NCBI GenBank assembly: GCA_038503065.1
Contig: JBCAMK010000003.1
Location: 248,001-312,000, forward strand
Origin: Paragyromitra xinjiangensis
Lineage: Eukaryota > Ascomycota > Pezizomycetes > Pezizales > Discinaceae
Reading direction: 5' to 3'
DNA length: 64,000 nt
Below are positions 1-64,000 of this stretch, piece by piece. Every line of letters starts with the position of its first letter. Within the stretch, counting starts at the first letter, position 1. A program made the translations under genes and the position numbers. Under the pieces are notes generated by a model that made no database searches, was not told where the DNA came from, and saw only the letters and a list, made by a program, of their open reading frames with translations.

Positions 1-498
1 AAGATCCCGCCGCCGCAGGTGCTCAGAGAAGGAAACAAGAAGACTATTTTCGCCAACATCAGCGATATCTGTAAGCGTATGAAAAGACACGACGAACACG
101 TTACACAATTTCTGTTTGCAGAATTAGGAACCAGCGGCAGTGTAGACGGAAGCAAGAGGCTAGTTATTAGGGGTAAATTCCAGCAGAAACAACTCGAGAA
201 CGTCCTAAGACGTTACATCTGTATGTCCCCCGCCCTCTCCCTCAATCCCTAATAAGCTAACAAAACCAGTGGAATACGTCACCTGCAGAACCTGCAAGTC
301 CCCCGACACAGATCTCAAAAAGGGAGAAAACAGACTTTTCTTCGTCACCTGTAACAGCTGCGGCTCCAGACGTTCCGTTGCGTATGTCTACCTTCCACCC
401 CATCCCCGCCTCTACTATACTAATTCCCATCCTACAATAGTGCCATCAAGACTGGTTTCCAGGCTACCGTCGGAAAAAGGCGAAGACAACAAGTCTAG
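1..498 (+). CDS. SUI3: Translation initiation factor eIF2 subunit beta, C-terminal part
   Basis: The window opens inside this gene. Exons 1-220, 270-381 and 441-498, with introns of 49 and 59 nt (GTATGT donors), join in frame to give the C-terminal part of eIF2-beta. This subunit of the eIF2 ternary complex delivers initiator Met-tRNA to the 40S ribosome. Visible are the conserved stretch ending LENVLRRYI and the C2-C2 zinc finger (CRTCKSPDT, then [11 protein letters not shown]), followed by the family-typical IKTGFQA end and a basic tail. The identity follows from near colinear match to the eukaryotic eIF2-beta C-terminus. The start codon and N-terminal lysine blocks lie upstream of the window. 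Confidence 0.95.
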
Positions 499-1378
499 AA
501 AAAAATACGAATCATGTCTTACAATGTCCTGCAACGTCTTCCTTACATTGGATCTTTTACACCTTTTTTGTTCTTTTTTTTTGTGCGGTGCTAGAGGGAG
601 GGAAAATGGACGGAAAGAGGGAGTCTTGGATGTTGGCGGAATTTTGCTGGGCTTCTTGCGGTTTCATTTAGGATGGTCGTTCTTTTGTGTATGGATAGTC
701 TAGGGGGTGGGTGACGAGTGATGGGTGGTGTGGGAGTGTGTGATAGGGATAATATTAATTATCCTTTCAACCTTTAGGTATAGTGACTACTGGATGTACG
801 GCGAGTGTGGGTATGTGGGGAACAGGGGTACCGGTGTTTCTTAGTCAAGGGATTAAATATTCGCTGGTAGTGAAGCTCGGTTCCCTTTGCCAGAGTACCT
901 GTGTTAGCTATACACCCCTATCTACCATATACCCAGAGCCTTTGTATGAGTGGCTGTAGAGCGTGATTTATAGACTGCTCTGTAGACTCAATTGAGATTT
1001 AGGTAGCTAGCATTGTTGGAGCTGTTGGTTGGGTCTGGAATTTCCCTACCAGTCTTAATGACGTTTCTGTGAGTAATTGTTCTACGTTGCAGCACAGAGC
1101 ATTCCAAATCCAGCTGGAAAGCAAGTAAAGGATAGATAGGATGTTAGCTAAGTCCGTCCCTAAGCCTATCGTAGACATTTTAATGCAATAATCGCTTCCG
1201 CCCCACTGTCTTTCGCTACTACAACTCTCCAAAGCTAAAGTAGAATGCCAGCTCAATTACGCAACAGCGCTATATACAACCCACCTCAGATCTTTCCCAT
1301 GAGATATAAAACAACCCCATAATCCCTCTCTAACCAACCCACCCCTGTACATTACCACCAACGCTAAACAAACACAAA
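499..1378. other. Convergent intergenic region
   Basis: This 880-base region lies between the 3' ends of the eIF2-beta gene and VMA5. It is T/G-rich just after the eIF2-beta stop, as expected for 3' UTR. Short open frames here (for example on the minus strand at 999-1256) have no intron-supported continuation or recognisable motif. I see no gene. Confidence 0.6.
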
Positions 1379-2736
1379 TTACGCAACCTCAAACTCAAAA
1401 TAGCAATAAGCCGAATACTCCGTATCCCCCATAATCCCGGTTGCAAGATCCCCGACGTCATCCTTAATATTCCCCTTCTTATCACGACCAAATGCATTCC
1501 CACCAAGGTAATTATACGCCTTATCCAACGCCTTCTTCACCGTCTTTGCATTCTTCTGATTCGTCTACTCCCCGTCAGCTCTCCACGCTAGAAAAAAAAA
1601 CCAAGCACAAACAAACCTGAATAATAGCAGAAACAAACTCCAACGGTAATCCATACCGCAAAACACTCTCTACAAACACCCGAAGCGCCTTAACGTGCGA
1701 CCAGGCCATAAACAAATCACTATACCCCGTCCTAGCGAGCCTCAACACATCACCATAAAGCCTTCTTTCTGTCGCCTTCACATTCTCCGCCTCACGTTCA
1801 TCCTCTTCAACCGCTGCATCACTCCATTTGAATTCACGGGGCGCGAAGCGGTGTGCACGCGCTTTGATCATGAACTCGGATGAGTGCTTTTTGAAGAGGG
1901 TGACGGAGTAGAGGATGTATTCGTCGTCCTTTGCGAGTTCCTGTGATGAGCGAGGGACAACCATGGGGGTGAGGGTCTCGTAAGTGCGAAGCCAGTCACG
2001 GGAGAGCGACTTGGGAACGGCGAAGAGGAGGGTTTCGAGGTATTCGGAGGGAGGAACGAAGTCGGATTTCTTGAGGATTGGGGCGAGGGAGCGGGTTGAG
2101 AGGTTGCCGCTAGGGAGGTTAGTGGGGGGTTTATGGAAAGGGGGGAGGGACGGACTTTTGTTTTCGTTGCACGGAGACGAGGGTAGTTTTGACTTGCTGG
2201 TAGGCGGCGTATTTGGTTTTGATGTCGTTGTCGAGGGAGATTACTTCCTGGGGTATGGTTAGCTTGTGTGGGGGAAGGTAGGGGGGGGGGAGTAGGTACT
2301 CTTTGCAGTGAGTCAAGGAGCTCGGCGATTGGTTTGTCGCTTCGGTATTTTACTTTGTTCCAGCTAAAGCTACGGAGGTAGTGTTCCACGGGTTCTGTGT
2401 AATGTTAGTTCTTGTCCTCTACGAGGGAGATGGAAACTTACTCTCGTTAACTCTCTTGTGTCTCTCGACCTCCTGTGGGCTATCACATATACTCCCTAGC
2501 ACCTCAACAACCTTTCCTACTGCACCCCCGACATTTGCATCCAGCTTTGCAAGCTCGTCTGCCTGCAGCACCAGTGCATCCAGCGTCCCAATTTTGAACT
2601 CTGGAATTGGGAAACGCGAGACTGTGCCTGCGTCTGACGGGACTTTAGCTTCGAGGGACGCGAATGCATCCGGGGCATCATTCGAAGGGTGAATAGAAGA
2701 TGGGAGAGCAACGAGGAGGTACGTATTGCCCGACAT
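1379..2736 (-). CDS. VMA5: V-type proton ATPase subunit C (Vma5)
   Basis: This is the peripheral-stalk subunit C of the vacuolar H+-ATPase, which links V1 to V0 and is released on reversible disassembly. Five exons on the minus strand (2736-2442, 2394-2300, 2247-2156, 2109-1617, 1555-1379) join in frame to 383 residues, close to the 392 of yeast Vma5. Diagnostic stretches are the N-terminal NTYLLVALPSS, IPEFKIGTLDALVLQADELA, FSWNKVKYR, PMVVPRS, LRVFVESVLRYGLPLEFVSA and the C-terminal YNYLGGNAFGRDKKG. Introns are 46-61 nt. The third donor is a weak GTCCGT, but both flanks match the family (QRKQ then NGNLSTRSLAP). The gene starts 190 bp from divergently transcribed VPS71. Confidence 0.95.
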
Positions 2737-2926
2737 TGCTGCAGAGCGGGGGGGAGGTGGTGATAGTACCGTCTATCGTAGTGGGGTATTTAGAAGTTGG
2801 AGCTCCAGTGACGTTGCTATCCGTTAGTCAGCGTTATCGGACTGTAGTATCCGTAGTAGTATGTAATATACAGTACAGCTTCTATAATTCCCAGTCCTCT
2901 CTTCTTCTCTACTCACTATCACAGCT
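2737..2926. promoter_or_regulatory. Bidirectional promoter region, VMA5 / VPS71
   Basis: Only 190 bp separate the two start codons of divergently transcribed VMA5 (minus) and VPS71 (plus), so both promoters must lie here or overlap the coding starts. A pyrimidine-rich stretch just upstream of the VPS71 ATG is typical of fungal transcription start regions. No specific factor site is claimed. Confidence 0.5.
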
Positions 2927-3609
2927 ATGCCGACTATAGAAGTCCTCCCCTCGACGTCTACCAGCTCTGGTCCAAACTGGACTTACTCTAACCTCCCCCC
3001 TGCACTCGCCCACCGTAACTCCCTCCCTACCGCCACCTCTCGGGTTCGTGCAACCCGTACCAACAACCTCGAGAACTCTGCTGCACGCCAGCGACAAATC
3101 AATAGTCGCATCCTCGAGCTCGAACGCGACAATTACAGAGACATCCACATTCCAGTCCCTACACGGAAAAAGGACCCCACAGGCAGATGTACCCCCCCGT
3201 CCCCGTCCCCTTCTACCTACAAACCCATACTAATCGTGTAGCAACACGAACCAAGTCCTCGTCCACGCAGAATGTACGTCGTGTCCTCGCCTCACAAAAG
3301 ACGTTCGCAAACCACCTAGCGGACGCAGAAGCACTGCAGGTTGCTGCAGCTCCCCGCCGCTCGGGGAGGGCGTCTCCGTCAGAGGATACTGAGATAGAGG
3401 TGGATGAGGTGTTAGACGAGGAGGAGGTTGGAGTGCCGTTGGGGTATTTGGGGTCTGCTGCGGCACAAAGTGTGAAGCCCAAGAGGACCTTTTGTGAGAT
3501 ATGTGGGTATTGGGGGAAGTATCGGTGTCAGAAGTGTGCGGCGAGGTATTGTGGGTTGGAGTGTGGGGGGGTGCATGCGGAGACGAGGTGTAATAAGTTT
3601 TATGCGTGA
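2927..3609 (+). CDS. VPS71: SWR1 complex subunit Vps71/Swc6, HIT-type zinc finger protein
   Basis: This is the predicted Vps71/Swc6 (ZNHIT1) subunit of the SWR1 remodeler, which exchanges H2A.Z into nucleosomes. Two exons, 2927-3188 and 3242-3609, are separated by a 53-nt intron and give 209 residues. The C-terminal HIT zinc finger is clear: CEICGYWGKYRC, CQKCAARYCGLEC and a closing H-x3-C pair. Upstream are the conserved N-terminal segment with basic and ELERDNY-type residues (RQRQINSRILELERDNY) and the family segment around QKTFANHLADAEAL. An acidic linker lies between them. Assignment rests on the zinc finger plus the conserved middle block; other HIT-finger proteins lack that block. Confidence 0.88.
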
Positions 3610-4571
3610 AGTGGGGGAGTGGAATTAGGTTGGGTGTTTGGGTGTTTGGGTGTTTGGGTTTGGGTTTAATTGTTGTGCTATTGTGTATTATATCTAGACC
3701 ACTGTTTTAACGATGGTGTTTACATGGAGTTCTATGTTCTACTGCAGCTGTCCTCATTCAAAGTATTCACACTCTACAGACCAGGCAGACGAGTGATAGC
3801 CAATGACAGAAAATCCCCAAAACCCCAAACCAACTGTCAGCTATAAACAACAATAGGACACCATACTCGAGTACCCCCCCGCCCAAATCTAACCCTTATC
3901 GAGTCCCCAATCCAATCAATCACCCCCCACAACAACCAACAAAACACCCCCATCCCCCCCCCAGCGTTGTTTGTTTATATCCCCATTGTTTTCAGATATG
4001 CACCCCAAGCACATCCCTCGGAGCGACATGAGGCTGAAGCACCTTGAAAAGTCCCTATTGGCTGTATTCCCGAGAAACAAACGAACCCTAACCCAACACT
4101 CCGTTCCCAGCCTCTTTGCTGCTCTGTTTGAATACTTTGGGTGTGTTCGTCTCTCCACCTCCAACTCTGCGGTACAGTACTTACATGCAAAGGGGTGTTT
4201 GACTCTTTTCTTCACGAATACAGTAGATACGCTATATCCAGCTCTACCACTTCTATCCCCCTCTCTTGCCTTGTCGTAGTACCTCAGGCTTTCTACCTAT
4301 TGCCTCATACCCCTCTTTGTTTTTTGTTTTTTTCTTTCTTCTGCTCTTCCTCTAAATCGCAATTCCTCCATCTTATTCCCCCCATCTTATTCCCAACCTG
4401 CGTTGATTTCCTTTCTTTTTCCCCCCGTCGTTGCAGCAAGAGAGGCCTGATCGGAGTTTGCGAACTACCCTCCTAGCCGAGCTCTCTCCCACCAGGATTA
4501 AAACCTCACCTATCGCTCCACCACTCCAGAGGCGAAAGAATACCTATACCTGCGAAACGAGGGTGCAAGCA
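3610..4571. other. Intergenic region and possible 5' leader of the F-box gene
   Basis: A GGGTGTTT-type tandem repeat at about 3630-3668 lies in the VPS71 3' region. From about 4300 the strand is strongly pyrimidine-rich and ends in a good 3' splice site (TTGCAG at 4431-4436), so the downstream F-box gene may have a spliced 5' leader or a further upstream exon. A frame opening at 4000 is a possible upstream exon, but I cannot support a coding join. Confidence 0.4.
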
Positions 4572-7525
4572 ATGACGGACATGCTCGAAGCGCAGTCGCA
4601 GATAAGCTTCGATGATGACAACGAGCTGTTCCGGCAGGACACGGACGCAGAGTCTGAAGCGGAGCACGAGCTAGATCACGAAGAGGCGGAGGAGGAGGAG
4701 AAGGAGGGCGAGCACGAAGATGGCGTTGTAAAGGTTGTTCCAGGGGAGCTCTCGGTCTCTCTGAGCTCCAAGGATACGCTGAAGAAACCCTCCATGGGTA
4801 AAGAAGCAGTGCTACTCATCCATCCCCCGAAACCACAGCCGAGAACCGAGAAAAGGAAACCTCTAACTCTGATCGAGTTGCCGGTGGACGTACTGAAGGA
4901 AATTGTCAAGGAGGTAGGTCTGAGGCATCTCCTTTCCGCACCACTACAGCTTCGAGTACGGCAACTATTTTACTTGTCCTGTCTCTATCCTCCTCGCTCC
5001 GTTACCTACGGGAGGGTCTAGCCCCTCCCGTTTCATTAAGCTTGCGGCTGATCGGTCATAGGTGAATCATACAAACGACCTAACAAACTTATCACTCACG
5101 TGCCATTGTCTCCACGTCCTCGCTATCCCACACATCTACTCCCGCTTCGACATCGTATGGCCCGACGCCCTCACCCCAGGCGACCGTACTGGGGTCGACG
5201 CGCTCACATATGGTCTCGCGACACTCGTGGCGGCAGGTCCCCGCGGGAACGACTACGCGCGATGGGTGAAGAAGTTTTCCCTCGGAAACGGACCTAGCGA
5301 GTGGGTGAGCGAATACAATATCAATAAAGAAGGCGGGAAGATGTTGGGGACGCTAGTATGTCTTGCAATCACACGGATGGTGTCGCTTGAGACGTTCTCG
5401 TGGGATATGCCGACTGGGGTGTTGAGAGATGTGTTCAAAGCGCTTCACGATCTGAATGGGAGGCTGCGAAATGTACATGTCAGGTTCCATGATAACACGG
5501 AGACTACAACTCCGACGAGTCAGGATCCGAAGAGGAGGGTGGAGACACCGACGTTTAAGGGCTTTAAGGGACTGCGGAGCTTGAGTGTGCTGGATATTGA
5601 TGAGAGACAGTATTTAGAGGAGATTAGCTACGCGGTTGAAAACTCGGTGGATAGGCTGAAGGAGTTGAGGCTGGGGTTGGCGGCACATGTTCCTCAATGT
5701 GGGAGATGGATTCGGGATCTGGATGAGGTGCATCATAGTGATAACACAGGTGTTATTGGTGGGCCGTTAGCTGCTGTTGGTGGGGTGTTGGGGATTGTTG
5801 TGAGTAGGATTATCGATTTGGAGGAAGGGCGACGCAGACGGAAGTCGACTCGTCCGATGGAGACGGTTGGTACTAGTGGTCAGAATGCTGTGTTGGAGGT
5901 AGCTGAGACGGTCCTTATGACTGCTGCAGCCCCGGCGGCGGTTTATTTGAATGGAGATGGAAACACTGGGCCTGCAGGGCTGACGGCGCCAGTTGGAATG
6001 GAAGGTTCCACTACCGCTGTGCCGCCAAGTACGGTTGTACCAGCGCCGACGCCGTCTGCTGGGTCGAGCATAGTCGTTGTTGGAGATGAAGGGGAAACAG
6101 ACGTTGGTGTTCTAAGCACTTTACCATTCCATCTTGTTGGACCGGCAGCAGTACAGGAAATCATTCCCAGCATTGAATCCTCAGTGGTTTCTACACCTAT
6201 TCCTACGCCTACACTATCACCTCTATTCGCAACCGAAACACCATTACCACCAACACCCACCCCTACAACCCCACGGCCAATCAAAGTAAAAGCCCCAGAA
6301 CCAGAGGAAGAAGAAAAACCAATCCACCAACTCAAACTAGAAACCCTAGAGCTAGAACGAGTCCCGATCTCCATCCGAGTACTCACAAAGGCAATCGATT
6401 GGACATGCCTATCCAACCTGACGATCCTCAATTGCCACGACCACGACCGGCTCTGGAAAGCACTACGACACAAGTTCTTACCTCAGCCAATAAACACGCA
6501 CGGAAAAAGCTACCAGCTCCACCATACTTCACCTAGTCACCGATCACGAGGTTCCCCGGCTCAGGGACTGAATGACTATAGGATCCGCTTGAAGAAGCTT
6601 CATACTGATACTGTCACCCCGCAATTGCTACATTTCATCAGGGAAACCCTCCCGCCGAACTCTCTTGAGGTGTTGTTTCTGCAGGAGACGCCGCACTTTA
6701 GCAGCACCGTCTCGATGGACTTTATTTACAGATCGGCGATCAGACGACATAGAGGGAGTCTACGCAAGCTACTGATAGACAGTAATGTCGGCATGGGTGG
6801 TGACAACGCCGCGAAGTGGATTTTCGAGAAGGAAGTATTGGCATTTGTGAGTAGTGGGAAGATGCCACAGCTGCGAGAGCTAGGAATGGCAATTGAGTGG
6901 AAAAACTGGGTTTGTCCTCCTCCATTACCCCCTAAACGGACAACACTAACATCTACAGCACTACTTCCTGACCCGTCTCCCCTCCGTACCACAGCTCCGC
7001 TCCCTCTACATCCACTACGTCCGCGGCGGCCCTCATATCACTGACTACGAAGCTAAAGAAATGGCCCAACAAATCGTCAACACTGTGATCCTCCGTCCCG
7101 AAATCGAAATGTGCTACGTCGGCGTCCTCAACAAATGTTTCGAGCTCCTTGAAGACGGTGGAGCATCTGACGGCTCAGAGGAGCTATCAGACGTTGATAC
7201 ACCTCATGTTCCATCTGGGGGCACGCACAATAGCGTTGCTGCAGTCGGAGCAATCGCTGGTGCTACGGCGGGGGTTGGAAGCGAAGACGAAGACAGTGAT
7301 GGAGTAGATGATGTGGATGATGATGATGAGGAGGAAGATGATGATGATGAGGATGGTGATTCGACTGATACGGATGCGGATGGGGGCGCGGCGGAGAAGG
7401 ACCTTAGTGAAGATGAAGAATGGGGGAAGGAGAAGCTTGATAAAGGGGTTAGGGTTAGGTTGAGGGAGATTCTGTTTTATGATGATAAAGTGGCAGTGTT
7501 TAGGGCAAGGAGCGGGAAGTTGTAG
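4572..7525 (+). CDS. F-box protein with long low-complexity insert and acidic tail
   Basis: This is a predicted substrate adaptor of an SCF ubiquitin ligase. Exons 4572-4913, 5062-6909 and 6959-7525 join in frame to 918 residues. The F-box lies at about residues 98-150 (LIELPVDVLKEIVKEV, then after the first intron NLSLTCHCLHVLAIPHIY). The following region resembles fungal leucine-rich-like F-box proteins, including the motif FSWDMPTG. Residues around 390-550 are rich in Thr, Pro, Val and Gly and look disordered. The C-terminus carries a run of Asp/Glu (encoded at about 7280-7400), and an N-terminal acidic stretch precedes the F-box. The first intron (148 nt) splits the F-box; the second is 49 nt. 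The start at 4572 is the first in-frame ATG after an upstream pyrimidine tract; a longer N-terminus is possible. The target is unknown. Confidence 0.8.
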
Positions 7526-9075
7526 GGACTGGTTTGGGTGTTTTTCCTTTTTTTTTCGTGGAGTGGGGGTTTTTCTTTTGTTTGTTTTGCTTTATTTGCT
7601 GCTTCTGATGATTGTTCTTGTTTCTGGATTTTTTTTATGGCTTGTTATGATTGAAATGAATGGACTGATAGGTAGGTAGGTAGGTAGGTAGAGTTTGCTG
7701 GGGGTGGTAATGGGTATATTACTAGTGGTAGGACCGAATACTTGGTTGGGGGATTGTAGGGGGATTGTAGGAGATTGGGGATTGGCGAAAAGGGTGCTAT
7801 GTGTTATTTATTATACAATTCCTTAGTTACTACTATGTGGATGTGTTTGGTTGTGTTTGTTAAACCAGCCCGAGTACAATCCGGTCCACTTGGCAACTTG
7901 TCACCGGTTAGCAGTAAGGTCTGTCTGCTATGACCGAGTGATAGGTTATGATGCTAGTGGTTAGGTAGATAGGTAGCTCACTAAGTACATCCAACCACCT
8001 GGGTCATGGTACTGAACGCGCTCGGTCGTGCCTGCTCTGCCAGAGAGACGTACACCCAAGTAAATCTTTGACCACAAACACCCGTGTAAAAACACCAAAC
8101 AAACACAGAACAATCTCAACCAAAACCAAACGTAATATCAAAAACAAATAAAACTCATCAAACTACACAACACCCTCAAACAACTCACCCCGACCTTTCA
8201 AATTGACACTCTTTCTAACTTTACGTACCCCCATTCTTCTTGTATGTTTTCCTGATACTAGTGGTTGTGTATGAGGTAGGTTTTGTTTAGCTAGCCGTAA
8301 TTACATCCACATGTGTTGGTTTGAGTGCTTCGGTGCTGATCGCTGCGTAGGTATGTAGACATATAGGCTTCAGGAATATCTGTCCTGGGTTCTAACCTCT
8401 TTCTAGCACTATAAAATATGGGAGGTGATGGAAGTTAATAGGAGCGATAATAGTTGTATCTACTCTACTAGTTTTAGTCTCGTTTAGAGTATTATGTAGA
8501 ATCTAAGCGTGGGGAGTTTCTTTTGGTAGTGGCTATGAGACGAAATAGACAACTAGCTTTTGATTTGGTAATGCAGATGTATCTATTTGTATTACCTAGA
8601 GCCTGAAGTTGTCTGCTATCTATTTCAATAAAGACTTTCGCACAGCTTAAATTCGAGTGATAGTTTGTGATTATGCCGCCATGGTTTAGTGCTGGAACCG
8701 CTCTACATAAGTTTGATAGGTACGTTCTTTTTCCCTTACCATCTTAGATATAGAATGAGGTATGATTATTCCTAGGCTGTAGAAATATCCTACTTTCTTA
8801 AGCCTTGGAAGCGTGTTCTACATTCCTTCATGGTTTTGTTAAGGGCAATAGGCTGCCATGCGTTGAGTGGTGCACTGGGGTATCACCACCAGATCCACCT
8901 AATACTCTTAGCGTATCTTCCACTGCATGTACATACCCGTGGGGAACAAAGGACTATCACGTGTAATGAACCCACTAGAACCATATACGGCATGAGCTTG
9001 GTGAAGAGACTGCCTTCACTCCCCTTCACTCATCTTCCTCCTTCGTGATAACTAAATTTTCTGATAACTCCCAAG
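7526..9075. other. Intergenic region, no gene seen
   Basis: T-rich 3' flank of the F-box gene, a TAGG microsatellite and AT-rich sequence. I see no coding segment with family similarity or splice support. A 72-codon open frame at 8830-9048 has no supporting feature. Confidence 0.5.
7669..7691 (+). repeat. (TAGG)n microsatellite
   Basis: Almost six perfect copies of the tetranucleotide TAGG, about 145 bp past the stop of the F-box gene. Confidence 0.95.
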
Positions 9076-9898
9076 ATGTCGACCAGACTGGTTGCAGGAA
9101 ATTCCACGAAAGCCTCCCGGGCAACTCTATCTGAGGAAGGTGTCCCTGCTTCTAAATTCGAAGAAAACCCAGATAGGCATGTAGCAGCTGCCCAATCTAG
9201 ACAGATTTCAGTATTCCTAACGGTGTTTTAGACGGTTTGGGAGTCCAATCATATCGATCTACGTAGGGCCTCAGAGGATACCTTTCTATCTTCACAAAGA
9301 AATGGTGACACCCGAGTCAGCCTATTTCAAGCAGCACCTCGATCCTGATGGAAACGATGATCAAACGATGTCTCTAGATCTCCCCGATGAAGATCCTGAT
9401 CTTGTAGGCATGTTTGTGCAGTATATCTACTGTCCGGATCGCTGTCCGAGCCTCCCTCCGGCCTTGCAAGAAACGGATATTGAAGATCAACTTTTCGCAT
9501 TCATGAAGTTTTTCATCCTCGCCAAGGAACGATTTAGGGCTCCCCACCTTCAAGTTAAGCTTCACGCTAAAATTTCCCTGCTCATTGATTCAGCTGATAG
9601 CTGTCTCTGTGAAAATGTAAGCAAGAAGGGTTTTCTTGAGGGCCTGCGTAAACGGGTCAGAAACATCCGTGCAGTGTATGAAAATGCCTCCCCGAATAGA
9701 AGTTCACTCCAGAAATTGTTGGTTGCCTCGATGGCGCTGCAATGGGATTGTTTCTGCGGGCAAGGCCTCCTAAGTAGAAAGAATGGAGAAGAAAGCGATT
9801 TGAGTAGATTGATTGAGGAGGTTCCCCGGTTTACGAAGGATTTGATGGCGCGGCTTCAAAGCCCTATGGGAGGTTGTAGAAAACGCAAGCGTTGCTAG
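9076..9898 (+). CDS. BTB/POZ domain protein, tandem copy 1
   Basis: This is the first of three tandem paralogs. Exon 1 is 9076-9176 and exon 2 is 9232-9898, giving 255 residues. The BTB-type segment starts right after the intron (FGSPIISIYVGPQRIPFYLH), then DLPDEDPDLVGMFVQYIYCP and helices. It ends in a basic CRKRKRC tail, possibly a nuclear localisation signal. The intron is at exactly the same position and phase as in copies 2 and 3, but its donor is GC (GATAG then GCATGT) instead of GT. Branch CTAAC and a TTTTAG acceptor are normal. BTB proteins of this type commonly act as Cul3 adaptors or dimerisation modules; the target is unknown. If the GC donor is not used, the product is truncated after about 50 codons. 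Confidence 0.72.
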
Positions 9899-10829
9899 TG
9901 GTATGGGGTTTTCTCTGGATAATCTGTTTAGGGGGCTATACTGTTGGCAAATTCATGTGATTTTCTTGAAGTATAGATGAGTTTTAGGAAAAAGAATTGT
10001 TGATCGCCCCGAGGGCGTCTTGAAAAATCTTTATATATGCGCTTGAATGAGCTTGAACACTAACTACCCTTAAGGCTCGATCCTCTCTTGAATCGAAATT
10101 CTTTCTCGGGTAAACTAGAACCCGAAGAAATTACATACAAATTAGGGAATTAGGCATGGGCCCATCGGTCCGTGTCCTCTGGTTTCGAACCCACAACTAG
10201 TACCCGCGATAGAAGGGCCCATCGGTCCGTGTCCTCTGGTTTCGAACCCACAACTGGTACCCGCGATAGAAGACATCTGCGTCCTTCGTCGTAGGGCTAT
10301 CCTCGTCTTAATTCCTATACGAAATTGTAGATATGTAATAAGAAAATTGTATATAAACGTTTTTAGCGCCAGGTGTGATACGTGATGGTTAAGTTCAATA
10401 TGAAGTTTTAGCTAGATTTTGCGAGGAGAATGATATGTTGGGAGATTTTGGGTGCGCCTCCCTCTAGTTTAAGGAGTAATATTTAAGGTAGATTTCTCAT
10501 AACCGAAAGGGAGAAGGCAGAGGCTATACAGTGGATACGCAAATAATAGCATGAGATGTATCTGTGTGAGAGCCATAGGTAGTGAGTCTAGCTAGGCATT
10601 GTGAGACGATCAGTGGTGGACTGACAAATCAGTAGGAAGCTTGGCAAAATACAGGGATAACAGACGCGCAGCTGCTAAACATTTTGAGCGTCCCAGCTTC
10701 ACCCCACCATACTCCTGTCTGACTATAAATACAACCCACACAACAGAGATTGGATTCCCTCCATTCCTCTGTATTTATCGTAATATCTGCTCTCTGCTAG
10801 ACTCTTTTGGGTCTCCGCTAAATTCAAGA
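9899..10829. other. Spacer between BTB copies 1 and 2
   Basis: No gene seen. It contains the 57-bp tandem duplication annotated separately and otherwise AT-rich sequence. Confidence 0.5.
10158..10271. repeat. 57-bp unit in two direct tandem copies
   Basis: Copies at 10158-10214 and 10215-10271 are adjacent and differ by a single base (ACTAG versus ACTGG). Each unit contains GGTTTCGAACCC, which read on the minus strand resembles the T-arm (Pol III B box) of a tRNA, although the flanking stems do not pair as in a functional tRNA. The near identity implies a recent duplication. Confidence 0.9.
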
Positions 10830-11656
10830 ATGTCACTGCATCAGCTCAAGGATTCGGATACTTCGGTCGCAGCTATCCCACAGCTATCCTTAGTGAACGG
10901 TTTTCACGTCAGGTATACGCAATTCGATAAATTTCACAACCCCCAAAGGGTTTAATTCCGCCCGATTCAGAGCGCTTATAACTTGCATTTAGATCTTTGA
11001 GAGGCCCTATTGTTTCGATTTACGTTGGACCGGAAAGGGTGCCTTTTTATGTTCACAAGGACTTAATCGTGTTAGCATCAGACTACTTTCGAAAGGCCTT
11101 CGATTCAGTAGATGAGGACGAAAAGCTGTGTTTGGATCTCCCAGACGAAGATCCAAGTCTTATGGGCGAGCTCGTGGGATGTATTTACTGGCCGGGCCAT
11201 GGCCTCGTTGCGAACCTGGAAACCTTTGGTCACGAAGAAAGAATCTCTATACTTACAAAGCTCTATCTTCTTGGTGTCAGACTCGACGTTCATTTTCTTC
11301 AAAGGAGTGCTAATGAGAGCATTATGGAGGTTTTGAAGAAAGAGACAGCCGACGAATTCGAAGACCTCTCCTGTGAGGATTCTGGTAAAAACCTAAATAT
11401 GCGAGTTCAGACTATAAGAGAGGTGTACGCGAATACCTTTCATATCGGTGATCCCCTGCGAGAGACTTTGGTCGCCGGTATGGTGCGTCACTGGGGATAC
11501 TTTGGAGACCCTGGCATGGCTGATAATGATGATGGTTCTAAGAGTGAGTTGAGCAAATTAATTGGAGATACCCCGGGGTTTGCAAGGGACTTGCTCCGGT
11601 TTCTTTCACACTTGAAGGAACCGTATACCAAGCCTTCTCCACACACCAAGCCGTAA
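10830..11656 (+). CDS. BTB/POZ domain protein, tandem copy 2
   Basis: Exons 10830-10912 and 10993-11656 (80-nt intron, GTATAC donor, TTTAG acceptor) join in frame to 248 residues. The BTB core starts at the exon junction (GPIVSIYVGPERVPFYVHKD), followed by LDLPDEDPSLMGELVGCIYW and the C-terminal helical region with TIREVY and SELSKLIGDTPGFARDLLRF, shared with copies 1 and 3. It lacks the basic tail of its neighbours and ends in a short Pro/Thr/Lys segment. The variable N-terminal exon shows no similarity to those of copies 1 and 3, so only the second exon seems constrained. A role as ubiquitin-ligase adaptor is inferred from the fold only. Confidence 0.75.
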
Positions 11657-12597
11657 AAGAAGGGAAAAGTTACCCGCTAGTCAAAGTTATTTCTTTGGAG
11701 GTATTCCCCCCCCCAATGGATCTTGCTGTAGGATTGACAGCTGACAACACCCTTAGTCTGATTTGAAGGCAACATCGAGTTCAGAGCTGACATATTCGCT
11801 CAGGTGAATGGTTCGCTGTGGGCGATGTAATTTTGTAGGTGATTGGTGTAGTTGTCCCAGTTGATGAGCATGACGTTTATAATCGGTTAATATAGACGTT
11901 TTTTCATTTATATCTCCTTAGGCAGTTTTCCATCTATCTAATTACTCTTAGCACCTAATTTTTTTTTGATTTCACATGTTTAAAGAGTCGTTAGACAGGC
12001 CCAAGTCATCCAAGCCTCACTCGATCGATTTTGGAATTTGTTGAAGATATGGTTTCTGGTATATCACTCGTTCTTCCGCTGTTATTTTACTTCTGTCCTC
12101 GGGCTACTTTTTGGCAGCTTAGTGTAGGCTGGCTGGCAAGGAGCCTGTGGCTTTAGGCATCCTACTAGTAACAATAGTAAAATATGAAAGGTTTGCCTGT
12201 AGTTAAGTAACTAGGTAAATGGTCTCGAGGTCTATTCGCATGAGATTTCCGGCGTCAATTGTAACAAATTCGGATTAGGAGATGTGATTGTGAGCGGGCT
12301 GGAGGATAGTGGGGACCAAACTAAACACTCTTATGGCCTATAGCTGGTGATAAAGTATTCTGAAATTCCCTAACACTGGGACTGGATGCAGATCCGAGCA
12401 AGTTACTGGGTTTGCTTTTTTACCTTGGCAGAGTTCGCCAAGCCCCACCCACGCGATATCTACCAACGTACCGCGTCAACACGTCCCTCATTTCCCCCGC
12501 CAAACAGCTTTCTGCCCCAAAAACAAAAAATCTTAGCAGGCTAGGTTTTGACGCAGAATAGCTAGCACACAGGTTTCTGCACATCTCAGATACTGCT
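11657..12597. other. Spacer between BTB copies 2 and 3
   Basis: No gene seen. An open minus-strand frame at 12420-12746 overlaps the first exon of BTB copy 3 and has no recognisable features. Confidence 0.5.
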
Positions 12598-13550
12598 ATG
12601 GACCAGCCGAACGGCCAATCGGCGCCGCCATTACTTGCAATGGCTAGTTCTTCCCTATCACCTATGGAGAGCCCTAGCCAACAAATCTCGACGCAAACAT
12701 CTACCAAACTATCCACTCTAAAAGTATCTGATGACGTTGAAGACAAACCTGACAGGTATGTATGTGGTGGAGATATTTAGTAGTTAGCTTCCATCTGAGA
12801 TACCCTAGCTGATAATTTCTAGATGACTAACCTTTGAATAGATGTTTTGGGAGTCCCATCATAACGCTCTACGTAGGGCCAGAAAAAGCACCTTTTTACG
12901 TCCATCAAGATATACTCATCGAGGCCTCTGAATACTTCAGGGAGAACTTCGACGATCCCATGGACGAGGATCAAAAGATGTTTCTAAATCTCCCAGACGA
13001 CGATCCAGACCACGTGCATAAATTCGTAGCCTACCTGTATCGACCAGGGGTACGTCTCTTCTCGGACACAGACCCAATGGACTTTGAATCCGTCGTGTTT
13101 GCGCTTGCAAAAATTTATCTTCTCGCCGTTAGATTTGGAGTCCCAGAACTCGAACTCAAAGCCAACAAAGAGCTTTTTGAGCACCTTGATATTGAAACAG
13201 ACGAAAGCATCCAGGATCTCGATGAGGATAAATTCAGGGATGATTTGGAAATGCGGATCGCAACTATACGTGAAGTGTATACCGAGACCACTTCGACGTT
13301 TGACCCAATGCGGAAGACATTGGTGACCAATATGGCGCGGCATTGGGAATGTTACAGCGGGAAAGGTGGCATGGCTGATGAAAAAGATGGCTCTGAGAGC
13401 GAGTTGAGCAAGTTTATAGGAGAGGTCCCGAGATTTGCAAAGGATTTGCTCCGGTACCTTCGGAATTCGACACAAGGGGCGTTCCTTCCTCCCCGTAAAA
13501 GCTATGTGAAAAAGCGCAAGTGGTCTGGCTCCGTAATATCTCTAGATTGA
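12598..13550 (+). CDS. BTB/POZ domain protein, tandem copy 3
   Basis: Exons 12598-12755 and 12842-13550 (86-nt intron, GTATGT donor, AATAG acceptor) give 288 residues. The Ser/Gln-rich N-terminal exon is followed by the BTB core (FGSPIITLYVGPEKAPFYVH), NLPDDDPDHVHKFVAYLYRP, and the family C-terminal block with ATIREVYTET and SELSKFIGEVPRFAKDLLRY. The extreme C-terminus combines a basic cluster (KSYVKKRKW) with GSVISLD, which resembles a SUMO-interacting motif (hydrophobic V-I-x-L next to an acidic residue). This is the longest and most canonical of the three copies. Function is not known; nuclear localisation and ubiquitin or SUMO pathway links are inference. Confidence 0.78.
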
Positions 13551-14717
13551 GGTACATGTACTCACCCCGCATTTTTTTTTAGTTCGGCGTCATGGGCTGA
13601 AGGAAAGAATATACTCAGAAAATAGCTACTTCGGAGGCACTGCTCCTTTTCAACTTTTTTTTTTTGGATAGGTTAAAGGGTGGGAATAATGAGAGATGAA
13701 GTAACAAGGTAATTTAGGGTTTGCGGGAGGGGGTATAATGTATGTATGTACGAACCAATTGATGAATAATTCTATGGTTGGGAATCGGTACTCGAATGAG
13801 ATTGATTTATAAGAGAGCTCGGCCAAACCCCCTATTTAGAGCGAACGAATGACGGTGCGAGCTAATTGATCTATGGGATCTGAAACCTGTCTCACGCGGA
13901 GATTCATTGGTAAAACCATTGAGAGCACTCAAAAACTACCAAAATGGAGTGCGCCGAGCACATTAGATCATTTTTGCGAGGTTTATCGAGGAGTTTCTAT
14001 CGTGTTCCATTGGTGCCTCCCGATTCATGTTTAATGGCAACTTATACGGCAGTTCGCCCTGGAGGATTTAATAGCTAAGACGCATATCTCAACTTAACGA
14101 GACAAGAAATGACCCATGGGATCCGGAGTCTACTCTCGATTTCTGGACGATAAGAACACTAGAAATTTTCTGGAACCTGCCGGGGGTGGCTAAAAATTCG
14201 AATGAGATTTGGTGATGCCAAATTACACTCCAATGTCCACAACGCTTTTCTAGCGTAAAGCAAACGGTTATTCCCTGAGGGCCACTTGTGATGTCATTTT
14301 GTAAAGTTTCTGTCTCCATTGCGGTTGGCATTTAGTGGTTATTAGGCAGCCTTGATCAGTCGGGAGATGTGTGAATAAAGCTAGGCGATCCGAAGGGATG
14401 CAGGTGCTCTGAAGCTTTCGCGGTTTTGGTATGATGGATACATTAGCATGGAACAATACGAGAAGTGGAATAGCTTGTTCTCATCCCCAACTGTCTGCGT
14501 AATCTAGGGTACGGGGTGTCATTGATGAATTCAACAAACTTCGAGGTGAATCTACTGGTTGTGCCATTTTGTCGAATGTTCTACAGCGAGATGCAGGGAG
14601 AACTTTACATAGTGGGTGCCTACAGCATGGCGCCGCGGTCTTTATAACACATTTGGCTACGTCTGCTCTAGGCCTCCAAACACCCACACTCCACCGCCAC
14701 ACTCCGTGGGATCCAAA
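13551..14717. other. Intergenic region, no gene seen
   Basis: Contains poly-T tracts just after BTB copy 3 and several overlapping short frames on both strands without family similarity. I see no supported gene. Confidence 0.45.
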
Positions 14718-15918
14718 ATGCCAACCCACAATAACATCCGGTGTACTATCCAAATTGCTAACGGTAGACACTCCTACAGTAGTCCGTTAGAGGAATATCC
14801 TGCTAGTAATGAAGACTACCCAGATCCTCCCAACGCAAAAACGGTCTACGTAATTGCCCAAGAGTTGGCAGAGTTTTCACTGAATTTTGAACTACTTCAG
14901 GAATACAACTTCGAAGTTGGTGATTTTGTCCGAATGCGTGTTTGGATTGACGGAGAAGAAGTATCTGGTAAAGTTCTCGATCGGGAGTATCCTAGGGCTA
15001 TGCTTAAAGGTGCTGCTTCCTGGACCGCGCATGGGAATTGGATCTATCCGTTTCAATTTGTTAAGCTCTGGTTGGGTAAGTTGCAGGCTTTCTGGAAAAT
15101 TTACGGATTGGCTGCTAACGTAATTCTCATTTAGTTGAAGACTACGAATCAGAAATTAGGCCTAGAGAAACAATGAAATGGGGTGAAATCTTGGTTTGCG
15201 CGATCCGCTGTTCTGGAGAGACTGCGGTTGCTTCTGTCCCTTTCTCACCTAATGAAGACCCCTCCAAGGAGAAATTAAACGAAAAAGCTTTAAAGGGCAG
15301 AAACCTTTCGCACATCACCAGGTAAGTACATGTAGGTCTGAAGCAGAGCCCATCAGGCTTTGAGCTTCCATTTAACATATCATACGTGATAGGTTTGGTC
15401 GTGCAACGGGGATCTATAACACTGGCACCGTGAGGTTTAAAGAACAGTTCGACACGCCTGAAAATCCTTACGTCTGTTTTCGTATCTTATATAGATCTAA
15501 GCGTACGTTCTCCATACTGTTTCTAGTGTAGCTTTACTAATAACTGCTATAGAAACTCTCCAATCTCTTGGCTTTATTCTTACGGAACGTACGGAATCGC
15601 CGAGAATCAAAGACGAACCATGCTCTGATGAAGAAACGGATACATTTCCCGTGAGTGAAATGAATGCCACAACAGTGATAAAGGAGTCAAAGAAATTTTG
15701 GGTTTTTTTCTTAATACAAAAAGAAGCGCTAATTCTGATACCCCCATCATTAGGTCGAAAAAACACCCGAGGAAAGTGGAAATGAATCGGAGGTAAGCGG
15801 TAGGACGATCGAACAAGAAAACGGTACAGAGAAGGAAGAGGGTGAGGTTTTACTACCACGAAATCAAGAAACTGAAGGTATCATCGAGAAGAAAGCCGAG
15901 TTAATTGACCTAACTTAA
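14718..15918 (+). CDS. DUF7918-like domain protein with acidic tail
   Basis: Five exons (14718-15075, 15135-15321, 15393-15502, 15553-15650, 15754-15918) join in frame to 305 residues. The N-terminal two thirds look like the fungal DUF7918-type fold: CTIQIANG, an LEEYPASNED segment, YVIAQELAEFSLNF, VWIDGEEVSGKV, a WIYPFQF strand and RFGRATGIYNTGTVRF. The function of that family is unknown to me. The last 90 residues are Glu-rich and end in KAELIDLT, resembling a SUMO-interacting motif (I-D-L with adjacent acid). All introns have GTAAGT/GTACGT/GTGAGT-like donors. An upstream in-frame ATG would add an N-terminal stretch; 14718 is preferred because similarity starts there. The family call is from memory of the pattern. 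Confidence 0.68.
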
Positions 15919-16561
15919 TTAGCCGGGGAAAATCGCGAATGGGATCTAGGCGGTTTAGAGTAGTGGCATTTGGATGTTCTATCGTCCTCCAGAGGCTCAG
16001 AAGCTTCTTTGATGCGTATTCATATCTTTGTAAGTTGGGGATCTGTCTTTTACGAATTTCCCGGGCTGAGTGATGGTTTATAGTCGTTATGGTTAAAAAT
16101 CATGTTTTGATATTATTTTTTGGGTTTATGAGCTGAGGATAAGAACTGCGATTATTTTCTTCCTAGGCTTCGTTTGATAGTTTATTCGGAGTCAACGGGC
16201 ATTTGGGGGCAGTGCCATTGAGATCTAGTGGCTTCTATCCTTCTGAGTCTGTTTTTGAACGCTGAAAGCGAAAATTTCACCGAACAACTATTGTAGCGTA
16301 GGCGAGATTTACCGCTAAGGGATTTGCGAAATAGATCTTGGTGCACAAACAAACAAAGAAAGAATCCAAATCTCCATGTGTAAAATAAGGAAGAGGGTAG
16401 ACCTTGGGATCACCCTGCTGAACTTTGCTCGCCAGGGGAATTATGTAAGGGAACCCCAAGGCGCCATCAGTGACCTACATGTAATTGATTCTAAGTAATA
16501 CATATCACGGGAACGAGGGGGTGACCAAAAAAAACTAAACTGACGGCCCAAGAGGTCTAAA

Positions 16562-16650
16562 CAGCAAAGTCAAACCCACATGTATCTTCAAAATCTTGCT
16601 GGAGACCAACAGGGCAAAGGGCAAAGCATTAACCACTACACCGCTTTTTT
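16562..16650 (-). ncRNA. Degenerate tRNA-like sequence (A-box only convincing)
   Basis: Read on the minus strand it contains GTGTAGTGGTTAATGC, a good tRNA D-arm and Pol III A-box, and about 60 nt further a GGGTTTGACTTTG that only weakly resembles a T-arm. The stems do not close, so it is probably a decayed tRNA or tRNA-derived fragment. It lies about 90 bp downstream of the better element in the same orientation. Confidence 0.3.
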
Positions 16651-16738
16651 GCCGCTATGTTTATTTCTTAGTTTAGGAGTCTGGTATAGCGATAGTTAAT
16701 GAACTACAGGATCCAGAACACAAAAAAAGAGAAAAAAT

Positions 16739-16849
16739 AAATCTACCGGGATTTGAACCCGGGTCTCCCACCCTTTCAGGTGACTGCTTTGGTTCTTCCA
16801 CTGTATCGCACAGAAGCAGCGAGGCGTCTTACCACTAGACCATAGACTC
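16739..16849 (-). tRNA. tRNA-like gene with extended anticodon region, identity unassigned
   Basis: On the minus strand a 7-bp acceptor stem can form (GAGTCTA with TAGATTT, two G-U pairs). A D-arm follows (GTCTAGTGGTAAGAC), and a perfect T-arm (CCGGG, TTCAAAT, CCCGG) stands before the 3' acceptor half. Between D-arm and T-arm are about 64 nt instead of the usual 23 or so, so about 40 extra bases are present. They contain a CTGCTT/AAGCAG hairpin. Either this is an intron-containing tRNA or a tRNA-derived pseudogene. I could not place a convincing anticodon stem, so no amino acid is given. Confidence 0.45.
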
Positions 16850-17430
16850 TTGTTTATACTTCCACACTTGGGGTACATAAAAGCTAGATCAGTCAACCCA
16901 CGCTCAGCACCCGATCATTCCGAATTCCACACAACGGTTTCAACTGCCCTAGCATAATTTTGTAATGTAAACTCGTAAAGGAATAAATAAAGGAATGGTG
17001 AGTCTAAGAAGTTGTGGATGAATAGCGGTGACTACAGCCACGGCAACAGGACTAGGTCATTAAATAACGTTCACGAAAGAACTACGGGTTTAAGTGAGCA
17101 AGAGAGCATGTACTATTATCGTCTACAAAGGATGACCAAGTGATCTACACCTAATTAATTTCACCCTCGCAGCCAAGTAGAGTCCCTTCACACCCAAGAA
17201 CATCCAAATAATTAACTACTCCCTCCACAAACTACAAGCACAACGGTAACCTTCGGGGGGTATGCTGTCTCCGTTCAATACATTCTGGTACTGCAAAATT
17301 AAGTCTACTAGATGCAAAAGAACCTTGCATGACATCATGCAAATAAAGAAAAACTGCTATAGTCCATACTCCATAACTCCACAACCAAAGTCACATCACA
17401 TACCCTAAAAAGCTCTTAAACACAAATATT

Positions 17431-19510
17431 CTAAAACATCGCACCCCCAATAACAAACAATCTCTCCTCTTCTCTCTTAACCCACGCCACAATTGCTGTT
17501 GCTCCTTTAGCTAGTGCGCCTCTGTCTGCTCCTTGGCCTGCTACACAATACAGCTCGAATGCCGGAGTTACCCAACTCAGCGAAACCGATGAGTTGCGGA
17601 TGCAGTGATGGACTTTTAGGTGTGCGTTTTTGGCGTGGACAGCCGAGTGGAGGCGTTGGTAGAGATTCATTAGTCTACGACGAACAATTACTGTATAAAA
17701 ATGGGGTTCAAAACTCGGCATTGTGAACTGAACGTTGGCGCGAGACTTGTAGAGGAAGTGACGGATCACGGTATTCGGAAGGACATCGGTTGTTGTATAA
17801 CGACCTCGGCTCACCGCGTCCTCAATGATCTTCACTGATCCGTTTTTCTCTAGTTGCTGTTGCTCGGACCCCGTTAGCATCTAGTGAAACCTAACTAGAT
17901 AATTGAAGTTGATGAAACATACCTCTACAACGACCTCCTTCACCCCCCGCATCTCAAAAAATGCATCTTTATCTGCACTAATTAACACCACTGCCACCTC
18001 TTTTCTAAAAAAGCAGATATATGCATGTAGAAACCCGCGACTATTAAACTTCGGCAGACAAATTGGTGTCCAATGCTCCCCTCCATCACGAAATGTCGCT
18101 GCATTAAAGAGCATTGAAAATAGTAGCTGTAGATCGGGTGGATGCAAACTATGTCTCTTCGGCCGTATCACTGAAACAAGACGCTCGTCCGCTATTACAA
18201 GCCCATAGAGGAGCGAAGGAGAGCGTGACTTGAGAAGGAGTTGATTAATTTTCTCTCGGTGGGACTTGCGCATCTTGACACACTCAAGAGCTGATAGGAG
18301 GATTTGGGGAGAACCCCGCGTCATAGCATCAGACAGGCCATCAAGGAAGACCTCAGTACCGCCAAGGAGACGGCGGAGGTCAAAGTTTCCGCGCGTGGAA
18401 AAGATTTTGTTGAGTTGACTCAAGGTGAGAGTGGAGAGGACTTGTGTGTAGAGGGCATCAAGTTGTGCTCGAAGCTGATGGCTGAATGTTAGACATTGGA
18501 CTCCTTCAAGATTTGGCTATGAAGAATATAGTACCTGTGAGTCTGACTCTCCCATTGACGATATGGCAACTAGGTAGAGAGGACCCTCAGCAACGACTGC
18601 AAAGCGGTGCTTTCCAGCGCTGAAGCACTTGAGTGTATCATCATCGTCTTGAAAGAATGATATGATTGCCTGTATGACACCCATATACCCCGAGACCACG
18701 GACTCGTCTCCATATCTGCTATAGATTGGTTTGCCCGCTGAAGACAAAATAAAGAAATGCTTCTTCCTCGCCCTCCACCTCGCAACCAATGCCTCTGCTC
18801 TCATCAGCACTTCTCTTCTTCCAGATGTCGAGGGGAGTGACAGTACCTTCCTCCAGCCCTTCCTCGTCACTACTTTCATCCCATCCTTCATCCTCAATCT
18901 GCCCATCCCCAAACCCGTCACCAACTTGGCTCATCCGTGCCCTCATCCCTGAGAACCTTCCCTCACTCTCACTCAATATTTCTCCCAGCATACTTTCTAC
19001 ATCATTATCACCTGCACTCAAGGTCGGCACCAGGCTGACTATGCTATTGCTATCACTGAATGACGGCGCTGCCGTCACACTGCCGCTCCCCCCACCAGAG
19101 GCGCCATCTGTTTGCTGCGCATGAACCCCTTCAGGAAGCGAGATAGCGGTTGTAGCTTTCGCTTGTAGGCCAGGTGTGGACGCACCACTGGAAGTTGCAG
19201 AATGGATATTCTGGAGGGTAAGGAATGAAGAAGAGTGCTCGAGGGTAGGGCGCGGGGGAAGAGGTGGTGGGAAGTAGTCTTCTTCGAGTGCTGTAAGGTC
19301 GTTAATTTCAGAGGTGGAAATTGGTTGGTAGGAGGATGCGCGGGGCGTTGAGAGCTCGTCTTCGCTCGGAGGAGAGGTTGTGTCGGAAGATGTTAGGTCT
19401 TCGCTCACGGGAATTATCGAATCTTCATCCTGTGGTGGGATTGGTGTTTCTTCCGCAGAGGTAGAAGCCGAAGGCTCGGGTGTGTGCGGTGGGGAGGGAG
19501 TCGAATCCAT
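17431..19510 (-). CDS. MON1: Vacuolar fusion protein Mon1
   Basis: Mon1 forms with Ccz1 the guanine nucleotide exchange factor for Rab7/Ypt7 in vacuole and late endosome fusion. Exons on the minus strand (19510-18847, 18794-18535, 18474-17923, 17880-17431) join in frame to 641 residues. The long Ser/Thr/Pro-rich N-terminus is followed by [78 protein letters not shown] and the C-terminal [10 protein letters not shown] region, all typical of Mon1 longin domains. Intron 1 (52 nt, donor GTACTG, branch CTGAT) has no in-frame stop, so retention would shift the frame and end the protein soon after. That intron is required to keep the first longin strand. Confidence 0.93.
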
Positions 19511-20468
19511 GATAGACAGACACGCTGCCAGGATCTCTCGAGAAGCGTGAATGCCGTCACACGGAGGTTTGACCGGGTAATGGGGAATAATGGTTACCCG
19601 TCTGTTTATACATCAAATATCACTCGGGTACACGAAAGCTCAAGTGTCTAGGCTTTTTTTGCTTAATTTATTAGGTAAATGCATCTGTCTAGGGAATGGT
19701 GCGTTAGACATAAACGGTACCTCCTAGGAAGATGCACAACGGAGTAGACCTGTAAATAAGTATCAAAAACATCCTGCTAACGAAGTAGTGTTGTTAAATA
19801 TTTAGCATCATTGATAATGCTAGGTTTCACCTACCCTGACAGATTAAATTTATTTTGATATAAAATTTTGGATATGAGCCTACTGTGGTAATTGGGGAAA
19901 ATTGATAGTTTTGGACGTGATTGTCCCATTTGGTTGGGCCTTGTGAAGACCACCGTTGGTGGTCATTAGATACATGTGTAGTTTCCTCAGGAGAAAATTG
20001 TTGTTGCGATTGAAGCATCTCAGCCAATTGAATTGGGTAGAGGAGCTCCGGACTAACGGGATTTGCTTTGACCGGGCCCACGATAGTATCCCTAACCCTA
20101 GATACCCAAGACTTGCAATGATACCGTAACCCTTATCCCCCACACCATTCATCCCTGCTAGCCTAGATAAGCTCTCAGCAACACAAATTCACTCTAATAT
20201 CCACTTTGAGTCATCATCAATACCTACATGTAGTATCTGTACATTGGAAAGCGAGACAGGGTTGTACAAATCGTAATTAGAATTTAAAGGTGGGTTTTGG
20301 TGGGTTTGTAGTTTTGGAAGTAGTTTATAGAATGGTCAAGTTGGTAAAACAATCCACCGACAGCCTTTGTCTTCTCTCACCTTCACTTTACCCCCTTCTT
20401 TCTTCCGGTCACCTCTTCTTCTTTTCCCTCCCTCCTTCACTTTAATTCAATAGTCATTCGCTTATCCG

Positions 20469-20499
<31 letters not shown>

Positions 20500-22921
20500 A
20501 CTTTAACTAACTCTCGTTTTTAGGTGGAATTTATTTCTAGCGGTACGGGAGAGACTGGCGACAGTGTCCCTCGAATTCTCAATTTCTGGAGCCTAGCAGG
20601 TTCTACGGCGCGAAATTCTAATTTCTACAGCGATTGACGATCTGTCCGCGCAGATAACGCTGGTGGACAAGCTGGATGGAAATGACACATTTGTATACTC
20701 CGGCGAGACATGTCCGCTGCCTAGAATATATGAGCCATCTCAAGAAGCATACAGCTGTTTTCATGGAACCTGATCACAATACCGATATCACAACAATCTC
20801 CTCTAGCGGCAAACCATGGACGCTTAGCTATTGCTCTGTCCCGCTCGGTGATACTCTACACCATACCTCCTAAGTTATTTCTCTGAGTGATTTCTATATC
20901 AAAATCATTTTTCTCCCTTGAGTCTCTAGTGAACAAACAGCTCCGCCGTCGCCCTACCCTCTGGAATCGACACAGTCGATGACACAGCTTCGACTCTGGA
21001 GTCAAAATCCAGGAGTCATCAACAAATACTCGACTCACATTATCACGAGATGGAAATTGCCGTGTTATTACGGGGCGTTTGATATAGGCGTCTACCGTAT
21101 TTAGAAAACAAAGCCTTAGCCATCGGGTCTTGACAAGCGATACCCCAGGCCTGTCACATTGCCCCATTCTCGCTTACTGATGTTGATATTTCGAGAGTAA
21201 GTTCGATCTCCCTGTCTAGGTTCTGCAGCTGTCTTTGCACTAATACTTGTGTAGAAAGATTCGAGCATCCCTCAACACCTTTTTTGGATGCAGCAATCAG
21301 AATATTCCCAGAGCTTGCAAACGGAGGAGATCACAATTTCAACATTATCAGAGGTCTCTATAGTTTGATTACTTCAAAAGACAGCTTTCATGACTCTTTT
21401 GGAAACTCCAGACTTATTATAAAGCCAACAGTGATTCACCCGTGAATACACTGATACGCGGTAGGAAACTCTTCACGAGTATTCCATTGAATAATTCAAT
21501 GATATGTCGACCTAGGGCCATACTGGCGGATGCGTATTATCTGGTCCAAAGCTTCTACGGCTTCATAAAACATGTTTCATGATATTATAGGTTACTATGA
21601 GGAGAGGTTAAGATTAGCGCGGGCGGGATACAGGGGCATTGATGGCTAAGGACATAATGGCAGGTGACGAAAGTGGTGATTTGGGCCTGTTTATTTACTG
21701 AGGGGGGTGCTGCAGAATGAGGGGAAAGTATTGAGGGTAGAGGTGTATAACTTGCACTTTTAATTAGTGGGCGGGTCAGTTTTTTGTCAGTATTACTGGC
21801 ATAGGGGTTTACTAGTGTCGCGGTTCATGGGCTAGTTTTCTTTACCTTTTACTCACTGGTATAATTCTTATTTAAGTCAACAGTGCTTAAATTACGTAAC
21901 TATAGCAGAATTTTAAGAACTTTTTGCTCGATAAATATATTTACTTCTCAGGTCTCTGTGGTACGATACTGAAATATCAGTGTGACGGGATCAATCCTGA
22001 TTTGAGTCCGCTACAGCATTGTATTGCCTGGTAATGCAATGAGTCATCATGCGAGAATCCTAGGTACTGGCCTCATATTTTTCTTTTATTTTCGTTTCTA
22101 GGGAGACGGGAGGGATTAAAGGGCCGGGTGGGGCCTGATAGCAAAATAACCTGAACTGGCACGAGAGCCTAACCAATGACTTTTTTTTGAAAAAAGCATA
22201 TTACAAGTGCCGACGGGGACCTGCGATTTCACAATTGTTAGCAAAGTTACATTCTACCTATTTCTTTGTTTATAAAGCATTGAAAATGGGGCCCCAGACT
22301 CTCCTGGTTTACAAAAATTCACGGGACCGCTCCCGGCCAACTGGCCGGGTGCCCGGTGCCCACTAATTCGGGGATTCAGAGTGATTTTATTGAGAATTCC
22401 CGGTCGAACAGCGATCATCCCAATTTAGCCTATCGCTAAACCCTGGTCCTCCTGCACTTGGCGCGGCGGGTGTGGCTGCTTTCGACGGAAAACACCGTTG
22501 ATCGAAGCATATTTTACCCCACATTATTCTTAATCTGCCCTCCATCCAGGTACCTACATACATGCGGATACATCCTCGGTGTATTTCTCCCCGCAATCCA
22601 GCCGGTAAAGGTTTCGGGGATCTACCGCAGATGAGTGGATTATCATCTACTATCCAAGGTTTTAATAGTGAGTAACGCAAGTTTTATTGTAAGTATAGGT
22701 ACCTTTTGGCTAAAGTGTATGTACGAGTGTTGCGGGCTATAGTCCTGGCCGAGTCCGGTGCAAGATGAGCATGAGGGGTGAGAAATACGGTCTGGTCTCG
22801 GAAGGTCGACAAGGTATTAATTTACCTATAAAAGACAGGTTTTTCCTGGCTATGGCGAGTTTTTTCTTGTTCCGCAACGGGAGGTGCAAACTATAAACTT
22901 CCCTGGAAATTGGTAATTGTG
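19511..22921. other. Gene-free 3.4-kb region
   Basis: No coding exon is supported. Features seen are a (CAT)10 microsatellite at 20470-20499, pyrimidine-rich tracts around 20370-20460 and a GC-rich hairpin near 22335 (CCCGGCCA pairing with TGGCCGGG). Many in-frame stops occur on both strands. Confidence 0.5.
20470..20499 (+). repeat. (CAT)10 microsatellite
   Basis: Ten perfect CAT trinucleotides in a noncoding, pyrimidine-rich region. Confidence 0.95.
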
Positions 22922-25900
22922 ATGAGAGTTCTCAGCACAATGCTATTATTTTCAACCTTAATATTTGCCCTTTTGTCAGGGAAGGCTTTAAGCCAAGGCG
23001 CTGTCAAATCAAATAACCTGACAGATGCAGTTCAATGGTTTGTTTCTTATAATTACATCAGTTGGCCTATTTAGCACGTGCTTACTACAATCTGTAGGGA
23101 TGCAACTTCCCTCCATGTCAATGGTCAACCAGTATTCATCTTTTCGGGTGAATTCCATTATTGGAGGATTCCGAATCCATCTTTATACCTAGATATATTT
23201 CAAAAGATCCGAGCAACTGGCTTCAATGCCATCTCTATCTATTTCCATTGGGTAAATGGCATGATCTACCGAGGCCTTGATATAATCTGTGCTAACTAGG
23301 ATCCTTCTTCCTAGGGATTTCACTCTCCAAGACCAGATACCTTCGACTTTGAGACTGGAGCCCACAACCTGCAGCCTGTATTTGATGCGGCGAAGAAAGC
23401 TGGGCTATGGGTGATTGCGCGACCTGGACCGTACCTTCATGCTGAAACTACTGCGGGAGGTCTTCCTGGGTATTTTCTAATTTCTATAACGTTAGACAAA
23501 TAGTTTGCTGATATATTTAAAGCTGGCTCATCAATCAACCATTGGAAGTTCGTACGAACGATCCGTTGTACACGACGGCTTGGAAAGCTTATATCACCAA
23601 AATTGGGCCAATTATTGCACGTAACCAGATCACCCAAGGCGGTCCTGTAATATTGGCGCAAATCGAAAACGAGTATAGAAGTGGCGGTTGGATCTAGTAG
23701 GTAGCACCATCCCATATCTACCTAGAACTCTCAGCTAAACCCTATTCTACAGTACATATTCAGGCGCAGCAGAGTACATGGAAGACATATCAGTTGCCTT
23801 TAGAGAGGCAGGGATAGTTGTGCCTACTTTCCACAATGATGTCAACGGGGACGTTCAGGGCGGTTCATGGAGCCCCAAGAATTATCCTGGTGTTTTGGAT
23901 CTTTATGGGCTCGACAGTTACCCTCGAGGTTTTGATTGCTCTAACCCTCAGGCAAATTTCAATATCGATACGAGTTATTACACGCATTTCACCCAAGTTG
24001 GTTATGGGGGTCCTTCGTTTATGCCAGAGTTTCAAGGAGGAGCATTTGATCCTTGGGCGGTGCGTGGAATGTGATATTTATGCAATTGGAGATATGCTTA
24101 TTTGCTCGTAGGGTCCTGGCTACGAGAAATGTGCGCAGATGGTTGGGTAAATTTTTCGGGGGGTGGCTGAAAGGTTTTATTATACTAATAGTCTTGTTTA
24201 GCCCCGAATTTGTCGACGTTTACTATAAAAACAATGTGGCACAAGGTAGCAACATGCAATCTTATTATATGGTTAGTCCTAGTATTACTGATCCTCCCCC
24301 TTTTTGATACTCAGGCTAATAAGACGATAGACATTTGGAGGTACTAACTGGTAAGTAGCTAGATTAGATCTAAATCATCATAGTACACGTGTAACTAACA
24401 ATATCTAGGGGCCATGTCGCAAATCCTGGGGTTTACTCCTCGTAGGTACCTCAGAATCCCTCTAAGCAAACTGATACCCTAACTATGCGCAAGATACGAT
24501 TATGGAGCTGGCATCACAGAAGGTCGGCTTCTGCGTGATCGTGCCAATGAGTCAAAGCTTCTCGGACTTTTTACCCGTGTAACCTCCTCCCTACTTCATG
24601 CACCCCAAGTTGCCAATAGTACAGCCAGAAACTACACTTCCAATTCCGCAGTCTACGTTACCGAGCTGCGCAACACAGCTGAAAATGCCGGATTCTATTT
24701 TGTCCGTAGCGCTGTTACGAATAGCGTTGACAAGAAGCAATTTTCTCTCGATATCACGACAAGTATCGGTCAGCTTACATTGCCAAGCGGTAACGGGTCC
24801 TTGGTATTGGAGAACCGTCAAACAAAGATAATTCCTACAGACTACAAAGCTGGGAAGACACACATCCTGTACTCAACCGCTGAGATCGCAACCTGGACTG
24901 TGGTTGACGGGAAGGATATCGTATTATTCTATCTCACTGCAGGTCAAGCAGGAGAGATTGCTGTTTCAGGTGTGGCAAGCGGCAGTGTTACCGTAACTGG
25001 AGCTGGATCAGCCACTCATACCCTTAAAAACGGAACTCTTGTTGTAGAATTCGTTCAGGCTGTTGGATCAACGGTCGTCCAGCTCCCGGGAGCAACCTTT
25101 CTACTCACAGATCGACCAACAGCCTATCAGTTCTGGGCACCTGGAATCAAGACAACCTACTACGAACCACCAGAATCACACGTTTTGGTGTCCGGGCCTT
25201 ACCTTGTTAGAAACGCTACAGCAAGGGGTAAGACTCTCAACCTTGTAGGAGACATCAGCGAAGATACCGCACTTGAAATATTTGCAAACTCGACGTTTTC
25301 CTCAATCACCTGGAATGGTCAGGGACTTAGCACGAAGAAAACTGCGTACGGAAGCCGTGTAGCGAGTCTCGCTGGTCCAGATCTAACAGAGTTGCAAATC
25401 CCATCATTGAATAGCACGAGCCTGAAGTGGAAAGCTATTGATTCACTACCCGAAATAGACCCCAAGTATGATGACTCAAAATGGGTTAAGGCAAATAAGA
25501 CGAGCTCAACGAATCAATACTGGCCACCTACTACATTCCCTGTTTTGTACGCTGGCGAGTATGGTTATCATACTGTAAGTCATTCCCAGAAATTTTCGTA
25601 AACACCTGGCTAAATAGCGTAGGGCAACACTATCTACCGTGGCCGCTTCCCTGGTAAAACCGCAAATGGAACTATCCCAACTGGGACTTCCCTCGAGGTC
25701 TGGGGCGGTACAGCATTTGGCTACACAGTCTGGGTCAACGGTGCTTTCCTAGGTTATCATGGTGGTACCACTGATACAGCTGGTTACACTGCAGTTACAT
25801 ATTCGTTCTCGAATATCACACTTAATGAGGGCGAAAACGTTCTCGTAGTTCTCGCAGATCGCATGGGCTACGAGCTTGACAACGGAGTTTTCGGTACTCC

Positions 25901-26622
25901 TCATTCCACCAAGAAACCTCGCGGGATTCGTGCCGCAACATTAACCGGCGGTGGATCTTTCACCTCGTGGACTATCCAAGGCAACGCCGGACAGGAGGAG
26001 TACGACGACGTAATAAGAGCGCCGTACAACGAGGACGGCCTTTATGCCGAGCGTATTGGCGCTCATTTCTCAGGTTTTGACGATTCGAAGTGGGAATCAG
26101 GTTCGCCGCTAGAGGGATTCCAGGGACCCGGAGTCAAGTTTTATAGGACCACTATCACGCTTGATATCCCGGATGGATTGGATGTACCTTTGGGATTCTT
26201 CTTGAAGATTGCGAAAGGCAGCACAGCTAGAGCGGAGATTTTCGTTAACGGATGGCAATTCGGAAAATATGTGAGCGATATCGGACCGCAAACTATGTTC
26301 CCAGTTTTCCCTGGGATTATTCATCTGAGGGGAGAGAATACTATTGCGTATGTTTTCTTTTTACCTCACTCCTGACCTCAATTTCGTTTGCTGATTGGAA
26401 GCATTGAAGTATTGCGCTTTGGGGACAAAGTAACGTGCCGGTTAAGTTCTCGGAACTCTTTATTGGTGCTTTGGGTGTTGTAAGTGTTCTAATATTTTCC
26501 ACTTTTTGAATACTCCGATCATTATTCTAACTCGACTATAGTTTAAGAGTGGATACGGACCTGTCGAAAGTAAAGGCTTGACACCAGGGTATATAGCGGA
26601 CAGAAAGAAGTATGAGATATAA
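22922..26622 (+). CDS. Secreted GH35 beta-galactosidase
   Basis: This enzyme hydrolyses terminal beta-galactosyl residues from plant cell wall polysaccharides or lactose, presumably outside the cell. Thirteen exons join in frame to 1006 residues: 22922-23037, 23098-23251, 23315-23469, 23523-23696, 23753-24059, 24112-24146, 24202-24271, 24331-24350, 24409-24441, 24494-25574, 25623-26347, 26410-26479 and 26542-26622. An N-terminal signal peptide (about residues 1-25, LLFSTLIFALLSGKALS) precedes the GH35 barrel with SGEFHYWR, the acid/base Glu in AQIENEY (about E192) and the nucleophile Glu in FMPEFQGG (about E292), then FGGTNWGH. The beta-galactosidase jelly-roll domains follow, with FVNGWQFGKY near the end. 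Many N-glycosylation sequons are visible. Exon 8 is only 20 nt. The gene looks intact. Confidence 0.94.
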
Positions 26623-28881
26623 ATCATGAACGTAGAACATGTCATTAGGACTGAATCCTATGAAAGCATGTAAATATGAATATAAATCAATATTATCACA
26701 TCTTTTCTCCCAAGCTTCATGCAAATTCACGATTATATAATCTGGTAAAATCTCACTCGGCCTGTAGATAGATTGTAGAAAGCTGTTTCGTATTAGTTCA
26801 TATTGTTAGCTGATGTGTGTTTTGCTGGTGATAAATGATAAGACTTGGGAGAGTGGGGCTGATCCCAGACACGTGGACAAACCCACGTGTAAAATGCGCG
26901 CTTTCGAGTTCGTACCCTGGCTCCTTGGTACTTTGGTTTCCGAAACGGTGTTGAAAGCTAGTGTGGAGGGGGAATGTGGGTAAGTTACACAGACACTTCT
27001 AACATGAGACACTCGCGTCTGCGGCGCCCATCCGATGCCCTAAATACATAACCGATGGTCTAGGGCGTTATATGGATTCTGATTACTACTGCTGTAGTCG
27101 TTACTAACTTTCGCACCGCACTTGTTTCTTCTGTTGCTAGTTGGTTCGATTCCCTCAGTTCGTCTTATGAGACCTTGCCTTCCCATCCTTTGATTTTCCC
27201 ATCTCGAGCTGGAATGCTCCAGAAACGCGATAGGCCCCTAATTACTAATCTCTTCGCACTAAATAGCTGGTTCAGGGTTTGCTAACCGTCTCCTGACCCG
27301 CTATATTGTATCTTATACTGCTCGTTCTCCTAGCTCACCCTGATCTAGTCTCTTTTAAGATTCTTTAACAGTCCCCTCTCACCTGTGCTAGCCCCTCTCA
27401 CCTGTGCTAGAAACACTATAGACGGTTGAGAAAATTCTCCTTGATTTCTTCTTTGGTTTTTTTTAGGGCTGGGTGCATGTGGGTCTCTAGCTCCATATGG
27501 CTTATTTTTTAGTTCCATGTACTTTATACTTCTAGCAGCTAAGAGGCTATCCCCAACTTTTTAGAATCCGCTCTTTATCAATAGGGGTTCATGAAATATC
27601 ACCCGGTACCATATCATTTTAGCCATAGGCTCTTATGCGAAGCGGAGTTTAAGTCTCAGACCCCATGAGACGAGGCAAGGCAAGACCTCCTGACTTTGGC
27701 TTTTAGTCCTGGTGATTCGCCTTCCACACACCGTATGGTAGCAAGGGGCAACATAGGAGCATATCTGAGCCATAAAGGTAAAAGGGCCGAAGGTTTGTGA
27801 GGATCATGTTGAGCTAACCAAGCATTCAAGGGTTTCCGCTCCTGGGACTGATCGCGGAGATCCATGTTAGGGATTAGCTGGATCCTCACGAGGGAAAGCG
27901 TGTACGCTTCCTTATGGCAGCTACCGTAGAAATTGACGAGAACCGGAATAGCGCTAAGAGGTTGAAATAAGAAGTGGCAGCGTGACTCACTCATATAAGT
28001 ACATTTATATCCTCGAAAAAACAGAGAAACCTCCTCAACCAGTATAGTGAGTAGCATAAACCTATGCTGCCAAACCATTCTCAGTAAGATCTCCCAGTCA
28101 CACTCTGTTTAGACGTCTTAGCGTCATTCCGGTTCTCGTCAGTTTCTACGGTATATGTGCTCGTAGTCTTGGAACCTGGTTGGTCGTGCGATTTCCCACT
28201 AAGTTTTCATCTACCAATTAGATGGACAAATTTGTATACCTGTGCAGCTGGGGGGGAAATACATGTAGCCATGAATGGCTGGCTCCAACAGTGTCTGGCG
28301 AATACACGTGTTAGAGGAGGTGCTTCGTGCTAGCTGCCTCTGGTTATCAAGAGAGGCAGATTCAGATGCTATAGTTCTGCTCTCCTGGGCTGGCGTGTTG
28401 GCTAAGCTTGTGGAGGATTAATAGGCACGTGTAAAGTGCGGCTCTGCGGGGGAAGCGAGCCGGGTTCGATGGCATGCGTGGGATGGGTCTGTGTGGGATG
28501 AGTCCTTGTCAGCCCCTGCAGCAAACGATCATTGGGTGCACGGAGCAAGCGAACACAGGATGCCCCCGCCTTTTGTCTCAGGCTGACCAGTGACGCTGTT
28601 TTCGCAGACCGTTGAGAAACTGTTTTGCTCTTGCTTTTTCTAAGCTTTAGGCCTCAGCTCAGCCGTTGGGTCCAGCTTCCCTATTCGCCGCCTACTCCTT
28701 CCGTCTCCTCCTCACCCCAAGCTACATTCCCCCTCTTCCTCCTCACCACAGCCACTCTTTCTGCCATTTTGTCCGTTTCCCACAAAACCGCTGTTTCTTT
28801 TCATCACCGGTTAAACTTGGTATCCGTAATCAGCCAGCTGCAGTAGCTTGCAAACCAATCCATTTGATTCACCTCATCAAT
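26623..28881. other. Intergenic region, no gene seen
   Basis: No supported gene in 2.2 kb. A perfect 19-bp tandem duplication occurs at 27373-27410. Open frames such as the minus-strand one at 27656-28078 lack family features and splice support. Confidence 0.45.
27373..27410. repeat. 19-bp perfect tandem duplication
   Basis: The unit CCCCTCTCACCTGTGCTAG is present twice head to tail with no mismatch (27373-27391 and 27392-27410). Confidence 0.95.
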
Positions 28882-30990
28882 ATGGGATATAATCCTTATT
28901 TTAACGCTCACGTCGCCTCACTTTCGACTCTTCCGACAGAAATCTCGTACGTAAATTAGTTCGGTAACTTGACCTGTATTATCTGCTAATGCAGCGTAAA
29001 ACGCCAGCGAACAAATCTACAATTATCTTACTCCTACAATCCTCACTCGTCTGGCTCTTGTCAACAAAGCGCTTTACGCTTCCGTTCAGTCTCCTCTTTA
29101 CCGTCATGCCTCTATCAACTCCTTTGAAAAGCTGAATCTGTTCGTGCGGACTTTGAACCATGTTGCTATGTTTGATGAATGGGGTGAAGGTGCTGTGAGC
29201 AAGAATGTAGTCACCCTGGAAATTTCTGTGGATCCAAATGCTACCGAGGCAGTAGCAGGTAGCAGGCCAACAGCTGTTATTCTGAGTAGATTGATAGGTG
29301 CTATCGGAAGGTATTTCCTCAGTTTATTTCACTCTGGAAAGTTTATACAAGTGTTTTACCTTCACCCTTGTAAGGCTGTATCTGCAATACCTTTAGCCTC
29401 CTTCCTCCACTCCATCCCAGTAATCATAGATTTTGCACTGGTATTTTATTCGTGCGTTGTTTTTCTGGGCTAAATTTATGCTGAAAAATCATTGACTCTC
29501 ACCTTCAGATACTGCTCGTCAGTAAGAATAACCCTCCGTATTTACAACGGTTCCTGCACTTCTCAGCCAATATCCTCCTTCGAGAATGACATGTTTGGTA
29601 ACGTCACAAAATTGATCCTTCATGTGGGGGTTCCCGCCCACAGTTCTCGGGATAATCCTGCTACAGGCGGTCCATCTGCTTCTTCACTTTCTCAAGTCAT
29701 CCCATCTCGCCGGTTCGAGGTCCAAGACTTTGGAGCTAGGGGTAGGGGGATTTGCAGGCCAAATTCAAAGTTCTGGATTGGCATCTTCAATGGACAAAGT
29801 TTTCCAGACTTGAAAGAAGTGGAGATTAAGCATGGTCACGGAACCCCACAAGGCGGCTGGCAAGACCTATCTCAAGTTAAATTCAATGATGGTGATTTGA
29901 GAGGTCTCGATAACGTCACGAGGCTTGTTGTGGAATCAACGCCCGAACTCAATGATTCAGTACTTATGGGCGCTTTAAACTGCGCGAAGAATTTGAAAAA
30001 ATTGGATCTGCGTAATATCGCTGCGTTAAGTTACAAAGGTATAACCCGTCTAAACGCGAAGCAACACAGTCAGCTAAACTATTGCCCGCTCGTTCCCAGC
30101 TTTATCAGGGCTTCTTCCCCACGCCCTACCTAACCTTTCTCATTTTACACTTCATATTTCTTCCAACCACCCAAACTCAGACCTAGTTAGGCGTCAGCTT
30201 GAGAACTATCAACCCCTTGTTCCGCCGGGCAGAGACAATCAAGCGCCAGTTCATCTTTGTCCGCTCTTTAGGGTCTACGCAAAAAACCTCGAGTTCTTGG
30301 ACCTTAAAGCCCCGTATCTTTGTCGTGATCTATTTCTCGACGAGACTGAGAAGCATAAGCTTGTTGAGGCCGGAGTGAAAGTTGATATTGCTGGAAATGC
30401 CGGCGACACATTCGTCAACAATAACGGAGAAGCGCAACGAATAGATAGGATCGCCATCGAAGAAATCATGAAGACTTTCAGAAAACAAAAGGAAGAAAAG
30501 AGTTTCAGAGATGCTGTGCATGCGGATTTGGCAGCGAAGGGAGTGAAAAGGGGTCGCGATGGAACCTATGGAGTTGCAGTTACTGGGGCTGAGTATGAAG
30601 AGGAGCAAAAGAGGATTAAAAGGGCGAGAAAAATCAGAGAACAAAAATGGGAGAGAATTGTTAGGGTAGGACAGGGAATGTGTCGACAAGGCGAAAGCTG
30701 GGAAGAAATGGGGGTGCTCGCTGGGCTGGAAGAGGAGAGCGTAGAATGGCTTCTTGGGAGTATGTCTTTCAATCCGCCTTTCCAAATACCTAGCACTACG
30801 TTTAAAGGTCGAGTAGACTAAACTGACAAAACTAGACGAGGTTTTGGGGCATGCGATTAGAGCTGGGAAGGGCCAGGTTGAGATCGAAATGAAATTTGAA
30901 GAAGCGTTTCCAGACGCTGTGCCGTACCCTGGTGACGTAGTCACCAGGCGGGACAGGAATCACGGCCATGACTTTAACGATGATGCGTAA
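28882..30990 (+). CDS. F-box protein with basic C-terminal region
   Basis: Predicted SCF adaptor. Exons 28882-28946, 29008-29310, 29509-30038, 30100-30759 and 30836-30990 join in frame to 570 residues. The F-box at about residues 16-60 is split by the first intron (STLPTEIS, then EQIYNYLTPTILTRLALVNK). A leucine-rich-like region follows (VTKLILHVGV, LKKLDLRNIAALS, LEFLDLKAPYLC). After residue 380 there is a Lys/Arg/Glu-rich stretch (EEEQKRIKRARKIREQKWE) that may be helical or nuclear-targeting. The stop at 30988-30990 overlaps a perfect donor-like GTAAGT (GATGC then GTAAGT), so a further 3' exon cannot be excluded. It is not an evident close paralog of the F-box gene at 4.6 kb. Confidence 0.75.
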
Positions 30991-32791
30991 GTTTCTTTGA
31001 TGGTATAGAATTTACATACTGAGCGTGGGACATTGCCGGCGTTATTTACCTAGCATAGGGTGAGATGCTTGTATTCAGGGCAGTTTTCTAGCGGGATTAT
31101 CTGGAGATATATTTTCTTCAGCAGAGTTTCGATACCAATCTGTTCGGGATAGCATACGCAAGAGGTGGGGGAGATACGAATTAGTCGCCTTTTTCCATTT
31201 GGGAATGACATGATGTATTTCTTTTTTGTTTGCCTGCTCTCTCCGAGGATCTTAAGATCGCTTTTTCCTCTAAGTTCTTGAAGCTCTAGGTTGTGGATCA
31301 CAGTAGCTGGCGGCTTCCGGTGTGTAGGGGTTACAAAATGTGTCAACCCAATAACACTAATCATTTACTTGAGACTATTAATTCGATGTAACATGGCTCG
31401 GTAGCAAGTGTTTCGACACCGGTGCCTTGAGTTGAACTTTCCGAAATGTGAGGCAGCTGTATTCCAGAAATTTAGCAGCGCAAAGACTGAATATAGTCGA
31501 TAGTATCATATTTAGCAGATAGATGAATTGTTGACATAGAATTCCGTATTGCGATGCAGTGCGATTTATCACATTCACTATGAAGGGTTCCACTGGTAAA
31601 GCCGAAGACCAGATCCTCAAAAGTAGCTACAATAAAGCGTGTTGGATATTGCTTCCTGATAGGTACGAACTCCGTGACTTGGTTCGGAGGTCTCGGGGTA
31701 GGGCTTGAGCAAAGGCTCGGGCGCCCTCAGGAATAGGAATAGTACGTGGATCTTTATGGGTACGAAGTCGCAGTATATAGAGAGCAGGCAGCAAACAGCT
31801 CCAGCAAGCAAACAATCAAGCGAGCTTTTACAACAAGGCGATGATCAGAGTGACCGAGTGACATCTTATGACTATGGAGGCTATTATAACACATCACCCA
31901 TCCGGGGCCATCCCAGCTTTACGCAAGAACACCAGAGAGGTGGAAAAAAATAAAATACAGTTGATATAGATCCTAGGATTGCTATACCCTCTACTTGATA
32001 TTATAACTTTTCTTTCTTCCGTCTACTTCTTTTCACCTTATCTTTGTATCTAGATCACTTAGGCTGGATGCGTGTATTAATCATCTATATATCTATCTAC
32101 CTAGATCACTTCAGGTGCGATAACCTGCAACGTGGCATATCGATTTTTGTGGCGTTTTCCCACTGACCTATTCCTGTAGGTCAAATGAGTACCTTCACAA
32201 TTCGGAATAATACGGATAAACGTGAAAGTGAGGGGGAGTGAAGTTCTCTAGCGTCCTAACCATGACATCCCTGCACTTAGATGTGCTGTACAAAATGTGG
32301 CACAGACGAGAGTCCACAAAACCCACCCGAGTTGTGACTGATCTGAAGTGAGAAAGTGGGGAAATATATGATATAGAGGTGAGTTAGTGGAGCTATATCC
32401 CCTTCTAATGTAGCACGCTGGTTACTCTGTCTCATTTTTAATCTAGGTTTTGTGTTCACTGTAAACCATGCCCCTGCGTCACACCAAACGAAATTTCTGC
32501 CACCCAATGTTTGCCCCTTTATCATTGAGGACCCTTTCTAGTATAGTATACAAGCCCCACTTCCTTAAAACCATTCGTACAGTAGCAAAAAAACAAAAGA
32601 AAGCAGCGAAAGAAACTAGTAACACAAATGAATAGCACAAATAAAACTCCAGTAAAACATCAAGAATAGCAAGCGCAAGAAAACCATTAACAATGCTAAA
32701 ATGAATGCATAGAACGACATTAAGAACTTGGCATATGCCTAAAGTTCTTTTATTTATACCATCACCAATTCACAATACCGCCAAACTACCT
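30991..32791. other. Intergenic region, no supported gene
   Basis: Minus-strand open frames at 31050-31364 and 31378-31620 are adjacent but no credible splice joins them and they show no family motifs. An 82-codon plus-strand frame at 31705-31953 is also unsupported. The region is otherwise AT-rich. Confidence 0.4.
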
Positions 32792-33886
32792 CTAAACGAC
32801 AGCCATAATACGATCATCTCTGCGCATCCTCTCTCCCTCACTAATTGGGTATGGTGGATCTGGTGCGCTTCTAAAGCTACTCGAACTCACATTCGACCCT
32901 GTGCTAACTTTTCGGAGTGCCGGGTGGACACCTAACTGGGCCGGGTGAACTTGTGTTGGATGAGGTGTCGGGGGAGAGATCGGAGTTACCGATGAAGATG
33001 CAGCTGCCTTTCCATCAAGAACGCCACCCACTACAGAATGTGCTTGTGTGCTAACCTCCTCGAGATCGAACGTCCATACTCGAAGGTCCTCTTCAGCATC
33101 ATGCAGGATCTGACGTGCATCTCGCTCTTTATCGAAGGGCTCTGGAACATCACCAGGGACAACAGGTGTGTCGTTGAGGAGGTTGAGCATACGGCGTCCG
33201 TGTTTGGCTAGGATGACTTGCTTCTCGGCACGCTCGATGACGGCTGCAAAGTGCTGTGCGTAAGCTTCTTTGAGTTTAGCACGAGTGACATTTGTGAGTT
33301 GAGCTTCAGCAACCAAGTTCTCTGCCTCTGCTCTGACTAGCTCTTGCTCAAGTGTTGCGAGTTTTGAGCTCGTGGGCTCCTTATACCTGACCCTGTTAAT
33401 TTCGTCTATGATCTTGGCCTTATGGTCTCTGCTTGGCTGAACAGAGGATTCCGTGTTCCGTATTTGCTTTAATGTGCCACGATAGTCCTCCAGATTCTGT
33501 GCAAATTGCTCCTCCTGTGCCCCGATCTCGCTCAAAAGCACTCCAAGCTTGTCACTCAGCTCGCTGACGGCATCGTCGCCAGTCTGCTCACCCCATTCAC
33601 TCAGCTGGGTGGCGATTGACTGTCTTTCGTGGCCAGCTGATTCGTATGCATTGATGACGTAGTTCTCGGATTTGATAAGACGAAATAGACGCCTGGAAAG
33701 TTCGGGCTGGTGGTTGGCACGGAGTGAAGCGAAAGTGAAGCGGTGTTTTTTTGCTGGTACAGGTGCAGGGGTGGAGGATTTAGCAGAGCGGACGGAGAGA
33801 GAACGATTCCTAGTGGAAGTCGTGTCAGAGCGTTTGGGAGAGGGAGAAGATTTGCGTGGGGTGTAGGGGGGTGGGAGGATAGCCAT
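32792..33886 (-). CDS. PIL1: Eisosome core protein of the Pil1/Lsp1 family
   Basis: Pil1/Lsp1 proteins are BAR-domain scaffolds that shape eisosomes, the furrow-like domains under the fungal plasma membrane. This intronless minus-strand frame encodes 364 residues, near the family length of about 340. A Ser/Pro/Arg-rich N-terminus is followed by FASLRANHQPELSRRLFRLI, then SENYVINAYESAGHERQSIA and a long coiled BAR region (SELSDKLGVLLSEIGAQEEQ, ATLEQELVRAEAENLVAEAQL, HGRRMLNLLNDTPVVPGD). The Ser/Thr/Pro-rich C-terminus carries many candidate phosphosites, consistent with Pkh-type regulation known for the family. I cannot tell Pil1 from Lsp1 here; the symbol marks the family. Confidence 0.92.
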   Translation of the reverse strand: MAILPPPYTPRKSSPSPKRSDTTSTRNRSLSVRSAKSSTPAPVPAKKHRFTFASLRANHQPELSRRLFRLIKSENYVINAYESAGHERQSIATQLSEWGEQTGDDAVSELSDKLGVLLSEIGAQEEQFAQNLEDYRGTLKQIRNTESSVQPSRDHKAKIIDEINRVRYKEPTSSKLATLEQELVRAEAENLVAEAQLTNVTRAKLKEAYAQHFAAVIERAEKQVILAKHGRRMLNLLNDTPVVPGDVPEPFDKERDARQILHDAEEDLRVWTFDLEEVSTQAHSVVGGVLDGKAAASSSVTPISPPTPHPTQVHPAQLGVHPALRKVSTGSNVSSSSFRSAPDPPYPISEGERMRRDDRIMAVV

Positions 33887-35982
33887 GTTGTGAGGATAAA
33901 ATGGAGTGATATAAGAGTAGGAGGAAATAGGTAGTAAGGGAGAAAAGTGATAAGTAGTATGAAGTGGTGATATCGAATCAAACTATGCGAGAATTGAATT
34001 GAAGGCCTGCTTACATTTTAGAAAGTAGATGGCTGGATAAGTCCTTCTTATACAGCACTAGAGGAACTATGAGTTGTCCACCACAAAGAGTGGAGAATAT
34101 CACGAATCTAGCGAGCTGAGAATAGTATGTAGCGGCAAACAGCTAAAACTCGGTACTCAACTGATCCACTTCCACTGCAGGGGAGACAAAGTTAAGATTG
34201 GGATGAAACGTGGACGAGGATAGGTAGGAGAAGCGCCCTGAGTTAATCGTGGAATAACAGATGCCAGTGATGGTGAGTGGATGGAAAATAGCAGCGGAGG
34301 ACAAGGAAATGGACGACATGCTGAGGAAAAGCAAGGTTAGCAAGGTAACATGTGGGAATGGACGTCATGTTACCGGGGTTGGCATGTTTCACCAGAAATA
34401 AGCACTCCTGGTTGGCGTGTTGCGGCCCCTGCACCAATCCTGCAGCCTGCAGGACATCTCGGCCCTTGAACCCCTCAGACACGTTACCGAGTGCTCGGGT
34501 GTGAGGCGAGCGATAAACATAGGCGACTTAGCCCGGATTGGGCTTGGCGCCGTTTCGAAACCCTCATGCAGGCGCTTAACAGCGAACGTCAAAGGCTCAA
34601 TGCACAAACAACACCATACAACGCAACAACGCTGGCGACATATAATCATTCCGCCCACAGGTAACATTGGAAATTTTAGCCGTCTACTGGGGGCAGATGA
34701 GATGGTCGAACATGATTGAACCGATGCTTCGCGAACGAACATGGAAGGGTGTGGTAGTGACCTTCTCAACACTTTCCTTATCATATTCTGGGTATCACCG
34801 CCTGGAGATTCTTTCACCTACCGACACCCTTCACCTATCTCAGAACTGATGCGAGAAGATAATGGAAGTAGAGTGGAAAACGACCTATTATCTTGTAAGT
34901 CCATACTCCAATATCACAACACCTTAGGCATACATCCCGTTACTAATACTTCTCAGAATTGGGCCCAACCCCAGCAATAATAAAGACACATCCTCAAATA
35001 CATCAAAAACTAGAAATCCCATTAAAATTTATCCAGATGGCAAAATCCCTAGAGGAGTTTAACCCTAGTGCGACTCTAAACCATGAGAGGACACATGCGG
35101 GGCGGAGACAGAGTAAACTTAAGATTCCTACTATTCAGCCAACCTCTGCGATCGAGGTAAAGGAACTACACAATACTTTTTTCCCTTATTTGCGATGGAT
35201 ACCACGACATTCCTAGAACCCTGCCATACCTACCGACATTGATCATGGAGCCGGCTCTGCGTTGCCAAAGCATTTGACTTTGCAGAGAAGCAATCATAAA
35301 AGCTAGAATATTCATTTAAAATCAGGCAAAGCAGTTCTAGGACTCTTTAAAAGACATTGATGGGAAAACCGCTGGGCGATCAGAAGCTGGGCGAGTATTT
35401 GGAAGCTCCAGCTGTCACCAAATTGTGACATTAACGATATTCAGGAAATCATAATATGGAAGAACTAGTAAGTATCACCCAATACTCCCATTTCGATCCC
35501 TAAGACTAGTTTCAGCACCACATAACAAGGGCTTTAGGGGTGTTACATCTACTGACATCCCTTGCTCTGTCATAGATTCTTTCTTTAAGCGACATTCGAA
35601 ATAAGCAAAGGAGAAAGAGAAAGATCATGCTAGCACAAGAGCGATTGGACGGACGCACAGTCATGAATTATTTGCTATCACGAGTTGAAGGGACTATGCT
35701 AACAGTCTAGCGACTGTCTTAGGAGAGAAGGGAGCACGAAGGGGAGTGCATGACTCGTACAAACCTTAAACCTGTTGACACAATCGTTATATTAGAATTC
35801 TATCATGCGGCTCCCAAAAACCCTTAGAGACGTTTGCTACGTGAACCCCATTGAAGGTCTGACATCTAAATGGTACGTGGTACATTGCTATCCGCTGAAG
35901 TGTCCCTAACATTGGTTCACTTTTCGTCACCAACCTATCACATTCGGACCTTTGGGCAAAAATAGAACATAACTACTTCGAT
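33887..35982. other. Gene-poor region upstream of the eisosome gene
   Basis: The eisosome gene promoter should lie in the first few hundred bases (from 33887). Beyond that I see only short overlapping frames on both strands (for example 34389-34817 minus) without motifs or splice support. Confidence 0.4.
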
Positions 35983-36368
35983 ATGGTAAACTTCGAGAAT
36001 TTGCTGCATGCACTACTACAGGCCGTTGCAGCAGACTTCGCTTCCCAACATACTCCCTCTATCGCCACGCCACCAACTGGCTTATACGAAATTTGGGGAA
36101 GGGAAAAGGCTGCTGAGGATGTTTGGCTTTATTACCACCGTGAATTCTCGGTGGTAGGTTGCGTATCCCGTGGAAAATCTGGCTATTTCCTCTATTCCTT
36201 ATCGACAAGGTGTCGGAGGCTCGACTATTCAAGTGGACGCCATTAATCCGTCGCGAAATAACCAACATTCTCAAGGGTACTGGACGGGATAACCCCATTA
36301 ATTTCAGCGGCGATTGCCCCTATTGTAGTGAGGATTCTGATGGAAGAAATTTCTTCGAGTACTTGTGA
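35983..36368 (+). CDS. Candidate small two-exon gene, function unknown
   Basis: Exon 35983-36153, a 56-nt GTAGGT...AAG intron, and exon 36210-36368 join in phase to a 109-residue product starting MVNFENLLHALLQAVAADFA. The second exon carries a C-P-Y-C pair (GDCPYCSEDSDGRNFFEY). No signal peptide or family is recognised. Support is limited to the splice join keeping two otherwise separate open frames together, so this may be chance or a gene relic. Confidence 0.3.
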
Positions 36369-38517
36369 AGCACATACCTAATTAGGCAAAGTATGGAACT
36401 TTGTCTAGCAGATGGTCAACAACCTTATCTCGGAAAATGACATTTGGAGGGATAAAATTTATTACCTTGTTCAAAAACTGTGGTACTATTTCTTTATTTG
36501 GTATTTTATGGAAGGATGTGGGCAAAAATGCTGATGATCCCCACCAAAGGCCTATTTGAAAGACGCATTATTTACGACTTAGATAAAATGCGTGAAACTC
36601 CAGAACACCGGAGTTCAAATCATGGCGCCAGGCTCTCATGAATTCGCTTTTCTAGTCATTCCCTAGGAGCGTAAACGAAAATCGGCCACCCGCCTAATCT
36701 AAATGATGCCTCGCAGCAACATGATATCTGTTTACCAAAACACCTTCCAATACTTCCGTCTTTACCAGCGTTATGCTTGCTGTGTTGAAGACTATGGCAT
36801 TGTCCTAAACTATCGCCATTAAGCGGCCTAAACAGACTTTCATGCATATACTTAATATACTCATAATAACCCGGATTTTTCACCAAAAATTCATTACATG
36901 AACGAAGTTCCGAACAAAACATCAATAACTTCTTGTTTATAGACAATACGACGGCCATCAGGCATGCCCATAGCCTTCACACGCCCTCAGACAACCCACC
37001 TAACCATTTATATACGCTCAAAGAAAAGTATTGATGGCCTAGAACTAACTCATGATTGGTGGTGAATACACGTATTTATAGTTGGTTAAAATCGTGGGCG
37101 ATAGACTTGTGGAATATGGGCGAGAGTGGAGCCAACAGATTCAGGAGACATTCAAAGAGTCATCCCTAGAGCTGGCTAAGATTTTGTTCTCCGTGATGGG
37201 GATAGAAAATTTCTTTATAGGCCTGGCGGATGGGATATCAAATCTTGTGGCATTTTCCGCCCATATACACTTCCATCCCTTCATTTTCTCAATTCCTGTC
37301 GCTGGCCGATAACGGCAGAACTAAATCAATTTCACTTATTCGATGTTGCGTTACATTTCCGTTATCCAGAAATTTCCCTTCGCCAGTAATTTCTTGCTGT
37401 AAACCAACCCAGTTCTAATTTTATTTATCCTGATTTCTTCCAGTCTTGCGCCCAGCTCCATGCACACAGCTTACTGCGTACTGTAGGGCCTGGAGCAATA
37501 AAAAGCTCCGGGGAAGGTCTGAGCAAAGTCAAGAACGCTGCTGTGAATGAAGCGGGGCGTCGATAGTGCCGTGGAAATTTTTCGGAACCATATATAGTAT
37601 GAGAGCCGTTTTTCAAACGAGTCACTTCTATCTCCCGATCCGGTAACCTACAACAGACGGTTAATACCATCTACCGAGTGATATTTTATGTCTAGATACA
37701 TTAAAAAGAATCAGGGGACGGTCGCAACCAGGCTTCCCTGCGAACCTTAACCCAATGCATGAATACGAAACACATATATTCCCTGGAAGGGAATCGAACC
37801 TACGTTCCCCTGGCTCCTCTGGGCGACACAGTAGCCATTAGGCTGCCATGGCAGATGATATTATAGCGCTGGGAAAGGTTTTATCGCACTTTTCAGGCCT
37901 ACCTTTACCATTCTATAGTGGGCATATAAGATTGATCAGTTATACTATCATGAGTGTTGGTAGGAGGGAGTGGAAAGGTGGACTTGACAGCCAAGGTATC
38001 AATTCACGATACTCTTTCTCTCTCACGCAATATTGATAAGAACTTGAACTTAACTACAAGAAAAATTACTCCAGTAGAATTAATAATACGAGAGTCATCG
38101 TGGAAAAAGGTATTGGCCGAGTTATGGAAGTGGTTTAGGTGGTTTTTGATAAGGGTGTCGAGAATTCTTGCAAATGCTTATTGTAAGAGTTAAGCAAATA
38201 ACTAAATTTGTTCGCAAACCACTTTTATTCCCTTAGTAATTCATATAAATAACGGGAGTAAGAATGTACACCCAGTTCTGTACGTGCACGTAGCTAAAGG
38301 CCAAAGGCGGCTGGGTACATCACAGCATGACTTTTGTTTCCGCGAGGGCGCATGATTATCCTAGAGTCATCACCTGACCTTATCCTACTATTTACAGCTC
38401 ACCATACATTCTAGCAATCCCATGAACCATCACTATCATAAATCATTCCGCCTACGAGTAGTATCTACAGGTCAAGCCTAATCCTATCCCGTCTTCCGGT
38501 ATCTTTTTCTGTTCGCT
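36369..38517. other. Gene-poor region with possible gene relics
   Basis: Open frames at 37082-37312 and 37954-38193 encode amphipathic segments (FKESSLELAKILFSV; VLAELWKWFRWFLI) but no join gives a coherent protein. A tRNA-like sequence lies at 37780-37850. I call no gene. Confidence 0.35.
37780..37850 (-). ncRNA. tRNA-like sequence with A and B boxes, probably degenerate
   Basis: On the minus strand GGCAGCCTAATGGCTACTG resembles a tRNA D-arm (A box, arginine-like) and AGGTTCGATTCCC, about 45 nt later, resembles a T-arm (B box). The spacing is right for a tRNA, but the T stem and acceptor stem do not pair, so it is probably a pseudogene or tRNA-derived element. No anticodon is assigned. Confidence 0.35.
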
Positions 38518-39336
38518 ATGACTATCGCCGGCTGCATATGTCTCAGAGTCCGTCCATGTGCCCAAGATCCTTCAAAGCAAAGGATATCTCAAGTTCGCTC
38601 CGACGATAGTGAAATTACTTGCAACATTGCCCAGGGTCTCTGGGACGCAGAGAAAAAACACCAGAAAGACATGGGTATTGAAAAGTTTTCCGTTCACACA
38701 TCTCTCATGCCTCCCCAAGTGGATGACAACAAAGGTCGGACACTCAGGAAGAGGACGATTCTAGCTGTTGAGTTCGTGGATTCTGGTCGCCAGTATCTGT
38801 TCCAACTAAACGATGGAATTTCACAGTGGTGCTTCGCTCCCACCCTAGGCGGCGTGAACTTCGGGCAAGACTCTAGTGGGTCTGACCGGAATCTAGATGG
38901 GTTTAAATCACATAAACACTCTTTCTTCCTTGACGATCTGGTTCCCGTGACAACTAGGACTTTTAGGTGTCTTGTGGCCCTGCTTCAGCTTTGTAGGCCG
39001 GAATCGATATGTTATACGCACTTTATCTGGCATGACCATTACGTCATTAATATCTACTTGGAGCAGCCGGGGGAAAACTTGGATACAGTTTGTACAACGC
39101 ATATCATCTGTGGAGACATGGAACTGGAGAACCTTTTCCACAGTCTTTGCTGTGCGGCAATTGGAGACAATCACGCTATAACAGAGATTGATTTGAATGG
39201 CAAATTTATAGCAGGACGTAGGTGGACTTATGAGGGTGCTGCGTATCGAGGGACTTTCGTCGACGAATGTGGATGGTCTAGCGGCCACATCGTGCGGCTG
39301 GTTCCATTTCCTTCGAAATTCAGCCAAAGGATATGA
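38518..39336 (+). CDS. Hypothetical protein, single exon
   Basis: The open frame of 272 codons is much longer than its surroundings and looks coding, but I do not recognise the family. There is no signal peptide or membrane segment. Segments such as LRKRTILAVEFVDSGRQYLF, ICYTHFIWHDHYVINIYLEQ and RRWTYEGAAYRGTFVDECGW suggest a beta-rich globular protein. Cys residues are scattered without a finger pattern. An alternative start is possible downstream. It stands alone in a gene-poor region, so it could be a lineage-specific gene or a retained single exon of a larger decayed gene. Confidence 0.5.
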   Translation: MTIAGCICLRVRPCAQDPSKQRISQVRSDDSEITCNIAQGLWDAEKKHQKDMGIEKFSVHTSLMPPQVDDNKGRTLRKRTILAVEFVDSGRQYLFQLNDGISQWCFAPTLGGVNFGQDSSGSDRNLDGFKSHKHSFFLDDLVPVTTRTFRCLVALLQLCRPESICYTHFIWHDHYVINIYLEQPGENLDTVCTTHIICGDMELENLFHSLCCAAIGDNHAITEIDLNGKFIAGRRWTYEGAAYRGTFVDECGWSSGHIVRLVPFPSKFSQRI

Positions 39337-40923
39337 TACGTGTTAATGATTCCGGTCGACAGATTCGTTCCAAGAGGGAAAGGACTAGTAGTGCGGCTGG
39401 CGTTATTTGCAGTGGCAATAAGAAATAGGAAGTTGGAGATGGGAGTTAGGGCCAATTGGTTGGCAATAGGCTGATTAGACACGTATTGCCGTACTAAGAC
39501 TAGGGCATTATGTATAATAGGGATTGAGGAGTATGAGGGTTTATTGTGGGAATAAAGACCCTGTGCCTATTCAAAAAATATTTCTTCTTGCGTAGAGTCC
39601 CGAAGCATATATGACTACGGGTGGAAGCCATTGCTTGAAGTTAGATACCAGGCCGTGGTTTATAACTAGGATTCTTCGGTCAGAACACTGATAAATCCAT
39701 TTCTCGACCCCAAGCACCTGGTCTGATGTTATCATGTCATTAGGGCAAAAAACATTCCAGCAAGTCCACCAGTATACGAATTGTTGCAGGCGACCCGTTC
39801 AAATTTCCCTCGGCTAGTCCCATCACAACCTAGCACCCTAGATACGGAACAAAAGTGCATAAGGAAAGTCCTGCTTAGGTAATATGTAGAGGACCATAGA
39901 TCACAATACTCCTTACTTCAAAGACTAAGTTGACACACGATCCCTTACCGCTCCTTAATTACTCTCACCGAAGCCTGCTCGCTATTCAAAACTCCCAACT
40001 AATACCATATGAAATCTGGGGCCCCACACGGCAACTGCCCCTTTGCGTGGGGGCTAGAAATCTTACAGGCTAGAAATGTAGAGTAAACAAAGATTAGAAA
40101 GTTAAATCCACCAACGGGCCCCACAATAAAGGGGTACCTAACTTAACCACCACACGGGATAAGCTTCCTGACTAATATTCTAAGAAACGGCGATCCCCAG
40201 TGAGTATGATTAGTAGTGCGCCGATCTTAACCATGAATTACTACCAGTAAATTGGCTTGGGAGGATTGTGGTATCGTATGTACCAAATATAGGCAATCTC
40301 CGTACTAGGTACTGAGACAGATGGAAATGCGTATATCTGATACTGCATCCACAAGTACCGTAATATCTCGTTTGTATTGAACACAACCGGGCTGGACGAG
40401 GTCAAAATATTTAAATAAAAATCTCCGTTTTGGGGAAGCGGTTCGGTGGTTTGGGAATCAATTCTCGGCCCCCCAAGGGTAACTTTGTCAGTTCTGACAA
40501 GGTCGATTTTAAACTGCCTAGCCTGGTCGCGTTCAATACTAACGAGATATTACGGTAGATGCCCTGATACAAGAGTATTAGTCTCTTGAAAATTACTTTT
40601 CCTTTAACAATTGGTCCTACCATACTTTCCTATAGATTCTCTCTGGAAGTGTCTGGACTGGGATGAGATTATACAAAGAACACGGGACAGAGAACACAGA
40701 ACACGAGTGATAGGCCACGATACTTCTATAGGTACGGTAGGGAGGAAATTTTGCCCAAGAATTTGAGGTTTGGTTCAAAACCCCAATTAAAAATTACTTT
40801 CATAACAGGCACCCATGATAAAGCCCCTTAGGTAGACAATATTACAAGAAAAACCCCTATTGACAAAAAAAACCCCCCCTCCAACACCTCCCAAACCCAA
40901 CCACCCCAATCACCAACCAGAAT
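39337..40923. other. Intergenic region, no gene seen
   Basis: No supported gene. A GC-rich imperfect hairpin occurs near 40020-40060 (GCCCCACAC with GCGTGGGGGC). The last 80 bases are C/A-rich and lie just past the stop of the secreted protein gene. Confidence 0.4.
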
Positions 40924-41304
40924 TTACGCGTGATAAACAACAATCGAACCAGTCCCATCCGCATATTTCCCCCCAGCCTTCCCATTCGCCCCACAATCGC
41001 TTACAACCTGACGAGCGAATCTCCCAACGTTGTAGCAATCCATCGACCATCCACAGATATCGATAGCCGCGGTTCCACTCGTAGCCATCCGGGCGCACGA
41101 GTTCTTATCGTTGCTAGGAGCCTTACATATTTGCTGGCCCTTCTTGATGAGCTTGTCGGCCGCGCCTTGGACGTCCGAGGAGAGAGGGGAGGCGCCGCTG
41201 GTCTCGCAAATAGAGGAACCGCTGGCGGCTGCACTGCTGGAGTCCCCGGCGGCAGCGACGGTAGTGGAGAGCGCGAGGATTGTAAGGGCGGCGAAGAACT
41301 TCAT
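40924..41304 (-). CDS. Small secreted six-cysteine protein A
   Basis: A single exon encodes 126 residues. A clean signal peptide (MKFFAALTILALSTTVAAA, cleavage near residue 19) is followed by an Ala/Ser spacer and a domain with six cysteines. Cys3-Cys4 and Cys5-Cys6 are each separated by 13 residues (CARMATSGTAAIDIC; CYNVGRFARQVVSDC), followed by GGK and a terminal beta-like strand GSIVVYHA. The same spacing and GGK occur in the secreted protein at 47646-48218, so they belong to one family. No catalytic motif is seen. Role unknown; small disulfide-rich secreted proteins of fungi include effectors and antimicrobial or killer-toxin-like proteins, but none of these is established here. Confidence 0.8.
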   Translation of the reverse strand: MKFFAALTILALSTTVAAAGDSSSAAASGSSICETSGASPLSSDVQGAADKLIKKGQQICKAPSNDKNSCARMATSGTAAIDICGWSMDCYNVGRFARQVVSDCGANGKAGGKYADGTGSIVVYHA

Positions 41305-42479
41305 CGTGGTGGTTCTATTATATGGGGTAAGATACTCGGTAGATGTTCGGAGGATCGATTTGGAGGATTTACTGGATGGAGGAACTAGCTGAAGGGCAGG
41401 TGAATCAAGTGTTGCCTCGTCGAGCAGAGAGGGTTTGTACTTATGAGGGTGATTTATAGGGAGGAGAAACGCGGGATTGCATACTTCCTCGGCCGTGCCC
41501 TACCAGGGGTGTTTGACCCCTAAGTCCAACAATTGCTTTTTCGCGGACCACATATTGGGTTGGGAGTGATCTAGCCCATGTCTCGGGCATGATGAATTCG
41601 CGGCCATACTAACCGACTTCGGAAAATGATGATCGGAAAGTAAGACATGCCACGACCACTCTCGATAGAAGGACCACTTGGGATGAACGATTTTTACCAA
41701 TTCCCTACTAATGTTGCAAGGGATTCTAGCCGTGTATGTACCTAGCTAATATTCCCAGCTGTGGGGTTGCAATGGGAAGGGCTTGGGCTGTGCAACCAAT
41801 ACACTAGAATAGATTGCCAAGCGAAAACATGTTAAGTATTGATCAAGGTGAAATGACTTTTGCGTGTGGGGTCGGCGCTATAAATTAACGATTAAGATAC
41901 ATGTCAGCACTAGTTTCTCGGTGAGGTATCTGTCTGATCGATTTTTGTGTAAGACAGTAGGCTACTTGAGGACATGAATACGACTTTAGACCGCACATTT
42001 CTGATACATAACTAAGAGCTGGGGCTTGGTAAAATCTTTAGAAGAAAGGTGTTGGTTGAAACTAGTCTTGGTGTTTTGGCTAAGCCTGCAAAGTCTTCCG
42101 AACAAAGCTGCTACCACCGAACTCTGGGTATCTCTACTCGCAGAACTCGCATAGCTAGCAGATTCTCGGAGATGCCATGGTTTGGTGTAACCTGAGCATA
42201 CACTAGTAATTTCGACCTAATCTGGTTATCCGCTTAATGTGGGCTTAGAGTTCATATCGTTCAAGAGCATTGCCTCTAAGAGCCTAGATAAAAGTACTAG
42301 GCCTAGCTCCGAATAGGTGTCTGGGTGATTTCCTTCGGGGGTCCTCTGAAAAGCGTACTCAAGTGACAAATCTTCATTTTATATGAGAGGAGTAGTAGAG
42401 CAATCATTTCACCGCCAGTCAATAAATATACTGGGTGGGGAAACATCCCAGAATGTACTAATAATCTAGGTTCCTAAAT
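41305..42479. other. Intergenic region, promoter side of secreted protein A
   Basis: No gene seen. The first 150 bases should hold the promoter of the secreted protein gene. Confidence 0.45.
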
Positions 42480-43476
42480 CTATAGTACTAGTATCGGCTC
42501 CCCGCCAAATAGTGTTTGACAAGGAGAGTGACAGTAGCGACAATCTTCACGGGGGATTTTGACTTTATAATCCATCATACACTCCATACAACGTTGAACC
42601 AACTTCTGCGCTCTCTCCGTCGTACGCGTCCCCCACGGTGTCTTATTCCCTTTCCTAACATGCATAAACAGCTCCTTCATAAAATCAACATCATTTTCCA
42701 CCAACTCAAAAAACTCTGGCTCTTCCCGAAGGTCCTCGAGACTACAGCTCGCATATAATCCTAGATATTCCAACAATTTATCCTGAAGGATACATTTTGG
42801 TAGGTTTTTGAACGCATAGGTGATTAGGTATATTACCGCTAACTTATCTTCCCTCGTACTCGGTACCCCAATTGCCACGATCCGCGCTGTTAGCTTGCCA
42901 AAAGTTTTCTCCTTGAGAGCTTGAATGTTGAATCGATCCGCGAACACATATAACATCGCATGCACCATAAGGACCCGAAACCGGTCGTCGTTATCTTCAC
43001 TCTCAACCAAGGAGGAGTCGGGATCCGTGGGGGGAAGGTCGGAGTCTGATGGAGGGTTATGGTCTGAGGGAGCTTCGAAGTCTGATGGAGGGTCGGGGTC
43101 TGAGGAAGCTTCAGAGTCTGGGGGAGGGTTGGGGTCTGGAGGAGGAGGGCTGGGGTCTGGAGGAGGAGGAGGGTCTGGATAGTCGCCTGTGTAGGCCCAT
43201 TGAACGAAGTGGGTTACGGTGTCTTCGCGCTCGTCAGCGAGGGTCATCTCGCCGGTGGTGCCTTCTATCATGTCGTTGTAGACATGCTTTTCTAGTTCTT
43301 TAGAGACACTACCGAGGAGGGCTTTGTGGATTTCAATCCGCCGGAGCGAGGAGCCAACTATGAGGGTGAAAATTCCGGAGGAGATGAAGCTAAGATAGGA
43401 TTAGCGAGGGTTTAGATATGGCCTAGAAGGGGGGAAAGGTTTACTTTTCATAGTCTATTATAAGCTTTGTTGTCAT
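42480..43476 (-). CDS. BTB/POZ domain protein with proline-rich insert and Cys tail, copy 1
   Basis: Minus-strand exons 43476-43445 (32 nt) and 43389-42480 join in frame to 313 residues. The BTB core is FISSGIFTLIVGSSLRRIEIHKALLGS with AYTGDYPDP and, after an insert, AMLYVFADRFNIQALKEKTF. The insert of about 60 residues consists of Pro/Asp/Ser repeats, encoded by imperfect tandem DNA repeats at about 43015-43180. The C-terminus has CMEC, CRYC and a further Cys, possibly metal binding. The gene at 44107-45042 is a clear paralog with the same 32-nt first exon and intron phase. A Cul3 adaptor role is inference. Confidence 0.78.
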
Positions 43477-44106
43477 TTCTGTACATTATAGTATTGGGGA
43501 TAGATTGAGGACATTTAAGAGAAGAACTGGCGTGATGTAGTGACGGATGTGAGCAGGCCCTGAAGTAGCTTTGAGAGGGCCGATAGTAGAATGTTCTTGA
43601 GGCAATTTCTAAGGAAATAGTTGTGGTCTCCTGAGCATTCTCGAAGCAACGCTAGCCTCTTAAATGTCATCTCGAGATTAGGCCTACAACCCCGAGCCAT
43701 TTCTAGCAAGGCCTCCTGTCGTGAGTGTTGCGGGGAAGCTGCATGATACAGTTATTTAGATAGTGGAGGTGGCGGTGGAGGCTGTGGAGGCGTAAAAAGG
43801 AGATGAATTCATACTAAGCAGCAGCTTATGTTCGTGCTTGTTGGAATGGCTGCTAGGGCGTAACGCCGAGATGGATGGATGTATTTACAACCAAGCTTGA
43901 GCTCGCTGTGGCCCTGGGGGCGATATATATAGGGTTCTAGCCGAGTGAGATTTAGCGTAAATGCTATGTAGGATATTGGAAGGTAGACTTTCTCTCAAAT
44001 ATTAGGTGGAAATAACAAGCACTCGGTAATTAAAACAATATGTTTGGTATTCCTCAATCCTCACCCTTGAACGCCTAAAAAATGCCACACCCTTCTCTGT
44101 TTATTC
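43477..44106. other. Spacer between the two BTB/Cys-tail genes
   Basis: Holds the promoter of copy 1 and the 3' region of copy 2. An open frame at 43515-43709 (minus) shows no BTB similarity and is not called. Confidence 0.45.
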
Positions 44107-45042
44107 TCAACTAACCATCAACTGACAAGTGCGGTTACAAAAATTACAGACTTTCTTCGGAACTGACCAAGTGGGAATAAAGGTTGAACTCTTTGGGCAG
44201 TCTTGGCAGCGATAGCAAGCTTGTTCCTGGCACTCAACCTCCACTCCCCACGGGGCTTTGTTCCCCCTCCTTACATGTCGAAGCAGCTCCTTCAAGAAAT
44301 CGATATCACTCTCCAACAAATCAAAAAACTCTGGCTCCTCCCTAAGGCTCTCGAGAATCCAGCTCGCATATACTCCTAGGTACTCCAATAACGGCTCACT
44401 CGGCCTACATTGCGGTAGATTCCCGAATGCATAGCTGACCAGATATATTATTGCCAGCCTGCTCTTTCTCTTTCTCGGCACATCGATCGTTACGATTCGA
44501 GCTGTCAACTTAGCAAACGTCTGCTGCTTCAACTTCTGGACATTGAATCTGTCTGCAAACACGTATAACATTGCATGCGTCATCAATACCGGGTCACCAT
44601 CCTCTTCCAAGTCACTGCTATTACTTTGTAACAGTGCTTCCTGGCGGTCGGATGTACTTAATGAATTTATCGCCGCCATAAACCGCGCTTCTTCAGTTTC
44701 GCCAGCTACTGTAGGGTCCTCGGATGGAGGCTCAGGGTCCGGGTACTGACCGGTATAGACCCATTCGATAAAACGGGCAACGGTATCTTCGCGTTCGTCG
44801 GCAAGAGTCATCTCCCCGGAGGTGCCTTCTATCATTTCGTTGTAGACATGCTTTTTGAATTCCTCAGAGACACTGCTGAGGAGCGCCTTGTGGATATCGA
44901 AGCGCTTGAGGGAGGGACCAACGTGAAGAGTGAATATCCCGGAAGAGATGAAGCTGAAAAGCTGTCAGCGAGCATAAAATCTAGAGAAACCAGTGAGAGG
45001 GAGGGATTACTCTTTATAAGGGAGGAGTGATTGTGCTCCCAT
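44107..45042 (-). CDS. BTB/POZ domain protein with Cys tail, copy 2
   Basis: Minus-strand exons 45042-45011 (32 nt) and 44953-44107 join in frame to 292 residues. It shares with copy 1 FISSGIFTL, KALLSSVSEE, MTLADEREDTVARF, AMLYVFADRFNVQKL, TARIVTIDVP and LREEPEFFDLLESDIDFLKE. The interior insert is an ordinary acidic/Ser linker instead of a proline repeat. The C-terminal Cys cluster is richer (CYRCQDC, then CNFCNRTC), spaced like a small zinc-binding module. The matching first exon size, intron phase and order in the same direction show tandem duplication. Function unknown. Confidence 0.78.
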
Positions 45043-45730
45043 CTTTGCAGGCCCTCTATGGATCTTTTTGCGGTTGGGCTGGGTATTCTCAAAAGGAACA
45101 TGGGGCGATCGCAAAAGCAAGGCTCAAACCTTGGGGATTTTGCCCCCAGCAATATGAGACTGCTGGAGATATCTAGGGTAGAGGTTATAAGATAAGATTT
45201 CTAAGGTTACGCGTTATCGTTTAGGTTTCAGCCTTGTTTCTTAAACGAGGCATATCGCCGCAGGCCTGGGAGTGAGTTGCGGGGAAGCTGGATGATGTCT
45301 ATCGAAAACAGCCTTGATAGGGATCTTGGGCATATGCACGTTATTGGTGCATATTTCGGTTGTACAATACGCGCAACCAGCGTTGCTGGTCAGAAATGAT
45401 TGGTGTGGGTTGGGAAAGGGTTGTATGGAATCCCGGAAAAGCCTGATGATCAAGTTACTTTCTAGGAGATTCACCTTCAAAGCCGTTCCTTGATATCTGA
45501 TTTAACATTGAAAATGTCGCCCAAAGAAAACTACACATAATGCGGACACGACGAGTGAGTTTCTGTGACACCGATATAAACATTACGGGTGACGCGTTGA
45601 TAAAGGTGAATTTTTTTGTTCAGCCTATCACTTTACAAGAGTTTTGAATAGAGGCTACACTCTTCCTCAGAAAAAAAAAGATAGAATATCATGCTAATCA
45701 CGCAACTCAGCTACCCACCTACCCGGTCAA
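45043..45730. other. Intergenic region
   Basis: No gene seen between the BTB copy 2 start and the 3' end of the Rossmann-fold gene. An open minus-strand frame at 45241-45480 has no supporting motif. Confidence 0.45.
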
Positions 45731-46620
45731 TTAAGTTCTCGCGGTGACTCTATCCCTCGCAACCCTATCCACTGCTTCCTGTGCTGGTTCATCTCCATTC
45801 ACTAAATCAATCCATAAACCTCCTGCACCTCCCTTCTGTAGCAATCTTACTGCGATATCCGCTACATCTGCCCTCGTCACACCTCCCTTTGCTCTAGCTC
45901 TTCCTAGGTCGACTTTACCTGTCGCCGGCTCATCATTCAGTGCTCCTGGCCTAAGGTGGATATCCTCCCAGCCAACTTTCTTTCCTCCGCTACTCTCAAG
46001 CTTTCTGCTTTCGTTATAAAGGAACTCGTCGGCTTGGAACTTAGCTTCACAGTACACAGGGATTGCCTTCCACCCGCCGTTGTAGGTCGCGATATCTTCT
46101 TCATTCCAGTAGGGTGCAGGTGAGCGACGCGCCACGGAAGCGGAGACGGTCAAGAATTTAGAGACGGAAGGGGCGGCAATAGAGGCGGCGATGTATTTCT
46201 TTGCGGCTTCTTGATCGACGGCGATCGTGCGTTCTGCACCACCCTTACCAGCAGCTCCTACAATTCACAGTTTCAATTCTAAGCCTGGCCATAAAAAAAA
46301 TAGTAGGTATCGTACCGGCAGACCAAACAACCCAATCGATTCCCTCAAGTTGCTTCAAGATCGTCTCATGTGGGGTTTCCTCGAGAGAACTGACAAGTGG
46401 CTTGACGAGATCTGGGTTAGAGGGTGGGGCTTGGGCTTTGATATCGGGGATTTGAGAGGCGTCGCGGATGACTGAGGTTACGGTGTTGTTTGCAGCGGCA
46501 AGGAGCTTGGTGATTTCGAGGGCGATTCTGCCGTGGCCTGTGGGAAGGTTTCAGTATAGTTTCTTTTAGCTCGTTCAATAGGATAGGAAGTGGACCTCCG
46601 AGGACAAGGACTTGAACCAT
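45731..46620 (-). CDS. NAD(P)-binding Rossmann-fold protein (SDR/NmrA-like)
   Basis: Minus-strand exons 46620-46596, 46537-46316 and 46257-45731 join in frame to 257 residues. The N-terminal nucleotide-binding motif is complete only after splicing: VLVLG then GHGRIALEITKLL. Further family markers are VVWSAGAAGKGGAERTIAVD, KFLTVSASVARR, HLRPGALNDEPATGKV and GGVTRADVADIAVRLL. This matches the fungal atypical short-chain dehydrogenase group related to bacterial YwnB and human HSCARG, which often act as NAD(P) sensors or reductases of unknown substrate. The intron at the glycine-rich loop has a weak GTCCAC donor. It is divergent to secreted protein B, about 1 kb away. Confidence 0.85.
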
Positions 46621-47645
46621 TTTAGCTTTGACGAGGGCTTGGAATTTGGTAAAAGGTAATCGTTATAAGTGAACTATCCGAGAATGGCTCTCTATTCAAG
46701 TGGGCAATTGGCAGAGATATTTATCACTAGAAAGATGTGGGGTATTGCGGGCATCAACAATCGTAGCTGAAATTGACGTCATCAATGGATCTACAAGGAT
46801 TACACAGCACAAAGATTGTGTGAGACGAAACATTCTCGAATGTTGGATGAGGTTTTTATTGAAGAACGCTTAGCAGATTTCCGTCGCCGGCGTTTTTTCC
46901 TAATGCAGGTTTAAGCGCATTCGAAAGCCGAGTGGTTTGTCATTTCTGCAAGTCATGAGTCGGCCGGCGGAGCTCATAGGCTGGGGCAGAAGCAGCCCTA
47001 GCCCTAAGTCGCAATGAGTCAATGATCCGTTAAGCTAGATATTAAGCATGTGGCTAAGTCTCTATTTTGAGCTCAAGGCTTCTGTATCATCGTGCTAGGT
47101 ATGTTCTCGGTTCTTTGTAGTTTATATGGCTGGTCTGGCTAGTTGATCTATCAGTTGACTGCATTCCCTATAGGTTATAAACTGAACCTTATGACTGTCC
47201 CTGAGGTTTGATTTATAGTTGTGGTGAGACTTAGGTTAGTTTTTTTCTCCGAAAGGCCTGGAAATGTGACTGCGTTGGTGTAAAAAAGTTCTCCTAGGAT
47301 AACTCACAGGTTACCTTGTTCATACCCTATAATGCTCTTCTTTTAAATACGGTTTTCATTTTTAGGTGAGAATTTAATATTTCTAAGGTTTTAATTAGAT
47401 AAATAGAAGCCCCATAGCTGTTTCGTTATCCGTAGCTCGTGGTTGGCTATTAATTCTTGGTGGTGGACGCGTTTTTCTCCAGAATTCGGGGTTTAAACAC
47501 GGAGGCACATGATTCACCCTGAACTAGCTACTATGGTATATTTAACGTCCTTGTCAATTCAACCTCACCCATCCACCTGAACCTTATCGTTTTCTATTCA
47601 CATCCCCAAAGAAACGAGGACACCATCACCGTCTTCAGTGTTTTC
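46621..47645. other. Divergent intergenic region
   Basis: Lies between the starts of the Rossmann-fold gene (minus) and secreted protein B (plus). The last 150 bases include an AT-rich GGTATATTTAACG and a long C/A/T-rich leader, typical of a highly expressed fungal gene; no transcription factor site is claimed. Confidence 0.4.
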
Positions 47646-48218
47646 ATGATGAAGTACATCCCAGCTACTCTTCTCCTCTTCTCACCTCTTGCCTTTTTCA
47701 CTGCCGCAGAGTCTATAACTGCCAGTCCTCTTGACCAACGTAATCGGCCTGCTGTCAGCCCTGAAGCCCCACATAACTATACAGTCGGTGTCCGCTCAGG
47801 TGCTAGAAAGCAGCATCTTAGCGATCCAAAGCAGAACCTTGACTACAGCTACGTTCCAGAAAACATTATTTGCTACATCAACGACAACTCCTCACCCTCA
47901 AGAGATGTTTCTAAAGCTATTGATATTCTCAAAGCTGATAGGCTACATGCATTGAGATGTAACTACAACAACTCAGTTGGTGATGGGGAGGATCAGTTCT
48001 GTGCTACTTTGGCGATGTTTGAGTCTGCTACTATTGCAATTTGCACTAACTCAATGAAGAGGATCAACTGCAAGAAGGTTGCTGAGATTTCAGCCGTATT
48101 GAGCTCGAAGTGTGAGGAGGAATATGATGGGGAATTTAGGGTGGGTGGCAAGGCCAAGCTGACTTGGGGATATATCCATATTTTCAACAGCACCCTGGGA
48201 CTCGAGGCTAGCGGATAG
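47646..48218 (+). CDS. Small secreted six-cysteine protein B
   Basis: A single exon encodes 190 residues; the first of two adjacent ATGs is used for the start, and the second (47649) is equally possible. A signal peptide (about residues 1-21) is followed by a basic, possibly processed pro-region of about 50 residues and a six-Cys domain. Cys3-Cys4 and Cys5-Cys6 are each separated by 13 residues (CATLAMFESATIAIC; CKKVAEISAVLSSKC), then RVGGKAKLTWGYIHIF. These spacings and the GGK element match secreted protein A at 40924-41304, with about 25% identity by eye in the domain. Four N-glycosylation sequons are visible. Role unknown. Confidence 0.78.
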   Translation: MMKYIPATLLLFSPLAFFTAAESITASPLDQRNRPAVSPEAPHNYTVGVRSGARKQHLSDPKQNLDYSYVPENIICYINDNSSPSRDVSKAIDILKADRLHALRCNYNNSVGDGEDQFCATLAMFESATIAICTNSMKRINCKKVAEISAVLSSKCEEEYDGEFRVGGKAKLTWGYIHIFNSTLGLEASG

Positions 48219-48749
48219 TTAACGTCTTTGGAGGAGAACCGATTTAGGGGCAAATCAGGCTTGCAGACGTAGGAACATGGAGAAGTATCACAAAATTTCC
48301 TTGTAGCGAATATTATAGTGGAGCTTTGAAGAAATACAACCGATTTCTTGTGCTAGTTTGCCATCGCACGACTAGGGGGCTTCATTTGACCGTAGTTGCC
48401 TCAAACCCACTGGAACGAAAACTATGGAGCTTGAGTCAGCTTCAAGGTAATCGACCCCTTAATGCTCTCTTCTGGGACTTGTTCTGTTCCCTATCTTTGT
48501 CCATCATCCTTTCATTCAGAGTTAGTCGTCCAGAGAAAATTTGATGATAAATACATGTAAGTTAGCCAGAAGATCGAGACTTTGGGTTAGTACTCTTTAG
48601 TGAACGACAGCTGAAATATATTTTACTTTGTATCTTACTGCTGGAGGGCTACAGTGTTGTGATTTTTGGAACTTTTGATTAAGTCAAACTTTATCCTCCC
48701 GCCACTAGTCAAAGATGTTGGATATGATTTACGTAGGGATATTAATCAA
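48219..48749. other. Intergenic region, convergent 3' ends
   Basis: No gene seen between the stop of secreted protein B and the stop of REV1. Confidence 0.5.
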
Positions 48750-51700
48750 TCAATCATTATCTTCATCTACCAAAGTTAACCTACTATTCATATTTGCAAA
48801 CTTCTTGAAATCATAAAAGTCATACCCTGTCTCAAAGTCAATCGGTCCGAGTCCCATCTCAAGGAGTGCACCATTGACAGCCTTGGCAAATTCTTCTACC
48901 ACACTCTTCCACTCTCCCTCCTCGTGCCCAACCATGGTTAGAAAGTACCGGACCACTTCATCTGCTTTTGGTATGTTGTGTTCTACCAGTACTAGCCTTT
49001 TTAGGAACCTTGCAAATTCTTCCGTATCATCTTCGTGGGGTCCGAATTCCGCACACTGCTCATACCAGTCTGATAGTGTGTCTCTAATTTGTTCTATAGT
49101 TCCGACCGCCCTTCCACTACCCAAAGTGTATTGTTTACTCGGCATTGGTAGCCTTACAGCACTGGCTAAGCGTTCACGTTCAGCAGCTTCTTTCAGCTCT
49201 TGCTTACGGACAGCTTCAAGCCTTAGTTCGCGTGTTTTCACGGCCTGGGCTATTTGATGTTGGCGGGACTCCTCGTCGACTGCTTCAAACCATTCTCTAT
49301 CCACCTCTCCCTCGTCGAATAGCCAACTAGATACATCGTTGCCTTTCATGTCGAGAATTCTCTCATGATTGACATTGGCCACAGAGGGACCTGCTTTTGT
49401 TCCTGGCGGACGACCTCGTTTCTTCTTTGGTGGCGAGTCAACTCCGCTTCTTCTAAAAGGTACAGGTTTGATCTTCTTTGGGCTTTGTGGGGGTGTGACT
49501 GATGCATTGTTCGCCCATGGGAGAGGCCTGTTTTTTCGTGGACTTGGAGGGAGAGGTTTTCCCTTGTTGGGGGGCGCAATACCTTGTTCTCTTGCTATTC
49601 GCCTGTTCTCTGCTTCGTGTTCCGCTATGATTTCCGCTCTCATTTCACTCCCTAGCTGGTTCCATATCTCGATATCGTACTGCGAACCAGGAGGTGGCTG
49701 ACTTGAGGGTTGGGGTTGCATGAATTCTTCTACTACTATTCTTTGCTCCTCTTCTTCTTTTTCCTTCATCTTCTGCATGATATAGTTCCTGTGTTGTGTA
49801 GGCAGGTATGGTAATACTTCTGGATCAACCCCCATAGATATATCAATTTGTGTGCCCATTGGAATGTCGGGTAATTGTTCCGGCTCCTGCTGCACCTGCA
49901 TCAGTTGAGCTTTCTCTTTCCGCGCAGCAGCTATCTTCGAGAAGGAATCTAGTAGTGTCGCAACTTTTGGCTTGACGTAAGCTTTTATTGGTGGCCGTTC
50001 TGGTGGTACGTTTTCTTCTCTAATCACCACCTCCGGTTTCTTCCCATTACTTCCTTCACCAGCAGTATTCTTCAAGGGTTCCTTTGCAGGTTCCTTTTTG
50101 AAGTAATCCAACCTCTTTTGACTTGAATCAGACTTTCCAGGTTGGATCCCCTCCAATCTCGCAATAGTTAACCCAAGACCTCTCAGCTCTCCAGGAGAGA
50201 TCCTGCAAGTCCTTAACATGGTCACTGCCTCTTTTCCAATGATATCCTTATTGGAAGTTGCGACACCGAGAGTAATACTTTTATTCAGTGTGTCGCATTT
50301 GCCGCAGCCCAAGTGTTTAGGTGTAATGAATGGTGCATTTGCTGCTCTTTTACTAACTTTAAGCGTCAAGTGTTTGCCTTTGACACCTTCTTGCTTCATT
50401 CTTTTCTCGATTTCCTCCGCAATATCCAACAAGAATTTTTCGGCTTGTTCCTGGTTTTCGAAACGGATACCCCAGTTACTGCCCAAAGATTAGTTACCAG
50501 ATCCTCAACACGGATAAGATGGCATAACTTACACATCTACAGAAACGCTTTTTCTGACAGTCATTTGGCCCACAACCGTATCATCAAGACCTCTGCAGTA
50601 TCCCCATAACTTCTCGCCGGTCTTCTCTCCCAATAGATTCTTCAGCCTTTCCTTGCTGATACCTCTAACATCCCTAACTTTATTTGTACCTAGTTTTTCC
50701 TCAACCTTCTTTGCAATGTTGTATCCAATTCCCGGCAATTCACGGACCTCAACTTCGTTCATAAATTCTAACACTGCAGTACTCTTGATGGAATATTGAC
50801 CGGCTGGTTTTGCTTTCTTCATCGCCAATTTGGCCAGTAGGACATTTCCGCCAATTCCAACTGAGACCTCAAGACCTCCCGTTTTTTCTCTGCAGTTATT
50901 TCTGATCTGAGTTGCGATTACCGAGGCCATGCTCTCCTCTTGCTCAATTTCCAACTCCATATCGCAGCAGAGATTACTAATATCTACCAATGCTTCATCT
51001 ACACTAACAGCCTGGACTCTTTCCGCTCCTGTTGACAATATCTCTTCGTAGAAAGCTTTGCTCGCCGCTTCGTATTTGGTGAACTCATAAGGTAAACAAA
51101 TAATTCCTGGGCACAGCTTCCTCGCTTCCTCCATCCACATCCCGTTCTTGACACCGAACTCTCGGGCTACGTAGTTACAGGATGCTATATCGGAGGAGGT
51201 ACTGTTCTCAGCGTTACCATGAGTTATTGCGACAGGCTTACCAGCTAGGTCAGGACGATCACGCGTAGACACGGCGGCGAAAAAGCAATCGAAGTCAACG
51301 TGAAGGATGTACCGTCGCGGGCGAGATTTATTCGGTTTTATCTGCCCAGTGGATGATTTAGCTTCAGCGAGAGCTTGAAGCTCTGCACGAAGTTTGGCTT
51401 TCCCTATTTAGAGATGTGGTCAATTAGCTGGGAGAGGAAATGCGAGAGTGGGTGAATTACATGTACTTAGCTGGTGCAATCGACTTTCTTCATGAAACTT
51501 TTGCAAAAACCCAGGATTTAGGCATGTTTGTTCCCTAATGCCAGGGTTCGACAGGTATGTCGCCATTTTTTGCTCAGCGGTCATTTGGGAGTGTAAAGTT
51601 GCCTCTGGAGGGGGCACTAGGCTTTCCTCTGGAGGACGAGAAGGTCTTTCTAGGGGCTCTGCGACTTTTGGCAAGTGCTGGGTTATTGGTAGAGCTTCAC

Positions 51701-54232
51701 GTTCTTCAAGAAGCTCGACAGGGGTTAAGAATTCCATTTCAAATGGGTCACCATCATCTACCATGTTTACGTTTTCAAGAGAGTCGTGTTTCTCGGCTTC
51801 CCCTCCTTCGTCTTCCATAGGATCTGGGAGGTTTATGGGGGAAACGATATCCTTCGTCGGTGGTTTTGGGGCTTGCGCTATATCAAGATCTTCCCCAAGT
51901 GTCTCTTCCTTAAAATCACCGGCAAAGTCCACAGGGGTACCGTATATAGATTCGAAGCTGCCATTTGGGATTTGTGGCGAATCTCTTTGATTGCTTTTGG
52001 GCTGGCTCGAATTATTGGCTGCTGGTGCTACTGGGCTCTTCGCTATCGATTCTCCAACCATCTGGGTAAACAGCTTGCCGCTTTCGCTGCCCATAATCTG
52101 CTCCTCCTCAGCTCCCCAACCAAAGTCCTTGTCCTCGTCCATCATATCCTCGGGGGAAAGGCTGTCTCTTATTTCCCTATCGTCGTTGACTGACCACAAT
52201 CCGACTTTTGTGTCCACAGCAAGATTAGTTCTTTTAAAGCGTTGTGAAGGGTTCACCTGAGAGGCGCCGTATGTTTTTTCCGTATTTGTTTTAGCTATCA
52301 GTCGTTCTTCTGTTTTCTTATTTTCTGGTGGTTGTCGTACCACAATTACCGAGGCTGGTGACGAAGATCTGACGATAGGTTCCTCCATCACCACATCTTC
52401 GGCTCTACTATCTTTATCATCCAAGCTCTTCAGCACCTTTTTAGGCACTTCCACAGATACCTTCGCTTTTTTATTCTCTTCCTCGTTCTCAGTTCCACTT
52501 TTTCTTCGTTGCATCCTGCGCCATTCTTTCAGTAGCTTATCAAATTCTCCATCCTTCAGGTCCTGCTTGAGTTGCCGTTCAGGCTCCCACGACGCTTCTT
52601 CAAGCGGATACCCCTTCCATAACACAAGATATTCCGTCCATGCGCGCCGATTCTTTCGTTTTGGGTAGTTGTTCTCGCCGATGAAGGCTTCCACTTCATA
52701 AGCCTCTTGACCGTCAATTATTGTCACTGCTTCTGGCCTAGATGATGGCGCTGACACTAGTGGCCCCAGTTTTGGCGATGTTCTCGTTCTCGACTTCTTA
52801 GATGTTGAGGGTTGTTCGGATACTAAGGGTGCATGGATCTTTTGTATTTCGGCGGCTTTTTGGGCCAGGTGTGGCAGGAAGGTATTTAGTGATAGAGATG
52901 AATGTGTAGATGAGAATATATTGGGTTTAGGTGTTGCTGGATTGGGTTGAGCTGCGCCTTTGGGGAGGATGGGGCTGGAAGGTGGCATAAAGACTAGATT
53001 TACGGGGTCAATGTCTTCATCCTCGTCTTCCTCCCTACTAGGTTCGAGGATGATCCCTTGTTTTTCCTCCTTAGGTGGGCATAGATGAGAATCGATCTGC
53101 GGGAAGGGTGGCTGGGTTTTATCTTGTTCATTGGATTGTCGTCGAGGCTGATCATCCGAATCCTGTGTGAAGCTTGTATTATTTGTAGGCAATTGATATG
53201 ATGGAAATTCGTCATACTCATCGGGATCAAGCTCGTCTGAAGGAGGGATTACGATATCCCTCGGCAGCGAACTCGATCCAGGGCGGGGTTGGTCCACTAC
53301 TTTCTTTATGGACGAGCTAGGTGTGGCTATTGGTTGAGACACATATTGACCTATCTTTGTCGCCTCTTTTGCTCTCGAATTTTCGGGCGTAGTAATTGGC
53401 CAATTCGTTGCCCTACTCGATGGCCCAGTTTCAGAAATCTGTCGTTCTACTACCCTCTTCATGAATGACGACCCTGGTGTAGCAATTGGCCGGTCCACCA
53501 CCTTTTTAATCCCCAGAAAAACACCCGCAGCATTCCCTGGGGAGCCATCCCCACTGGCACTGCTCCTCCGTGAAATAGCAGGAGACGAGAAACTCAGCTT
53601 CCTCTGCGCCGGTGTCTCATCAATAAGTCTAAACTCGTTCCATGGCAGCAGCACTCCTGCCTTAATGCTCTCCGTGATCCACTCAGGTCTTACAACTTTA
53701 TACCTGGAGAACTCAACTCGTTTCTTTAACGTAAGGTTAGAAGCGATTATATGTGTTACTTGTGTTTTCCCCTCCAGATATTGAAAACGGACACCACTGT
53801 GCTTGACAATGAGTTGACCTAATTCGTACGGCGTGGGGTAAGTTTCGCCGTTTATCCAGATTGCGAGGCCACGGAAGAGGGGAGGGTAAGAAGGTGCATG
53901 TTCTGCACGTATGTATGCATCACGGTTCTGAAGCTTGATGCGCTTATTGCGCATATAACTGTCACGAGGGTGATTTAGCCCTTGCCCATAGAAAGTATAA
54001 AATGCACTATCGAGGTGGGTGATTTACTCTCCTACTCCTCCAAATTTAGAAGCTTCATATTCTTCTCCTTCTCCGCCATTAAAACTACCTGTACAGCATC
54101 ACCATTCACAAGTCAGCACTCAGCCTGACGCTAACTGGGTAAACGAGATGCAGGAAGGGGTAGCGCACGAGCTTCGAGTTTCTTCGCCAGCTCTTTGGCC
54201 TTCTGATCAGAGGCCTCGAGCCTCCGAGCCAT
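48750..54232 (-). CDS. REV1: DNA repair polymerase Rev1 with inserted chromodomain and AT-hook
   Basis: Rev1 is the Y-family deoxycytidyl transferase that scaffolds translesion synthesis. Minus-strand exons 54232-54136, 54088-54028, 53958-51467, 51403-50533 and 50478-48750 join in frame to 1749 residues, much longer than yeast Rev1 (985). Order: EEYEASKFGGVGDYMRNKRI and a BRCT domain (about 77-166); a disordered linker with a chromodomain at about 473-532 (YEVEAFIGENNY, EYLVLWKGYPLEEASWEPE); the Rev1 segment ESRLHQL; the catalytic core (HVDFDCFFAAVS about 918, SVDEALVDIS about 1016, SCNYVAREFGVKNGMW); two ubiquitin-binding motifs (VDPEVLPYLP; IWNQLGSEMRAEIIAEHE); an AT-hook (KKKRGRPPG, about 1525); and a C-terminal domain. 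The chromodomain is within the same uninterrupted exon as the BRCT, so it is not a gene-model fusion. Confidence 0.93.
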
Positions 54233-55290
54233 AGCGAACGAGAATCTTCCAGAACTTCCTAGAAATGCAGTGGTGAAGTGTGGACCTGACGAGGACGTTA
54301 GACATGAGAGGATGACGCGACGCGTAAAGTGACCGATTCACTCCGTGTTTGAGGGTTAGGGGCGATGTTGCAACCCGGTTAGCGCTAACACACGTGTTTC
54401 AACGGCGTCGATGTCGACTTTTGATGGCTTGCTGGCCCGAATGGCTCGTGCACTGTAACTTTACGTGGACCTCAAGTAGACGGATTTTGATTTCTAAAAG
54501 AAAACATACTGATTGGAAGAAATAAAATCATTCCATCGCAAGAAATGTGGCCACTCTCATCACCAGAGAACTATTAAATGCCCAGGATGACCATCTCTGG
54601 ACAATACGCTGAACCATGCTACAAATTGCAAATATTACAGGCGCAGTGCTGGTGCTGGGCGCAGGGTCGAGATGTGAAATTCTTGTCAGCCAAGGCTTGG
54701 AGAGCTCTGCGGGAATTTCAAATATTCGTATTCTAAACACCGACATACCCCAAACCCGCCGAAGTGCAACTCGAGTCGGATATCGTGGAAGTAACACCCC
54801 GTTCTAGACAATACGCCGACTAGTTAGGCTTGGTCCCTCTTGTGCCTAAACCTATGACGTCTAGGCTCAGCAAACAACGTGACGAAAATCAAACTTAACC
54901 AGTTAGCGTGACCCCACGGGCTGACGCCGTATACGCGTCATGGTCTCCAGACTGTCGTTGGGTGGTGACTGCGCCTCGATTCTGTTTGGTTCCGGAGTTT
55001 CGCAAATAAAAGTCCGCTTACAAGAGAGCACAGTTGTATCCGTTCCGCGATGCAGTCTACCACAGGACAATGAAAAGGCTGGGCGGATCCGCTTCTTTCT
55101 GCTTTCACACAAAACCAGAAGACCCGCCTACCTTCCTGACCCTTTAACTTGAGCTTTTTCAAGCCTGGGTTTATCGCATAATTTATTACATCCCTCTTTC
55201 ATATCACAGTCTTGCACTCGAACGCAGCTGCTGCTAGTTTGCTTATCATATTATCGCATATCGCTACCTACAAAGGGAAACTATCACAAG
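54233..55290. promoter_or_regulatory. Divergent region between REV1 and the RCR gene
   Basis: About 1.06 kb separates the two divergent start codons. No coding exon is supported; open frames on both strands are short and overlap each other. Promoters of both genes should lie here. Confidence 0.4.
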
Positions 55291-55995
55291 ATGGATGAAG
55301 TCATCAAACGCCTAAGAATAAGAAGAGACTTCAACAACAATGAAGAGTACGACCCCACTTCCCCACACTTATGATAGATGTAAATACTGATCAATTACTC
55401 TCTTGTGCAGTCAATGCTATAGTTATGGCTATGGCTATACCGACTGCTACTCTAGCTGGTATTCGTGGGGCAGATGGGTATTCGTAGCTGCCATCATTGT
55501 CGCCTTCATCCTCCTCTTCATTCTCTGCGCGTAAGTTACTTATCCACTACAGATCACTCCGACTACACCTCCCTATCACACGTACTAACCTTATCCTCCT
55601 TTAGATTCCTAGCCCGTCGTCGTCGCCGTCGTGGCCTCCCACCGTACTATGGCACTGCCTGGATGCCCTTTCGCCCTAATAATCCCAACAACGACCCACA
55701 GCAATTCCAGACTTACCCTCCTCAGCAGTACAACTCTAACGGCCAACCCGAAGGATACTATGCGCCTCCCGTATACACTCCTACTCCCCAAATGACAGGA
55801 ACCCATTTTGCAACAAATTCACCGATGCAGACGGACTCAGCTTACCCACCACCGATACCACCCCATCCAAGCCCCTACTACCAGCCACCAGCGGAAAACC
55901 CTAATCAAACTATACCCCATCATTCCACCGGAGGTTCAGATTACTATATGCCACCACCTGGGCCACCACCAGCGGCACATGTAGGGAAGTACTAA
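55291..55995 (+). CDS. RCR-type single-pass membrane protein
   Basis: Exons 55291-55346, 55411-55530 and 55605-55995 join in frame to 188 residues. A Tyr/Cys-rich lumenal part (CYSYGYGYTDCYSSWYSWGR) is followed by one membrane segment (WVFVAAIIVAFILLFILCAF), then RRRRRRGLPPYYGTAWMP and a Pro/Tyr/Gln-rich cytosolic tail. This is the layout of the fungal RCR (Congo red resistance) family. Members in yeast act in chitin deposition and endosome-vacuole trafficking of plasma membrane proteins. The tail contains PPxY-like Pro-Tyr patterns that could bind Rsp5-type ubiquitin ligases (inference). Introns have GTACGA and GTAAGT donors. Confidence 0.85.
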
Positions 55996-58123
55996 ACGGT
56001 TGGTAACTAAGGGTGGTGTTTTTTTTTTTACCTTTTCCTTTTCATCAATTCGTAGTATGGTAGTATATGATGGGGATTCTTTAGCGCTATTTTCTTATTA
56101 ATTTCATTTGTTTCGGTCTGGTTTGGGAGTCGGTTGGGATTGGTGGTTGTTTCTGTCTTTCCAGGGTATTCCTTTCTTTTGTGTTTCATACGTGTACCAG
56201 TGTGTGTTGCTACAGCAAGTTGAGTCTTTTTAAATTATCGAAAAGACAACCAGACGGTTTGGTAATTAATCACTTTCATGGCAATGGAATTGCGAAATAT
56301 ATATCACAATTTTCCTCCACATTACCTTTAGCATTAGTTAATAGTTCTACAAGCACCAGTTTTTGAATGCTCAGCCGAAAAGGACCCCGTGACACGCCGT
56401 TTAGATACGAAACCTTCATACCACACCCCGGAAAACTAGCTTCTACGTCAAAAAAAAGATTAATGCGCAGCTGTCATATTATTGTTGCTCGACCCGTACA
56501 TCCGAAACTTTAGCCTTACCCCAGCAGGCTTACAACTACGGCACTAGCACCACTACCACTCATATTGCTAGAATATTGGGCTTGGAGTAGAAAAATCAAC
56601 GTTGACGAAGTAGGTAACGTCTAAAGTCCCATCTGGGCAAAAAAATACTTCCCCGGGAAGGCTTGAACTTCCAACCTCTCGATTAACAGTCGAACGCGCT
56701 AACCAATTGCGCCACGGAGAATTATATATCTGCTGGTGATATCTTATTACACGAACTGATATTTCATGATCATTTCGGTCGATCGGGTTTATTGCACTTT
56801 CATACACCCAAATCCTGCCCGGTATATATCGTCACTAGAATGCTTTCGCCCCTAAAACATTCCTCCGTGCAGAGACCATGGCACGCCGGGATCAGTTTTC
56901 TATTGTGTGCTTACGTGAAAGTTATGCAACTTAAACCCGAGGATATGTACGACCAGAATCATGAGGTAGGAACACGAGAATTAATTCACATTTTGCCACA
57001 GAACCTTTTCCGAATATCTCCGTCTAGGCGCCTAATTCCGCTAAAATTTCTCTTACATTGTTCAAGCTCTCTCCGAACTATTCTTGTATGGGAGATGCAT
57101 CCATCCAGATTTTTGAGCCACGGCCAATGATGGCATGGCCAACACCCACTGCCGAAAAGGAAGTTTCTGCTTAGGCCGAGCCATATCTCCGCCCGACGCT
57201 GCAGCGAAGCGGTTGTCAATACTTAATCTCACCCGACGTACCGAGATAGTAAATCAAGTGCTAAACATGTATTTTAATTGCTCTATCATAATGTCAAAAA
57301 CCGTTCCTTCCTAGGCTTAAGGTATTAGTCACAGCTGTCAATATACGGGGTGGGGTATGCTTTTGTTAACTCTCGTTTACCGTGTATGCGCGCATGCGGG
57401 CCGTACCGTCTGTGTGACATCCTACCCGCACTGCAACAAAAAAACTGCCTGCCTGACAATCTAACTAGGAGCGACCATAGGAAATAAATAAAGAGGAGAG
57501 AAGATATAGAACCTATTACTATCGCTAATTACTCTAACAAAAACTCCAAGACCCAGGAGCCAGGTGAGATTGCGTGCCAATCAAGGCAAAAGGGAAACTC
57601 ACTTAGGCTACCCATCATCCGCCTGAAATTTCTGATGGTTGAAGAATACGCTACTGGCTTAGATAGTGAGTAGTAGCTGGCCTAGTGGCAACAGATGTCG
57701 GTAGATTCTTCTCCATTCCCGCCTTCCTGCAGACTCCTGGAGTACAAATCTCAGCGTTTTTTTAGGCAATCTACTTCAGGATAAGGCATAATTCCAGGCA
57801 ACTTACTTCCCCTCACAACGGCCCCTTGGCCCAAATTTCAGGCCCGAGGATAATGCAATAGAAAAAGGAAATCGCGCGATTAAAAATTTAGATTCTTTTT
57901 ATACCCTGCTCTTCCTTCCTTCCTTTTCTCCTAGGTTACAACGGCCCTCGAGCCTGATTGTGACTTATCAAGACCGATTCTAAAGTACCTGAAATATTGT
58001 AGGCTTATAAGCGCAATATCCCCACCTGAAATCAAAGAATTCACTCTGGAGTTCTAGGCCTTCCATCCTCAAGTCCTAGAGAACAATCTGGCTCCTTACT
58101 ACACATTCTTCTCCCAAGCTATC
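55996..58123. other. Intergenic region with tRNA-Asn
   Basis: Apart from tRNA-Asn at 56648-56721 I see no gene. Open frames at 56792-57130 and elsewhere have no features. Confidence 0.45.
56648..56721 (-). tRNA. tRNA-Asn(GUU)
   Basis: Read on the minus strand all arms close: acceptor TTCTCCG/CGGGGAA, D stem GCGC/GCGC with AATTGGTTA in the loop, anticodon stem TTCGA/TCGAG with loop CTGTTAA giving anticodon GTT, and T stem GGAAG/CTTCC with loop TTCAAGC. The discriminator base is G. No intron. It looks functional, 74 nt without CCA. Confidence 0.95.
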
Positions 58124-59971
58124 ATGCAAATACGCAAGCGCAGACCTCGAAAAGAGCCTGAGGCAACATCCGATGATACATATCACCTCGAGGTTTCCCC
58201 GGCTACTGGCCAATACCAAGATCCGGAGGAATACGAAGGAAAGATAAACAGCTTCTTGGAGAGCTTGTTTGCCCTCAGTGGCCCTCATGGAGGCTGTGGG
58301 GGAGCTCCACTAAAGTACAGCAGCCACCAGGTCTTGGGGAATGCGAAAAAGCCTATTGTTCAGGTCAGTATTTTTCTTAGATGACAAACTCGTCAGCCAC
58401 CATTAGGTGGTGAGTCTTGCTTATCAGGGTCTTATAGATCAAACTTCAACTTTCCGAAGCCGCCAAGGCCACGAAAGTAACGCTCGATGAAGCTGCGAGA
58501 GAGTTCTGCGATCATATGTTTGATCCAAAGTCATACAGCCTTTTCGAAAGTCTGACTTCAAAATCAATCCTCGGGTTTTCTGCAATATCCGGTGCTTTCA
58601 AGAAACATTGGACGAGAACGTTCTTAAGGGACAGCCTAAGTCATGGCACTCAGTTGTTAGATATAGTCAAAAGACAAATGACGGGATATAACGATATACC
58701 TGACTGGTTCGTAAACCCCGAACTTTGCCTGTCTAATAGTACAGCGTTTCATACCATTTGTAACTGGGCTATCTGACGAGATATAAATTACAGGGTTAAA
58801 TTCCTCAGCTTTTCGGCGGCTTCGGGATTAAGTGTCAATAGGATCCTCAACCCAGATAGGGGGAGTGGAACTCTTGAACCTCTTGCTTGTATAGCACTTG
58901 AGATTTTTAACAGATACACCGTAAGTAGAATTAATCGAATACCTCTTATGAGCGAGCAAGATAATAACCATATACAGGTTTCAAAATCCCAACGCTCAGC
59001 AGAGGAGCAGATATCCGAATGGAAGAGCTCTCATTCAGGCTTCAATAAACGTATGGACAAAGTGTATAGTTTGATGCTGGACATGATTGGTAAGTTCTGC
59101 CTCTCCATACCTAAGTTTACCATTGAAACATCTAAAGAGTCTAGCTAACCAACGAACTGAGCAAAGAGCCTGGATCCCTAACTCTCTGGGATAGTCAAGA
59201 CCGACCTTTTGAACCGCACGAAGAACTCTGCGATGCTTTATACGAGGCAACACTATCAGCAGCACACACCTTCACCGCGAATCAGGAGTTATGGAACATC
59301 TTCAGAGGAGTACGAGATAGCTCAGGGGTAGCCATATCTGGCTCTGTAGTTCAAGCTAGTGGCTCACTTGTTGGAATTGCTTCCAACATCCCCAAAACGC
59401 AACATAACCTGTTGAGCGGGACGGTTTCCTCGGGTAGCTGGTGGACCGTAGGCCTTTATGCTATACAGTTTGCGGCTACTGCCTACGAGTGCTATAATAA
59501 CGCTTCCACGATACAAACATCTCGCACAAATATGAACATAGTCGATACTAAGATGGAGCAACACAGAAAGGGTGAGTCTAACATGATCTTCTCACTATTT
59601 CAGAGACATTAGTCCCTCAAATCGAAACGCACTTACTAATGTATAATTACCTAGCCAAAATCGACATTGCAGAGGCGTGGAAGCTAGCTAGTGACATACG
59701 ATCCATCCTTGGATGGATCTGCTACGTGGACAACGGTGGGCCAGACGAAGTTCAATTTGTGGATAATGACGCACGACGCGCCTGGGCCCAATTCATAATG
59801 CGCGCGAAGAGAAACAGTGGGGGTGCCGAATGGGAGTACTTTACCCCAGATGGGGTGCTGATATATCTAGGAGAACAAAGCACAAGGGTGAGATCGCTCC
59901 AGTGGGTATCGAGTATAGATTATCCCTCATTTGAAGATGCCTCCGCCTTAGAGAGTGACACTATGTGGTAA
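58124..59971 (+). CDS. Unrecognised multi-exon protein, two unusual splice junctions
   Basis: Coding-looking segments are 58124-58363, 58438 to about 58712, about 58776-58920, 58978 to about 59061, 59145-59571 and 59608-59971. Visible pieces include an N-terminal IRKRRPRK, SFLESLFALSGPHGGCGG, IKLQLSEAAKATKV, SGLSVNRILNPDRG, ELCDALYEATLSAAHTF and IAEAWKLASDIRSILGW. A hydrophobic stretch (WWTVGLYAIQFAATAYECYN) might be a membrane segment. I do not recognise the family. Two joins keep the frame only with weak donors: GTCTAA before the third segment, and GTGTAT instead of a good GTAAGT at 59090 before the fifth. Either these are used, or the gene is decaying. Confidence 0.5.
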
Positions 59972-60929
59972 GAGGAGGGATGAGTGTGAGGGTAAGATAT
60001 ATTGCCGTAAGGCAGCATTGTTATTGCTTGAATTTGTATCCACTAAGGTTATTTTTGTTTAAGCACATGTGTTGTAAGTTAAGGAAGCCGGTCGATTATT
60101 GCATGTTTTGCAGCTTACATAGTAAGCCCCACAAAGAAAATATTTACTACGCTGTTTTAGCTAATCTTATTGCTAAATCATCCCTTCCTATGGCTACTTC
60201 ATCACGTTTTTGCGTAGAATCACATAGTACCATAACCCAGGTGGTTAGATTACTTAATAAGTTAATCGATCAATCAATCAATTCCGTATAATCACACCCT
60301 GTCACTCAGTTCCGAACCTCCCCACTCGTAGCCCCTGCTTAAAACCTATAGAAGTTTCCCAAGAATGCCTACAGTGCGGCAACAGCACCATCCACATGTG
60401 AATCTACAGTACTTATCTAATTCCATTCTCTAATACTACCTCATCACAGTCCACTATTACCACCCCACAAAAACAAACCCCACGAGCACCCTCATTTAAC
60501 TTTCATCGGCACTAAGCCGCGTCCCACAAGAAAGCACTCAAGTACTAAAGAAAACCAAGCCAAACGCATGCACAACCCCACACCGACCGACCAGTAGATA
60601 TATAGAGCCCATACCTCAATTACTATTCATCACCGGCAATATGCATAACAGCTCCTCTTCAGGGACGATAAATAATGAAGGGGGAACAGAAAGACAAAAA
60701 GTCCATAACCAAAAAAAAGCCACAAGCAATTACCCACGCCCAAATGCACGCAAAACGGGTACGGGACAAATAAAAAAAAGATGCTCTGGAAAAAGAGCAA
60801 GAGAAAGGACGCAGAAGAAGAGAAGGAGTGCTCTACGCCAATCACGCCTTAGCAACGTAGTTACAGAATGAACAAAAAAAGGAACCAAACGCAAAATCCC
60901 AAACCAAATTAAAGACCGAAACAGGTATT
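59972..60929. other. Intergenic region
   Basis: No gene seen. The 60641-60871 open frame is A-rich and basic-rich and looks like low-complexity noncoding sequence just past the ATG22 stop. Confidence 0.5.
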
Positions 60930-63025
60930 TCATAGCCCGGTATATCCTATGTGTTCAACCGGTACTGCCAGTCTCAACTCTTCTTCTGCTAACTTGCAAC
61001 CTTCCTCTTTACCACGATCTACATCGACTGCTGCGATTAGGGGTATAGGAAGCGCGAGCAACACCGCGAGGAACCAGAATGCAACTCTGATATCACCGTA
61101 TTTGTCTGTCAGAGCACCGACAATGGTGGGGCCAAAGATGCTGGAGCCTTTGTCGGTTACGGCGTAGAGTGCATAGAACGCGGCCTCGAATCCAGGTGGT
61201 ACTATCATTCTGTCAATAAGTGATAACGCGATCAAGAAAGTAACAGGGGTCGTACTTAATTCGCCGTAAACACTGCGGCAGTAGCCACTCACGCCTCCAA
61301 GAACGAATCCATACACAGCCCCAAGGAGATACATTTCCCACGGACTGGTCAATCCGCCAAATCCAGAATCCTGAACTGCCGGGATGAACCCGAGCAGCCC
61401 GTACAACGGGATCAACTCGAAAACCATAATACAGATGAGGATTGTCTGACTTGGAGTCCGTTTAAAGATCTGTGCTATCCGAGGCCAAGCGAAAGCTCCT
61501 CCAACACCAGAGATTGTAGAAATGACTGAGATAAAAGCCAAGGCGGCAGGTTTCATTTTGAGGTTCTGGCGAGTTGAAAAGTCCAATGGTTAGGGGAAAC
61601 GATATATTTATGGATGGGTGGACGGGGAGAGAGGAGGCATACGGTCTTCGCGAATAAAACCGCAGTACCGCTGACGGTTGCTACGCCATCGCTGACTAGG
61701 AACCACGCCGCAAGGAAAAACATGATGTCTTTCAATCTTCGTGCTCTCATTATCGTCCTACCAAGTCCCACCCACGCGTACTTCACATAACCCCACCAGC
61801 TTCTTTCGCTAGCACTCACCCCATTCGTCTCTTGCCCCGATGGTGAATGCAATGGCGGCCCAGGCCGGGGTCGCAGCCACATTGCTGTAGGAACTGTGAA
61901 AACGAACCACCAAAACCCAATAAAAAACAACACTAACTTCAAGGACCAAGTTGTGGAGCCGGTCAATAGGACTAAGATTATAGCAAATATTTGAAGTAAC
62001 ACTGCAGCTGTGTAACCAATCGCTATCCCGTAGCTACTGATCTGACTGCTCAATGTCAAAGACGGACTACTCTTTCCTCTCAAATCCTCCAGACCTGGAA
62101 TGTCCAGATTTGGCATAGGTGAATCCCCTCGCAACAAGTAATCCTCCTCACTATCTGGCGTTCTGATAACTGGCGAAGAGGTGACCGGAGGATCAGCATA
62201 GAGTAAGTCTGGATGCTGTCGTACAAGCACCGGGAGAAAAGCATTTAAAAGCACGAATGAGGCACCAAAGCCAATGTTTCCGAGAGTAGCCCAAAGTGCA
62301 GCAAAAAGGTACCACCGTTCAGTTACCGTAATGAATAACATCGTAGAGACACTGCCAATGAAGGCAAAGACTAGGAGCAGCCGTTTTCTATACGCTCCTA
62401 AAGGTCTGTTAGCGATTGAGGAGAGGAACTAGAAATCAAGGCGAATTACCGTGATCTGCAGCTCCAGACATGGAAACTATTATAAGGGACTGAAGTAGAA
62501 CGGACAATGAGAATGTATACCTGAAGACCCCGCTAATTAGCATTGTAAACACAACCTTGTTTACACCGGAAAAGCGGACATTGCAAAAGAAGCGGTATTC
62601 ATCTGCCAACCCATAATATATATCACACACTGTTCCGGCCCCTCGCGCCTAAGCATATCCGGTCCAGGACCAAGGCCACTTCCAGGATCTGTTGAAGCTC
62701 CACAAGGCGTGGTCTTGTCCGACAACAAGACGCCATTCTCTCTAGCCAGCTGCTCCAACGTGACAGGAATAAAAGAGCCTACACCGCAGACAACAAATAC
62801 TTCTGCAGCCCAAGCATAAGAGTACCATCCCATAAGCTCTTTCCTGGACGTGGATCGTACATCTTGGTCGGGGAATTGCGGGACGGGAGCTCTATGATAG
62901 CGATGGGGGCGGGAAGTTCGGAACTCTTCTTCCTCGGCGTCAGAGAGGGAGCGCTCGTCGTCAGCATCTTCGGGATATGGGTCTAGTAGTGCCCGGTAGC
63001 GGGGGGCGGCTGCCTGGGCGCGCAT
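60930..63025 (-). CDS. ATG22: Autophagy-related protein 22, vacuolar amino acid exporter
   Basis: Atg22 is a vacuolar MFS-type permease that exports amino acids released by autophagic breakdown. Minus-strand exons 63025-62580, 62520-62450, 62397-61643 and 61565-60930 join in frame to 635 residues, the family length. An acidic cytosolic N-terminus precedes [29 protein letters not shown], then [17 protein letters not shown] across intron 1, [30 protein letters not shown], the repeated membrane segments, and [22 protein letters not shown] and [15 protein letters not shown] near the end. About 12 membrane spans are evident. The first donor is an uncommon GTCCGC, chosen because only it restores the conserved FAMYTFSLSV. 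Confidence 0.93.
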
Positions 63026-64000
63026 CGTGAAGGATGAGAGGAGAAAGAGAGGAGGGGGTCTAAGAGGAGCTTACAGGTTCAACACCTTGGAAAGGGCCCG
63101 CGATATCTTGCCTTAGTCATCACCCGAGCAACGGAAGATACCGATTCAAACCCTGAGCCCTAGAATCAAATTAAGATTATTATGTAATCCAGTGATATCT
63201 CACTCGGCCGAGAAGCATAACTGGGGATTAATTGATTGATTCATTAAGTACATCCAAATAACTGAGGATTGTAGGTCGGTATAGAGCTTAGCTAGGGGTC
63301 TATAGCTTACAAGATTTCGAATTTAGATAGCAGGGTTTGCAGTCTCGGCAATCTCGGAAGGAAATTCGGTGAAACCCAACACATTTTACTAGAATAATGA
63401 AAATGTTTTAAGCTAACTAGATTTGAGCACTAAGCTACATGCATTCATTCAAAGCGGTAGCAAACCTAAGTCCCCCATTCTGCAAACTTATCGATTCCCC
63501 TGCCTTGGCGCCAAGGAAACCCAACCCTTATAAACGGACTTTCCAGCAATTGAATTCCATTCTATTTACATCCAACCACCACAACCCCCATCTCTCTCCC
63601 ACTCTCCCCACCAAGCAAGATTCTCGCCTCCATCATCATGAACATCATCTCATTCACAAAAAATAAAGGTATGGAATAGTTTCATACACTCCCTTCCTTT
63701 CCTTCCCCCTCCCAGTTTCCATATTACGATCCAACATCACCGAGATGGCCCATGATGTCAGAATAATGGGTGATTATTCTAGACTAGGTGGGGGAGTAAT
63801 AGCCCAACCTCAATGGCTTAGCTCTACTGGAAGGGCTCCTGGAAGAGTCACATAAGACTTATTGCTTTTTGAAGTCGTCAGCAGTTTTGTTGACGCGTTA
63901 CAGGTTGAATCTAGGTAGTCGATTTTGATGCGCAGGTTTTCAGCTTCGTCTTTCGGTAGTCCTTCCTTCCTTCCTTCCTTCCAACTCCGAGGAGGAAGTT
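63026..64000. other. End of window: intergenic sequence and possible first exon
   Basis: The promoter of ATG22 should lie just past 63025. Near 63639 an ATG (MNIISFTKNK) is followed by a GTATGG donor-like site, after a C/T/A-rich leader with CATCATCATG, so a gene starting here and continuing beyond the window is possible but unproven. A CTTC repeat is at the end (annotated separately). Confidence 0.3.
63959..63982 (+). repeat. (CCTT)n microsatellite
   Basis: About six copies of CCTT/TTCC in a row near the window end. Confidence 0.9.

What the first reader, a model, noticed from the sequence alone, without database searches (positions are those of the whole stretch)
52500..52720. A chromodomain inside the translesion polymerase Rev1
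Seen: within the single exon 53958-51467, after the BRCT domain and before the Rev1 core, residues about 473-532 read YEVEAFIGENNY...EYLVLWKGYPLEEASWEPE...LLKEW. This has the chromodomain pattern, including the aromatic cage residues (Y of YEVE, W of LWKGY, and W of SWEPE). No intron, frameshift or stop separates it from either neighbour. Known: Rev1 has BRCT, Y-family core, ubiquitin-binding motifs and a C-terminal interaction domain; I know of no described Rev1 with a chromodomain. Inference: it could tether translesion synthesis to methylated histone tails, for example H3K9me heterochromatin. The sequence resembles the chromodomains of Ty3/gypsy integrases, so capture from a retroelement is possible.
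Basis: partly seen in the sequence, partly recalled or inferred. Interest (0 to 1): 0.88.

Follow-up and report, generated by a model that had tools for sequence, protein, structure and literature searches.

The report
Chromodomain-bearing Rev1 with decayed ubiquitin motifs
In truffles and an unnamed related fungus, a DNA polymerase that copies past damage carries a domain of the histone-mark-reading kind, and most of the motifs that normally let it bind ubiquitin at stalled replication forks have decayed.

Summary
Confirmed, and larger than reported. The window holds the genome's only REV1_C gene: five exons and 1740 aa in my splice model, with an uninterrupted chromodomain (Pfam PF00385, 36.9 bits, cut-off 25.1) between BRCT and polymerase core. 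Nineteen returned proteins carry it: one identical to the window ORF, 18 others including annotated Tuber and Choiromyces REV1. The 12 rows with a core form one clade, 100/100. The domain is conserved nearly like BRCT while linkers drift. AlphaFold2 gives a chromodomain fold. New: in 8 of 8 chromo-Rev1 with a tail, ubiquitin-binding motifs 2 and 3 lack Leu-Pro, whereas 193 of 193 other Rev1 score three or more UBM hits. RAD18, PCNA K164 and a Pol-eta-like UBZ remain. Best reading: a chromodomain, perhaps from a chromovirus, was gained once, and histone-mark binding replaced or supplements ubiquitin-dependent recruitment. Methyl-histone binding is inferred. Gain and loss fall on one branch, so their causal link is untested.

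The parts
48750..54232 (-). REV1 gene, five exons (54232-54169, 54088-54028, 53958-51461, 51403-50533, 50478-48750), 1740-aa product
   Evidence: Splice model from GT-AG sites and homology to Tuber REV1 (Tuber sequences); only REV1_C match in the genome. No RNA data
53919..54062 (-). N-terminal M1-like motif EYEASKFGGVGDYMRNKRIKLQNRD (residues 31-55; spans intron 54027-53959)
   Evidence: resembles the N-terminus of annotated Tuber and Orbilia Rev1. The M1 name comes from PMC11276120 passages; its assignment here is inferred
53625..53885 (-). BRCT domain (residues 67-153)
   Evidence: Pfam BRCT_2 39.6 bits; coordinates
52521..52721 (-). Chromodomain with its N-terminal I-x-G-x-x-x-Y extension (residues 455-521)
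   Evidence: Pfam PF00385 36.9 bits; AF2 fold; aligned by eye in 19 rows and by MAFFT in 17; coordinates
52698..52700 (-). Codon of cage residue Y462 (HP1 Y24)
   Evidence: Invariant in the 9-row alignment; coordinates; HP1 numbering recalled
52617..52619 (-). Codon of cage residue W489 (HP1 W45)
   Evidence: Invariant in the 9-row alignment; coordinates; HP1 numbering recalled
52608..52610 (-). Codon of cage residue Y492 (HP1 Y48)
   Evidence: Tyr in 8 of 9 rows, Phe in P0012; coordinates; HP1 numbering recalled
50817..51311 (-). Y-family polymerase core (IMS) with HVDFD and SVDE motifs
   Evidence: Pfam IMS 130.6 bits on the exon-4 ORF from 51272; the start is extended to the HVDFD motif
50142..50477 (-). 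Little-finger domain (IMS_C)
   Evidence: Pfam 50.6 bits
49758..49829 (-). UBM1 remnant; Leu-Pro kept here and in P0017 and P0161, lost in the five Tuberaceae
49605..49685 (-). UBM2 remnant, Leu-Pro replaced by Leu-Gly (NQLGSEM)
   Evidence: (4.7 bits)
49242..49307 (-). UBM3 remnant, Leu-Pro absent (EAVDEES)
48834..49103 (-). REV1 C-terminal domain (residues 1624-1713)
   Evidence: Pfam REV1_C 53.9 bits; coordinates

Best explanation
This is the only Rev1 found in this fungus, probably a pezizomycete (inferred from its nearest named relatives, Tuber and Choiromyces). In the common ancestor of the sampled chromo-Rev1 lineages a chromodomain entered the linker between BRCT and polymerase core and was kept as a functional module (supported by conservation, a single clade and the predicted fold). 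In the same clade the tail motifs that bind ubiquitin decayed (seen in sequence). Proposed mechanism (inferred): the aromatic cage docks Rev1 on a methylated histone tail, most likely H3K9me and possibly H3K27me, while the BRCT and C-terminal domains still contact the primer end and Pol zeta. Recruitment or retention is then set by chromatin state rather than, or in addition to, ubiquitin on PCNA. The domain may derive from a chromovirus integrase (inferred, contested).
Confidence: 0.6

Rival explanations
1. The chromodomain is folded and conserved but binds something other than methylated histone (DNA, RNA, another repair factor), and UBM decay is unrelated.
Against: The first two cage positions are invariant and the third is Tyr or Phe in 9 of 9 aligned rows. 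The best sequence matches (CDYL, CDYL2, CDY1, CHD1, HP1) and structural matches are mostly methyl-lysine readers.
Confidence: 0.25
2. Gain and loss fell on the same long branch by coincidence. Recruitment to ubiquitylated PCNA persists through UBM1 or another site, and the chromodomain adds only a modest chromatin preference.
For: One clade with a long stem (0.98 changes per column). UBM1 keeps Leu-Pro in 3 of 8 rows. RAD18 and PCNA K164 are retained.
Against: UBM2 and UBM3 lack Leu-Pro in 8 of 8 rows and UBM1 in the five Tuberaceae. Pfam lists no UBM in P0015, P0017 or P0161 at E up to 10 (HMMER's filters apply) or in window exon 5 at E up to 1.
Confidence: 0.3
3. The domain was copied from a host chromodomain gene rather than from a retroelement.
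For: Tree one search puts L040 (no integrase domain in the 432 aa scanned) with the Rev1 rows at 96/97. CDYL out-scores in-genome elements for the window (129 against 102) and P0161 (115 against 98).
Against: L040 is a long branch (1.3), lacks the I-x-G-x-x-x-Y lead-in that Rev1 rows share with integrase-type domains here, and scores 25.5 bits against 45.9 for L037. For Tuber the best in-genome element (121) beats CDYL (106).
Confidence: 0.3
4. Gene-model or assembly artefact: an intron, a chimera or a recent insertion.
For: No RNA data were available here.
Against: One continuous exon, and separately annotated genomes carry the domain within the same predicted REV1 protein.
Confidence: 0.02

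Closest known systems
Canonical fungal REV1 (for example Orbilia blumenaviensis P0018)
   Same: N-terminal motif, BRCT, Y-family core with HVDFD and S(V/I)DE motifs, IMS_C and REV1_C in the same order
   Different: No chromodomain (best 1.1 bits among 193 non-chromo Rev1) and three UBMs (84.4 bits in P0018)
Methyl-lysine reader chromodomains: CDYL/CDY, HP1/CBX, MPP8, Rhino/Oxpecker
   Different: None of these is known to me to be joined to a DNA polymerase (recalled); residues beside the cage differ from HP1
Chromovirus (Ty3/gypsy) integrase C-terminal chromodomain
   Same: Best in-genome matches of the Rev1 domain profile (L037 45.9 bits; L011 of the same family 39.5 bits), sharing the I-x-G-x-x-x-Y-E-V-E lead-in; the L011 ORF carries rve and H2C2
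   Different: No integrase part is attached in Rev1, and the end of the domain differs (KEW-type against FH-RYP)
Fungal host-TE fusions carrying Chromo (PMC10799480, passages read)
   Same: Chromodomains are named there among TE-associated domains found in host-TE fusions of fungi
   Different: No Rev1 fusion in the passages seen (its single 'rev1' hit is a software version); supplements not read

Membership tests
REV1 (Y-family deoxycytidyl transferase) | N-terminal BRCT | tested here: met
   Pfam BRCT_2 39.6 bits, cut-off 27.3. In the divergent P0161 it is below cut-off, 22.8
REV1 (Y-family deoxycytidyl transferase) | Y-family catalytic core with HVDFD and SVDE motifs | tested here: met
   IMS 130.6 bits; motifs
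REV1 (Y-family deoxycytidyl transferase) | REV1 C-terminal domain | tested here: met
   53.9 bits; only REV1_C match in the genome
UBM-bearing REV1 tail (form seen in the 193 other fungal Rev1) | Leu-Pro ubiquitin-binding motifs | tested here: not met
   UBM2 and UBM3 lack Leu-Pro in 8 of 8 chromo-Rev1; 193 of 193 others give three or more UBM hits. I rest orthology on core, BRCT and C-terminal domain, so I call it a REV1 variant
Chromodomain (PF00385) | Profile score over the curated cut-off | tested here: met
   36.9 bits against 25.1
Chromodomain (PF00385) | Strands packed on a C-terminal helix | tested here: met
Methyl-lysine-reading chromodomain | Aromatic cage Y/W/Y | tested here: met
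   Y462, W489, Y492; kept in 9 of 9 aligned rows with one Phe for Tyr. HP1 numbering recalled; no geometry measured
Methyl-lysine-reading chromodomain | Binds methylated histone peptide | not testable with these tools
   Needs a binding assay
Chromovirus-derived chromodomain | Phylogenetic nesting among integrase chromodomains | tested here: inconclusive
   Tree one search does not nest it there; profile scores favour it; CDYL scores are mixed

The most novel reading that the evidence does not exclude
A fungal lineage has rewired translesion synthesis. Rev1 recruitment was switched from ubiquitylated PCNA to a histone methylation mark by gaining a transposon-derived chromodomain and discarding ubiquitin-binding motifs, so that mutagenic bypass, and possibly inheritance of repressive marks, depends directly on chromatin state.
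Probability: 0.4. Interest if true: 0.88.

Novelty: new variant of a known kind. Interest (0 to 1): 0.78.

Why it matters
Rev1 is a scaffold for error-prone DNA synthesis, and how chromatin state steers such synthesis is an open question. A natural fusion of Rev1 to a chromodomain, paired with decay of its ubiquitin motifs, gives a direct test. In chicken cells loss of rev1 greatly reduces H3K9me2 at a silent locus while pcnaK164R cells keep it (PMC3145961, passages), so a Rev1 role in upkeep of repressive chromatin that does not need PCNA ubiquitin has a precedent. The fusion also suggests a way in which mutation rate in silenced DNA could be tuned (speculative).

Tried and rejected
Artefact (missed intron, frameshift, chimera): rejected because of the open exon and the same domain within separately annotated REV1 proteins.

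Recent retroelement insertion: rejected. Pfam shows only the chromodomain there and it is shared across a clade.

Origin tree of chromodomains: short, long-branched domain. The 19 Rev1 rows need two label changes and are one side of a branch in 9% of bootstrap trees, because L040 may lie among them. TE and host labels in that call were my pattern-based guesses, so this tree neither settles the origin nor by itself shows a single gain. Profile scores favour TE; pairwise scores with CDYL favour CDYL for the window and P0161 and the element for Tuber.

Chromo-shadow search for HP1 found nothing, but its control rang nowhere, so it is uninformative.

A search limited to the Tuber chromodomain scored only 34 candidates and returned 5 Tuberaceae proteins. 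I saw no named pezizomycete outside Tuberaceae in the three lists, so the edge of the distribution and the genus of the window are unknown. The lists show the best 120 of 430 and of 1078 hits, a similarity-ranked sample, not a census.

Rows and counts. Of the 19 returned chromo-Rev1, 7 reach the C-terminal domain (P0013-P0017, P0161, P0221); with the window model they are the 8 rows. Searches used 19 rows (window plus 18); one search used 9; one search used 12; one search used 17 (P0011 and P0012 left out). The 193 non-chromo rows are the returned proteins of at least 1000 aa outside the chromo set; shorter ones were dropped. The 17 non-chromo rows were picked by hand. In one search, 35 non-chromo rows were picked by hand and 2 (P0080, P0187) fell out because the core pattern was not found. 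UBM hits were counted only in the second half of each protein. In one search near-duplicate TE rows, antisense artefacts and rows under 48 aa were removed. Of the 107 chromo places, 30 came as loci and 40 further regions were fetched; the rest were not read. Loci L079-L083 were fetched and not used.

Literature: searches (51 papers, 20 listed; 4; 13, 10 listed; 1; 0; 0; 1) showed no report of a chromodomain in Rev1 in titles and abstract starts; only open-licence PMC papers are covered. PMC10799480, PMC11276120, PMC4282387, PMC3145961 and PMC5760103 were seen as passages only; no supplements.

Full report
What is there. On the minus strand the window carries a REV1 gene. From splice sites and homology with annotated Tuber REV1 I model five exons with four short GT-AG introns and a 1740-aa product. 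Pfam finds BRCT_2 and Chromo in exon 3, IMS in exon 4, and IMS_C and REV1_C in exon 5. The chromodomain (residues 462-521, 52700-52521; with its lead-in 52721-52521) lies inside exon 3 with no stop or frame break. It is the only REV1_C match in a 48.2-Mb, 22-contig assembly. The HVDFD and SVDE motifs are intact.

Not a quirk of one gene. Three protein searches returned 19 proteins with the domain. P0001 is identical to the window ORF. P0002-P0012 are 11 unnamed relatives. Five are annotated in Tuber melanosporum, T. magnatum, T. brumale, T. aestivum and Choiromyces venosus. P0017 is from ENA, and P0161 is very divergent. Several are partial ORFs. A profile of the Rev1 chromodomains scores at most 1.1 bits in 193 other Rev1 of 1000 aa or more. 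A tree of polymerase cores, from which the chromodomain and UBM regions were left out, puts 12 of 12 chromo rows in one clade with 100/100. Orbiliomycetes are drawn next to it, but that join is weak (85/32) and long branches meet there. The lists are similarity-ranked samples, not a census.

Cage. By recalled HP1 numbering (Y24, W45, Y48; titles of 6asz and 6mha name Y24), the cage is Y462, W489, Y492. Nine of nine aligned rows keep it, with Phe for the last Tyr in P0012. W499 of SWEPE is conserved but is not a cage residue. Against a simple HP1-like reading, the HP1 V26 position is Val in the window and its near rows but Pro in Tuber, P0012 and P0017 and Ala in P0161.

The companion loss. The other fungal Rev1 have three ubiquitin-binding motifs between little finger and C-terminal domain. 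In 17 of 17 hand-picked non-chromo rows Leu-Pro is kept in all three. In 8 of 8 chromo rows it is absent from UBM2 and UBM3, and in the five Tuberaceae also from UBM1; the window, P0017 and P0161 keep it in UBM1. With a UBM profile that I built from 15 stretches of five non-chromo rows, 193 of 193 non-chromo Rev1 give three or more hits over 5 bits (188 with Leu-Pro in at least three, five with one motif Ile-Pro or Leu-Leu). Of the 8 chromo rows, 6 give a single hit of 6.4-9.9 bits at UBM1, the window's best is 4.7 bits at UBM2, and P0161 has none. The profile's source favours the first group. As an independent check, Pfam reports three UBM stretches (84.4 bits) in Orbilia P0018 and none in P0015, P0017 or P0161 or in window exon 5. 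[quoted passage not shown] A review says only UBM2 of Rev1 was shown to bind ubiquitin in human and yeast (PMC11276120, passages). How the three fungal motifs map to those two was not tested.

Controls for that loss. RAD18 is present (190.4 bits), with RING- and UBZ-like cysteine patterns read by eye. PCNA has the K164 context GVKFS (position recalled). A Pol-eta-like gene keeps its UBZ (48.1 bits). Pfam UBM scores 41.3 bits at another gene of this genome but lists nothing at Rev1 up to E 10. So the decay looks specific to Rev1.

Ligand availability. Two Pre-SET genes are present. L032 reads like a DIM-5-type enzyme by eye. L031 has Pre-SET and SET and a weak chromodomain piece. A preSET_CXC match and a VEFS box are also present, so H3K27 methylation cannot be excluded as the target.

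Origin. Within this genome the Rev1 domain profile best matches integrase-type chromodomains (L037 45.9 bits; L011 39.5 bits). The L011 ORF carries rve and H2C2. They share the I-x-G-x-x-x-Y-E-V-E lead-in. Chromodomains that I took for non-element ones score 25.5 bits or less. Against this, the short-domain tree joins L040 to the Rev1 rows, and CDYL out-scores every in-genome element for the window and P0161, though not for Tuber. I lean to capture from a chromovirus integrase but do not regard it as shown.

Mechanism. Supported by data here: fusion, single clade, constraint, predicted fold, cage residues, UBM decay. Inferred: cage-dependent binding of methylated H3, chromatin-based recruitment that replaces or supplements PCNA ubiquitin, and possible help in copying silent chromatin. 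A precedent for Rev1 acting on repressive marks without PCNA ubiquitin is the loss of H3K9me2 in chicken rev1 cells but not in pcnaK164R cells (PMC3145961, passages). Gain and loss sit on one branch, so their causal link rests on plausibility, not on repeated events.

Novelty. Searches and 77 of an open-licence library showed no description. The precomputed Pfam label on Tuber REV1 means that the domain is annotated in databases but, as far as these searches reach, not discussed. I class it as a new variant of a known kind.

Noticed in passing
window 53232-53258 (-): Second conserved island in the linker, DI(V/T)IPPSDE followed by acidic residues and FPSYQ. One pattern, written from these rows, hits 11 of 19 chromo-Rev1 and 0 of 193 others (first 700 residues searched). 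It resembles a SUMO-interacting motif (recalled resemblance).
   Followed up: partly
window 51696-51959 (-), linker after the chromodomain: Short patches conserved in near relatives (SFESIYGTPVDF, FEMEFLTPVELLEERE) with TP sites, possibly docking or phosphorylation motifs.
   Followed up: no
L031 (G000:C6:1396444-1399749) and L032 (G000:C4:573488-576739): Two Pre-SET/SET histone methyltransferase genes in one genome; L031 also has a weak chromodomain piece.
   Followed up: partly
G000, 107 places listed: Many chromodomain copies, largely in Ty3/gypsy-like families; one family with the IEGQLEYEVEYIV lead-in is most like the Rev1 domain by profile score.
   Followed up: partly
L040 (G000:C10:1456000-1458200): Protein with an N-terminal chromodomain (40.9 bits) and no other Pfam domain in the 432 aa scanned (3' end open); function unclear.
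   Followed up: no
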